This document shows positions 1 through 37,515 of a stretch of DNA of 37,515 nucleotides, one piece after another (position 1 is the stretch's first letter; the number at the start of each line of letters is the position of its first letter). Under the pieces are notes generated by a model. It was given only the letters and a program-made list of their open reading frames with translations. It searched no databases and was not told where the DNA came from. The position numbers were made by a program, and so were the translations under genes. Origin of the DNA: a virus; the IMG/VR virus record IMGVR_UViG_3300043661_000156, positions 1 through 37,515 of that record; one strand, 5' to 3'.

Positions 1-261
1 TCAACATTTCGGACCTCCCGGCGGCGGAAGATCTGGACCGCCATCGGGTCGCGGCCCGTTCATTTTTTCGGCCCAGTCTTCCTTCACCGAGTGCCCAAGA
101 ATCAGACCGCCCAGCGTGCCCATGTAGCCGACGTACACCGGCGTCAGAAGATGTTTGATCGCCATGACGTTCCCGGTGATGAAAAACAAAATGAAAAACG
201 CCGTCGAGCGCCCGTGGGTGATCTGTAAAACTTTGTGGATCTGTTCTCGAATCCAAACCAT
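1..261 (-). CDS. small membrane protein, possible holin
   Basis: This 86-residue protein has two hydrophobic segments, about residues 20-37 (rich in Phe, Ile and Leu) and 40-58 (Gly-rich), then a charged, proline-rich tail. It is the last gene of the late operon, downstream of the GH19 endolysin and another small membrane protein. A small two-span membrane protein beside an endolysin suggests a holin or related lysis factor, but I do not recognise a named holin family. The ATG is preceded by an AGG-type ribosome site. The stop codon sits on the first bases of the window, so the gene is complete. Confidence 0.7.
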   Translation of the reverse strand: MVWIREQIHKVLQITHGRSTAFFILFFITGNVMAIKHLLTPVYVGYMGTLGGLILGHSVKEDWAEKMNGPRPDGGPDLPPPGGPKC

Positions 262-272
262 CGCGGACCTCC

Positions 273-482
273 TCAGAGCTTTTTCTCGATATCGGTGATG
301 AGATTGGTGACCGAGGTCTTCGCCGTCGTTGCATCAGCGACCACCGCGTTGCGCAACCGCTGCGCCCATCCCGTGAGCTCCTCCTTTGTGACCGTGGCCT
401 TCTCTTCGAACATCTTGTGCCCGAGCACGCCGAGCACAATTCCGCCGATCGCCAGCCCGAAGTAAATCCAAATGTGAATCAT
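273..482 (-). CDS. small single-span membrane protein of the lysis cassette
   Basis: The 69-residue product has one N-terminal transmembrane helix (about residues 4-22, with GxxxG-like spacing) followed by a charged, probably helical tail. Its ATG overlaps the endolysin stop codon as ATGA, and a GGAGG site lies just upstream, so the two genes are translationally coupled. Position and topology suit a holin, antiholin or inner-membrane spanin-like component. No family is recognised, so the lysis role rests on context. Confidence 0.75.
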   Translation of the reverse strand: MIHIWIYFGLAIGGIVLGVLGHKMFEEKATVTKEELTGWAQRLRNAVVADATTAKTSVTNLITDIEKKL

Positions 483-1063
483 GGTGACACCTCCGTCGAA
501 TTGCCCGCACCCTGCGGGGAACTAAGAGCTGCGGTCAATTTCGAGACCGCGTCGATGAATCTGGGCCAGCCGTTCAGTCCGCCGTCCACACGGCGCCGGA
601 CCATTTCCCAGTTCTGAGCGTCCGCGTACGCGCGGATCTTGCGCTCGAAAAAATAAGTGGCGAGGATCGCTGCGGCGACGGACGGATCCAGAGCGATGTC
701 GGGATTCGAGACGAGATCCCGTCCGATGAGCTGTCCGTAGCGTGCGTAGTCCGCGCGCCCGGTGATCTGCACGAAGCCTCGGCCGCGAAACAGCGCGCCG
801 TCGCCGGGCACGGTGTTGCCGAGATCTTTCCGGCCTTCGTACAGACTCGTGAGATACGCCGGACCGCCGCGCTCCTTGATCGGAGTAAAGCATCCGGTCT
901 CGACCGCAATCGTCGAGATGACGCCGACGGCGCAGAGCGGCGAATAAATCATGCAGGCATCGAGCGCCGACTCGACCAGCGGCCAGTTCGCGCGGACGTT
1001 CTCGATCGGACCGAAAGGCCCGAGGGCTTCGGAGATCGCTTCGATCGAGAGCGGGAAATTCAT
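479..1063 (-). CDS. GH19-type endolysin (chitinase-like muramidase)
   Basis: This 194-residue protein matches phage endolysins of glycoside hydrolase family 19, which cut the glycan strands of peptidoglycan at lysis. Family features are the probable catalytic Glu55 in AVETG, a second acidic residue at Glu64, the YEGR segment near residue 75, and the signature FRGRGFVQITGRADY at about residues 92-106. There is no signal peptide or cell-wall binding domain, so it should depend on a holin for export. The length suits a single-domain phage GH19 enzyme. It overlaps both neighbours by four bases, consistent with a coupled lysis cassette. Confidence 0.93.
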   Translation of the reverse strand: MNFPLSIEAISEALGPFGPIENVRANWPLVESALDACMIYSPLCAVGVISTIAVETGCFTPIKERGGPAYLTSLYEGRKDLGNTVPGDGALFRGRGFVQITGRADYARYGQLIGRDLVSNPDIALDPSVAAAILATYFFERKIRAYADAQNWEMVRRRVDGGLNGWPRFIDAVSKLTAALSSPQGAGNSTEVSP

Positions 1064-1299
1064 TCGCTGTCCTCGCGTACGTCCCTGAGCAGCTCCGCAA
1101 TTTTCTCGCGCTGCTCCGCCGGAGCCAGGAGCATGAGCGCCAGCATCACGTTCTGATGGCGGGAATTGTTTTTCTTTGTTTCACCGCGCACGACTTTCCC
1201 GAGTCCGGTGACGTCCTTCCGCGATTGCTTGATGAGGAAATACACGCCGCCGGCGCCGAACGCGAGGCACAGTAGCGAGTAGAGAAGCTGCGGATTCAA
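1060..1299 (-). CDS. small membrane-anchored protein upstream of endolysin
   Basis: This 79-residue protein has an N-terminal hydrophobic helix (about residues 5-23) and a basic then acidic cytoplasmic-like tail. Its TTG start overlaps the previous gene's stop as TTGA, and its own stop overlaps the endolysin start as ATGA, so it belongs to the lysis operon. An i-spanin or holin-like role is possible. There is no lipobox and no overlapping o-spanin frame that I could identify, so the role is open. Confidence 0.7.
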   Translation of the reverse strand: MNPQLLYSLLCLAFGAGGVYFLIKQSRKDVTGLGKVVRGETKKNNSRHQNVMLALMLLAPAEQREKIAELLRDVREDSE

Positions 1300-1574
1300 A
1301 GCTGATCCTCCGCCGCAATCTCTTTGTTGACCTCGGCTAGTTCGATCGCGAGCTGCGCCACGCGAGCCGTGAGAGCATCGGCAGAGAGATGCCTCGCTTC
1401 GGCAATTTGTGCGAGCAGCAGCTCCCGCTTGATGTACGGCCGCATCGCGTCGCGGTAGTCTGCGTAGTCGGGTTCCTTTCCGGCTTTGTCTTTCATCCTG
1501 AGCGCCAGCGACCGCGCGACTGCAGCGATTCGGCCCTCTGGCGTTGGCTCGCTCGTGATTCGACCATTCATCAC
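1296..1574 (-). CDS. hypothetical helical protein at head of lysis cassette
   Basis: The 92-residue product is charged and predicted to be mostly helical. Its C-terminal half (AQIAEARHLSADALTARVAQ) could form a coiled coil. No family is recognised. The start is either GTG at 1574 or the ATG directly after it, behind a GGGGGAG ribosome site. It lies between the fibre-like gene and the lysis genes and is coupled to the next gene by a TTGA overlap. Confidence 0.7.
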   Translation of the reverse strand: MMNGRITSEPTPEGRIAAVARSLALRMKDKAGKEPDYADYRDAMRPYIKRELLLAQIAEARHLSADALTARVAQLAIELAEVNKEIAAEDQL

Positions 1575-1619
1575 TCCCCCGATCTCACCTTAAATTTGGA
1601 CTGACAACTTTTGTTTACA

Positions 1620-2606
1620 TCACTCCAGAGCGAACGCCGGCGACGCATATCCGGCGGTGTTGAAGCCCGTGGCTGTCGGCGGCGCGAGAGTCGCCGGAAG
1701 CGTGCCCGTCGAAGCCGTGGCCGAAACCGGATGAGCCGCCGGCCAGAATTGCTGACCCGCCGCAATTTGCAGCGTCGACGCGCCGTTGGCGACCGAGATG
1801 CAAAAATAATAAAAACCTGCCGGCAACGTCGTGCTGCCCTGCAACCATGCGGTCGAAACACTTCCGGTCCCCGGAAAACTCGTCGGACCGAGGTTCAGCA
1901 AAAGATTTCCCGCGTCGTCGCAGATCCCGAAGTCATAGACCTGCGTGCCGTCCCCGCTCGTGATGTCAAGCCACAGATGCGTGGTGGTCACGGCGAACGG
2001 CAGATGGAAAAAGTACATCCCGTTCTGCGCGGAGAAAAAAGTGCCGCCGACGTTCAAGACCTGGTCCGCGCGCCCGGAGATGAAATACGGCGCCGACGCG
2101 CCTCCACCTCCGCCGGCGGGAACGGCGAACGTGGCGTCCTCGCGCAAGAACCTGGTCACCCCGGCAGTGGCTCCGGGATCCGGGACGATGCCCGTCGAGT
2201 GAGCCGGGCCGGAAGCACCGAACACACTGCCGCCGCCTCCGCCGCCAGCCGCAACCCACGCGGTCCCGCTGTACTCATAGAGCGCGGCGTCCGCAACGCT
2301 GTAGGCGAGAAACCCGGCCTTCGGCGGATAGAACTCCCACAGCCCGCCCGGAGTGGCGGGATTGTCCGTCGTCCACACCGCAATAGAATTCGTCTGGCCC
2401 GCCCACGCGCCGGTCGGACTCGCGCCCACGATGTAACACGCGCCGTTCGCCGGAGATCCCGGCGGCGCCGTGAGCGTCCTACTGATCACCGCGCACATCA
2501 TCAGCACGTCGTAGCCGCGCAAAAGTTTCCTGAAGTCGACGTCGAACGTGTCGCCGGTGAGGGCGTTGATCATGAAACCTTTGTTCGGTCCGTACGTTAC
2601 GCTCAT
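1620..2606 (-). CDS. DUF2793-like tail fibre or receptor-binding structural protein
   Basis: This 328-residue protein begins with a region like DUF2793, a domain found in phage tail and gene-transfer-agent proteins (PPGSPANGACYIVG at about residues 50-63, GLWEFYPPKAG at about 86-96, then a short YEYSGTAW strand). A poly-glycine linker follows at about residues 120-126, another Gly-rich stretch near 165-170, then a beta-rich C-terminal domain from about 175 that could be the host-contacting part. It is the last tail gene before lysis, where fibres are usually encoded. An ATG follows a good AGG site that overlaps the previous stop. Confidence 0.75.
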   Translation of the reverse strand: MSVTYGPNKGFMINALTGDTFDVDFRKLLRGYDVLMMCAVISRTLTAPPGSPANGACYIVGASPTGAWAGQTNSIAVWTTDNPATPGGLWEFYPPKAGFLAYSVADAALYEYSGTAWVAAGGGGGGSVFGASGPAHSTGIVPDPGATAGVTRFLREDATFAVPAGGGGGASAPYFISGRADQVLNVGGTFFSAQNGMYFFHLPFAVTTTHLWLDITSGDGTQVYDFGICDDAGNLLLNLGPTSFPGTGSVSTAWLQGSTTLPAGFYYFCISVANGASTLQIAAGQQFWPAAHPVSATASTGTLPATLAPPTATGFNTAGYASPAFALE

Positions 2607-2609
2607 GAA

Positions 2610-5417
2610 TTAGCCTCCGAAGTCTTCGCCGAACAGCCAGCCAAAGCCGGCAGGCTCCATCGTCACGACCAGCTCCTGCGGCATGAAGCTTTCGAGTGTT
2701 CCTACTTTTGAAAAAACCTGAATGGTGATCGGGTCCGGGTGACCGTCCGCCAAGCGCTGCGCGGAAGTGTAGGTCCACGTTTCCAGCGCGACTCCGAGAT
2801 CCGATCGAATGATCACGGTGTCGGCGGCGATGACGTAGATATCAAACACCTGTCCGGCCTCGCCTGCGATGTCGCCAGCGTCCTGCGCCACGAGCAGACC
2901 GGCCACGGTTTGCGTCAACCGATTGCGCGACGTCCAGGTCAGCGCGATGCTGCCGATGATCGTCGATGGTCGCGTTCCGTACGGAGCGCCGTTGACCTGC
3001 AGGCAGCCCGGCGGATACGGACGCGCGGCGCGCGAGCGCGTGGTGATGGCGTCGTAGCTCGCGCTAGCGATTGGATACTCGCCGAAGGAATTTATCGGGA
3101 GCAGCTTCGCCTGCTCGGAGCCGGCCACCGCGTAGGGAGCTTGCTTCGTCGTTCCGACGCCCTGAGAGATGAACCAGACGGTCGCGCCGGCGGCGTGATT
3201 GGCGGGAACGGTGTCGCAGACGCCGCGCATGATCCCGGTGAACGAGTAGGTCCCGTCGATGTTCGGGATCACGTTCTGCACGCCGATGATTTCCTCATCG
3301 ATGAGCGCGAGAAGCTTTCCGCTTACCACGTCCTCCAGACTGACGCTCGCGAGCGCGTCGAGATCAACCTGGCCTGCGAGAGCGAGCGTGAATCCGGTCG
3401 AGTCGACTGCCGGCGTCGCGGCTGAGTACGCGGCCGAGAGAAGTCCGATGGGACAGAAACCGTTCACCAGATTGCCGAGAAAATCTCCACCGCCCTCGTT
3501 TACCCAGATCTCGTAACTCGTCGAAGTGCCATCGCCGCGCGCGCACATCGCCAGCGCGAAGATCCCGGTCTGGTTGAAGTGGTAGGGCAGCTCGATAAGC
3601 TGCTGCGCGGCCGGAGCGAGCGGAGCGCCCAGCGGATTGATCCAACCGGACGGCGGCGGCGTGGCGAACGCGGCGAACTCGATGCCGAAAATATCCTCGA
3701 CCGCGTCGATGGTGATCTTCCCGTCGAGCAGCTCGCCGTAGGCGATGCGCGTCACGCGGAAAACGATGGCGTCGATTCCGAGCGGCAACCAGGTGAACAC
3801 GAAAACTCCGCCCGGACGGAACTTCCACGCGGTCCGGTTGCAAACGACTTTGAGTTTGCCGAGCGGATAGGTGAGCGTCTTCAGCACGCGCGTGTTGATC
3901 AGCGCAGCCGCGGCCTCCTGCGAGATCCCTCGGAACTCGATGGTCTGCGGACGGACCGTGTTGGTGATGGCGATGTTGGCCGGGTCGTAGCCGGTCGCAA
4001 TGCGGTCGTTGAAATTGTTCAGCCGCGAGCAAAACTTGATGTTCACGAGATTGGTCGTCTCGGTCCACGAGCTGCGCGAAAAATCCGGCGTGGCGACCAC
4101 GTTGGAAACGTCGAGCACCGGAAGCGTTTCCTCGTCGTAGTCGTCCCGCGCGAGCTTGAGCGTCCACAATCCGCTGGAAGGATCCGTGTACAGAACGCCG
4201 TCGATGTGGCGGCAGATCTCGCCAAGGAGCTGGTCGGCGGTCGCCTGCGTGTCGAACTGCATCGAGACCCCGAGACCCTCGCCGGCCAGCACGACGGCGA
4301 CGGCCTGAAAGTTCGCGGCATCGATGGTCGTCGGCAAAATCCCCAGACCGGAATCGATGTCGGTCATCAGGTCGTAAATTCCGAGCGCGGGATTGGCGTC
4401 GCCGTTGATGTTGGCGATGCCGGCACCTTGGCCGAACGGATCCGGGCAGCGCCGCAAGATGAACGCGAGCGGCTTCAGGTAGTTTGAGGTGCCCACGTAG
4501 AGCTGACGGAAAACCGCATAGCACAGCTTGGGATAGGCCGGAGCGGTGAACGCATGCTGCGTCTGTACGACGAACTGATCTCCCGGAGCGAACTGTGTCG
4601 AGCCGGTGTCGATCGTGACGTTGATCTGTGGAGAGGAAAACGCCTGGTCCGCCCAGCACGCGTGCGAGCCGTCGCCGTTGGGCTCGGTCGCGCTGATGGA
4701 TCCCGAGACGCTTCCGTGAACGGAGAACTTCATCTTTTGGTAGGTGGAGTCGGCGGAGTTGCCGTCGATGCTCTCGGCGGTGAACGTCAGCGTTTCGTTT
4801 TTCGATGAGCTCCCGCCGGAGAGCAGCGTCATGGTTCCGTTGCCGACGCCGGCGAAGGTGTAGCCGATGCCGAGCTGGTCCAGCACCACGCGGCCCTGCT
4901 TCGCGGTCAGATAGTCGTTCGGTTGCTGCGTCTGAACGCCGCGGTAGAAGTCGATCTCACCCGAGAGTCCTCCGGCGCCGCCCGGAGTGACGCCGCCGAA
5001 AAGATTGGGAGCATCCACGATGAGCTGCGAATAGTTCTCGCTGCCGGATCCGTTCAAGATCGGCGTGGCCACGTAGGTGACATCTTTTTTGTCCGCCTCG
5101 ATCGAAAGCAGCAAATCGACCGGACCCTTGCAGAGCGCGAACTGAACGCCGAGGTAATACTGGAAGCCCGTGGACTTCGCCATGCCCAGAGAAAAAATCA
5201 GCATCAACAGGCTCGGCTCGATCGGCTTGACCTTCAGGTCGCCCCACCAAACCGTGTTCCCGCCCTGCAGCTTCACCGTCCCGAGCACGTAGGGGATCGC
5301 GCGTCCCTCCTGCGCCGTCGGCACGGAGAAGTCCCCGAGCGCGCTGGGCGCCGGTCCCTGTTGATGGGGAGCGAGCAGCACGCCGACGACGGTAGTGGCG
5401 ACGAATAGGAGAAGCAA
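2610..5417 (-). CDS. tail tip attachment protein (lambda J / GTA hub-like)
   Basis: This 935-residue protein is the large tail-tip protein. Near residues 30-55 it carries the pattern typical of this class, a short hydrophobic N-terminus then AQEGRAIPYVLGTVKLQGG. A region from about residue 690 (LIDEEIIGVQNV, then TFTGIMRGVCDTVPANH-like text) resembles the C-terminal part of gene-transfer-agent hub proteins, where bulky residues precede an MRG motif. It would sit at the distal tail and engage the host surface. The start is uncertain: the frame opens at a TTG without a well-spaced ribosome site, and an in-frame stop lies only six codons upstream, so the N-terminus cannot be much longer. Confidence 0.85.
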   Translation of the reverse strand: MLLLFVATTVVGVLLAPHQQGPAPSALGDFSVPTAQEGRAIPYVLGTVKLQGGNTVWWGDLKVKPIEPSLLMLIFSLGMAKSTGFQYYLGVQFALCKGPVDLLLSIEADKKDVTYVATPILNGSGSENYSQLIVDAPNLFGGVTPGGAGGLSGEIDFYRGVQTQQPNDYLTAKQGRVVLDQLGIGYTFAGVGNGTMTLLSGGSSSKNETLTFTAESIDGNSADSTYQKMKFSVHGSVSGSISATEPNGDGSHACWADQAFSSPQINVTIDTGSTQFAPGDQFVVQTQHAFTAPAYPKLCYAVFRQLYVGTSNYLKPLAFILRRCPDPFGQGAGIANINGDANPALGIYDLMTDIDSGLGILPTTIDAANFQAVAVVLAGEGLGVSMQFDTQATADQLLGEICRHIDGVLYTDPSSGLWTLKLARDDYDEETLPVLDVSNVVATPDFSRSSWTETTNLVNIKFCSRLNNFNDRIATGYDPANIAITNTVRPQTIEFRGISQEAAAALINTRVLKTLTYPLGKLKVVCNRTAWKFRPGGVFVFTWLPLGIDAIVFRVTRIAYGELLDGKITIDAVEDIFGIEFAAFATPPPSGWINPLGAPLAPAAQQLIELPYHFNQTGIFALAMCARGDGTSTSYEIWVNEGGGDFLGNLVNGFCPIGLLSAAYSAATPAVDSTGFTLALAGQVDLDALASVSLEDVVSGKLLALIDEEIIGVQNVIPNIDGTYSFTGIMRGVCDTVPANHAAGATVWFISQGVGTTKQAPYAVAGSEQAKLLPINSFGEYPIASASYDAITTRSRAARPYPPGCLQVNGAPYGTRPSTIIGSIALTWTSRNRLTQTVAGLLVAQDAGDIAGEAGQVFDIYVIAADTVIIRSDLGVALETWTYTSAQRLADGHPDPITIQVFSKVGTLESFMPQELVVTMEPAGFGWLFGEDFGG

Positions 5418-5442
5418 AAGCCAGAAGAAGACTCACCAACCT

Positions 5443-6237
5443 TTAGCCGATACTCGCGCTCCCATCGAACGGATTGATTTCAGGGATGAGATCGAAGCCG
5501 AAAAAATTTGCAATGTTGCTGTACGTCGAGCACGCCGCGAACGTCAGCGCGCAACCGGCCACGCCCGAGACCGGCTGGCCCACGGTCAGCCCCGCGATGG
5601 GAGAGAGCAGCGTCACCGTCGCTCCGACCTGCGCCACAATCATCCGCTTGGCATTGCCCCAGTTCAGGTAGCCGCCCTGCAGCGAATCGGGAATGGAAGC
5701 GAACGCGGGGATCGTGAGCACAGCCCCGGTCGCATCGATCGCAGTGACCGTGCCGGCATAGGTGTGCTTGCTGAGGTCGATGCCGCATCCCGGATCTCCG
5801 AACACGTGGCAGCACGGCGATTGATAGAGCTGCTTCGGGATCTTGTTCTGCAGCAAGTACTGATCGGAATTTGCGGTGAACTCACACTCGTCGGTGAATC
5901 TGGCGGAGTCGACCGTGCCCGTGAACAGCGAGACGGTCTCGCTGTCGCCGTAGTGTGAACCGTAAACCAGCAGCGAAATCGGCGACGCCGGAAGGTAGGG
6001 AATGAAAATTTGTGCCAGCGGGTGATCCTTCGGCACATAAACTTTGATCTGCCCGGACACAACTTCGTTCGACTGGTCCACTTCGCTGCGACCGATGGTC
6101 GTGGGCGTGTAGACGTTGCCGAGGTAGGTGATCGGCTCGTCGGCGTTGGTGAGCGCGAACGAGATCCCGACTCCCTGAAACAGAAAAAGTTCGTACGGCT
6201 CTGAGCCGGCTCCCTGCTCGAGTGCGTCGTAGCTCAT
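5443..6237 (-). CDS. phage BR0599-family tail assembly protein
   Basis: The 264-residue protein matches the phage BR0599 / DUF2163 group, tail-tip components of siphophages and gene transfer agents. The family's Cys-rich core is visible (QSPCCHVFGDPGCGIDLSKH), followed by paired beta segments and a second Cys pair near the C-terminus (AGCALTFAACSTYSN). I chose the ATG at 6237 because it overlaps the preceding stop as ATGA. A longer reading to 6303 adds 22 Arg/Gly-rich residues that look non-coding. It lies directly between the 570-residue tail protein and the tail tip protein, as expected for this module. Confidence 0.88.
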   Translation of the reverse strand: MSYDALEQGAGSEPYELFLFQGVGISFALTNADEPITYLGNVYTPTTIGRSEVDQSNEVVSGQIKVYVPKDHPLAQIFIPYLPASPISLLVYGSHYGDSETVSLFTGTVDSARFTDECEFTANSDQYLLQNKIPKQLYQSPCCHVFGDPGCGIDLSKHTYAGTVTAIDATGAVLTIPAFASIPDSLQGGYLNWGNAKRMIVAQVGATVTLLSPIAGLTVGQPVSGVAGCALTFAACSTYSNIANFFGFDLIPEINPFDGSASIG

Positions 6238-7946
6238 GACGGCAGCTCCCTCGGAACTTCCTCGAGCGAAAGTACGGACTCGGCGTGATCGTTCGTGTCC
6301 CACTTGATCTCGGTGCGGTCAGCCCCGAGTCGCGCGAGAGTGAGAAACGAAATCATGGTGCTCCCGGCCGCGAATGCTTTCCCGGTCGGCGAGTCGAGCG
6401 TGAGAGTTTCTGTGCCGTCGTCGTTGGCGATGGAGTTGGTGACCTGGCGGTAGACGTTGCCGGATCCATCGATGGGAATGAACGCGATGAAACGCCGCGC
6501 CGGAGTGGGAAAGAAAAACTGAGTGTAGAACTCCGAGTCGATGATGATCGTCGGATCGGTTGGACCGACGCTCGTGTCCAGCACGAGATCCTGATCCCAC
6601 GTCGGGATCCAGAAATTATTGAGCTGCCCGAATCGCTTCAGGATGAACGCGCGAAATGTGGTGATGTTCGGATGGCCGTCCAGCCACCAAGGGAACGGAT
6701 GTCCGACGATCGCGCTACCGCCCTTGTCCACCACGGTGATCGGTCCGACCTTCGGGTCGATGGTAATCATCGAGCGCTTGTAGGTGCGCTCGAGCGTGGC
6801 CTCCCAGTTCGGCGCCAGCTCGAGAACATCGATGCCGAGATACTGAGTGAGCGAAACGACTGGAGCGGGAGCGACCTGCTGCGCCTCGCCGATGAACTCG
6901 AGGTCCGCCTGATCGATTTCACTCGAGAAGCGCTGGACCTTCACGGAGTCCGGCAGCCGCGCGAGAAACACCGGCATCACCAGCGTCGCCGGCGAAGCGC
7001 TCCATGCGAACTGCGTGGGCGAAGAAACCGTGACGGAATCCGAAGCGACACCCGAGACCGTGAGCGCCTCGAATAAATATTCGTTGACCCAGATGCAGAC
7101 CAGGCCTCCGATCGCGAACAGGCGGTCGGCGGTCGCGCACGGGATGATGAAACTGCCGGCCTCGATGTCGGCGGTGAGCGCGGTCGCGTCCGGCCACCAG
7201 GGAACTCCGTACGGCTGGTCCTGCCAGCCCCAGATGAGCGACTCCATGCCAGCGGCGTCGCGCGCATTCAGCGTGAGCGCGCGATAGCGCAGCGCGCGCC
7301 GGGGAAACTGCCGCAAACCGCGGCGTTGCTCGCTGTCGTCGTAGGCTTTCAGGACGTCGGTCAGATACTCGATCGATTCCGCCATGCCCTCGCTCCAATC
7401 GGGAGCGACGGAAAAAAGCGTGATGCGCGAGCCGGTGACCTCGACGTCGGCGCCGAGGATCCCCCAAAGAAAATTAAACACGACGTCGAGGTTGATCTCC
7501 GGCGCGCCGGCGCTCGGCACCGTGGCCTGATAGATCCGCGAATCGAGCGCAGCAAAAACCAGAGGCAGGCCGTACGCGTCGTCGAGCGTCAACCCGCCGC
7601 TGCCGTTGATCGCAATCGACTCGAGCGTCTGGTCTGAATCACGGAATGCGTTCCACACTTCGACCGGGAACTGCGTGGCGGTCAAAACGAAATTGAGTCC
7701 CTTCACGCGCGGAAGCACGATCACGCGCTCGAACAGCACGCCTCCGAACATTTCGACGCGTTGGCCAACGAGCGCATGGTGAGCGTGCGTGGTCGCCGGC
7801 GGCGCGCTGCTGCTGCCGCTGAGCGCCGTACTTCCCATGCCGAAAGAGAGAGCAGTGACTGCGACGGCCGCGAGGATGTTGCTCGAGAGATTGGACGGCA
7901 AGATCTGCCCGGCGCCGAGAACGCGGAGATCGCCGGGCGAATTCAT
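6234..7946 (-). CDS. distal tail protein (large, N-terminally hydrophobic)
   Basis: This 570-residue structural protein lies in the tail-tip module. Its N-terminus is hydrophobic (residues about 20-45, Ala/Ser/Gly-rich). The segments RYRALTLNARDAAGMESLIW and YGVPWWPD, and later NNFWIPTWDQDLVL, follow the pattern of distal-tail proteins that place a Trp-rich FWIPTW-type element before a beta-sandwich, as in DUF2460-like and B3-like phage proteins. It likely forms the ring joining tail tube and hub. Its start overlaps the upstream stop by one base, and its stop overlaps the BR0599 gene as ATGA. Family naming rests on pattern memory only. Confidence 0.7.
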   Translation of the reverse strand: MNSPGDLRVLGAGQILPSNLSSNILAAVAVTALSFGMGSTALSGSSSAPPATTHAHHALVGQRVEMFGGVLFERVIVLPRVKGLNFVLTATQFPVEVWNAFRDSDQTLESIAINGSGGLTLDDAYGLPLVFAALDSRIYQATVPSAGAPEINLDVVFNFLWGILGADVEVTGSRITLFSVAPDWSEGMAESIEYLTDVLKAYDDSEQRRGLRQFPRRALRYRALTLNARDAAGMESLIWGWQDQPYGVPWWPDATALTADIEAGSFIIPCATADRLFAIGGLVCIWVNEYLFEALTVSGVASDSVTVSSPTQFAWSASPATLVMPVFLARLPDSVKVQRFSSEIDQADLEFIGEAQQVAPAPVVSLTQYLGIDVLELAPNWEATLERTYKRSMITIDPKVGPITVVDKGGSAIVGHPFPWWLDGHPNITTFRAFILKRFGQLNNFWIPTWDQDLVLDTSVGPTDPTIIIDSEFYTQFFFPTPARRFIAFIPIDGSGNVYRQVTNSIANDDGTETLTLDSPTGKAFAAGSTMISFLTLARLGADRTEIKWDTNDHAESVLSLEEVPRELPS

Positions 7947-8935
7947 CAGACGACCTTCTGGACGGCGAAGTGCGGGAACAGCTTGTAGGTGTTGGCGCCG
8001 ATGGGATATTCCTCAGCGTCGGAAAATCCGTTGCCGACGGCGTTGGCCTGGTAGACGCCGGGGATATCGCCGAGCAGAGAGAAGCCCGTGGTCGTGCCGT
8101 CGCGCAAAACCCAGAGCAGGATCGGCAGGAGATTCGCGCGCCCGTCGAAGTTGCTGGTCTGCAGACGCCAGAAATCATACGGCTGGTTCACGTAGCCGTT
8201 GACCGGGAACTGCCCTCGCATCGTGAGTCCCGGCGCGAAGACCGATGAATCTCCGAGCTTACCGGTATAGCCCCAGTTCGGTGTGGTGTTTGGGCTGCAG
8301 CCAATCCACAGGCCGGTGAACGAGTCGACGTCGGCGCGAACGAGCACGCAGGTACCGGCGAGTCCGTCCGCGTTGCAACCGGGACAGTTCGACGTCACTG
8401 CGAAACCAGGCTGGATTCCGCCAGCGGGATTGTGAGCCTGGAAGCCTGACGCGGATCCGAAAATATAAGGCCCGCCGGTGTAAGCGCCAGCCTTGTTGAG
8501 CGACGGTCCCCATCCCATGAATTTGTAGAGTCCGGCGGTCTGCTCGATCACTACCACGACGTTCTCGCCCGTCGAGTCGGTGAAAAAATAATAATTCGAG
8601 AACGGACCTGCGGAGAGCGGCATGCCGACGCCGATGGGATTGACGCCGCCGGCGGCGATGGGAGCTCCGGGCACCTGATTGTTCCAGGCCTGGCCGGAGT
8701 CGAACGCGGTCCCGGTGTACATATCGATCGCGTAGGCAGGTCCAAAATCCTGCAGCCACGGCGACTCGTTCTCGGACGCGCGAATGTGGACGTAGTTTCC
8801 GCCGAGGTGAAGGTGCGCGCGCCAGCCGGATCCTTCCGCCGCGCTCATATCCGAAGTCCAGCCGGCCGCCACGAGAAACGTCACGAGCTGCTGGACTGCA
8901 TCGGTGCTGGACGTCGCGCTGCCATTCGCGTACAT
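7946..8935 (-). CDS. minor tail protein, paralogue of the 391-residue upstream protein
   Basis: This 329-residue protein shares layout with the next gene upstream. Both open with a GSAT...L..QL..FL...GW segment, both contain a Trp/Tyr-rich middle, and both close with a GVY...G.....I....Y.LF/V pattern. This suggests an old duplication. Three Cys at about residues 153-170 (SNCPGCNADGLAGTC) could form a metal or disulfide knot. Gene order places it between tape measure and tail tip, so it is probably a tail-tip or tail-spike accessory. No enzymatic motif is seen. Confidence 0.7.
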   Translation of the reverse strand: MYANGSATSSTDAVQQLVTFLVAAGWTSDMSAAEGSGWRAHLHLGGNYVHIRASENESPWLQDFGPAYAIDMYTGTAFDSGQAWNNQVPGAPIAAGGVNPIGVGMPLSAGPFSNYYFFTDSTGENVVVVIEQTAGLYKFMGWGPSLNKAGAYTGGPYIFGSASGFQAHNPAGGIQPGFAVTSNCPGCNADGLAGTCVLVRADVDSFTGLWIGCSPNTTPNWGYTGKLGDSSVFAPGLTMRGQFPVNGYVNQPYDFWRLQTSNFDGRANLLPILLWVLRDGTTTGFSLLGDIPGVYQANAVGNGFSDAEEYPIGANTYKLFPHFAVQKVV

Positions 8936-8945
8936 GTTTTCTCCC

Positions 8946-10121
8946 TCAGCTCAGTCGCACGGCGAAAAAATCGGACTTGGTATTTCTGAACGCGTTCTGC
9001 ACGACCAGATACTGGATCCCGCCGACGGTGATGGTGTTCTCCGCGCCCTGCGAAAAGCCGGTGATCGCGTAAACTCCCTCGAGTTCGCCATAGACGTTCG
9101 GCGTGTTGTCGCAGAGCACGACGGGAAGCATGGGGTAGCTGCCGTCGAGATTCGGACGCCAGTCCCACGCCGAGATGTTGACCCATCCATACGGCCAGAC
9201 TTTTCCGTAGGTCGCGTCAGCCGCGGACGTGCTGAAGCCGCGCCAGATCCCCGAGGGCAACCGGAGCCGGAGCGAGCTGTCGGAGTCGGCGCCGAGGTTG
9301 AGCGGCACCGGCAAAGCGAACGCGCGCATTTCGGTCCCCGCGTAGCTCCAGCGCCAGTTCGGTGATCCAACCGCGGGCTCGGTGGACGCGAACGCGAGGC
9401 TTCCGCCCACGATGAGCGGATAGGGAAAAGTGCCGGGCGACATGTACGACGCGAGGAAACCGAGATAGCAGGTCATGTAGACGCCGGAGATTTGCGCGAT
9501 GACGATCGCGCGGCGACCGTTCGCAATGAACCAAAACGGAATCGTGGAATCCCAGAGCGGCAGGACCGGCGACGGTGAAGCCTGCGAGATCCCGCCGACA
9601 TATCCCGACTGCTGGTCGAACACGCTGCCGGAATCGAAAGCCAGGAAACCGCCGAGCCGCCAGTTGTAGTAATTGCCCGTGGGATCGAAAAAAATCTGCG
9701 CGCCCACAAGGATCTGGTCGAGGCCTCCGTTGCCCGGAGCCTTCCAAATCATTTCCACGCCGGCGGTGCGACGCATGGAGGTCCACGGCGGAGTGACGCT
9801 GAAGGTGAAAACATCGCCAGATGAAAACGCTGTGCCGCCCGCGGTGACGGTCAGATTCGCTTTCGTCGAAACGAACGGCGTGCCCACGACGCCAGCGCCG
9901 AGAGCGCCGGACACCGAACCCACCACAGCGAACGCCGTCGCGCTCGAGAACGTGACGGTAATGACCTCGGCCACGCTCGCGGATCCGCCGAGCGCAGCGA
10001 TGGTGCCGTTCCCCGCGCCGGTGAAAGACGGCGTCAGCGCCATACCCGTCGACGTCAGAAACGAGTCGAGCTGATTCAACAGATCCGCGTAGTCCGTCGC
10101 GCTTCCAGTCAGGACTGACAT
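8946..10121 (-). CDS. minor tail protein, first of two paralogues
   Basis: This 391-residue protein is related to the downstream 329-residue one but carries an extra beta-rich, Ala/Gly/Val-rich insert at about residues 30-115 (alternating VTVT and TFSS strands). The C-terminal half holds PYGWVNISAWDWRPNLDG, then GELEGVYAITGF, and ends in a Val/Phe-rich strand. I have seen this C-terminal pattern in tail-region proteins of Pseudomonas-type siphophages, but no function is established here. The ATG follows a run of G that can act as ribosome site. Confidence 0.7.
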   Translation of the reverse strand: MSVLTGSATDYADLLNQLDSFLTSTGMALTPSFTGAGNGTIAALGGSASVAEVITVTFSSATAFAVVGSVSGALGAGVVGTPFVSTKANLTVTAGGTAFSSGDVFTFSVTPPWTSMRRTAGVEMIWKAPGNGGLDQILVGAQIFFDPTGNYYNWRLGGFLAFDSGSVFDQQSGYVGGISQASPSPVLPLWDSTIPFWFIANGRRAIVIAQISGVYMTCYLGFLASYMSPGTFPYPLIVGGSLAFASTEPAVGSPNWRWSYAGTEMRAFALPVPLNLGADSDSSLRLRLPSGIWRGFSTSAADATYGKVWPYGWVNISAWDWRPNLDGSYPMLPVVLCDNTPNVYGELEGVYAITGFSQGAENTITVGGIQYLVVQNAFRNTKSDFFAVRLS

Positions 10122-10133
10122 TCCGTTCCCCCC

Positions 10134-10286
10134 TCAGCGAATCATGCCGAGCAAGTAAAAGATGAGCACGACGAGCAGCACCGTCCCGAGGATCCCGAGG
10201 CCTCCGCCAGCTCCCCAATTTCGGTAGCCGACGTAACCGCCACCTCCGCCGAACAGCAGAACCAAAACAATAATCAGCAAGAGCAT
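10134..10286 (-). CDS. DUF3309-like small membrane protein
   Basis: This short gene encodes 50 residues beginning MLLLIIVLVLLFGGGGG, then YVGYRNWGAGGGLG, a second hydrophobic run, and a final MIR. Two Leu/Ile/Val helices separated by a Gly-rich linker with Tyr/Trp are the hallmark of DUF3309 peptides. It is preceded by AGGAGAACG, a good ribosome site, and sits in a gap of about 180 bp between the tape measure stop and the first paralogous tail gene. Its role is unknown. A membrane peptide inside a tail module could aid DNA entry or superinfection control. Confidence 0.75.
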   Translation of the reverse strand: MLLLIIVLVLLFGGGGGYVGYRNWGAGGGLGILGTVLLVVLIFYLLGMIR

Positions 10287-10298
10287 CGCGTTCTCCTT

Positions 10299-13031
10299 TT
10301 ATCCGCCACTCCTCGAGAGAGCTTTCCCCGCCGCCTTCGGATTGTTGGTGAGGTGGGTCAGGAAGATCCTGCCGGCATCCTTGCTGGCGAGGTGCTTCAA
10401 GATCAAACCTTTGTCCAGCTCGATGCCGAGATTGATGCTCGAGGGCGAGCTCCCGCCGGCGGCGCCGACAAGTCCGCCCTCGGCGAATTTCGGCATCGCA
10501 AGATCTGCTAGCGAAGGAACCCGCAGGCCGCGGTTGATGGCCTCGAGGTTGTGGACGCCGAACGCGCTCACGGCGTCGGCCTTCACGATGTACTCCCCGG
10601 GTGAAACGCGCGCGGGAATGGAATCGGACTTCGGACCGCCGCTCCCCTTGATGAGACCGCCCTCGGCAAACCCGCCGCCTCCACCTCCACCGCCCACGGA
10701 TCCGCCGCCCGCGAATCCCGCGCCGCTCGAGGCAGCCTTCAGCAATTTGGTCATGATGAGCTGCAGCAACATCTTCTCGATGATTTTCTCGATCGACTGC
10801 ACGACGCTGGCTGCCAGGCCTTCGAACTGTTGCGCAACCGTTTTCGTTCCTCTGCCGACGGTCTGGAAAAAATTCATGAAGTCGGAGGTCAGCGCGCCCT
10901 CGACCTGGGTCCCGAGCTGGTTGGAAGAAACGGTCAGATTCTGAATCTGCTGCGTGGTGTTCTGAGCGGCGGCGACGTTATCCTGGCTGCCCGTCCGCTG
11001 CGCGGCGGAGAGCTCGGCCGCGGCGTCGGCCTGCAGCAACGGGAGCCGCGCCTTAATGAGTTCGTTGATTTGTTTTTCTTCCTCGATCGGAGAGAGACCG
11101 CCGGCCTTGGTCTCGAGCTGAATCGATTTTTTCTGGATCTCGAAGGCTTTGGTGTCCTCCTCCGTTTTTTTCTTGGCCGTGTCGTAGTCCGCGACGGCGA
11201 GCTTCAACTGCTTCCAGGTCTCGATCTCCGCAAGATTCGCGGTGATGTCGGGACCGCCGGCCTGCTGAACCTGGCGCGTCCGCGTGGCAGCCTCCGCGGT
11301 GATTTCCGCCTGCGCCGCCTGCGGTTTTTTTCCCTGCAGCTCCGCAATCTCTTTCTGGAACGCGAGGTGTTTTTGATCGGCTTCGAGTTGCGCCTTTTGC
11401 TGTTCCTCGTCGAGCGCTCCGATCTTCGTGCCGGCGGCGATGTCTTTGAGCTGGAGCTGCGTGCTCAGCTCGTCGATCTTCTGCAGGTAGCCGAGCCGCT
11501 GCGCCTCGAGGGTGTCCTTCTGCTTATCGGTCGCGGCCGGATTTGCGGAGAGCGCTGTCTGACGTTCCGTCGTTCGAGTGAGCTGCGCCTGAACGTCGGA
11601 GAGTTCCTTCATCAGGATCTGTTTCTCCGCTTCGTTTTCGGTGACGATCTCGGCGCGACGGCGCGCGTAATAATCCTTCAGGTTGAGCAGGCCCTCTTCG
11701 TAGGCGTGCTTGTCCACTCCGGCCTGCTCGGAAGCCAGCGCCTTTTTAACCTCGAGTTCATCCTGCATCAGCTTGAGCGCGAGACCGAGCTTGGCTTTTT
11801 CCGCTCCTTCATTCACCTCCGGGGTAACGAGAGTCGGCCCTTCTTTTTGCTGATCCTCGGGCCGCAACCTGGCGACTCGCGCGCGCGCGCGGGCGGCTTC
11901 CTCCGCGTCGGACGGGAAAAGATTCTCCATCGACATGCGGATGTGAACGCCAGCGTCGTCCCAGATCGCTTTTTGCCGAGCCGCGTTGTCGGCTGATTCG
12001 CGCAGCATGTCGCGCGTGCCGGCATCGAAGGCCGCTTTTGCTTCGCCGAAATGTCCCTTCGCCGCAAGCGCGATGGCCTGGAACGAGCTGGTCGCGCCGA
12101 TCTTCATCTGGGTCCACGTGGAGGCGACGTCGCTGCCCACGCCGACGATTTCCGCCGAGATGATCACGCCCATCGAGATGAAGGCGCCCGCGATGTCCTT
12201 GACTACGGTCGCCGCAACTTTCCCCATTTCCCTGAAACCGTCTCCGCTCTTTCCGCCGATGTCGATCGACTCGAGCACAGCTTCTGAAACGTCGGAGATC
12301 GCCGGGAGCAGGCCGGCCTCGAACTGCGTCGCTACTCCTTTGCCGGCGTCCTCGAGTTCCTGCATGGACGCTTTCGCCGCGCGGAACGAATCTGTGGTGG
12401 TCTGGTCGAGCAGCAAGCCGAGCCGCGAAGTCGCCTCGGTCGCCTTGTCCATTCCCTGCGCGGCCAGAGCGTTCGCCACGAGAATCATCTCGGCGCCGCC
12501 ACGCGAAAAAATGAGTTGCGCGGCATTCGCTTTCGACAGGCTCGCTGCATGCTTGCCGATCGCCGTGGTGAGCAAAATAAGTTTCTGGTCCGCGTTCAGA
12601 CCGATGAAAGATTTCGTGGTGATCCCGAGTCCGGCGAACGCCAGCGTCGCGGCCTTGCTGCCCTGCTCGAACTGCGTGATCGATTTCGCGGCTCGAATCA
12701 GGCCCTTGTCGACGGACTCGGTCGAGACGCCCACGTCGGCGGCGACTTTGTGGAAGACGCTGAGGGTCTGCGTGGTGAGTCCGGTCTTGTCGGCCATCTT
12801 GCCGATGTTGACCGCAGAGTCGAAGGCTTCCTTTGCGAACGAAGCGAGCCGGATGGTTGCTGCAGCCGCGGCGATTCCCTGAAAAGCTTTCGAGAGATTC
12901 AGCGAGCTGGTCGCCGTCTCGTCCTGCTTCGATTTTAGATTGGTGAGCTGAGTGCCGAGTTCCCTGATGGCGGAGGCGACGCCCTGGTCCTCGGCGGTGA
13001 GTTTGACTTTGACTTCTGGAGAATCGGGCAC
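10299..13031 (-). CDS. tail tape measure protein
   Basis: The 910-residue protein follows the tail chaperone genes and is largely helical. Residues about 1-330 include repeated Ala-rich amphipathic segments and a few hydrophobic stretches (GAFISMGVIISAEIVGVG). From about 400 to 640 it is a long charged coiled coil rich in Glu, Lys and Gln. Residues 760-820 are Gly-rich with a FAEGG motif repeated, common near the C-terminus of tape measures. By the usual 0.15 nm per residue it would set a tail of about 135 nm. The start is GTG behind AGGAG. Confidence 0.93.
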   Translation of the reverse strand: MPDSPEVKVKLTAEDQGVASAIRELGTQLTNLKSKQDETATSSLNLSKAFQGIAAAAATIRLASFAKEAFDSAVNIGKMADKTGLTTQTLSVFHKVAADVGVSTESVDKGLIRAAKSITQFEQGSKAATLAFAGLGITTKSFIGLNADQKLILLTTAIGKHAASLSKANAAQLIFSRGGAEMILVANALAAQGMDKATEATSRLGLLLDQTTTDSFRAAKASMQELEDAGKGVATQFEAGLLPAISDVSEAVLESIDIGGKSGDGFREMGKVAATVVKDIAGAFISMGVIISAEIVGVGSDVASTWTQMKIGATSSFQAIALAAKGHFGEAKAAFDAGTRDMLRESADNAARQKAIWDDAGVHIRMSMENLFPSDAEEAARARARVARLRPEDQQKEGPTLVTPEVNEGAEKAKLGLALKLMQDELEVKKALASEQAGVDKHAYEEGLLNLKDYYARRRAEIVTENEAEKQILMKELSDVQAQLTRTTERQTALSANPAATDKQKDTLEAQRLGYLQKIDELSTQLQLKDIAAGTKIGALDEEQQKAQLEADQKHLAFQKEIAELQGKKPQAAQAEITAEAATRTRQVQQAGGPDITANLAEIETWKQLKLAVADYDTAKKKTEEDTKAFEIQKKSIQLETKAGGLSPIEEEKQINELIKARLPLLQADAAAELSAAQRTGSQDNVAAAQNTTQQIQNLTVSSNQLGTQVEGALTSDFMNFFQTVGRGTKTVAQQFEGLAASVVQSIEKIIEKMLLQLIMTKLLKAASSGAGFAGGGSVGGGGGGGGFAEGGLIKGSGGPKSDSIPARVSPGEYIVKADAVSAFGVHNLEAINRGLRVPSLADLAMPKFAEGGLVGAAGGSSPSSINLGIELDKGLILKHLASKDAGRIFLTHLTNNPKAAGKALSRSGG

Positions 13032-13043
13032 TCTGTCTCCTCG

Positions 13044-13714
13044 TCAGCGCAAAATACTCGGCAGCTTGGGCGGTGTCGTTTGCCGCTTCTGGTGCGGAGC
13101 GAGAGCGGCCCACACCAGCGTCTCGATTTCGTAGTTCCGTTGCGCCTGCTCTTTCAACCGCGCGAGGTACCCGAGAAACAGATCGCGCAGCGGCCAGTCC
13201 ATCACCACTTCAAAGCGCGACGGATCGTGCCCCGCCATCACGCGAATTATTGCGGAGAAGTCTCCGAGGTCGCGGGATCCGCGCTCGCGGTACGGCGGAC
13301 CTTTCCGCGATGGTTCGAAGATTTCGGGGAACTCGCCGATGATGGTTCCCCGGACAGAAAAAAACCGACGACGAACCTCACCGTCGCGGTCCGCATCAGC
13401 GTCTTTTCCTCAAACGAACTGATCTCCGCAAATTTCACCGCGTTCAGATCCGCATCCGCGCGGCTCCACTTTTTGCCCACCTCGGTGAGACACCCGGCCA
13501 GGATGAAGTGTTTGCGGCCGGAGAGAAGAATCTGGGTGAGCAGTTCGTTGGCGCGTTCGTCGTTCGTTCGCTCTTTACCATCGCCATCGGTTAGGACATC
13601 GATGGCGCCGGCGAGCCTGAGATGCGCGAGGATGTAATCGTCCTGATTTGAGGTGAGAGATTGAGAGATGCCGGCAAACTCCCTCCCGTCCAGCCTGATC
13701 GTTGCTTCGCCCAT
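13044..13714 (-). CDS. tail assembly chaperone long form by -1 frameshift (G-GT-like)
   Basis: I infer a 223-residue fusion: 119 residues of the upstream frame to the T-TTT-TTT heptamer at 13358-13364, then 104 residues in the -1 frame to the stop at 13044. The -1 frame is open from the slip site through to the 65-codon stretch that starts at GTG 13241. It reads like ordinary protein (TIIGEFPEIFEPSRKGPPYR, then DFSAIIR before the GTG). The internal GTG/ATG has no ribosome site. Siphophages use this arrangement just before the tape measure: the long form bridges tail tube subunits and tape measure. Without frameshifting, a separate 65-residue product is the alternative. Confidence 0.75.
13247..13714 (-). 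CDS. tail assembly chaperone short form (G-like)
   Basis: The 155-residue zero-frame product lies between tail tube and tape measure genes. It has an N-terminal beta strand region (MGEATIRLDGREF), a helical middle, and the segment LLTQILLSGRKHFILAGCL at about residues 59-77. Residues after the slip site (about 120-155) are Ser/Pro/Arg-rich and look like an incidental tail, as is common for G-type short forms. The ATG has GGAGG seven bases upstream. It should act in tail assembly and be absent from the virion. Confidence 0.8.
   Translation of the reverse strand: MGEATIRLDGREFAGISQSLTSNQDDYILAHLRLAGAIDVLTDGDGKERTNDERANELLTQILLSGRKHFILAGCLTEVGKKWSRADADLNAVKFAEISSFEEKTLMRTATVRFVVGFFLSGEPSSASSPKSSNHRGKVRRTASADPATSETSPQ
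13358..13364 (-). other. slippery heptamer for -1 programmed frameshift
   Basis: Seven A residues on the plus strand give T TTT TTT in the mRNA sense, with the zero frame reading GGT TTT TTT CTG. Both Phe codons can re-pair perfectly after a -1 slip, giving TTT TTT TCT. The downstream sequence is GC-rich and may hold a stimulatory structure. The heptamer lies about 110 bases before the short-form stop. Confidence 0.75.
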
Positions 13715-13759
13715 TTCCGCCTCCGGGACGGTGTGACCGCCCGCTTACTCTGAAAAACT

Positions 13760-13887
13760 TTTCACCGGCAACGGCGTAGAACTGCCCGAGATCCTCTCGC
13801 TCGATTCACCGCCGTCCGCAGCGCCAGAAACGTTTTCGCGGGATGCAGTCCCTGCCTTCCCCTTCCAAAGGTCCGTTGCCGGTGAAA
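13760..13887 (-). ncRNA. structured leader-like element between tail tube and chaperone genes
   Basis: A perfect 15-bp inverted repeat (13760-13774 and 13873-13887) closes a 128-base element that fills most of a 174-base gene-free gap. Inside are two small hairpins in the mRNA sense (GGGA/TCCC near 13830 and GAGA/TCTC near 13795). A segment near 13800 (GGCGGTGAA) could also pair with the 5' arm at 8 of 9 positions, giving an alternative fold. The element starts one base after the tail tube stop. It may act as a partial terminator, RNA stabiliser or processing signal that sets tube protein output above chaperone output. I see no coding sense in it. Confidence 0.45.
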
Positions 13888-13888
13888 T

Positions 13889-14695
13889 CTAGTAGAACGT
13901 GTACAGATAGAACGGCGACGCCGGATGGTTCGCGGTGTCGTCCAAAATATTTCCGTCGAGCTGCCACTTGCCGTAGTCGTCGGCAATCAGCCCGAGCTGC
14001 CCGTTCGGGTTGAGGTTCACGCGCCAGATATCGCAACCGATTTTCTGGCCGTCGACCGGATCCGGCTCGAACAGGATGTGCCCGTACTGGAAGGGCACGG
14101 TCGCGCCAGCAACCTGGTCGAACGCGCCGACGAGCGTGTTGTAGGTGATCGTGAGCGCGTCGCCCTCGACCTCGGTGCTGGTGAGCGGAATGTAAATCAT
14201 CCCCGTGACGGGATCCGCAACCACGTAGTCGGTGCCGGCAGCCAGAGTCGTCGAGCCGGACTTCACCACGGGCGGGACGGCGACGTTGTCGATGTTCTTG
14301 TTCGCCGTTCGGAAAAACTTCCCGAGCTTCGAGCAAGTGGCCGACGCGAGGATCTCGGTGGTGAAAGTCGAAGCCGTGGTCGCGAGCGAGGTCTTGCCCG
14401 GAGCCATCTGAGCGATGGCCACGTGGCCGGACGAAAAGTCCGTGCCCTCGATGGTGATCTTCGGCTGGCGTTTTTTCAGCGCCGTCGCAATCAGCGTCAC
14501 GTTTCTGTTGAGCGACTGGTAGAGCTCGGCGATGTCGTCCTTCAGGTCGAGCTCAAACTTGGTGCAGTTCCCGAGATGCTGGAAACCGGTCGGGTTGCCG
14601 TTCGCATCGAAGATGTCGAGCAGCACCGAACCCTTTCCGAGCATGGGGATGTGCGGAACCGGATAATTAATCGGGGTGATGATTTGTGGCGGCAT
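13889..14695 (-). CDS. major tail tube protein
   Basis: This 268-residue protein is rich in beta strands and lies just before the tail chaperones. The N-terminal half has the usual tube plan (GKGSVLLDIFDANGNPTGFQ, then a strand-helix segment KDDIAELYQSLNR, then ITIEGTDFS). The C-terminal half contains SGSTTLAAGTDYVVADPVTG, like the Ig-like inserts of tube proteins. It would polymerise into the non-contractile tail tube. The ATG is preceded by AGGAGG. A structured element directly follows the stop. Confidence 0.88.
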   Translation of the reverse strand: MPPQIITPINYPVPHIPMLGKGSVLLDIFDANGNPTGFQHLGNCTKFELDLKDDIAELYQSLNRNVTLIATALKKRQPKITIEGTDFSSGHVAIAQMAPGKTSLATTASTFTTEILASATCSKLGKFFRTANKNIDNVAVPPVVKSGSTTLAAGTDYVVADPVTGMIYIPLTSTEVEGDALTITYNTLVGAFDQVAGATVPFQYGHILFEPDPVDGQKIGCDIWRVNLNPNGQLGLIADDYGKWQLDGNILDDTANHPASPFYLYTFY

Positions 14696-14707
14696 TTTCT
14701 TTTCCTC

Positions 14708-15163
14708 CTAAGACTTTGAAGTCGGGTCGGTCCTGCTCGTTCGATACTTGATCGTGAAGTGAATCGTCGCGGCGGCGATTGGTTTGTCTCCCTCGCGGGA
14801 GCTCCACACCGTCCGAATCTCTTCAACTCCGTTGGCGAGACCTGCGAACGTCTCGTCTAAAAACATTTTCTTCAGTACCCACACGAGCACAGGGTCCAGC
14901 GCAGCGTCGGGCGTCTCGCTGACCGAACCCTGTGCGCGGCACTGCACGCCGACCGTGAGCTGGCGTTCGACCAGTGGAGCTCGATAGCTCTGCTGCGCAA
15001 GAGGCTTCGGTTGATCGTCATCGTTGTAGACCATCACCGCCGGAAGCGAGTCGGTCTCGATCGGCCGCGTTCTTTCGCGGTGCACCGTGAGTCCTGCGGG
15101 ACCGCCGCCTGCGTTGAATGCGGCGACCATCGCAACGATGATTTGCTCCCGAATCGAAGCCAT
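14708..15163 (-). CDS. tail terminator / tail completion protein
   Basis: The 151-residue product lies between the head-tail connector and the tube protein, the usual slot for a gpU or DUF3168-type tail terminator. It begins with a helix (REQIIVAMVAAFNAG), then strands with a charged segment (TRPIETDSLPAVMVY), and ends with a beta strand (AAATIHFTIKYRT), a fit to the alpha/beta terminator fold. It would cap the tail tube and join it to the head. The start is ATG behind an AGGAG site. The assignment combines position and fold pattern. Confidence 0.75.
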   Translation of the reverse strand: MASIREQIIVAMVAAFNAGGGPAGLTVHRERTRPIETDSLPAVMVYNDDDQPKPLAQQSYRAPLVERQLTVGVQCRAQGSVSETPDAALDPVLVWVLKKMFLDETFAGLANGVEEIRTVWSSREGDKPIAAATIHFTIKYRTSRTDPTSKS

Positions 15164-15170
15164 GCAGCTC

Positions 15171-15485
15171 CTATGCCGTGCCCAGCAGCAACTTGGTCAG
15201 ACCGCCGTCCCCGATGCGCATGCGTTCGCGGACGGTGAAATTCAAAAGTCCGATCACAACCGGCGCGTCGATCGCGACGGCTGGAAAGGCCGAAGTCTGG
15301 ACCGTGAGCGTGCTCATCAGCGCGACAACCTGACCGCGCTGCGCGTCCTGAACGAGCACCTCGTCGGCGGCATCGAAAAGTCCGATGCCGGCCACGCCGC
15401 CAACGGTGATGGCGATGCCCATGTCCGCCATCAAAGCGGGAATATCGGCATCGCCAAAAGCCGCGGCTGCGGACGGCAGCGGCAT
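15171..15485 (-). CDS. head-tail joining protein (lambda FII-like)
   Basis: The 104-residue protein has the size and order of FII-type connectors: a short N-terminal Ala-rich segment, then GIGLFDAADEVLVQDAQRG, several strands, and a C-terminal FTVRERMRIGDGGLTKLLL. The FII pattern of a FDxxxxEV stretch early and a VRE...DGxGLT motif at the end is recognisable. It would cap the portal and dock the tail. Its ATG abuts the preceding gene's TAA. Confidence 0.7.
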   Translation of the reverse strand: MPLPSAAAAFGDADIPALMADMGIAITVGGVAGIGLFDAADEVLVQDAQRGQVVALMSTLTVQTSAFPAVAIDAPVVIGLLNFTVRERMRIGDGGLTKLLLGTA

Positions 15486-15734
15486 TTATTTCTTGGCCGT
15501 CTGACGCTTGGTCGGATCCGGGTCCCCGTGCTTCGGAGTCGGATCACCGTGTTCGATTTTCACGGTCTTCGTTTCGTCAGATTCGTCGCTGTCGTCCGCC
15601 GGCATTGCGCAACCCGAGCCGATGAGTTCGATGGCCTTGTGCCGCGGAAGCGTGTGAACTGAATCCGCTTCGACGTGTTTGCCTTCGATGATGATCGGCT
15701 TTACGACCTTAATTTTTTTCGTCTTGGCTTCCAC
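15486..15734 (-). CDS. small capsid-proximal protein, charged
   Basis: This 82-residue product has a short beta segment (KIKVVKPIIIEGKHVEADSVHTLP) followed by a helix (RHKAIELIGSG) and a long acidic and basic tail. The N-terminal half resembles the small proteins often found after phage capsid genes, where a strand-turn-strand ends in an amino-acid/loop motif. The role is unknown; it may be a capsid-associated or head-completion factor. The start is GTG after GGAGGAAAA. Confidence 0.65.
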   Translation of the reverse strand: MEAKTKKIKVVKPIIIEGKHVEADSVHTLPRHKAIELIGSGCAMPADDSDESDETKTVKIEHGDPTPKHGDPDPTKRQTAKK

Positions 15735-15749
15735 TTTTTCCTCCGCAAA

Positions 15750-15774
15750 CCGGGCGGGTGAATCACCCGCCCGG
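15750..15774 (-). terminator. strong hairpin directly after the capsid gene
   Basis: Arms at 15750-15760 and 15764-15774 are perfectly complementary over 11 GC-rich base pairs with a 3-base loop. Only three T residues follow on the minus strand, so it is not a canonical intrinsic terminator. It may partly end transcription, or protect the capsid message from 3' decay so that capsid outweighs downstream products. Confidence 0.7.
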
Positions 15775-15807
15775 CGCTTTTAGATTTCGCCACGGTTGAA
15801 TGTTGGA

Positions 15808-17892
15808 CTACGACGCGATGACCGCCGGCGCGACAACGAACGCCTGTGGATAGGTCAGCGTGATGTCGGTCAGCATGAACGTGGTGAGCTCGATCATTCC
15901 CTGCTTCTTCAAGCGGTAGGGATCGACCACCAGCTCGAAGCCGGACCCCCACATACCGATAATCATGGTGTTAAACACACCCAGAATTAGCGTTGAAAGG
16001 TTCGTGCCCGTGCCTTTCGTGCCGGTCTTCGAGACCTGGTTCGTGGAACGCGCTTCGAGTCCGTCGACGGTGTTGTCGTCGGCCCAGATCGGCAGGCCGA
16101 TGGTGTTCCCGAGGCGGGCGATGCGCTTCAGCGTGGACTTCATCGCGGGCGTAGTGAGCCATCCCGCGTCCCCGAGCTGATCCGCGTTCACGTCCTCGAG
16201 CTGCTCTTCCATGATCACGACGTCGTTCCATGAAGGAGCGCCGCCGTTGGCCGTGTCCGCAATCATCACGTAACTCTGCACGCCGGTCGTGGCGATGATC
16301 CCGGTCGGCTGATTGCTCGAGCCGGAGCCGGAGATCGCGGCCGAGTCGACCGCGAGCGCGAGATCGCGCGCGAGGTCTTCGCGCACGAGCGAGTCGACGT
16401 CGATGACGGCCTGCGCCAGCAACTGGCGCGAGTAGCTCGACGATGACTGGTAGCAGTGCGGCTGGCTGGCGATTGCTCCGAGTGTCAGCGCGGAATCGGC
16501 GACGTCGGTGCCTGGATTTTCAGCAACCCACGAGCCGGTCGCCCGTCCCGTTTGTTTGGGATAGGAGACGTTGTCGCGGAGACCCGAGACGGTCCGCGCG
16601 CCGAGTTCTTTCACCCGCATCCGGTTGTACAGATACTTGATGAACTCCCCGGGCTCGGTGAACTTCAGCGTTTCGCCCGCTGTGGCGTTGCCGGAGTCCA
16701 GACCCGCGCGCGTCTTGAGAGCGCCGGCGAAGCGCTTCTCGAGTTCGGGAGTCCATGCGTGACGCAACGACCAAGGCACGAACAAACCGCCGTGCGTTGG
16801 ACCCTTGTAGCGCTTCTCGATCTCGGCTGAGATCTCGAGCTCAAAGGTGTTCTCGCGCTTCGCGCCCTGACCGCCGGACGAATTCAGTTCGATGTTTTGA
16901 ACTGCGGCCATGATCCCGCGCGCCAGGTTGTAGCTCCGCTGTTCCTGATCGGTGAGAGCGATGCGGTCCGCGTTCTCAGCCGCTGGCAGCACGAGCTGCT
17001 TTCCGCCGCGCGCGGCAACCAAATCGAGAATTTCACGCGAAGCCTGGTCCACCGTTTTGTTTTCGGCGACCATCTTCACGACTACGTCATGCTCAACCCC
17101 GTGCACCTTGCCGAGCCGAAAAATTTCAGCGGCGGCGGTCCGGGATTGTTCTGCTGTGATGACTGTTGGTTCCACGGTACCCTCCTTGATTTTCGGCTTG
17201 GGAGCCGGATCTGTTGCACTGCCACTACTCCGAACACTCACGGGGAAAAGACGCTCCCCCGCCTTGCGGTCGTGCCCGACAGTTGGATCGGCAGGCACGC
17301 CAACCGAACTGGCCTCCATCGGTGCCCACTTCGTCGCGCGATAGGTGTCGCCTTCCTCTTTCGAGGATTTATCGAGCGAGTACTCATTGACGCCGTACCC
17401 GACAGAGATGAACTTTCGGATCCCGTCCTGGACGTCCTGCTTCACAGACTGCGCGGCCGGACTCCGGCTGAATCGCAGCACGCCCTGAAGCCGCTTGTCC
17501 TTGACCTTCACCTTCTCGACGATGCCGATCACGGATTTGGCATCGTGCGAATCCAGAAACGACAGACCCTGCTTCGCGCGCGAGAGGTCGACGGACTCGG
17601 GTGAGTGGTCGAGGACTTCATTCCCGAACCAGCGCTGGACTGGATACTCCGACGAAATCGAAATGTTGAATCGGTCCGCGTCGCGTTCGCCGGCAGCCTC
17701 GCCGTCCTCTTCGTCGTCGGGATCCGCGGCCTGGCCCTTGGCCTTCCGCTCAGCCCGTCTGACCTCGGCGGCTTTTTTTTCTTCGTCGGTCTTTCGCACG
17801 ACCGGCGTCATTGTCAAGATTTCAAAATTGCGAAACAGCATCGGGATCTCGGTCCCGAGTTCCTTGTTTTCCGCGCGCTCTGTTGGGTTCAT
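15808..17892 (-). CDS. prohead protease fused to HK97-type major capsid protein
   Basis: The 694-residue protein joins two functions. Residues about 1-210 form an S78/U35-type prohead protease, with likely catalytic His116 in LDSHD and Ser163 in FISVGYGV, and the closing APMEASSVGVPADP motif with Glu193. A scaffold-like charged helical stretch follows at about 245-330. From about 370 to 694 is an HK97-fold capsid protein, with GSWVAENPGTDVAD near the E-loop side and FELVVDPYRLKKQGMIELTT near the C-terminus. The protease should cut itself and the scaffold away as the head matures. The start overlaps the portal stop as ATGA. Fused protease-capsid genes are known, but separate genes are commoner. 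Confidence 0.93.
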   Translation of the reverse strand: MNPTERAENKELGTEIPMLFRNFEILTMTPVVRKTDEEKKAAEVRRAERKAKGQAADPDDEEDGEAAGERDADRFNISISSEYPVQRWFGNEVLDHSPESVDLSRAKQGLSFLDSHDAKSVIGIVEKVKVKDKRLQGVLRFSRSPAAQSVKQDVQDGIRKFISVGYGVNEYSLDKSSKEEGDTYRATKWAPMEASSVGVPADPTVGHDRKAGERLFPVSVRSSGSATDPAPKPKIKEGTVEPTVITAEQSRTAAAEIFRLGKVHGVEHDVVVKMVAENKTVDQASREILDLVAARGGKQLVLPAAENADRIALTDQEQRSYNLARGIMAAVQNIELNSSGGQGAKRENTFELEISAEIEKRYKGPTHGGLFVPWSLRHAWTPELEKRFAGALKTRAGLDSGNATAGETLKFTEPGEFIKYLYNRMRVKELGARTVSGLRDNVSYPKQTGRATGSWVAENPGTDVADSALTLGAIASQPHCYQSSSSYSRQLLAQAVIDVDSLVREDLARDLALAVDSAAISGSGSSNQPTGIIATTGVQSYVMIADTANGGAPSWNDVVIMEEQLEDVNADQLGDAGWLTTPAMKSTLKRIARLGNTIGLPIWADDNTVDGLEARSTNQVSKTGTKGTGTNLSTLILGVFNTMIIGMWGSGFELVVDPYRLKKQGMIELTTFMLTDITLTYPQAFVVAPAVIAS

Positions 17893-19430
17893 TGACCCCT
17901 CCTCATCGCCACGATATTTTTCTTGCCCGTTGCTTCGACTTCCTCCTGCGGCTCGTCGGGCTCGTCGTCGCCGGCGGTCACGGGATCCTGCGGACCCTTC
18001 TGCACAGTCGGCTTCGTCGCCGAGATGGTGAAGTCCAGCCCGTACGAAGTGGCCAGCTTCTTCTCCTCGGCGAGTTGCTCGAACACGTCTTCAACATCGC
18101 CGCCAGCCTGCGCGATGATCTCGTCGCGCGTGTCGAAGCCGGCGCCGACGGAGAGAATGGACGCCTGCACGTCCTTGAGCGGGTCAACCCACTGCCAGCC
18201 GCGCGATTGCCACTTGCCCTCCATGAACTTCGAGGGATCGCGCGAGTCCAGCACGAGCTGCCCGGAGAGTAGAGCCATCGAAAGCCACGACTCGAAAATC
18301 TGCTGCAGAAAAGATTCCTTCACGAGCGACTGGCACATCTTCCACTGGTCGCGCTCGATGAGCAGGCCGGACCGCATCGATGAGTAGTTCACTCCCTCGA
18401 GGTCGGACGCCAGCGCGTTATAGGAAACGCCGAGCGCGCCGGCGACGAAACGAAGCATGCCCTTCACGAAAACGGAGAACGCGCCGGACGGGTGATCGGG
18501 ATTCCACTGCTCGAAAGACATTCCGGGCGGAAGCGTTTCGATGACTCCGGGGTTCGCTTCGATGCGGTACTTCGCGTCGGCGTTCGGCTGTTCGAACGCG
18601 GTGGGATCGTCGTACTTCAGGAAACCGATCTTTGCGGCGCCCACGCGCGCGGCGACCAGCTCGGCTTCGACGTAACCGCCGAGCATGCGCAGCTCCACCA
18701 TGCACGGATGAAACCAGGTGACGCCGCGCGTCTGGTTCACGCGGTCGGGATCGTACAAATGAATTATGTACTCCGCCGGGATCCGTTCGCGCTCGAGCGA
18801 GCCGCCCAGATCGGCGGGATGTGAGGGATTGACCCAGTAAGCGACGGGCGCCGCCCACTTGTCGACTTCCACGCCCATGCGGATCTCGTTCTCCCGCGTC
18901 GAGGCGAAGCGCGAAAAAAGGTGGTCGACCTGGTCCGGGTCAATCATCTGCAGCGCGAAGCGATATTTATTGTTGAAGCCGGGAACCATGCGAACAAAAG
19001 CCTCGCCGTCGGTCGCCACGGTTTTCAGCACCAGCGTCTGGATCTGGCGGAACGAGTACTTTTTATCGACAGTGCAGTTTCCCTTCTTCGCCCAGTCGCA
19101 CCAGGCCTTCGAAATTTTCGTATTGAAGCCCTGGTTCAGCTCGTCGTTATTGTTGCGGACCATCGGCTGGTACCCGATGCCCTTCTCGCCGAGGACGTTG
19201 GCGATGAGGATCTTCAGGTAGCTCTTCACCACGGGATTGTTGCGCGAGAGCTCGCGCGCGCGCGCGCGTAGCAGGCGAAGGTTGCCTTTGATTTCGGCGT
19301 CGGCGGACAGGATCGAAACAATCCAGTCCATCGAAAGCCGCGAGCCGCTCGCGCCGTTGAACACGGTGAGGTTGCGTTTGCCGGTGAAAAATTTGGCGAT
19401 GCGATCGAGGAAAGGCGGGAGCTTTACCAT
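17889..19430 (-). CDS. portal protein, lambda family
   Basis: The 513-residue protein matches lambda-type portals (gpB-like). Visible parts are an N-terminal helical region with RARARELSRNNPVVKSYLK, then a beta-rich wing with GEAFVRMVPG, a segment YDPDRVNQTRGVTWFHP, and GALGVSYNALASDLEGVNYS toward the middle. The C-terminal tail is acidic (DDEPDEPQEEVEATGKKNIV). It forms the dodecameric portal that joins head to tail and to the terminase. I chose ATG 19430 because it overlaps the previous stop (ATGGTAA). A longer frame to 19457 adds nine basic residues. Confidence 0.93.
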   Translation of the reverse strand: MVKLPPFLDRIAKFFTGKRNLTVFNGASGSRLSMDWIVSILSADAEIKGNLRLLRARARELSRNNPVVKSYLKILIANVLGEKGIGYQPMVRNNNDELNQGFNTKISKAWCDWAKKGNCTVDKKYSFRQIQTLVLKTVATDGEAFVRMVPGFNNKYRFALQMIDPDQVDHLFSRFASTRENEIRMGVEVDKWAAPVAYWVNPSHPADLGGSLERERIPAEYIIHLYDPDRVNQTRGVTWFHPCMVELRMLGGYVEAELVAARVGAAKIGFLKYDDPTAFEQPNADAKYRIEANPGVIETLPPGMSFEQWNPDHPSGAFSVFVKGMLRFVAGALGVSYNALASDLEGVNYSSMRSGLLIERDQWKMCQSLVKESFLQQIFESWLSMALLSGQLVLDSRDPSKFMEGKWQSRGWQWVDPLKDVQASILSVGAGFDTRDEIIAQAGGDVEDVFEQLAEEKKLATSYGLDFTISATKPTVQKGPQDPVTAGDDEPDEPQEEVEATGKKNIVAMRRGQ

Positions 19431-20278
19431 CGGTCGAGTCCGGTGACGTCGGTCCACGTCGGCGGATAATTGTTTTCTTCGCGCACGGTGAACTCGACTT
19501 TGTACGGCACGCCGAGACGTCCGGGATGTTGCTGGCGCCAGACGGCCGCGAGGTACAGACCGCGGAGCTGCAGCAGATCCTTCAGCGGGATCTTCACCAC
19601 GGCGCGCCCGGCGATTTGATAGCTCGAAATCGCGGGAGTGAGATTGCCGGCAATGGCGGCCTCGATGACGGCCAGAGTTTTCTCCGCGAAAGTTTGGAAC
19701 GTGCCGGCAGCGGAAGTCGCGGCGTCCGGCTCGACGTTGATCACCAGCTCGTCGCCACGGATGTCGTAGACCTCCGGCGGACCTGCAGCCGCGGCCGGAT
19801 TTGTTTCGGCGACAGCCGTGGAGTTCGCCACGGTGAACGTCCCGCCGCCATCCTCGATCTCGATCGCCGAGATCGCAGCGACCACGTTGTTTCCCTCGTT
19901 CACGAACTCCGTGATCGTCACGGTGAGACCTTCGTACGGCGCCGGACCGGACCAGGACGAAAACGAATAGATCCCGTTTCCCTCGCCGTCGATCGCAACC
20001 TGCGTGAGTACGAATTTCGTGCCGGGGTTGCTGAGACGTTCGCAGTAGCGGTAGGGACCCGGAGGAAGTGACTCGGTGTCGGTCGGAAGGATGGTGATGA
20101 GAAAACTGCCGGAGTCGAAGACGGTCGCCGCGCGGTTGAATTTCGTGGTGAGACCGTTCAGGTAGATCTTATAAGCCCACCCGTCCGCCGGAGTGAAATT
20201 GTCCAGAGCGCGGGTGAACTTGACCGTCGTGCCGGCGGGGAAATGCGCCGGAACATGGTCTGGGGTTGTGGGGGGCAC
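19424..20278 (-). CDS. gpW-like head-tail joining domain fused to an N-terminal beta domain
   Basis: The 284-residue protein has two parts. Residues about 1-190 are beta-rich with a repeated strand pattern (TVKFTRALDNFTPADGWAYK, then GTFTVANST). Residues about 190-284 carry the pattern of phage gpW-like proteins: AEKTLAVIEAAIAGN, IAGRAVVKIPLKDLLQLRG, then a short end. The gene lies between the terminase (interrupted by the cargo cassette) and portal, the normal gpW place. The start is GTG with a weak ribosome site, so the N-terminus is less certain. It probably completes the head-tail junction. Confidence 0.7.
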   Translation of the reverse strand: MPPTTPDHVPAHFPAGTTVKFTRALDNFTPADGWAYKIYLNGLTTKFNRAATVFDSGSFLITILPTDTESLPPGPYRYCERLSNPGTKFVLTQVAIDGEGNGIYSFSSWSGPAPYEGLTVTITEFVNEGNNVVAAISAIEIEDGGGTFTVANSTAVAETNPAAAAGPPEVYDIRGDELVINVEPDAATSAAGTFQTFAEKTLAVIEAAIAGNLTPAISSYQIAGRAVVKIPLKDLLQLRGLYLAAVWRQQHPGRLGVPYKVEFTVREENNYPPTWTDVTGLDRW

Positions 20279-20355
20279 TTCGTGACTGACAATAAAACAG
20301 TTTCCGTCGGCGCCTAATTGGAGAGTTACTCAGTGCTTCACTTGCTATTAGAGAA

Positions 20356-20382
20356 GCGGCTCCGGGGAGAAGCCGGAGCCGC
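20356..20382 (-). terminator. hairpin ending the cargo cassette
   Basis: Ten perfectly paired bases (20356-20365 with 20373-20382) enclose a 7-base loop. The hairpin starts about 25 bases after the secreted-protein stop. On the minus strand it is followed by TTCTCTAATAG, which is T-rich but not a clean U tract. It is best read as an intrinsic-like terminator that isolates the cassette from the late operon. Confidence 0.6.
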
Positions 20383-20407
20383 CAATTGCCAGGGGAGAAA
20401 AACCGAG

Positions 20408-21148
20408 TTACTGCGGTGGTTGCGCGGACTTCTCCGCCTTCATTCGCCGTGCGTATTCGCCCAGCGATTCCGGTTGCGCCGATGGGTTCGCAGTTTTATC
20501 ACCGAGCGTCTGCGAGGACTGATCTGCGGTTGACGAGATCACCATCATGGCCTGAGCAGGACGCGCGGCGGGCACCGGCTGCTGAACGGGTGCTACAACA
20601 GCAAAACCAGCGACGGATGTGTTCGCGGTAACGTGGACTGTCAGGATCGCGCCCGCCGGAATCACCGAAGCATGACCGTGCTTCAAGAGCAGTAGAGCGC
20701 CGGCTGGCGGAAAGAACAGACCTGCGGCAGCCGCACCCACCATTGAGCCTCCGCCATAGCCGCCTTCGCCTTTGGCGAAGCGTTCACCGCTGACCGGAAC
20801 CTTCGTGCCATCGCCTGCAGTTACCGTTTCAAATGAAATCTCAAGCTGCCCGCCGCGTCCCATTTTGCGAGCTCCTTTTGCTGCAACCACATGGCCCATG
20901 ACTATCGAGCCGTGCGGGATGACGGTTTCGTTTTGGATGTTCAGGTCTTCCAGGACATCCAGCGTCACCGCGTCGCCCACGTGGACCTGACCGCTGTCCA
21001 GTTGGTTCACCAGGCGCGCCGAGATTTGAGTCCCTTCGGGTATCGTGACTAAGAGCGGCTTCGATTCCTGCGCAACAATTGGCGAAGAGAAGAAGATCGC
21101 GATGGCGAGTAGTGCCGTAAATTGCTTCAAGATGTAAGTATTTTTCAT
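20408..21148 (-). CDS. secreted glycine-zipper protein, moron (Acidobacteria-like family)
   Basis: The 246-residue protein has a Sec signal peptide: basic start, hydrophobic core (about residues 8-24), then a likely SPase I site after VAQ at about 24-27. The mature part has PEGTQISARLVNQLDSGQVHVGD, a strand region, RKMGRGGQLEISFETVTAGDG, then a glycine zipper (GGYGGGSMVGAAAAG, about 128-142) and a hydrophobic stretch. It ends in a Pro/Ala/Gln-rich tail. I recall this order from abundant secreted proteins of Acidobacteria, not from phages. It sits in a cassette with its own promoter-like site and terminator, and its ATG follows GGAGG. An envelope-modifying or superinfection-related role is inference. 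Confidence 0.85.
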   Translation of the reverse strand: MKNTYILKQFTALLAIAIFFSSPIVAQESKPLLVTIPEGTQISARLVNQLDSGQVHVGDAVTLDVLEDLNIQNETVIPHGSIVMGHVVAAKGARKMGRGGQLEISFETVTAGDGTKVPVSGERFAKGEGGYGGGSMVGAAAAGLFFPPAGALLLLKHGHASVIPAGAILTVHVTANTSVAGFAVVAPVQQPVPAARPAQAMMVISSTADQSSQTLGDKTANPSAQPESLGEYARRMKAEKSAQPPQ

Positions 21149-21160
21149 GACATCCTCCAG

Positions 21161-21397
21161 TCAAAGTGTGAACTGATCGTGCTCTAAAGTCGGTGGTACC
21201 TGTTCCTGGGCCGCAACATCAGCCGCGCACTGACGTCTTAGTTCTATAATTCCGTCTGCGACGACCGGACCAATCCGCTTCCGCAACACGTCGAGAAGAC
21301 ACAAGGTCTCCCAAAAGAAATCCGTCAGTACCTTCTCGTGCGCGATGCTGAGCTTGCGGACGGCAGGTTTCCCGCGCGTGATCGAAATGACCTTCAC
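21161..21397 (-). CDS. small hypothetical protein of cargo cassette
   Basis: This 78-residue product begins MKVISITRGKPAVRKL and is largely helical, with a likely amphipathic helix around residues 22-50 (TDFFWETLCLLDVLRKRIG). The GTG start overlaps the previous stop as GTGA, which fixes the frame. A longer reading adds 29 residues that lie inside the preceding gene. No family is recognised. It is co-transcribed with the secreted protein. Confidence 0.65.
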   Translation of the reverse strand: MKVISITRGKPAVRKLSIAHEKVLTDFFWETLCLLDVLRKRIGPVVADGIIELRRQCAADVAAQEQVPPTLEHDQFTL

Positions 21398-21534
21398 GAG
21401 ATTGGCCCCTCGAACGCTCGCGTCATTTCTTCCGCCAGATCGTGGAGCCACTCCCGCTTGAACGCCGCGCGCTCTTTCTGCCACGCCGCCGCAGCCTCAA
21501 GGATTTCGACGAATTCGTTGGTCGCGAAGATCAC
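21394..21534 (-). CDS. 46-residue helical protein of cargo cassette
   Basis: This short gene reads from GTG 21534, overlapping the stop of the preceding gene as GTGA, to a stop at 21394 that overlaps the next GTG as GTGA. The product is one charged amphipathic helix (ILEAAAAWQKERAAFKREWL within it). The double coupling is the main evidence that it is translated. No function is recognised. Confidence 0.6.
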   Translation of the reverse strand: MIFATNEFVEILEAAAAWQKERAAFKREWLHDLAEEMTRAFEGPIS

Positions 21535-21692
21535 GACTTCCCCGCTCTGAAGAGATCAAGGAAGCGCTTCCACGGCGAGCGATTGCTGCCGAGGTACACG
21601 GCTACTCTCTCGGGAACCTGCGCGCGACGTTCGCACTCGGAGATGGCGTTTGGTTGGGAAGGTGAATCTGGTAGGCTTTTGTTAGCCGTCAT
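21531..21692 (-). CDS. 53-residue hypothetical protein opening the cargo cassette
   Basis: I chose ATG 21692, behind a GAGG site, rather than the longer frame to 21791, because the extra 33 codons overlie a hairpin and the leader. The product is basic with two Cys-free halves: an N-terminal TANKSLPDSPSQPN stretch and a C-terminal RVAVYLGSNRSPWKRFLDLF segment that looks helical. It overlaps the next gene as GTGA. No family is recognised. Confidence 0.55.
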   Translation of the reverse strand: MTANKSLPDSPSQPNAISECERRAQVPERVAVYLGSNRSPWKRFLDLFRAGKS

Positions 21693-21726
21693 GGTGACTG
21701 ACCTCACTTTGTCGGTTAGGGGCCTT

Positions 21727-21744
21727 CGGACGTTTGCGCGTCCG
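21727..21744 (-). other. leader hairpin of the cargo cassette
   Basis: Six perfectly paired bases (21727-21732 with 21739-21744) and a 6-base loop lie between the promoter-like site and the first cassette ATG. It could be an attenuator, or a leftover terminator of the terminase operon. Confidence 0.4.
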
Positions 21745-21797
21745 GGGGTCCCGACTTCCCCTTCAGAGTACCCCTCCACAAGTTTCCCCACAATAGT

Positions 21798-21826
21798 ACT
21801 AAAGTACCAGTTAACTTTTCTTTCAA
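21798..21826 (-). promoter_or_regulatory. promoter-like site for the cargo cassette
   Basis: On the minus strand TTGAAA (5 of 6 to TTGACA) is followed after 17 bases by TTTAGT (4 of 6 to TATAAT). It lies about ten bases after the large terminase stop, in a visibly AT-richer stretch. A small inverted repeat, GTACT-TT-AGTAC, overlaps the -10 region and could be an operator. Sequence match only. Confidence 0.4.
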
Positions 21827-21835
21827 TACAGGGGT

Positions 21836-23758
21836 TTAACGCCAGCTCTGAACCCAGTTGGAGCCGCCGCCTGGCCTGCCTGGAGACCCACCTCCGCCGG
21901 ACGATGACCCACCTGAGCCTCCATCGGGGGGATCGGTTGGCGGCTTGCGGAGCGCCTCAGCCCGCTCCCCGAGCTTGCGGAGCACGGCCTGGCCGAGCAC
22001 GTAGAGCGCGGCGAGCGCGTAGACCTCGAGGTCGAGCGCCTCGTTGCGCGCGCGGATCTTGATGTACTCGCGGACCGTGCCCCTGCCGCGTTTGTAGCGG
22101 CGGATCGCCTTCTCCGCAGTGAGCTGCGCGAGGTACTCATCCTCGATGAAGTCGGGCAGGTGCATGAATCCTGGTCCTGGCTGCGGGATTTTCAGGCGAG
22201 CAAAGATGCGGTCCTTCGCGGTGTCGGTGCCGATGGTCCAGAGCTTCACGCGGTAGGTGTTGTTTACCGAAAATTTTCCGAGGATCTCCTTGGCGGCTTC
22301 GCTCGAGCCTTTCAGCGCGAAGATCTTCCGGCCCTGCCGCGCGCGCACGAATTTGTAGACCGAGTCGGTGTGCTGACCGCCGGAGTCAATCATGGTCGAA
22401 GTGATTTTCACTTTCTGCCCGGATCCGTGCTCCCAGCTCGAGAGCAGGAACGAGTCCAGCTCGAGCCACACCGCCTCCTGTCCGGGATCCCCGAAAAATT
22501 GTTGGTAGGCGATCAGCCACGATTCCTCTTTGTCCCCCCAGCCTTTCACCACGGCCTCGAGCCGATCGCCTTGCACGTCGACACTCGCGGTGAGCAGGCC
22601 CACGCCGTCGGGCACCTCCGCCTGGTACGGTTCGAGACGTGCCTTCAGCGTGATGGCTTCGACCGAGTCGCCCTGCTCCTCCCACGTTTCGCCGAGTCGA
22701 AGATTGATGAACGCCTTCAGCTTCTCGGGATTTTTTTCGAGGTTGGCCTCGTGCCACTCCTGCGCGAGCTGAAACCAGTTCTCGCGCCACGGCGAGTAGA
22801 GCGCGTTCAAGTGGAAGCCCACGACCGGGCGGTCCGGGAACTCCGCAATCCATCTGCCGGCGTTGAGCATCTGCTGTTTGAAGCGCTCGGGAATTTTCGC
22901 TTTGCAGCCGGAGCAAACGTAGGCGACGCTCGCCGCGTCCACCTGGTTGTCGGAGTTGGTTTCAAAGTAGAGGCGGTACTCCTTCGACTGCGGATCCCTC
23001 CACCACAGCACCTGCTCGAGCGAACAGAACGGGCAGGGAACGTAGAAGCGCCGCTTGTCGCTGCGCTCGAAGTCGCGCTCGATCGGCGAGATCCCCTTGG
23101 GCTTCGCCGGCGTGGATCCCTTCACGATTTTGTAATCGGCGTAGGAGTCGGTGCGGCGCGTGCCGATGGCGATGGGATCTCCTTCGCCTTCGACGTCGAT
23201 GGGATAGCCGTCGATCTCGTCGAACAGAACGATGGGCACGGGATCGGAGCGGAGACCGGCGCCGGAGTTCGCTCCTGTCAGCTTCAGGAATCCGCCGGGG
23301 AATTCCTTCAACTGCAGAGTGTTCCCAGACCGCCGCGCAGTGGGATCCTTGATCTTGGATCGAAGGGCAGGGCATGACTGAATCATTGGTGTGATTCTCT
23401 TCTTGCCGAATTGGTTGGCGTTTTCGATCGTTGGCTGCACCAACATCATGGGCAGCGGCACACAATCTACGAAATAGCCCACGACGTTGTTCAGCACCGC
23501 ATCGGAGTAGCCCACCTGCGTGCACTTCATGACAACAATCTCGTGAACGAGTGGGTCAAGTATCACGTTCATCATTTCCAGTTGGAACGTTTCCGGTTTG
23601 AACGGACCCGGCCGCGAAGTCGTGCCTTTCGGCATCACGCGGTTGCGGATCGCCCACTCGCTTACCGACAGGTCTGGAGGCGGTTCGTAGTGCTGCCAGG
23701 CTCGGTCAAGCATCGCCTGGAAATTCATGGCTGCGGACGCGTGAGTGGTTACCTGCAT
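21836..23758 (-). CDS. terminase large subunit, GpA family
   Basis: The 640-residue protein is the ATP-driven DNA packaging motor with its nuclease. Residues 79-86 (CTQVGYSD) lie where GpA-type proteins carry their Walker A-like motif, and 177-183 (VLFDEID) is the Walker B motif. Two Cys pairs at C242/C245 and C282/C285 form the zinc element typical of GpA. The nuclease half follows, with TASVDVQGDRLEAVVKGWG near residue 450. The extreme C-terminus is a Gly/Ser/Pro-rich tail. I chose ATG 23758, ten bases inside the homing endonuclease gene. ATG 23728 is possible, and a longer frame to 24115 only reads the endonuclease antiframe. Confidence 0.93.
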   Translation of the reverse strand: MQVTTHASAAMNFQAMLDRAWQHYEPPPDLSVSEWAIRNRVMPKGTTSRPGPFKPETFQLEMMNVILDPLVHEIVVMKCTQVGYSDAVLNNVVGYFVDCVPLPMMLVQPTIENANQFGKKRITPMIQSCPALRSKIKDPTARRSGNTLQLKEFPGGFLKLTGANSGAGLRSDPVPIVLFDEIDGYPIDVEGEGDPIAIGTRRTDSYADYKIVKGSTPAKPKGISPIERDFERSDKRRFYVPCPFCSLEQVLWWRDPQSKEYRLYFETNSDNQVDAASVAYVCSGCKAKIPERFKQQMLNAGRWIAEFPDRPVVGFHLNALYSPWRENWFQLAQEWHEANLEKNPEKLKAFINLRLGETWEEQGDSVEAITLKARLEPYQAEVPDGVGLLTASVDVQGDRLEAVVKGWGDKEESWLIAYQQFFGDPGQEAVWLELDSFLLSSWEHGSGQKVKITSTMIDSGGQHTDSVYKFVRARQGRKIFALKGSSEAAKEILGKFSVNNTYRVKLWTIGTDTAKDRIFARLKIPQPGPGFMHLPDFIEDEYLAQLTAEKAIRRYKRGRGTVREYIKIRARNEALDLEVYALAALYVLGQAVLRKLGERAEALRKPPTDPPDGGSGGSSSGGGGSPGRPGGGSNWVQSWR

Positions 23759-24225
23759 CGCCGCCGATTCCTGGATTGGGTCAGAGCCGTCGCCCAGCGG
23801 CAGTTGCGTCGGGTATAGTTTCCGTTGGTGTTGCGACGATCGATGGATTTCCCCTGCGGACGCTTCCCCATGTCCGCATAGAATGCCGCGAAGGAGCGCC
23901 GCCAGCGCACACAGACTCTGATTCCTCTTCCTCCGTAATATTTGTAGTTCGAGCTGTTCGGATTCGTGCATCGTCGAAGCATGGCGGCCCACGATCGATG
24001 GGCGCCGCAACCCGACAACCCGTGCGTTGTCGCTTTTTCGTCTCGCAGGCAACCGCAAGATTGGGAACTCGCGTTGGAGAGCAGCGCTCCCGAAACGACC
24101 CGCTCTGTTCCGCATTTACATCGGCAAAGCCACAGCGTTCTACCGACCTGGTTTGTTCCTGCGAACTGGAGGACCTTCCACCGCCCCACTCGTCGTCCCC
24201 TGAGGCAGAGCCGCTTCCCCTGCAT
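23749..24225 (-). CDS. HNH-like homing endonuclease, first copy
   Basis: The 158-residue protein belongs to a phage-borne nuclease group seen as free-standing intruders. It has an N-terminal Cys cluster (C34, C36, C38 and C57, C59), then WAAMLRRCTNPNSSNYKYYG, YGGRGIRVCVRW at about 97-108, and SIDRRNTNGNYTRRNCRWAT at about 127-146, which supplies the likely His-Me/HNH-type Asp/Asn active-site elements. It sits between the terminase subunits. Its first 86 bases overlap the small-subunit C-terminus in another frame, and its stop overlaps the large-subunit start. It probably spreads by cutting phages that lack it. The fold name is a family recollection. Confidence 0.85.
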   Translation of the reverse strand: MQGKRLCLRGRRVGRWKVLQFAGTNQVGRTLWLCRCKCGTERVVSGALLSNASSQSCGCLRDEKATTHGLSGCGAHRSWAAMLRRCTNPNSSNYKYYGGRGIRVCVRWRRSFAAFYADMGKRPQGKSIDRRNTNGNYTRRNCRWATALTQSRNRRRCR

Positions 24226-24697
24226 TTTGTTTGCCTCCTCGCTTCGAAAGACCGAGTAACGCTTCCTTTAAGGATTTTTCAATCTTGGCCTGAACCATCA
24301 CGCGCGAAGTCTCACCGACCACCTCCGGCGCGACGCGCGGAGCGACGGCCATGACGCGCGCCTTGGTGGTCAAAATCAGATCGGCCATTTCTTTTTCGAC
24401 GTCCTCGATCGTTACGAGCTGGCTGCGTTCCTTGGCGAGCTCGATCTCGCGCATGTCCGCGTCGGCCCGGAGCAGCCGCACGCGCTCTTCTCGCTCGCCG
24501 GCGAAAGCGCCGTCCGGCATCGGCACGGCTTTCTTTTCGAGCGCCGCCTGCAGGTACCGGATGTAAAACAGCATGCACTTCACCGCGTCGTACTGGCCGC
24601 GGCCTTCCTTGGGCAGCCCTTCCTTCACGAGCTGATGGACGCGCGACTCCGTGAGGTTCAGAGCCTGCGCCACGCGGCTGATATCAGTTAGAGGCAT
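24140..24697 (-). CDS. terminase small subunit (Nu1-like)
   Basis: The 185-residue protein has an N-terminal winged HTH (SRVAQALNLTESRVHQLVKEG, residues 7-27), a basic link, a helical central region with RADADMREIELAKERSQLV (about 77-95), and a helix at about 105-150 that could oligomerise. This is the layout of Nu1/DUF1441-type small subunits, which recognise the packaging site and load the large subunit. It overlaps the methyltransferase stop by 14 bases. The C-terminal 28 codons share DNA with the homing endonuclease start. Confidence 0.85.
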   Translation of the reverse strand: MPLTDISRVAQALNLTESRVHQLVKEGLPKEGRGQYDAVKCMLFYIRYLQAALEKKAVPMPDGAFAGEREERVRLLRADADMREIELAKERSQLVTIEDVEKEMADLILTTKARVMAVAPRVAPEVVGETSRVMVQAKIEKSLKEALLGLSKRGGKQNAGEAALPQGTTSGAVEGPPVRRNKPGR

Positions 24698-25994
24698 CGC
24701 GTTTTACTTTTTTCCCCGTGGCCTGCTCCCAGCGGAGAGCGATGACGTCAACGAACTTCGGCTCCAGCTCGCAGAGGTACGCAGTGCGCCCGAGCTTCTC
24801 GCACGAGATGAGCGTCGAGCCGGAGCCGCCGAACGCGTCGAACACCAGGTCTTTTTTCCGTGTGGAATTTTTCAGGAACTTGTCGATGAGCGCGACGGGC
24901 TTCATGGTCGGGTGTTCGTCGGAGCGCTTCGGCTTCGGGATCTTGATCACGGTCGTTTCGAGTTCCTCGATCGCGATTTTCTCGCCGCGGATTTCAAACC
25001 ACTGATCGCCGAGCCGGAGCCGGTAGCGATTCGGCTCGACCTGCGTGAGCGGAGCCTGCAGCATGAACTCGGAGATGGTCGTGGACTTCCGGTCGCCGTA
25101 CCACTTGTGAGATCCCGTCGGCTTCCAGCCGTAGAGGATCGGCTCGTGCTGCCACTGGTAGTCGGAGCGGCCGAGCACCAGCGAGTCCTTGCACCAGATG
25201 AGGCAGCCGGCGAGTTTGAAACCGGCTTCGTTGAACGCACCGCGAAAGTTGAGTCCCTCGGTGTCAGCGTGGCAAACGTAGACGGCGCCGCCGTCCTTCA
25301 GCATGCGGAACATCACGCCGAACGCGCGCCGGAGGAAGTGCCGGAACTTGTCGTCGGCCATGTTGTCGTTTTTTATTTTCCCCGCGCCGCCTTCGTAGTT
25401 CACGTTGTACGGCGGATCGGTGAAGATCACGTCGGCCTTCGCGCCAGCGAAAAGTTTTTCGATGATGAACGGATCTGTGGAGTCGCCGCAGATCACGCGG
25501 TGCTTCCCGAGCGTGATGAGCTCGCCGGTGAACGCCGTGGGTTTCGCCGGCGTCTCCGGGACCGCGTCTTCGTCCACGCCTGCGAGCAGACCGCCCTGCT
25601 CGAGGTTCAGCAGCTCGTTGATTTCGTCGGCGTCGAAGCCGGTCGCCTCGAGATTGAATCCGAGCTTGGACAAATCGCCCAACTCGAGCGCGAGCAGCTC
25701 CTCGTCCCACTCCGCTTCTTCGTGGACTCGGTTGTCGGCGAGACGGTAGGCCTTCACCTGCGCGGCCGAGAGATCGCTCGCGACGTGGACCGGGACCTCC
25801 TTCATGCCGAGCCGGAGCGCAGCGAGCAGTCGCGTGTGGCCGACGACGATCGTCGAATCTTTGTCCACCACGATGGGCTGCTTGAAACCGAACTCCTTGA
25901 TGGACGCTGCAACTTTTGCGACGGCGTCCTCGTTGCGCCGCGGATTTCTCTTGTAGGGGATGACTCTGTCGACGCTCCACATCTGAATTTTCAT
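24684..25994 (-). CDS. ParB-like plus N6/N4 DNA methyltransferase, beta class
   Basis: The 436-residue protein starts with a ParB-like nuclease domain (residues about 1-90, with IVVGHTRLLAALRLGMKEVP holding the box II GHxR element). The methyltransferase part has motif IV DPPY at 193-196 and motif I FGGSGST at 388-394. Motif IV before motif I marks the beta order, with a target recognition region between them (about 280-350). It should methylate adenine or cytosine amino groups in phage DNA, protecting it from restriction or marking packaging. No cognate nuclease is seen nearby. ATG 25994 follows GGAG and is preferred to the longer frame at 26018. Confidence 0.92.
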   Translation of the reverse strand: MKIQMWSVDRVIPYKRNPRRNEDAVAKVAASIKEFGFKQPIVVDKDSTIVVGHTRLLAALRLGMKEVPVHVASDLSAAQVKAYRLADNRVHEEAEWDEELLALELGDLSKLGFNLEATGFDADEINELLNLEQGGLLAGVDEDAVPETPAKPTAFTGELITLGKHRVICGDSTDPFIIEKLFAGAKADVIFTDPPYNVNYEGGAGKIKNDNMADDKFRHFLRRAFGVMFRMLKDGGAVYVCHADTEGLNFRGAFNEAGFKLAGCLIWCKDSLVLGRSDYQWQHEPILYGWKPTGSHKWYGDRKSTTISEFMLQAPLTQVEPNRYRLRLGDQWFEIRGEKIAIEELETTVIKIPKPKRSDEHPTMKPVALIDKFLKNSTRKKDLVFDAFGGSGSTLISCEKLGRTAYLCELEPKFVDVIALRWEQATGKKVKRDASN

Positions 25995-26140
25995 ACCAGC
26001 GCTCTCCGTGCTACCCAAGTCGAAAAACTAAAGTCAAGTCCGTCAAAAAATTTCAGTGGCAGGACACCCCTCGGCCTCGCCGTGACCCTCGGCGGCGGCA
26101 TCCCCCCGGCAGGACCCAAACCAGGGCGAAGAAAAAGCGG
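25995..26140. other. gene-free gap before the methyltransferase
   Basis: This 146-base stretch has no convincing reading frame on either strand. Frames that cross it are short, Cys/Arg-rich shadows. I see no clear hairpin or promoter, only GGCGGCGGC-like low complexity near 26090. Confidence 0.6.
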
Positions 26141-26491
26141 TCACCACTTTCGCAGGACGTTCGCCATCGCCAGACCAACGAGCGCGCCGAGAACAAAGAC
26201 AGCAGCAAAAACAATCCAGGCAATCAATCGGTCGCGGCGCGTTGGTGGACAAGGACTTGGAGTGACAGTGTGACTGCTAGACGGAGTCATCACCTCACCG
26301 TGAACCATCTGCTGGATCGGACCGTCGTAATCCACGGTGAAAGAGCGAGCCATCGTGAGAGCACGACCGCGCTGGACTTCCACGAGCACGCCATCGGACA
26401 CATAGACATCGAAGTCACTGCCGTCGTTGGTCACTGAGAACTCCATTCGTGAGAAACCCGTGCCACTGCCCGCTTTGAATCGAACCTGCAC
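26141..26491 (-). CDS. hypothetical protein with C-terminal membrane helix
   Basis: The 116-residue product has a beta-rich N-terminal part (FSVTNDGSDFDVYVSDGVLV, about 18-37), a Ser/Thr/Pro linker, and a C-terminal transmembrane helix (about 90-112) ending in Arg-Lys. The start is uncertain: GTG 26491 has no good ribosome site, and the first 77 bases are shared with the second homing endonuclease in another frame. The insertion may have replaced or altered its original 5' end. Function unknown. Confidence 0.6.
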   Translation of the reverse strand: MQVRFKAGSGTGFSRMEFSVTNDGSDFDVYVSDGVLVEVQRGRALTMARSFTVDYDGPIQQMVHGEVMTPSSSHTVTPSPCPPTRRDRLIAWIVFAAVFVLGALVGLAMANVLRKW

Positions 26492-27026
26492 CTGCAGGAC
26501 AAGTTAAGGCCACCCTCCTGCGAGATCGCCGCTGCCGTTTGTTCCGCATCTGCGTGGCCTTCGTCGCCCAACGACAGTTGCGAGGCGAGTAGTTGCCGTC
26601 ATTGTTGCGGCGGTCCAGCGAACGGCAACGAGGACGTCTCCCCATGTCCTCGTAGAAAGCAGCGAATGATCGTAGCCAGCGCTTGCAGACGCGGATGCCT
26701 CTCGCTCCGTAGTAGAGCCAGGCCCGGTTCTTCGGATTCGTGCAGCGTTGAATCATTCCGTCCCAGGCGATGTATTCAGGCGAGTAGCACATTCCGTGAG
26801 TGGTGCCGATGGGGTTAGCGAGAAGTCGACGGGAATGGATCTCAGACTTCAGGCAGCCACAGCTTCTCGACACGCCGTACTTCAGGTTTCCGCCGGTGAT
26901 GATTCTGCGAGTGCCACACTTACACTCACATCGCCAACGGCTTCGACCGTTCCTTATTCGAGCCAATCGCAGAACTGTCCACCTTCCGAATCGCTTTCCG
27001 GCCAGCTTCATGAGTTTGGGATTCAC
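26415..27026 (-). CDS. HNH-like homing endonuclease, second copy
   Basis: The 203-residue protein is a clear paralogue of the 158-residue one. It has the same N-terminal Cys cluster (about residues 33-60), then YYGARGIRVCKRWLRSFAAF and SLDRRNNDGNYSPRNCRWAT. The N-terminal KRFGRWTVL and C-terminal RNKR are shared too. About 35 residues after the domain read into the next gene's 5' end and look incidental. The GTG start overlaps the upstream stop as GTGA; ATG 27011 is an alternative. It lies in front of the 26141 gene and the methyltransferase rather than between terminase genes. Confidence 0.85.
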   Translation of the reverse strand: MNPKLMKLAGKRFGRWTVLRLARIRNGRSRWRCECKCGTRRIITGGNLKYGVSRSCGCLKSEIHSRRLLANPIGTTHGMCYSPEYIAWDGMIQRCTNPKNRAWLYYGARGIRVCKRWLRSFAAFYEDMGRRPRCRSLDRRNNDGNYSPRNCRWATKATQMRNKRQRRSRRRVALTCPAGAGSIQSGQWHGFLTNGVLSDQRRQ

Positions 27027-27655
27027 CTTCTAGCCTTTTGGAGGATCTCGCGAACAAATTCCTCGGTAAAGATCGCAGCAAAACGCTGGCCGATGATTGC
27101 GACCATCGCTTCGCGCAACCGAAAATGTGCAGGCAGTCGCGCTGACGGCTTGAACGAATAGATCAAAACCGTTCCTTCCTTGCCTGGTCCGATGCGCTGA
27201 AAAACACCGACGTCGGGGATGATGAACGTCCGCTTTTTTCCTTTGTTGTTTGCGAACGCGAGATTCGCGTATTTCAAACCAGACGGAATGCTCTGCGCGA
27301 AAGTCGGACGCGCTGCTTCGCCAGTGATCGGGATCGCGATGCCTTCGCCGATCGATGGCTCTTTGGTGCCGCCTTCCTCGAGGAAACCGAGAATCAGCGG
27401 CGAACCTTGAACCTTGGAATCGATGCCGATGATCGCCGTCAGATTTCCGACCTTCGAGTACTGCAAAATCTTCACGCGCTTCAGGATGAAGTTTTTGCGG
27501 ATCTGGAGATGCGCCTCGAGTTCCTTCTGGCCTGCAGAGACGGCTTCCTTCGCCGTTCGAGTGATCGCGTTGTTTGTGGCGTATGGGAGCTGGCGGAGCG
27601 TGAGCGAAACCAGCTTCACGAGATCGTTGGTGTCGATGTCGACCTTGATCTTCAT
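27023..27655 (-). CDS. putative virion protein (gp10/gpZ-like, uncertain)
   Basis: The 210-residue protein begins MKIKVDIDTNDLVKLVSL and has ITRTAKEAVSAGQKELEAHL at about 33-52, an amphipathic helix of the kind found in HK97 gp10-type or minor tail gpZ-type proteins. A beta-rich middle follows (GIDSKVQGSPLILGFLEEGG), then a Phe-rich end (FRLREAMVAIIGQRFAAIFT). ATG 27655 overlaps the preceding stop as ATGA; a longer frame to 27676 adds only seven residues. Its place upstream of the terminase is unusual for such a protein, so the call is low-confidence. Confidence 0.5.
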   Translation of the reverse strand: MKIKVDIDTNDLVKLVSLTLRQLPYATNNAITRTAKEAVSAGQKELEAHLQIRKNFILKRVKILQYSKVGNLTAIIGIDSKVQGSPLILGFLEEGGTKEPSIGEGIAIPITGEAARPTFAQSIPSGLKYANLAFANNKGKKRTFIIPDVGVFQRIGPGKEGTVLIYSFKPSARLPAHFRLREAMVAIIGQRFAAIFTEEFVREILQKARR

Positions 27656-27822
27656 GCGCGGAACGTCGCAATCCACAGCATCAAAAACAAACCGACAACG
27701 AAAATCGCGTAACCGACCGCCGACGCCTTGCCCTCCTTAGTGCCGAAGTAGATCACCAGGCCGAGGATGATGGCGATGAGCGGAACGGACAGCAGGATCG
27801 GGGTGATGTGGATTTTTTCCAT
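27652..27822 (-). CDS. 56-residue two-span membrane peptide
   Basis: This short gene encodes MEKIHITPILLSVPLIA and onward, with two hydrophobic segments (about 9-25 and 36-52) separated by a charged loop (GTKEGKAS). The ATG follows GGAG at a good distance, and the stop overlaps the next start as ATGA. The function is unknown; a holin-like or membrane-stress peptide is conceivable but not supported by motif. Confidence 0.65.
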   Translation of the reverse strand: MEKIHITPILLSVPLIAIILGLVIYFGTKEGKASAVGYAIFVVGLFLMLWIATFRA

Positions 27823-27824
27823 TT

Positions 27825-27899
27825 TCAGTTCTCCTTTTTTTTGAACAGCGCACCGCAGACGATCACCAGCGACAGCAGAACGTAGAGTCGCCAGATCAC
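27825..27899 (-). CDS. possible 24-residue membrane peptide
   Basis: A GTG start overlaps the previous stop as GTGA and the frame ends at a TGA just before the next ATG. The product is one hydrophobic helix (RLYVLLSLVIVCGAL) with a KKKEN tail. Its last codons double as the ribosome site (AAGGAG) of the next gene, so it may be a translational link rather than a working peptide. Confidence 0.4.
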   Translation of the reverse strand: MIWRLYVLLSLVIVCGALFKKKEN

Positions 27900-28126
27900 T
27901 TCTTCTTCCTGAACTGATCCGCTTTTGGGCAATCGCTGAAGTGCGGAATCAGTCGTTCAACGCCATCGGTCACGATGGCTCTGAACGGCATCTTTTTTCC
28001 TTTCGGTGTTTGCCACCACTCGATAGGAACGTGGCAGGCGGAGCAGTGAGCTCCGCCTGGTTTGGTGTCGATGAGATGCTGGTAGCCGAAGGCGACCAGA
28101 TCCGCGCGAGCTGTTGGAAGTGGCAT
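27896..28126 (-). CDS. small zinc-binding protein
   Basis: The 76-residue product has C28-x2-C31 in HCSACHVP, then WWQTPKGKKMPF, and a second metal half PHFSDCPKADQF at about 60-71, so a Cys/Cys/His/Cys zinc site is likely. I recall similar small proteins from phage early regions. ATG 28126 is behind GAGG and clears the upstream stop; a longer frame to 28168 is possible but lies inside the previous gene. Function unknown. Confidence 0.75.
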   Translation of the reverse strand: MPLPTARADLVAFGYQHLIDTKPGGAHCSACHVPIEWWQTPKGKKMPFRAIVTDGVERLIPHFSDCPKADQFRKKK

Positions 28127-28137
28127 TTTGTTTTCCC

Positions 28138-28848
28138 TCAACCGGAGGCTTTGAGTTTTTCCAAACACGCTCGACCCTGCTCGTGGAGCAGGTCGAGTCG
28201 CGTTTGCTTTTGCTCGTCGGACATCTCGACGAGCTGGGGTTTGCTGCTGAGAGATTTCGCAGCAGCAAGCCTTTGAATGAGCGCCTTAAAATCCTGCTCG
28301 ATATCCACAGCTTCACCTCCGGTGTTGGGCGTTTCGGCGGCGGAGCCGCCGGATCTCTGTTCATCGACTTCTTCGTAATATAAGGAAGAGTCCCGCCACT
28401 TTTGTCGGGAGGCTGCCGCCACTTTTGTCGGGAGGTTAGTACTCCCATGACGGTCGATTTCCACAGGATTTGCGCCGGCTTTCCCACTGGTTATCGACAG
28501 CGGCTTTGGTTGCGGGAACAGCGGGAGCTGGACCTTCGGGAACTTGAACTGGTTCACGATTCGAACGTACATCCCGTGCTCGGGTCGGCTCGCGAAAACT
28601 TCGACATAGCCGCCATCGCGGAGCCGAGCCATCCATCGCTCGAGCGTTCGCCGGCCCGGAAAATTCGGCAGTCGCGCTTCAATCCACGAGTAGCTGATGA
28701 GTTTTCCGTACTGCACCCAACCCTCCGAATCGGTCTGGTGATCAATCAAAAAATCGAACAGACCTGCAGCCTTGCCGATCGCTCGGATGTGTTTGCCGTC
28801 AGCGCGCGCCGGATCGATGGCGACATAGCGAAATTTAGACGTCCGCAT
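28138..28848 (-). CDS. winged-helix protein, candidate replication initiator
   Basis: The 236-residue protein begins with a winged-helix fold (DFLIDHQTDSEGWVQYGKLI, then FPGRRTLERWMARLRDGGYV, then VFASRPEHG), the pattern of RepA/O/DnaD-type phage initiators and some transcription factors. A proline-rich link follows, then a charged C-terminal helix (LVEMSDEQKQTRLDLLHEQG). Two 20-bp direct repeats and DnaA-box-like sites lie inside the gene, as in lambda O, which supports an initiator role. It overlaps the nuclease gene by 14 bases. Confidence 0.7.
   Translation of the reverse strand: MRTSKFRYVAIDPARADGKHIRAIGKAAGLFDFLIDHQTDSEGWVQYGKLISYSWIEARLPNFPGRRTLERWMARLRDGGYVEVFASRPEHGMYVRIVNQFKFPKVQLPLFPQPKPLSITSGKAGANPVEIDRHGSTNLPTKVAAASRQKWRDSSLYYEEVDEQRSGGSAAETPNTGGEAVDIEQDFKALIQRLAAAKSLSSKPQLVEMSDEQKQTRLDLLHEQGRACLEKLKASG
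28301..28309 (+). promoter_or_regulatory. DnaA-box-like site
   Basis: ATATCCACA differs from the consensus TTATCCACA at one position. It lies about 90 bases from the direct repeats, inside the winged-helix gene. Confidence 0.35.
28393..28435. repeat. two 20-bp direct repeats, candidate iterons
   Basis: The unit CCGCCACTTTTGTCGGGAGG occurs twice, at 28393-28412 and 28416-28435, with a 23-bp period. Because 23 is not a multiple of three, the two copies are read in different frames by the gene that contains them, so the repeat is kept at DNA rather than protein level. An AT-rich stretch (TTCGTAATATAAGGA) lies on one side at about 28374-28388. The layout suits binding sites of a phage initiator. 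Confidence 0.6.
28457..28465 (+). promoter_or_regulatory. weak DnaA-box-like site
   Basis: ATTTCCACA has two differences from TTATCCACA. It is listed only because it lies between the repeats and another near-match. Confidence 0.2.
28491..28499 (+). promoter_or_regulatory. DnaA-box-like site
   Basis: TTATCGACA differs from TTATCCACA at one position. With the site at 28301 it flanks the direct repeats on the other side, as expected of a compact origin. Confidence 0.35.
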
Positions 28849-29371
28849 CCATGACCTGAGATTGTCCGAGCGAGCTCACATTCATCAGGAGCTGCTCGCC
28901 GATGTACTCCTCAACGTCGAGCGAAGACCAGGCGACCATCACCAGCGCGCCGCGCTGATGCTTTTGCAAAAGAAAATCGATCTGATCTGCGGACGGTTTG
29001 CCGGCAGCTCTCACGATTTTTTTCCGCTGATCGGTCCACGCGGGTGATTTGACCTCGATGTAGACCGCGCGGCCGTATGGCGCGAGCGTGGCCTCGATAT
29101 CCGAAAAGCCTGACGGGATCGCAGATCCTGTCTTTGCGCTTTGAACTCCAGCCATCGAAACACCTGCAGCGGCAGCAGCCGCCATCATCCGGCCGCGCTG
29201 ACGTCGTCCGCCGGCATCGATCGGAACGGCGTCGACGCGGTAGGTCCTGAGCAGCTCGAGGATCTGCGACTGAACCATTCCCTCGGTGAGGTGACTCATC
29301 AGGTACAGATCCGAATAGCGCGCCCGATCGAAGCGACACGGGAACGGCCACGAGATGGGTTGCGTCTTCAA
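28835..29371 (-). CDS. VRR-NUC-like PD-(D/E)XK nuclease
   Basis: The 178-residue protein carries the nuclease core: SQILELLRTYRVDAVP at about 35-50, GFSDIEATL with Asp91, then YIEVKSP with Glu106 and Lys108, and QIDFLLQKHQRGALVMVAWS at about 129-148. This is the order of VRR-NUC type Holliday-junction or replication-repair nucleases. An Ala-rich insert at 63-71 is odd and may be a linker. The TTG start overlaps the J-protein stop as TTGA; ATG 29299 is an alternative. It probably processes branched or linear phage DNA. Confidence 0.85.
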   Translation of the reverse strand: MKTQPISWPFPCRFDRARYSDLYLMSHLTEGMVQSQILELLRTYRVDAVPIDAGGRRQRGRMMAAAAAAGVSMAGVQSAKTGSAIPSGFSDIEATLAPYGRAVYIEVKSPAWTDQRKKIVRAAGKPSADQIDFLLQKHQRGALVMVAWSSLDVEEYIGEQLLMNVSSLGQSQVMDADV

Positions 29372-30018
29372 CGCGAGAGTTCCTCGATCGCTTCAGCTCG
29401 CGCGCGGTTGAGTTTAATCATCCGCTCGTGCGAGCCTTCGATGTCGGGATGGCATTTCTTGGCGAGTGCGCGGAAGGCGTTCTCCACGAGTTCCATGACC
29501 GGATTCATCGTGGGTGGGAAACCCAAAACTTCGCGCCACGGTTTCCCTGCAGCCTGGAGCTGAGCGAATCCCTGAAACGCGCGGTCGAGGATCGCACCGC
29601 CGCCGTGACGCTCGATCGCGCGAAGCGCTTCAAGAGTTGCGGCGACTGCGGAGAGGTTGTCGGCGACGCGGTCGTAGCGGTCGATGGCCATGCATTGCCT
29701 CTTGCCGGCGGGATTCTTCCAGTAGACCGCAACGCCCGGATCCGCAGGCTCGGCTCGATCACTGCGCGGAATTCCGTCGAGCCGGACGGGGATCATCGTC
29801 GAGATGATGATGTCCGAATCAGCGACCTTGAACCTGCGCAGCTCGTTCGTCGTGCGGAGAACTCCCTCCCACACCGAAAGCGATCTTTTCGTCTGCCAGC
29901 TCCCGCCCGATGAATTCGACACGGTCTCCGACTTCCCGAATTGCGCGCGCGTGCGCTTAATTTTCGGCGTTCGGTTGTAGCCCTGCGGCCAGGAAAGCGG
30001 GTAGCGAGTCTCGTTCAT
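29368..30018 (-). CDS. J-domain protein of the replication module
   Basis: The 216-residue protein has a short N-terminal PLSWPQGYNRTPKIKRTR segment, a central alpha/beta region (ISTMIPVRLDGIPRSDR, then GKRQCMAIDRYDRVADNL), and a C-terminal J-domain with the HPD motif at 190-192 (KKCHPD). I have seen the same arrangement in prophage and phage DnaJ-like proteins, where the HPD helix should recruit host DnaK, perhaps for initiator remodelling as lambda P/DnaJ do. ATG 30018 follows GGAGGTCGAA. A longer frame to 30258 is non-coding-like and is rejected. Confidence 0.9.
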   Translation of the reverse strand: MNETRYPLSWPQGYNRTPKIKRTRAQFGKSETVSNSSGGSWQTKRSLSVWEGVLRTTNELRRFKVADSDIIISTMIPVRLDGIPRSDRAEPADPGVAVYWKNPAGKRQCMAIDRYDRVADNLSAVAATLEALRAIERHGGGAILDRAFQGFAQLQAAGKPWREVLGFPPTMNPVMELVENAFRALAKKCHPDIEGSHERMIKLNRARAEAIEELSR

Positions 30019-30314
30019 TTCGACCTCCGGGATCGCAGCAGATATTCCTGCTGCGGTAGCGACGTCTCCATCGCTGCGATTTCGCGCACGTAGAGCCGGA
30101 ACTCCTTCACGTTGCCGGCACCAGTCCGAAAGCGCGAAGCGAGATTCCTCGTTCCATCCTTCGCCAGCTCCTGCAGGTAAGCGATGGCGTCGACGCGCGA
30201 GAGCCGGAGTCCGTAATCCTTGCGCATCGCGCTGATGATTTCCGTGAGCGTCTCCCAACGGTCGTTCATGGTCGCCGCGGTCATGTGGTTTTTCAGATTG
30301 TCGACTGCCCTCAC
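30015..30314 (-). CDS. hypothetical helical protein
   Basis: The 99-residue product is charged and helical (DRWETLTEIISAMRKDYGLR, then VDAIAYLQELAKDG). The GTG start overlaps the previous stop as GTGA and has GAGGAGGG ahead of it. A longer frame to 30434 has no good start. It ends ATGA on the J-domain gene. No family is recognised. Confidence 0.65.
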   Translation of the reverse strand: MRAVDNLKNHMTAATMNDRWETLTEIISAMRKDYGLRLSRVDAIAYLQELAKDGTRNLASRFRTGAGNVKEFRLYVREIAAMETSLPQQEYLLRSRRSK

Positions 30315-30508
30315 GCTACCCTCCTCGCTTTCGCCAGACATTTCGGATTGGTGCAAAGCGTCTGCGTCGAATCGGCCCACGCGCAGGCCTCGTCGTCGAG
30401 CAGTCCGATGAGGCAAGCGTTGTGCTCCGTGCAACCGCAGAACCTGCAGACGCCGCGCGGCCGATTAGCTGTCAACCGTCGCCTCGGCGCTTGATTTTTT
30501 TTCTTCAT
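30311..30508 (-). CDS. zinc-finger-like small protein
   Basis: The 65-residue protein has a Cys set CRFCGC (about 21-26), C32, C42 and CTNPKC (about 52-57). This is the plan of a phage zinc protein with a central CxW motif (EACAWAD) that I know from many phage early regions. It may bind nucleic acid or act as an anti-host factor. It overlaps the next gene as GTGA and follows the 71-residue gene by ATGA. Confidence 0.8.
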   Translation of the reverse strand: MKKKNQAPRRRLTANRPRGVCRFCGCTEHNACLIGLLDDEACAWADSTQTLCTNPKCLAKARRVA

Positions 30509-30720
30509 TTGGGACCTCGGACTTTCCGGGAGAACTCGTCGACATCGGACCGCGTCACTTTCGGACTTTGCTCGACGAACAGGTGCGGAGCGTATTCACC
30601 CGGCAGCCCGTCGAGCGTAACCATTCCGTCGGGCGCGAATCCCGTGATGCGGTAGGTCGGACCCGATGCAAGCTGGTGCGCGAAACGAACGGCGTCCCCA
30701 ATCTTCCAGGTTTTTTTCAT
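30505..30720 (-). CDS. small basic protein with KOW/SH3-like plan
   Basis: The 71-residue protein opens MKKTWKIGDAVRFAHQLASG, then PTYRITGFAPDGMVTLDGL, an alternation of short strands and turns like KOW or SH3 barrels. No exact family is recognised. ATG 30720 is behind AGTAGGAGG. A longer frame to 30807 adds basic residues with no ribosome site. Confidence 0.6.
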   Translation of the reverse strand: MKKTWKIGDAVRFAHQLASGPTYRITGFAPDGMVTLDGLPGEYAPHLFVEQSPKVTRSDVDEFSRKVRGPK

Positions 30721-30728
30721 GGTGCCTC

Positions 30729-30962
30729 CTACTTTGAATGGTTTGGGCACAAGTCCTGTTCGGGTCCGAAAGGCCGTGCGCAAGCGTCGCAGATCGGAGC
30801 ATCGCAAGTGATCGGATCACCGCCCAGAGTCTTACCCACTACAAAGTCGCAGAGCTTTGAACTCCATCGCGGACAGAAACGGCACTTCGGAGTCCGTCCC
30901 TTCGCGTGCTTCACGATCGCGACACCGCCGCCCGGAAGTTTTATCCATGAGCACGGACTCAC
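30729..30962 (-). CDS. zinc-binding small protein (CSWIKLPGGG family)
   Basis: The product (about 77 residues) starts GTG AGT CCG and has CSWIKLPGGGVAIVKHAK, then CRFCPRW at about 27-33, CDFVVGKTLGG, CDAPICDACARPFGP and a final CPNHSK. Two Cys-rich clusters suggest two zinc sites. I recall the CxxI.YPGGG..I pattern from unrelated phages, function unknown. Two adjacent GTG codons (30965, 30962) are possible starts; the second overlaps the short upstream frame's stop as GTGA. Confidence 0.8.
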   Translation of the reverse strand: MSPCSWIKLPGGGVAIVKHAKGRTPKCRFCPRWSSKLCDFVVGKTLGGDPITCDAPICDACARPFGPEQDLCPNHSK

Positions 30963-31070
30963 CACGTCGCTCCTGAGTACTCACGTTTCCTTGCTGCCGG
31001 CAGATGTCGCCAGCAGTACTTCTCCAAACGAAAAGCCGGGCGCCCGCACCGCAGCGCCGCACACCAAAGT
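30959..31070 (-). pseudogene. possible small Cys/His protein without clear start
   Basis: A frame ending at 30959 reads WCAALRCGRPAFRLEKYCW then RHLP, with four Cys and one His like a zinc knuckle. Its stop overlaps the next GTG as GTGA, which suggests it is or was a real gene. I find no ATG, GTG or TTG start above the Cys-rich part; upstream lies a hairpin (31077-31106). It may be a broken gene, or use a rare start such as CTG. Confidence 0.3.
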
Positions 31071-31076
31071 TTTTGC

Positions 31077-31106
31077 GGCGGGATCCCCCCTTCTGAAGAT
31101 CCCGCC
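31077..31106. other. 9-bp hairpin in an intergenic gap
   Basis: GGCGGGATC (31077-31085) pairs with GATCCCGCC (31098-31106) around a 12-base loop. There is no U tract after it on either strand. Together with 31154-31175 and a weaker 6-bp pair (ACCGGA / TCCGGT near 31112-31138) it makes a three-hairpin array. Confidence 0.6.
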
Positions 31107-31153
31107 GTGTAACCGGATTTTTCGGAAGTCGCTCCGGTAGGAGGCTCTAGGCG

Positions 31154-31175
31154 CTCGGCGTTAGGGAACGCCGAG
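31154..31175 (-). terminator. hairpin after the 76-residue gene, likely terminator
   Basis: CTCGGCGTT (31154-31162) pairs with AACGCCGAG (31167-31175), a 9-bp perfect stem with a 4-base loop, about 15 bases after the stop of the 31189 gene. No clean T run follows on the minus strand, so it may be a weak or Rho-assisted stop, or a processing site. Confidence 0.5.
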
Positions 31176-31188
31176 TCCGAAACCCGAA

Positions 31189-31419
31189 TCAAAGTTTTTC
31201 GATGCCGGCAACGCGCTCCGGCCAGTTCCACTGACACGGTCCGTCGCCCTGCGTGAGTCCTTCGTCCATGTGCTGGCCTTTCGGCCCGAACACGAACAGC
31301 CGCACGGTGCCGTCGGCGGCGACGTTTTGAATGATTGCCGGGGATTGTTGCGGCGGGTACTTCCCGTCGCGCGAACCCGGATGGTTGTAGATCACGATCC
31401 GCCCGATGCTTGGCTTCAT
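31189..31419 (-). CDS. small conserved phage protein (GDGPxQWxWP family)
   Basis: The 76-residue protein reads MKPSIGRIVIYNHPGSRDGK, a middle with a strand pair (GTVRLFVFG), and ends EGLTQGDGPCQWNWPERVAG. The GxxxW.WP ending and the opening IGRIV.Y are features of a widespread small phage/prophage family of unknown function. The ATG follows AGGAGGCAGTTC. In the same frame upstream lies only antiframe repeat text, so a longer start is not credible. Confidence 0.85.
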   Translation of the reverse strand: MKPSIGRIVIYNHPGSRDGKYPPQQSPAIIQNVAADGTVRLFVFGPKGQHMDEGLTQGDGPCQWNWPERVAGIEKL

Positions 31420-31430
31420 GAACTGCCTCC

Positions 31431-32204
31431 TTACGATTCGTCGTTGAGAATTTTCTGCCGATCGTTTTCGGACAGCATCTTCCATGCCCGTTGCAGCGCA
31501 CGTTGATATCGGCGGCGCGCAGCACTCATGCGGGCTCGAACTTCCGGATCGGCCCACGCCTTCCGGCGCGCAGCACTCATGCGGGCTCGAACTTCCGGAT
31601 CGGCCCACGCCTTCCGGCGCGCAGCACTCATGCGGGCTCGAACTTCCGGATCGGCCAACGCCTTCCGGCTCGCAGCACTCATGCGGGCTCGAACTTCCGG
31701 ATCGGCCAACGCCTTCCGGCTCGCAGCACTCATGCGGGCTCGAACTTCCGGATCGGCCCACGCCTTCCGGCTCGCAGCACTCATGCGGGCTCGAACTTCC
31801 GGATCGGCCCACGCCTTCCGGCGCGCAGCACTCATGCGGGCTCGAACTTCCGGATCGGCCCACGCCTTCCGGCTCGCAGCACTCATGCGGGCTCGAACTT
31901 CCGGATCGGCCAACGCCTTCCGGCGCGCAGCACTCATGCGGGCTCGAACTTCCGGATCGGCCCACGCCTTCCGGCGCGCAGCACTCATGCGGGCTCGAAC
32001 TTCCGATTTTTGGTGTGCCTCGATATCGGCCCGAAATTTCGCCTCATCGAAGTTGGGCTTGCGAATAAATGCTGGCTTCGAGCGGATTCCGCGCCCACTT
32101 AGGCAATCGCCGCACATCGGCGTGCCGGCAACGGTCTTCCGAGACGGAACACGACTACGGTTTCGCTCCCAGCAGGGTCGGCAGATGAGAATTGCCTGCG
32201 CCAT
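31431..32204 (-). CDS. zinc-knuckle protein with ten 17-residue tandem repeats (NUMOD3-like)
   Basis: The 257-residue protein begins with a Cys pair C8/C11 and a second C31/C34, a zinc-knuckle plan, then a short link. Residues 67-236 are ten copies of a 17-residue unit, EVRARMSAA[RS]RKA[WL]AD-P. The last copy degenerates to RRYQRA. Copies differ only at the R/S and W/L positions, each a single base change. The unit resembles NUMOD3-type helices that accompany homing endonucleases and bind DNA. No nuclease motif is visible, so a DNA-binding or anti-host role is inference. The ATG forms a TAATG overlap with the previous stop. Confidence 0.85.
   Translation of the reverse strand: MAQAILICRPCWERNRSRVPSRKTVAGTPMCGDCLSGRGIRSKPAFIRKPNFDEAKFRADIEAHQKSEVRARMSAARRKAWADPEVRARMSAARRKALADPEVRARMSAASRKAWADPEVRARMSAARRKAWADPEVRARMSAASRKAWADPEVRARMSAASRKALADPEVRARMSAASRKALADPEVRARMSAARRKAWADPEVRARMSAARRKAWADPEVRARMSAARRRYQRALQRAWKMLSENDRQKILNDES
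31497..32006. repeat. 51-bp tandem repeat array, ten units
   Basis: A 51-bp unit is repeated ten times, near-identical but for two alternative bases, and is in phase with the host gene because 51 is a multiple of three. All three plus-strand frames over the array are open only because the unit lacks stops; they are not genes. The high identity suggests recent or ongoing expansion by unequal exchange or slippage. Confidence 0.9.
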
Positions 32205-32593
32205 TACCGCTCACCCTGCGCAGCGTCCTGAACGTCGTCGTGATTCGAGGCGTTGCTCTTGCACGCGACTTTTATCGAGCGGGGATCGTCGCGCCGACCC
32301 GCGGTCGTCACGACCGCCTGCAGGCCGCACGCTGAACAGTTCACGACAAAATATCCGCAACGTCTCGCCGGGTAGGGAAGCGCGGTCTGGCACGTGCGGA
32401 CCTGCCCAGTCGTGAGGTCCAGGTCAACCCCGTTCGGAAAGCGCGGATCTGGTTCACAGGTTGGCTCAAAGCCTCTGTCGACCCAGGAGACCAACAGGTT
32501 CTCTTTTTTCATGTGCGCCTCTGCTTCTTTCACTCGGTCATTCCGTCTCCGCAGGGCGGGCTCAGACCCCTCGCCGCCTCTGTTGCTGTTCAT
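32204..32593 (-). CDS. conserved phage protein with Cys-rich core
   Basis: The 129-residue protein has KEAEAHMKKENLLVSWVDRG (about 21-40), then CEPDPRFPNGVDLDLTTGQV, CQTALPYPARRCGYFVV, CSACGLQAVVTTAGR, and DDPRSIKVAC. The DPRFPNGVDLDLT...CGYF..C..CGL pattern belongs to a common phage family of unknown function. ATG 32593 follows GAAGGAGGCGG. A longer frame to 32878 is an antiframe reading of the previous gene. Function unknown. Confidence 0.85.
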   Translation of the reverse strand: MNSNRGGEGSEPALRRRNDRVKEAEAHMKKENLLVSWVDRGFEPTCEPDPRFPNGVDLDLTTGQVRTCQTALPYPARRCGYFVVNCSACGLQAVVTTAGRRDDPRSIKVACKSNASNHDDVQDAAQGER

Positions 32594-32604
32594 TTCCGCC
32601 TCCT

Positions 32605-32895
32605 TCAAAAATTGTCGTGGCCTTTCGCCGGATCCGGCGAGCCGGCGCCGCGGCGATAGCGCTTCAGCTCCTGGAACATGGCGAATCCGCCGAACCTGGC
32701 AGCGAGCAGAGAGAGCTCGTGATCCCAGCCGGGAAAAGTGAGCGAGGTCAGAGCGAGCGCCATCAGAATCATTTGCTTCTCCGACGGATTGCCCGACACA
32801 ATCCACGGACCGTCCTGGCCGGCGACTTCGAGCAACCCGCGCGGGACCTGAAGCGCGGTCGTAATTTCCTCTCCCCAATTTGTTCGCTCGCTCAT
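32605..32895 (-). CDS. hypothetical helical protein
   Basis: The 96-residue product starts MSERTNWGEEITTALQVPRG and has a hydrophobic middle (QMILMALALTSLTFPGWDHE), then FQELKRYRRGAGS. It is mostly helical with one Trp-rich turn. ATG 32895 is behind GGAGGCGG, better than GTG/TTG starts further up. No family is recognised. Confidence 0.7.
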   Translation of the reverse strand: MSERTNWGEEITTALQVPRGLLEVAGQDGPWIVSGNPSEKQMILMALALTSLTFPGWDHELSLLAARFGGFAMFQELKRYRRGAGSPDPAKGHDNF

Positions 32896-32905
32896 CACCG
32901 CCTCC

Positions 32906-33499
32906 TCAGCCAACCGGCCAGTCCTCGGGCACGAGCATCGCGATCGCGCAGAACGGCGTCCACCGATGCGGCTCTGGGCAGGCGTCGCACGTCACCCATC
33001 TCCCCTCAAGATTCGGGCGCGGTTTCATCGGCGCGGAAGCACCGATAGCCGCCTTCAGCCATTCGTTGATCTTCACGTGCTGCGGTTTGCTCAAATCGCC
33101 GCCTCGGTTGAACACTCGGCTCAGTTCGCAGAGATCGTCGTAGGTGACGCTAAAATCCCGTCCGTTTCGCGCCGGCGGCTCGGGGACGGAGCGGTCAGGA
33201 TTCTCACCTGTACTTTTCGTCCCCGGATGTGCTGGTGAAGCAGGTCCTCGCGCATCTGCGCCGACTATCGCCTGAGCGGGATGCTGCCCCTCAGACGAAT
33301 TCCGTGGTCCGCATTCACCATCGTGTCCGTAGGATTTCTGACAAGTGAAATCGTTTAGTCCGTAGGACCTGTAGCAGTGGCGCGGAATCGGCCCCTCCTT
33401 CGCACCAGGAGCCTCCGTGGGAGCCGGAGGTTTCCCTTTCGTTCCGCGGAGAGACGGGTCGAATTCGTAGCCGCCTCGCCCGGTTTCTGCCTTGTCCAT
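32906..33499 (-). CDS. hypothetical protein with Cys-rich C-terminus
   Basis: The 197-residue protein starts MDKAETGRGGYEFDPSLRG with GGAGG ahead. Most of it is Pro/Gly-rich and low complexity (about 35-100), then a helical part (FSVTYDDLCELSRVFNRGG), and a Cys-rich end CDACPEPHRWTPFC. The frame stays open upstream to TTG 33598 with a Cys-bearing stretch (CKSCALSG, then YESCGFWHLE), which may be the true N-terminus. An in-frame stop lies just beyond, so the start is one of these two. Function unknown. Confidence 0.6.
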   Translation of the reverse strand: MDKAETGRGGYEFDPSLRGTKGKPPAPTEAPGAKEGPIPRHCYRSYGLNDFTCQKSYGHDGECGPRNSSEGQHPAQAIVGADARGPASPAHPGTKSTGENPDRSVPEPPARNGRDFSVTYDDLCELSRVFNRGGDLSKPQHVKINEWLKAAIGASAPMKPRPNLEGRWVTCDACPEPHRWTPFCAIAMLVPEDWPVG

Positions 33500-33659
33500 T
33501 TCAGCCTCCAGGTGCCAAAATCCACAGGACTCGTAGTCCTGCGTGTGCGAACTGTGCGGCTCCAGCCCGCTCAGAGCGCACGATTTACACAGCGTCAAAA
33601 CCCCCGTTCCCGTCAGGTGCCACTAGCAGTGCCACGATTTTTTTGCCATACTGACGCCC

Positions 33660-33893
33660 ATGCCGGGACCAAAAACCAGCTTCAGCGCCACCGATTGCCA
33701 GACGCTTCTCGACCTGATGGCCGAGATTATTGACGGCATCGACCTTCCCGGTCCGCTCGAGTCCTACGCCGAGAACGATGAGCAACGGCGCGTCCTCGTG
33801 CGACTGCGCGACGGCGCGCACATACCTCCAGAAGAAAGGGAAGCCTACGCGGAGAACGAGGCGTACCGCTTTCCGAAGCCGAAGCCCGAGTAG
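33660..33893 (+). CDS. lone plus-strand gene, small acidic protein
   Basis: The 77-residue product begins MPGPKTSFSATDCQTLLDLM and has a helical middle (AEIIDGIDLPGPLESYAEND) and an acidic C-terminus (PPEEREAYAENEAYRFPKPK). The ATG lies about 8 bases after CATACT, a -10-like box, and has no ribosome site, so a leaderless message is possible. It ends 1 base from the oppositely oriented 33895 gene and is divergent from the 32906 gene. The acidic makeup looks like genuine coding rather than an antiframe shadow. Confidence 0.6.
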   Translation: MPGPKTSFSATDCQTLLDLMAEIIDGIDLPGPLESYAENDEQRRVLVRLRDGAHIPPEEREAYAENEAYRFPKPKPE

Positions 33894-33894
33894 T

Positions 33895-34041
33895 TCAGCC
33901 ACGGCTCAACCTCCAGAGCGTCAGAAAACTCACGAGCACAAAACAGGTGCCTGCCGTCTCCATCCACTGAGCGACCGTCGCGAGGAAACCCACCAGCGCG
34001 AGACACGCGACGATGAAATCGAAAGTGCGCGCGTCGATCAC
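33895..34041 (-). CDS. 48-residue two-span membrane protein
   Basis: This short gene encodes MIDARTFDFIVACLALVGFL, a second hydrophobic run (ETAGTCFVLVSFLTLW) and an Arg-Gly end. Its GTG start overlaps the DUF6527-like stop as GTGA. It ends just beside the oppositely oriented 33660 gene. Function unknown. Confidence 0.7.
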   Translation of the reverse strand: MIDARTFDFIVACLALVGFLATVAQWMETAGTCFVLVSFLTLWRLSRG

Positions 34042-34331
34042 GGCTTCACTTTTCCTTTGCGGATGGTCTCGCCTTCCTTCACGAAGCCGTGCCAGCATCC
34101 CCAGTCGAGCGACGGGTAGATCGTCATGCCGGCGAGATCGTAGGTGCTGCACTGAAACACGAACACGCCGGTCTCGTTGTCGGTGAACGAGCTCATGCCC
34201 GGTTGCCCGAGCCGGACCCGATGTCGATGCCCGGATCCGCACGGGCAGTCGATCACGAGGATCCGTACACCGTTCGGCTCCCTGCCGCCTTCGGGAGTCG
34301 TCCACACCGGATTCAGATCGGTCAGCTTCAC
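34038..34331 (-). CDS. DUF6527-like protein
   Basis: The 97-residue protein has MKLTDLNPVWTTPEGGREPN, then ILVIDCPCGSGHRHRVRLG, and a final TIYPSLDWGCWHGFVKEGE. The CPCGSGHRHR element and the SLDWGCWH.F box match a small phage family that I know as DUF6527-like, with a possible zinc or metal site. The GTG start overlaps the zinc-ribbon stop as GTGA. Function unknown. Confidence 0.8.
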   Translation of the reverse strand: MKLTDLNPVWTTPEGGREPNGVRILVIDCPCGSGHRHRVRLGQPGMSSFTDNETGVFVFQCSTYDLAGMTIYPSLDWGCWHGFVKEGETIRKGKVKP

Positions 34332-34444
34332 AGCCCTCGCTTCGCTCCCTTGCATTCGCCACAGAGCCGATGCCCGCAACGCGGACAAATAAATTCCAGC
34401 TTGAACATCCGCCGCGAACATTTGCAGCACACCGTCGACTTCAT
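34328..34444 (-). CDS. 38-residue zinc-ribbon peptide
   Basis: The product reads MKSTVCCKCSRRMFKLEFIC then PRCGHRLCGECKGAKRGL, with two CxxC pairs and a third, forming a compact zinc ribbon. ATG 34444 has AGGAAAG at a good distance. A longer frame to 34531 has no ribosome site. It overlaps the DUF6527-like gene as GTGA. It may bind nucleic acid. Confidence 0.7.
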   Translation of the reverse strand: MKSTVCCKCSRRMFKLEFICPRCGHRLCGECKGAKRGL

Positions 34445-34554
34445 AGCCGAGCTTTCCTGCAGGACCGGCAGATCCGGTGCCCGCATTTTGAACAAGTGAA
34501 CCTCGTCGTGCGCTTCGAGCAACGGCAACAAATCCTCACGCTCATCGGAAATTG

Positions 34555-34595
34555 GCGAGCAGCTCGAGAATCCGCAGTTCCCCCGAGCTGCTCGC
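34555..34595. repeat. perfect 12-bp inverted repeat next to the integrase stop
   Basis: GCGAGCAGCTCG (34555-34566) pairs with CGAGCTGCTCGC (34584-34595) around a 17-base loop. It lies 9 bases after the integrase stop. It could be a terminator of the integrase message, or part of the integrase binding site (attP arms), since attP often lies beside int. Confidence 0.6.
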
Positions 34596-34603
34596 GGTCC
34601 GAG

Positions 34604-35698
34604 CTACTTACCGCCGTCCTTCCCGCCCTTGTCCTTGCCGCCTTTGTCGTCTTTTTTTCCGTCCATTGGTCGTGCCTCCTTGTCGTTCATCTTCTCGGCC
34701 GCCGCCTGCCGGTGATCACGCGCGAGGTGCGCGTACTTCATCGTCATGACGATTGATTTGTGGCCCAGAAGTTCCTGCACCGTTCGGATGTCGACACCGC
34801 GCATCACCAGGCGCGAAGCGAACGTGTGCCTCAGATCGTGCCAATGAAAGTCGTCGACCTTGGCCTTCTTCACCGCGGCCTCGAGCCAGCGGCGCCAGTC
34901 GCGCGTGGCGTTCTCGGTCGCATCGGGAGAAACGAACACAGCATCCTCGGGCTGCAGCGACTTGAGCGTGCGCAGCGCCTTCAGCGCCGAGCGATTCGCC
35001 ACGATGTGACGCCGGCCCGTTTTCCCTTTGACCGTCAGAATTCCCCGCTCGAGGTCGCAATCTTTCCATTTAAGTAGAAACTGCTCGCCGCGCCGCATCC
35101 CCGTGTGAAGCGCGAGATCGAACTCCGACTCGTGCGCCAGATGATCAATGGCAACCCTGATCGCCGCCTCCTCGGTCGGCTTCAGCCATCGGATCCGGGA
35201 GTCGTTCTCGCGATACCTCTTCACACGGGAAACCGGGTTGACCGCGATGCGGCCGGAGCGCAGAGCGAACGCGTAGATGCTGCTGATGAGCGAGCGGTAG
35301 CGGTTGACCGTGGATCCCGTCAGATTGCGCGACGTGATCAAACGGGCGAGCGCTTCCTCCACGCGGTCGGGCGTGAGCCGGTCTGCCGGCACGTGGCCGA
35401 TGAGCGGCAGGAGCTGCGCGAGCCGCATCGTGTCGGTTTTGTAGGACGAAAGAGCGAGCCGCAATTTCTTCTGCGTCATCGCGGCCTGCGCGAGTTCGCG
35501 GAAGGTGATGCGCGCTCCCTTGGTTGGCGGAATGTAGCGCCCCTCGCGGATCTCCGAGCGCCGCTGCGACACTTTGTCCAGAGCCAGTGCTCGCCGGCCG
35601 ATTTTCTCGCGGTGACGCATTCCTTCCGTGTCACAGTACGAGATCCACCAGACGCCGCTCTTTTTCGGACGCTCGAAGATGCCGGGAATTTTGGGCAT
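34604..35698 (-). CDS. int: tyrosine integrase
   Basis: The 364-residue protein is a site-specific recombinase. A short N-terminal arm-binding-like stretch (about 1-60) is followed by a SAM-like core-binding domain (TFRELAQAAMTQKK to ARLITSRN) and a catalytic domain with Arg202 (TGMRRGE), Lys near 224-226, His287-x-x-Arg290 (HDLRH), His313 (LLGHKS) and nucleophile Tyr322 (MKYAHL). All five classical residues are present, so it should be active. The C-terminal tail after 345 is Lys/Gly/Asp-rich and unusual. It lies inside the early minus-strand set rather than at its end. The ATG has no strong ribosome site. Confidence 0.95.
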   Translation of the reverse strand: MPKIPGIFERPKKSGVWWISYCDTEGMRHREKIGRRALALDKVSQRRSEIREGRYIPPTKGARITFRELAQAAMTQKKLRLALSSYKTDTMRLAQLLPLIGHVPADRLTPDRVEEALARLITSRNLTGSTVNRYRSLISSIYAFALRSGRIAVNPVSRVKRYRENDSRIRWLKPTEEAAIRVAIDHLAHESEFDLALHTGMRRGEQFLLKWKDCDLERGILTVKGKTGRRHIVANRSALKALRTLKSLQPEDAVFVSPDATENATRDWRRWLEAAVKKAKVDDFHWHDLRHTFASRLVMRGVDIRTVQELLGHKSIVMTMKYAHLARDHRQAAAEKMNDKEARPMDGKKDDKGGKDKGGKDGGK

Positions 35699-35704
35699 TT
35701 GTTT

Positions 35705-35989
35705 TTAGCTGATGATCGGTGAAGCCGTGATTCGACTGGCCAGCCACGCCTTGATCGCAGCGACCGCCGCAAGACGCCAGCGACCGCCGTCGCCCTCGAA
35801 CAGAGCGAGATTGACCACGCTGTTCTGCACGCGCGCGCGAAAGATGAACGTCGAAACGATCTGGTCGATTTCCGCGGGGATCGGCGGCGAGAGCAGTTTG
35901 ACCGTCTTGTCCACGTAGACCAGCTTGTCGAGCTGGACCTGGTTTGGAATGGCGAGCGTCAAAATTTTTGAAACGAACTCACTGAGCAT
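35705..35989 (-). CDS. hypothetical alpha/beta protein
   Basis: The 94-residue product reads MLSEFVSKILTLAIPNQVQL, then KLVYVDKTVKLLSPP, TFIFRARVQNSVVNLALFEG, and a helical end. It looks like a small globular protein with no known motif. ATG 35989 follows AGGAGGCACAG. It is immediately upstream of the integrase, with its stop seven bases before the integrase start. Confidence 0.65.
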   Translation of the reverse strand: MLSEFVSKILTLAIPNQVQLDKLVYVDKTVKLLSPPIPAEIDQIVSTFIFRARVQNSVVNLALFEGDGGRWRLAAVAAIKAWLASRITASPIIS

Positions 35990-36022
35990 CTGTGCCTCCT
36001 GTTTGAATTTTTGCTGCATGGC

Positions 36023-36367
36023 CTAACTCGGTTTTTCACCTGCGCCGGCGAGCTTGCCGTCGAACATCCGAACCTGCCGAGGGTCGTGCGGGATCGCGAC
36101 CATCACCAGGCCTTTCCGCTGCAGGAACACCGTGCCCTTGACCGCCTCGACCGGGACCGTCTTCGACTTGCAGGCGAAGGTGACCTCGGCGCCGGAGCGG
36201 TCCGCGAACGGCTCCAGCGTGAACTCGAGCGTGATTTTTCGTTTCGCTTCGGGATCCGTGTTGACGTCGGCGATGTTTGCGAGGATCGATGCCAGCTCGC
36301 GCTGAAAGACTTCCTCGATCGCACCGTTGCAAAGATTTCCCAGACTGACCTCTTCCTGCTCCACCAT
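36023..36367 (-). CDS. conserved phage protein, annotated as replication terminator-like in Firmicutes phages
   Basis: The 114-residue protein has SLGNLCNGAIEEVFQRELAS (about 8-27), ILANIADVNTDPEAKRKITL, then EFTLEPFADRSGAEVTFAC. The NI.D.NTD..AKR.IT pattern is typical of a family common in Firmicutes phages and often labelled replication terminator protein, with no proven function. ATG 36367 is behind TAGGAGGAA. It lies among HTH-type control genes at the right end of the early region. Confidence 0.8.
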   Translation of the reverse strand: MVEQEEVSLGNLCNGAIEEVFQRELASILANIADVNTDPEAKRKITLEFTLEPFADRSGAEVTFACKSKTVPVEAVKGTVFLQRKGLVMVAIPHDPRQVRMFDGKLAGAGEKPS

Positions 36368-36376
36368 CGATTCCTC

Positions 36377-36610
36377 CTAGCGTGCGGATTGAAAACGCTC
36401 GTAAATTTTGTCGAGCGAGAGCGCGATGTGGCGGCGCTTAGCGAGCCGCTGAATCGCGAAAGCGTTCGACGGATGCGGGCTCGAGCTGCCCGCAATCCAG
36501 TGGTACACAGCCGAGGGATCCACGTGCAGGCGCGTGGCGAGCAGGAGAACTCCGTAGGACTTCACGAAGCGTCCGAACTCGGAATCCCAGTTTTCAGGTC
36601 TGCGCTGCAG
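36377..36610 (-). CDS. Cro-like HTH regulator, start uncertain
   Basis: The conserved part reads LATRLHVDPSAVYHWIAGSS, then PHPSNAFAIQRLAKRRHIAL, a helix-turn-helix with a recognition helix typical of small Cro/XRE repressors. Two starts compete. GTG 36565 gives 62 residues and has no ribosome site. A CTG codon at 36610 lies six bases after GGAGG and would add 15 residues (RRPENWDSEFGRF within them) that read as real protein. I list the longer form but call the start open. It is the only obvious regulator in the window and would control the early operon. Confidence 0.7.
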   Translation of the reverse strand: MQRRPENWDSEFGRFVKSYGVLLLATRLHVDPSAVYHWIAGSSSPHPSNAFAIQRLAKRRHIALSLDKIYERFQSAR

Positions 36611-36713
36611 ACTTCACCTCCGGTCGACGGACCGACGCCACTCCGGTCTTGTCGTGCGTGCCGTTGCCGCGAAGGAAAGCATCTTCAGCGGGCGTCCAGA
36701 GTTTGCCGTTCAT
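36594..36713 (-). CDS. 39-residue protein, SANT/Myb-like start
   Basis: This short frame encodes MNGKLWTPAEDAFLRGNGTH then DKTGVAS, which recalls the WTPxEDxxLR opening of SANT/Myb-type DNA-binding segments, but is too short for a full domain. It ends by overlapping the Cro-like gene in another frame, and its last codons hold that gene's GGAGG. There is no ribosome site before ATG 36713. It may be a leader peptide or a remnant. Confidence 0.4.
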   Translation of the reverse strand: MNGKLWTPAEDAFLRGNGTHDKTGVASVRRPEVKSAAQT

Positions 36714-36721
36714 TTTTTTTC

Positions 36722-36748
36722 GGCAGACATTTGTCGGGACGGTCTGCC
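36722..36748. promoter_or_regulatory. inverted repeat, candidate operator
   Basis: GGCAGAC (36722-36728) pairs with GTCTGCC (36742-36748) around 13 bases that include TTTGTCGGGA, a 10-base match to the core of the repeats at 28393. It lies just upstream of the 36594 and Cro-like genes, where an early operator is expected. Confidence 0.35.
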
Positions 36749-36766
36749 AGCGGCCCTTTGTTAGTG

Positions 36767-37060
36767 TTAACCCGTGGAGCCTGCGGTGTCGGTCGCGTCC
36801 GGCGCCGCCGGTGTGTTGGCGACGATCGCAGCGGAGAGCGGATCCGAGTGCGCCTTTAGTTGAGCGGCCAGACCCTGCAGCGTCGCCTTGTCAGCATCGG
36901 ATAATCCCGTGGCGTTGGCGACGGCGGTCGAGATCTGGCTTGCGATTCCGTTGATCACAATGTCAGCGGAGTCCTCAGCGTCCTCGTTGGCCTGCGCCTG
37001 GTTCACGAGAGCGGTGACCCACGGAGCCGGCGATGGCGGTGATGAAGCGGTTGTGTTCAT
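36767..37060 (-). CDS. hypothetical Ala-rich helical protein
   Basis: The 97-residue product is Ala/Ser/Thr-rich with two helical stretches (NEDAEDSADIVINGIASQIS and SDADKATLQGLAAQLKAHSD). It lacks Cys and membrane spans. ATG 37060 follows AGGAGAAAAAAG; a longer frame to 37102 adds only basic residues. Function unknown. Confidence 0.65.
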   Translation of the reverse strand: MNTTASSPPSPAPWVTALVNQAQANEDAEDSADIVINGIASQISTAVANATGLSDADKATLQGLAAQLKAHSDPLSAAIVANTPAAPDATDTAGSTG

Positions 37061-37102
37061 TTTCTTTTTTCTCCTTTTTTGTTTTTTGACCTGACTACAC
37101 AC

Positions 37103-37282
37103 TCAGCCCTCCTTCTCGCTCGGCGGATTCACAAATGCCACGACCGCCTCGCGGAACGTGTCGGTGCCGATGCGGACGAAGTACCGCGGCTTCTCTTTTC
37201 CCCACACGATCACGTCGACCGACGAATACACGTCGAGCCGTGCGATCTCCGTCCCGTCCACTTTTGTCAGGCGCACATTCAT
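37103..37282 (-). CDS. 59-residue small beta-rich protein
   Basis: This short gene reads MNVRLTKVDGTEIARLDVYS, then SVDVIVWGKEKPRYFVRIGT, and ends with FREAVVAFVNPPSEKEG. Its ATG overlaps the HTH stop as ATGA, which fixes frame and start. The fold appears beta-rich with a final helix. Part of its 5' DNA (37258-37268) matches 11 bases of the repeat core at 28393. Function unknown. Confidence 0.75.
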   Translation of the reverse strand: MNVRLTKVDGTEIARLDVYSSVDVIVWGKEKPRYFVRIGTDTFREAVVAFVNPPSEKEG

Positions 37283-37515
37283 GAGTGAGCCTCGGGACGG
37301 TTGACGGTTTTCCCGTGCTCTTTCGCTGGCCAGATCGTTGGGATGTTTTGGCGGGCAATTCGTTCGAGTTCAGTTTTGTGGACCAGCACGCGGCGACCTT
37401 TGCGAACGGCGCGAAGCATCCCGCGGCCGATTAAAACGTCGAGAGAGGAAACTGAGATTGAGAGCATGTCTGCGGCTTCGGGACGGGTGTAGAGAAGTTT
37501 CGGAGCGAGGTCCAT
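37279..37515 (-). CDS. excisionase-like / HTH_17 MerR-type DNA-binding protein
   Basis: The 78-residue product opens MDLAPKLLYTRPEAADMLSI, then SVSSLDVLIGRGMLRAVRKG, RRVLVHKTELERIARQN, which is the helix-turn-helix plus wing pattern of HTH_17/AlpA/Xis-like proteins. Such proteins direct excision or control early genes. The ATG is at the last base of the window, so either the gene starts there or the true start lies outside. It is distant from the integrase (about 1.6 kb of small genes between), so an excisionase role is plausible but not certain. Confidence 0.8.
   Translation of the reverse strand: MDLAPKLLYTRPEAADMLSISVSSLDVLIGRGMLRAVRKGRRVLVHKTELERIARQNIPTIWPAKEHGKTVNRPEAHS

Follow-up and report, generated by a model that had tools for sequence, protein, structure and literature searches.

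The virus record IMGVR_UViG_3300043661_000156 encodes a protein, P0001, that carries an array of near-identical 17-residue units. The unit is related to NUMOD3, is predicted to form one helix per copy and is carried without a nuclease. Within arrays of such units from mostly unrelated phages, nonsynonymous change is concentrated in two codons, termed X1 and X2. As far as sequence can tell, this pattern points to variation maintained at two specificity residues. The best reading, held at slightly better than even confidence, is that P0001 is a sequence-specific DNA-binding protein of the early region of a temperate phage, in which the residue pairs would set the target.

The window, the whole 37,515-nucleotide stretch analysed, contains integrase, terminase, portal, major head, tape-measure and tail genes and is therefore a temperate tailed phage or prophage. 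P0001 is encoded in a dense minus-strand cluster of small genes and lies 2.4 kb from the integrase, which is on the same strand. The features are as follows.

31189..31422, minus strand: downstream small gene, PHROG 2293 (unknown function), beginning <10 bp past the stop codon of the array gene.
31431..32204, minus strand: array protein gene P0001 (NUMOD3-like), from the ORF, the translation, Pfam NUMOD3 and the third-position excess across arrays.
31434..31526, minus strand: C-terminal tail, residues 227-257, a predicted helix, from the translation and an AlphaFold helix at 220-256.
31497..32006, minus strand: repeat array, residues 67-236, from Tandem Repeats Finder, unit alignment and AlphaFold.
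31527-31985, minus strand: nine exact 51-bp units within the P0001 array, from unit comparison.
31554..31964, minus strand: X2 codons, W (TGG) or L (TTG), residues 81, 98, ... 217; first codon 31962-31964, then every 51 bp.
31566..31976, minus strand: X1 codons, R (CGC) or S (AGC), residues 77, 94, ... 213; first codon 31974-31976, then every 51 bp.
32103..32183, minus strand: CxxC-x19-CxxC knuckle, residues 8-34, a putative zinc site, from the translation; AlphaFold confidence ~50.
32204..32611, minus strand: upstream small ORF, its stop overlapping the array gene start (TAATG); no family match.
34604..35698, minus strand: tyrosine integrase (Pfam Phage_integrase 6.5e-32; PHROG 1).

A scan of positions 30000-36000 found no sigma-70 promoters, no known RNA families were found in the window and none of the PADLOC defence models matched. 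Elsewhere on the minus strand of the window lie a ParB-like domain fused to a DNA methyltransferase (24684-26018; PHROG 498, 620) and an unknown phage protein with a weak DnaJ-like C-terminus (29368-30258; PHROG 9210).

P0001 is the 257-aa translation of the minus-strand ORF at 31431-32204. Tandem Repeats Finder reports a 51-bp repeat at 31513-32005 with 9.7 copies, 98% matches and a score of 937, so the repeat is not a chance occurrence; the length is that given in a first-pass annotation of the DNA. Residues 74-226 form nine exact 17-aa units, preceded by a partial unit, SEVRARM (67-73), and followed by a degenerate SAARRRYQRA. The earlier count of ten copies at residues 67-236 holds if the partial first and degenerate last units are counted in that register. 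At the DNA level the nine units differ only in codon 4 (CGC/AGC) and codon 8 (TGG/TTG), in agreement with the earlier statement that variation is confined to an R/S and a W/L position. X1 is thus unit position 4 and X2 unit position 8, and their order along the protein is RW RL SW RW SW SL SL RW RW, exactly the string first read. The CxxC-CxxC motif that had been described at the N-terminus is present in the translation (C8, C11, C31, C34), its zinc site being putative.

Protein and pattern scans of viral contigs identified ~18 arrays of the P0001-type unit, with the consensus S-x-A-X1-K/R-x-A-X2-A-D-P-E-V-R-x-R-M. No nuclease domain was seen in them, several being cut by contig ends. The proposal that the repeat is used alone, without a nuclease, finds support in the window and in ~17 related arrays, some of which run off the ends of their contigs. 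The ends of the proteins vary. Cys-rich N-termini are found in the window protein, L005, L037, L123 and L134, an HTH module in L006 and L007, a GcrA domain fused to the array in L009 (Pfam 4e-6), and there are several C-terminal types. Replication-type neighbours include ParB-like and O-like genes (L008), a primase (L006), DnaB (L007) and an O-like gene (L009), and the array gene of L134 lies beside Mu Gam. Read by eye, L010 (1005-1712) has NUMOD3-like units and a C-terminus resembling DnaA domain IV, adjoining a GcrA-like ORF; this apparent fusion suggests that the units are used in replication proteins. In L035, two paralogous arrays (2672-3076 and 4998-5639, ~5 and 12 units) flank an integrase-like ORF.

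When the flanks were aligned as nucleotides with the array genes masked, only L004/L022, L008/L020, L008/L022 and L120/L127 aligned. A scan of genome contigs added L020, L022 and the loosely similar array L019, and 397 genomes of the Methylocystis order held only the one array already known. Most other genome contig matches were chance occurrences of KALADPEV in apparent periplasmic binding proteins. Repeats on Xanthomonas plasmids (L013, L014, L015; 33-40% identity) were set aside as a different repeat, an 18-residue KVIDPETGE unit; these tandem repeats also vary at few positions.

The codon test used 16 arrays of at least three units, mostly from phages with unrelated flanks, giving ~85 units from metagenome assemblies of which several are cut inside the array. 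The X1 and X2 codons are variable within these arrays in 30 of 32 cases, compared with 27 of 240 for the other codons (Fisher 7e-22). The searches themselves fixed some unit positions and required W/L/R at X2 of one unit or more in every array; both DNA pattern scans left X1 free. X1 is variable in 15/16 arrays against 9/96 for the six further positions that the searches constrained least (p 1e-11). Distinct variant codons within arrays number 37 nonsynonymous at X, 20 nonsynonymous elsewhere and 10 synonymous. Relative to opportunity and synonymous change, the nonsynonymous excess is ~10 at X (bootstrap 6.4-17) and ~0.8 (0.76) elsewhere. One array, L009, has three identical RW units and no X variation. 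Residues outside the main pairs also occur, H, I, T or M at X1 and F at X2. The association between X1 and X2 is weak, R with W and S with L (p 0.013, the units not being independent).

Between arrays, a mean of 5.5 of the 15 other codons differ synonymously, and differences by codon position number 972 at the third against 329 at the first and 345 at the second. These differences mark the frame as the coding one and the arrays as old, each homogenised separately. The codons that spell the alternatives also change from array to array (S as AGC, TCC or TCA; R as CGC, AGG or AGA; L as TTG, CTG or CTT), so R/S and W/L have either been kept through codon turnover or have re-evolved.

The first-pass annotation attributed the pattern to recent expansion or recombination. 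The units are indeed homogenised, and to that extent the account stands; the variation is not incidental, as it recurs at these two codons in almost all of the unrelated arrays. In its strong form, this account would make R/S and W/L chance SNPs shuffled by unequal crossing-over in a recently expanded repeat, without functional meaning. The single-base differences of the window (CGC/AGC, TGG/TTG) on otherwise identical units speak for it. It is already disfavoured, and is considered quite improbable, by the recurrence of variation at the same codons in 15/16 arrays from mostly unrelated phages, by codon pairs that differ between arrays (e.g. AGA/TCA, TGG/CTG) and by the nonsynonymous excess of ~10 at X. 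Targeted mutagenesis, by a diversity-generating retroelement or otherwise, could also limit variation to fixed codons. It is hardly credible as the source of the X1/X2 residues, since no reverse transcriptase (PF00078) was found in the window or ten related records (11 in total; controls positive), the changes are not adenine-specific and the units are otherwise identical. Selection on what X1 and X2 recognise is the simplest explanation of the pattern, because concerted evolution spares exactly these two residues per unit in unrelated phages.

The order and number of units also change between relatives. L006 and L007 have related ends and five units each, in the orders RW RL SL RW SL and RW SL RW RW SW, respectively. 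L120 and L127, ~90-94% identical around the gene, have the order SW SL RL in common. L008 has five units and L022 one, with flanks ~92-96% alike; the more distant L020 also has one. The suggestion that copy number may vary between strains is supported, for relatives, by these metagenome assemblies, in which collapse is possible because L022 ends just past the array and many contigs break inside arrays.

The likeness to NUMOD3 was part of the original description, and an HMM comparison gave 25.8 bits for Pfam NUMOD3 (PF07460) against P0001, above the gathering cut-off of 20.4, as a sum over weak single units. NUMOD3 also exceeded its cut-off in five of ten other proteins tested (L122, L124, L128, L134 and L008). 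Tandem repetition inflates Pfam scores, and NPM1-C also exceeds its own cut-off. As a control for repeat inflation, nine arrays with permuted unit positions were scanned against the families. Two of the nine exceeded the cut-off of unrelated families, one of them also lying exactly at the cut-off of a second family, and 0/9 matched NUMOD3. The Pfam score was rejected as sole proof, as repetition alone yields family matches. The relationship is better supported by two other lines. In a repeat-to-repeat comparison by hhalign, P0001-type units match units from GIY-YIG/NUMOD-type phage proteins with a probability of 97.7% (E 1.5e-12). Mixed arrays such as L092 and L049 are intermediates between the two, with canonical NUMOD3 units interspersed among WADPEFR units in a single 17-residue register. 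At the level of sequence comparison, the array unit is thereby supported as NUMOD3-related, and DNA is likely to be the ligand of the array because of this relation.

Nuclease-bearing cousins were found in a broader scan. In L042-L047 the P0001-type 17-aa unit occurs 13-15 times behind a Pfam GIY-YIG domain, and cognates of the unit are also present on other nuclease-like proteins. L042-L047 and L052 are close freshwater phage GIY-YIG proteins, 96% identical and with 13 or more units; their arrays differ mainly in the first few units, which suggests exchange within them. A 559-aa minus-strand ORF of L136 (IMGVR_UViG_3300013233_000856) has a very long WADPEFR / FSSDEFRAK array and then, as read by eye, a nuclease resembling Vsr-like or PD-(D/E)XK enzymes and a further domain. 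No nuclease family in Pfam or NCBIfam matches P0001, and its PHROG matches named homing endonuclease are confined to the repeat. The cousins raise the idea that P0001 is a decayed homing endonuclease, its nuclease lost and the targeting array a remnant. This is thought improbable: the frames are intact with third-position bias across arrays, different N- and C-terminal modules stand where the nuclease would be, and X1/X2 diversity has been maintained.

AlphaFold predicts one 16-residue helix per unit of P0001, P-E-V-R-A-R-M-S-A-A-X1-R-K-A-X2-A, broken at Asp, with X1 and X2 one helical turn apart. The array has a pLDDT of ~95 and the knuckle is low (~50); the pTM of 0.43 makes the overall arrangement uncertain. 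The model of the nuclease-bearing L042 likewise has one helix per unit, at lower confidence. Foldseek and VIA returned no match of the P0001 model in the PDB, which is not evidence that the fold is new, and BFVD gave one modest match, a Bacillus phage SP-15 protein (25% identity). A weak PDB sequence match to nitrile hydratase (E 0.023) was judged to be chance.

One point against the preferred reading is that X1 and X2 may be turned towards solvent or adjacent helices. A rival reading is a protein-protein or structural array, a superhelix of stacked helices in which the two residues would tune packing or partner binding. The confident chain of short helices, the hydrophobic W/L and the lack of a matching solved DNA-binding fold all fit such an array. 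It is nevertheless judged rather unlikely in view of the relation to NUMOD3 units and the arrays on GIY-YIG nucleases, the very basic units, the relatives fused to GcrA-like, DnaA-like and HTH modules, and the array genes located beside replication genes.

Under the preferred reading, that of a sequence-specific DNA-binding protein, the nine to ten units, whose helices begin behind the Asp of D-P-E and extend to X2-A, would form a modular rod following the DNA. The fit of rod to DNA would be similar to that of the I-TevI DNA-binding domain helix in the minor groove, and from the I-TevI literature we infer minor-groove binding by the units (PMC1564403, PMC2988022). Conserved Arg and Lys residues may hold the DNA backbone, and X1 and X2, which share one helical face at a spacing of four residues, would adjust the preference of each unit and so read the sequence. 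A pair may read one base, several bases or the local shape of the groove. Unequal recombination or gene conversion would keep the units identical, with selection keeping the X1/X2 string diverse. The protein probably works as a repressor or as an operator- or origin-binding protein, because the end modules joined to the array vary from phage to phage.

A stricter version is a code, in which each 17-aa helix reads a fixed number of base pairs and its X1/X2 pair, with RW, RL, SW and SL as the four main states, specifies which they are. This is a tentative proposal, and on balance doubtful. Arrays of different length and order could then address different phage or host sites. If true, this repeat-based code would be very small and independent of that of TALEs. 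Should the pair set specificity, a single purified array and a handful of residue swaps would allow a direct measurement of the code. The answer would further hint at the way in which NUMOD arrays are retargeted, and a set of unannotated early phage proteins would gain a function. Across unrelated phages, a test made on sequence only points to selection for variation at two residues of this 17-aa, one-helix unit. The open-access papers searched yielded no relevant publication on tandem NUMOD3 arrays or a 17-residue variable pair, and modular DNA reading of this kind appears not yet to have been described.

Compared with homing endonucleases, P0001 is without a catalytic domain (GIY-YIG, HNH, PD-(D/E)XK ...) by Pfam, NCBIfam and PHROG. 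The GIY-YIG WADPE-type arrays (L042-L047) have the unit in common with P0001, and position 4 is variable in both. They differ in the presence of the nuclease and in the spread of variation across positions 3, 4, 7, 13, 14, 16 and 17; position 4 is among the most variable and position 8 is almost always W. As for GcrA and other phage HTH regulators, the L009 array carries a GcrA-type domain and the early-region location is similar, although this domain is absent from the window protein.

The only solved NUMOD3 structure found is that of I-TevI (PDB 1i3j, 1t2t). A helix of its DNA-binding domain lies in the minor groove (PMC1564403), and the domain by itself is able to repress transcription (PMC2988022). 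I-TevI and P0001 have in common the 17-residue register and the helix S-x-A-x-K-x-x-x-x-D/S-P/E-E-x-R/K-x-K/R-M/I. I-TevI contains a single helix of this type, with a zinc finger on one side and an HTH on the other, whereas P0001 has nine to ten near-identical units, a variable W/L and R/S pair and no nuclease. The I-TevI helix is described as flanked by elongated segments (PMC2988022), unlike a chain of helices.

Natural DNA readers built from repeats with a simple variable pair are rare, and the one well-known case, the TALEs, has become a major genome-engineering tool. The TALE repeat is a longer, two-helix unit of 33-35 aa. P0001 has a 17-aa unit with one predicted helix, lacks the TALE fold in the AlphaFold model and in Foldseek searches of the PDB, and has no sequence match to TALE; its variable residues are spaced i/i+4 and are not adjacent. 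The likeness is one of working principle only: near-identical repeats differ at two residues, so that specificity would follow from the order of the repeats (PMC4066763). Outside these two positions the unit hardly varies, which is also true of TALEs but not of Bats (PMC4066763). Likewise, two positions carry most of the within-array variation (30/32 against 27/240 codons), again a similarity in how the repeats would work. The array therefore resembles the TALEs in logic and is not a member of the TALE family.
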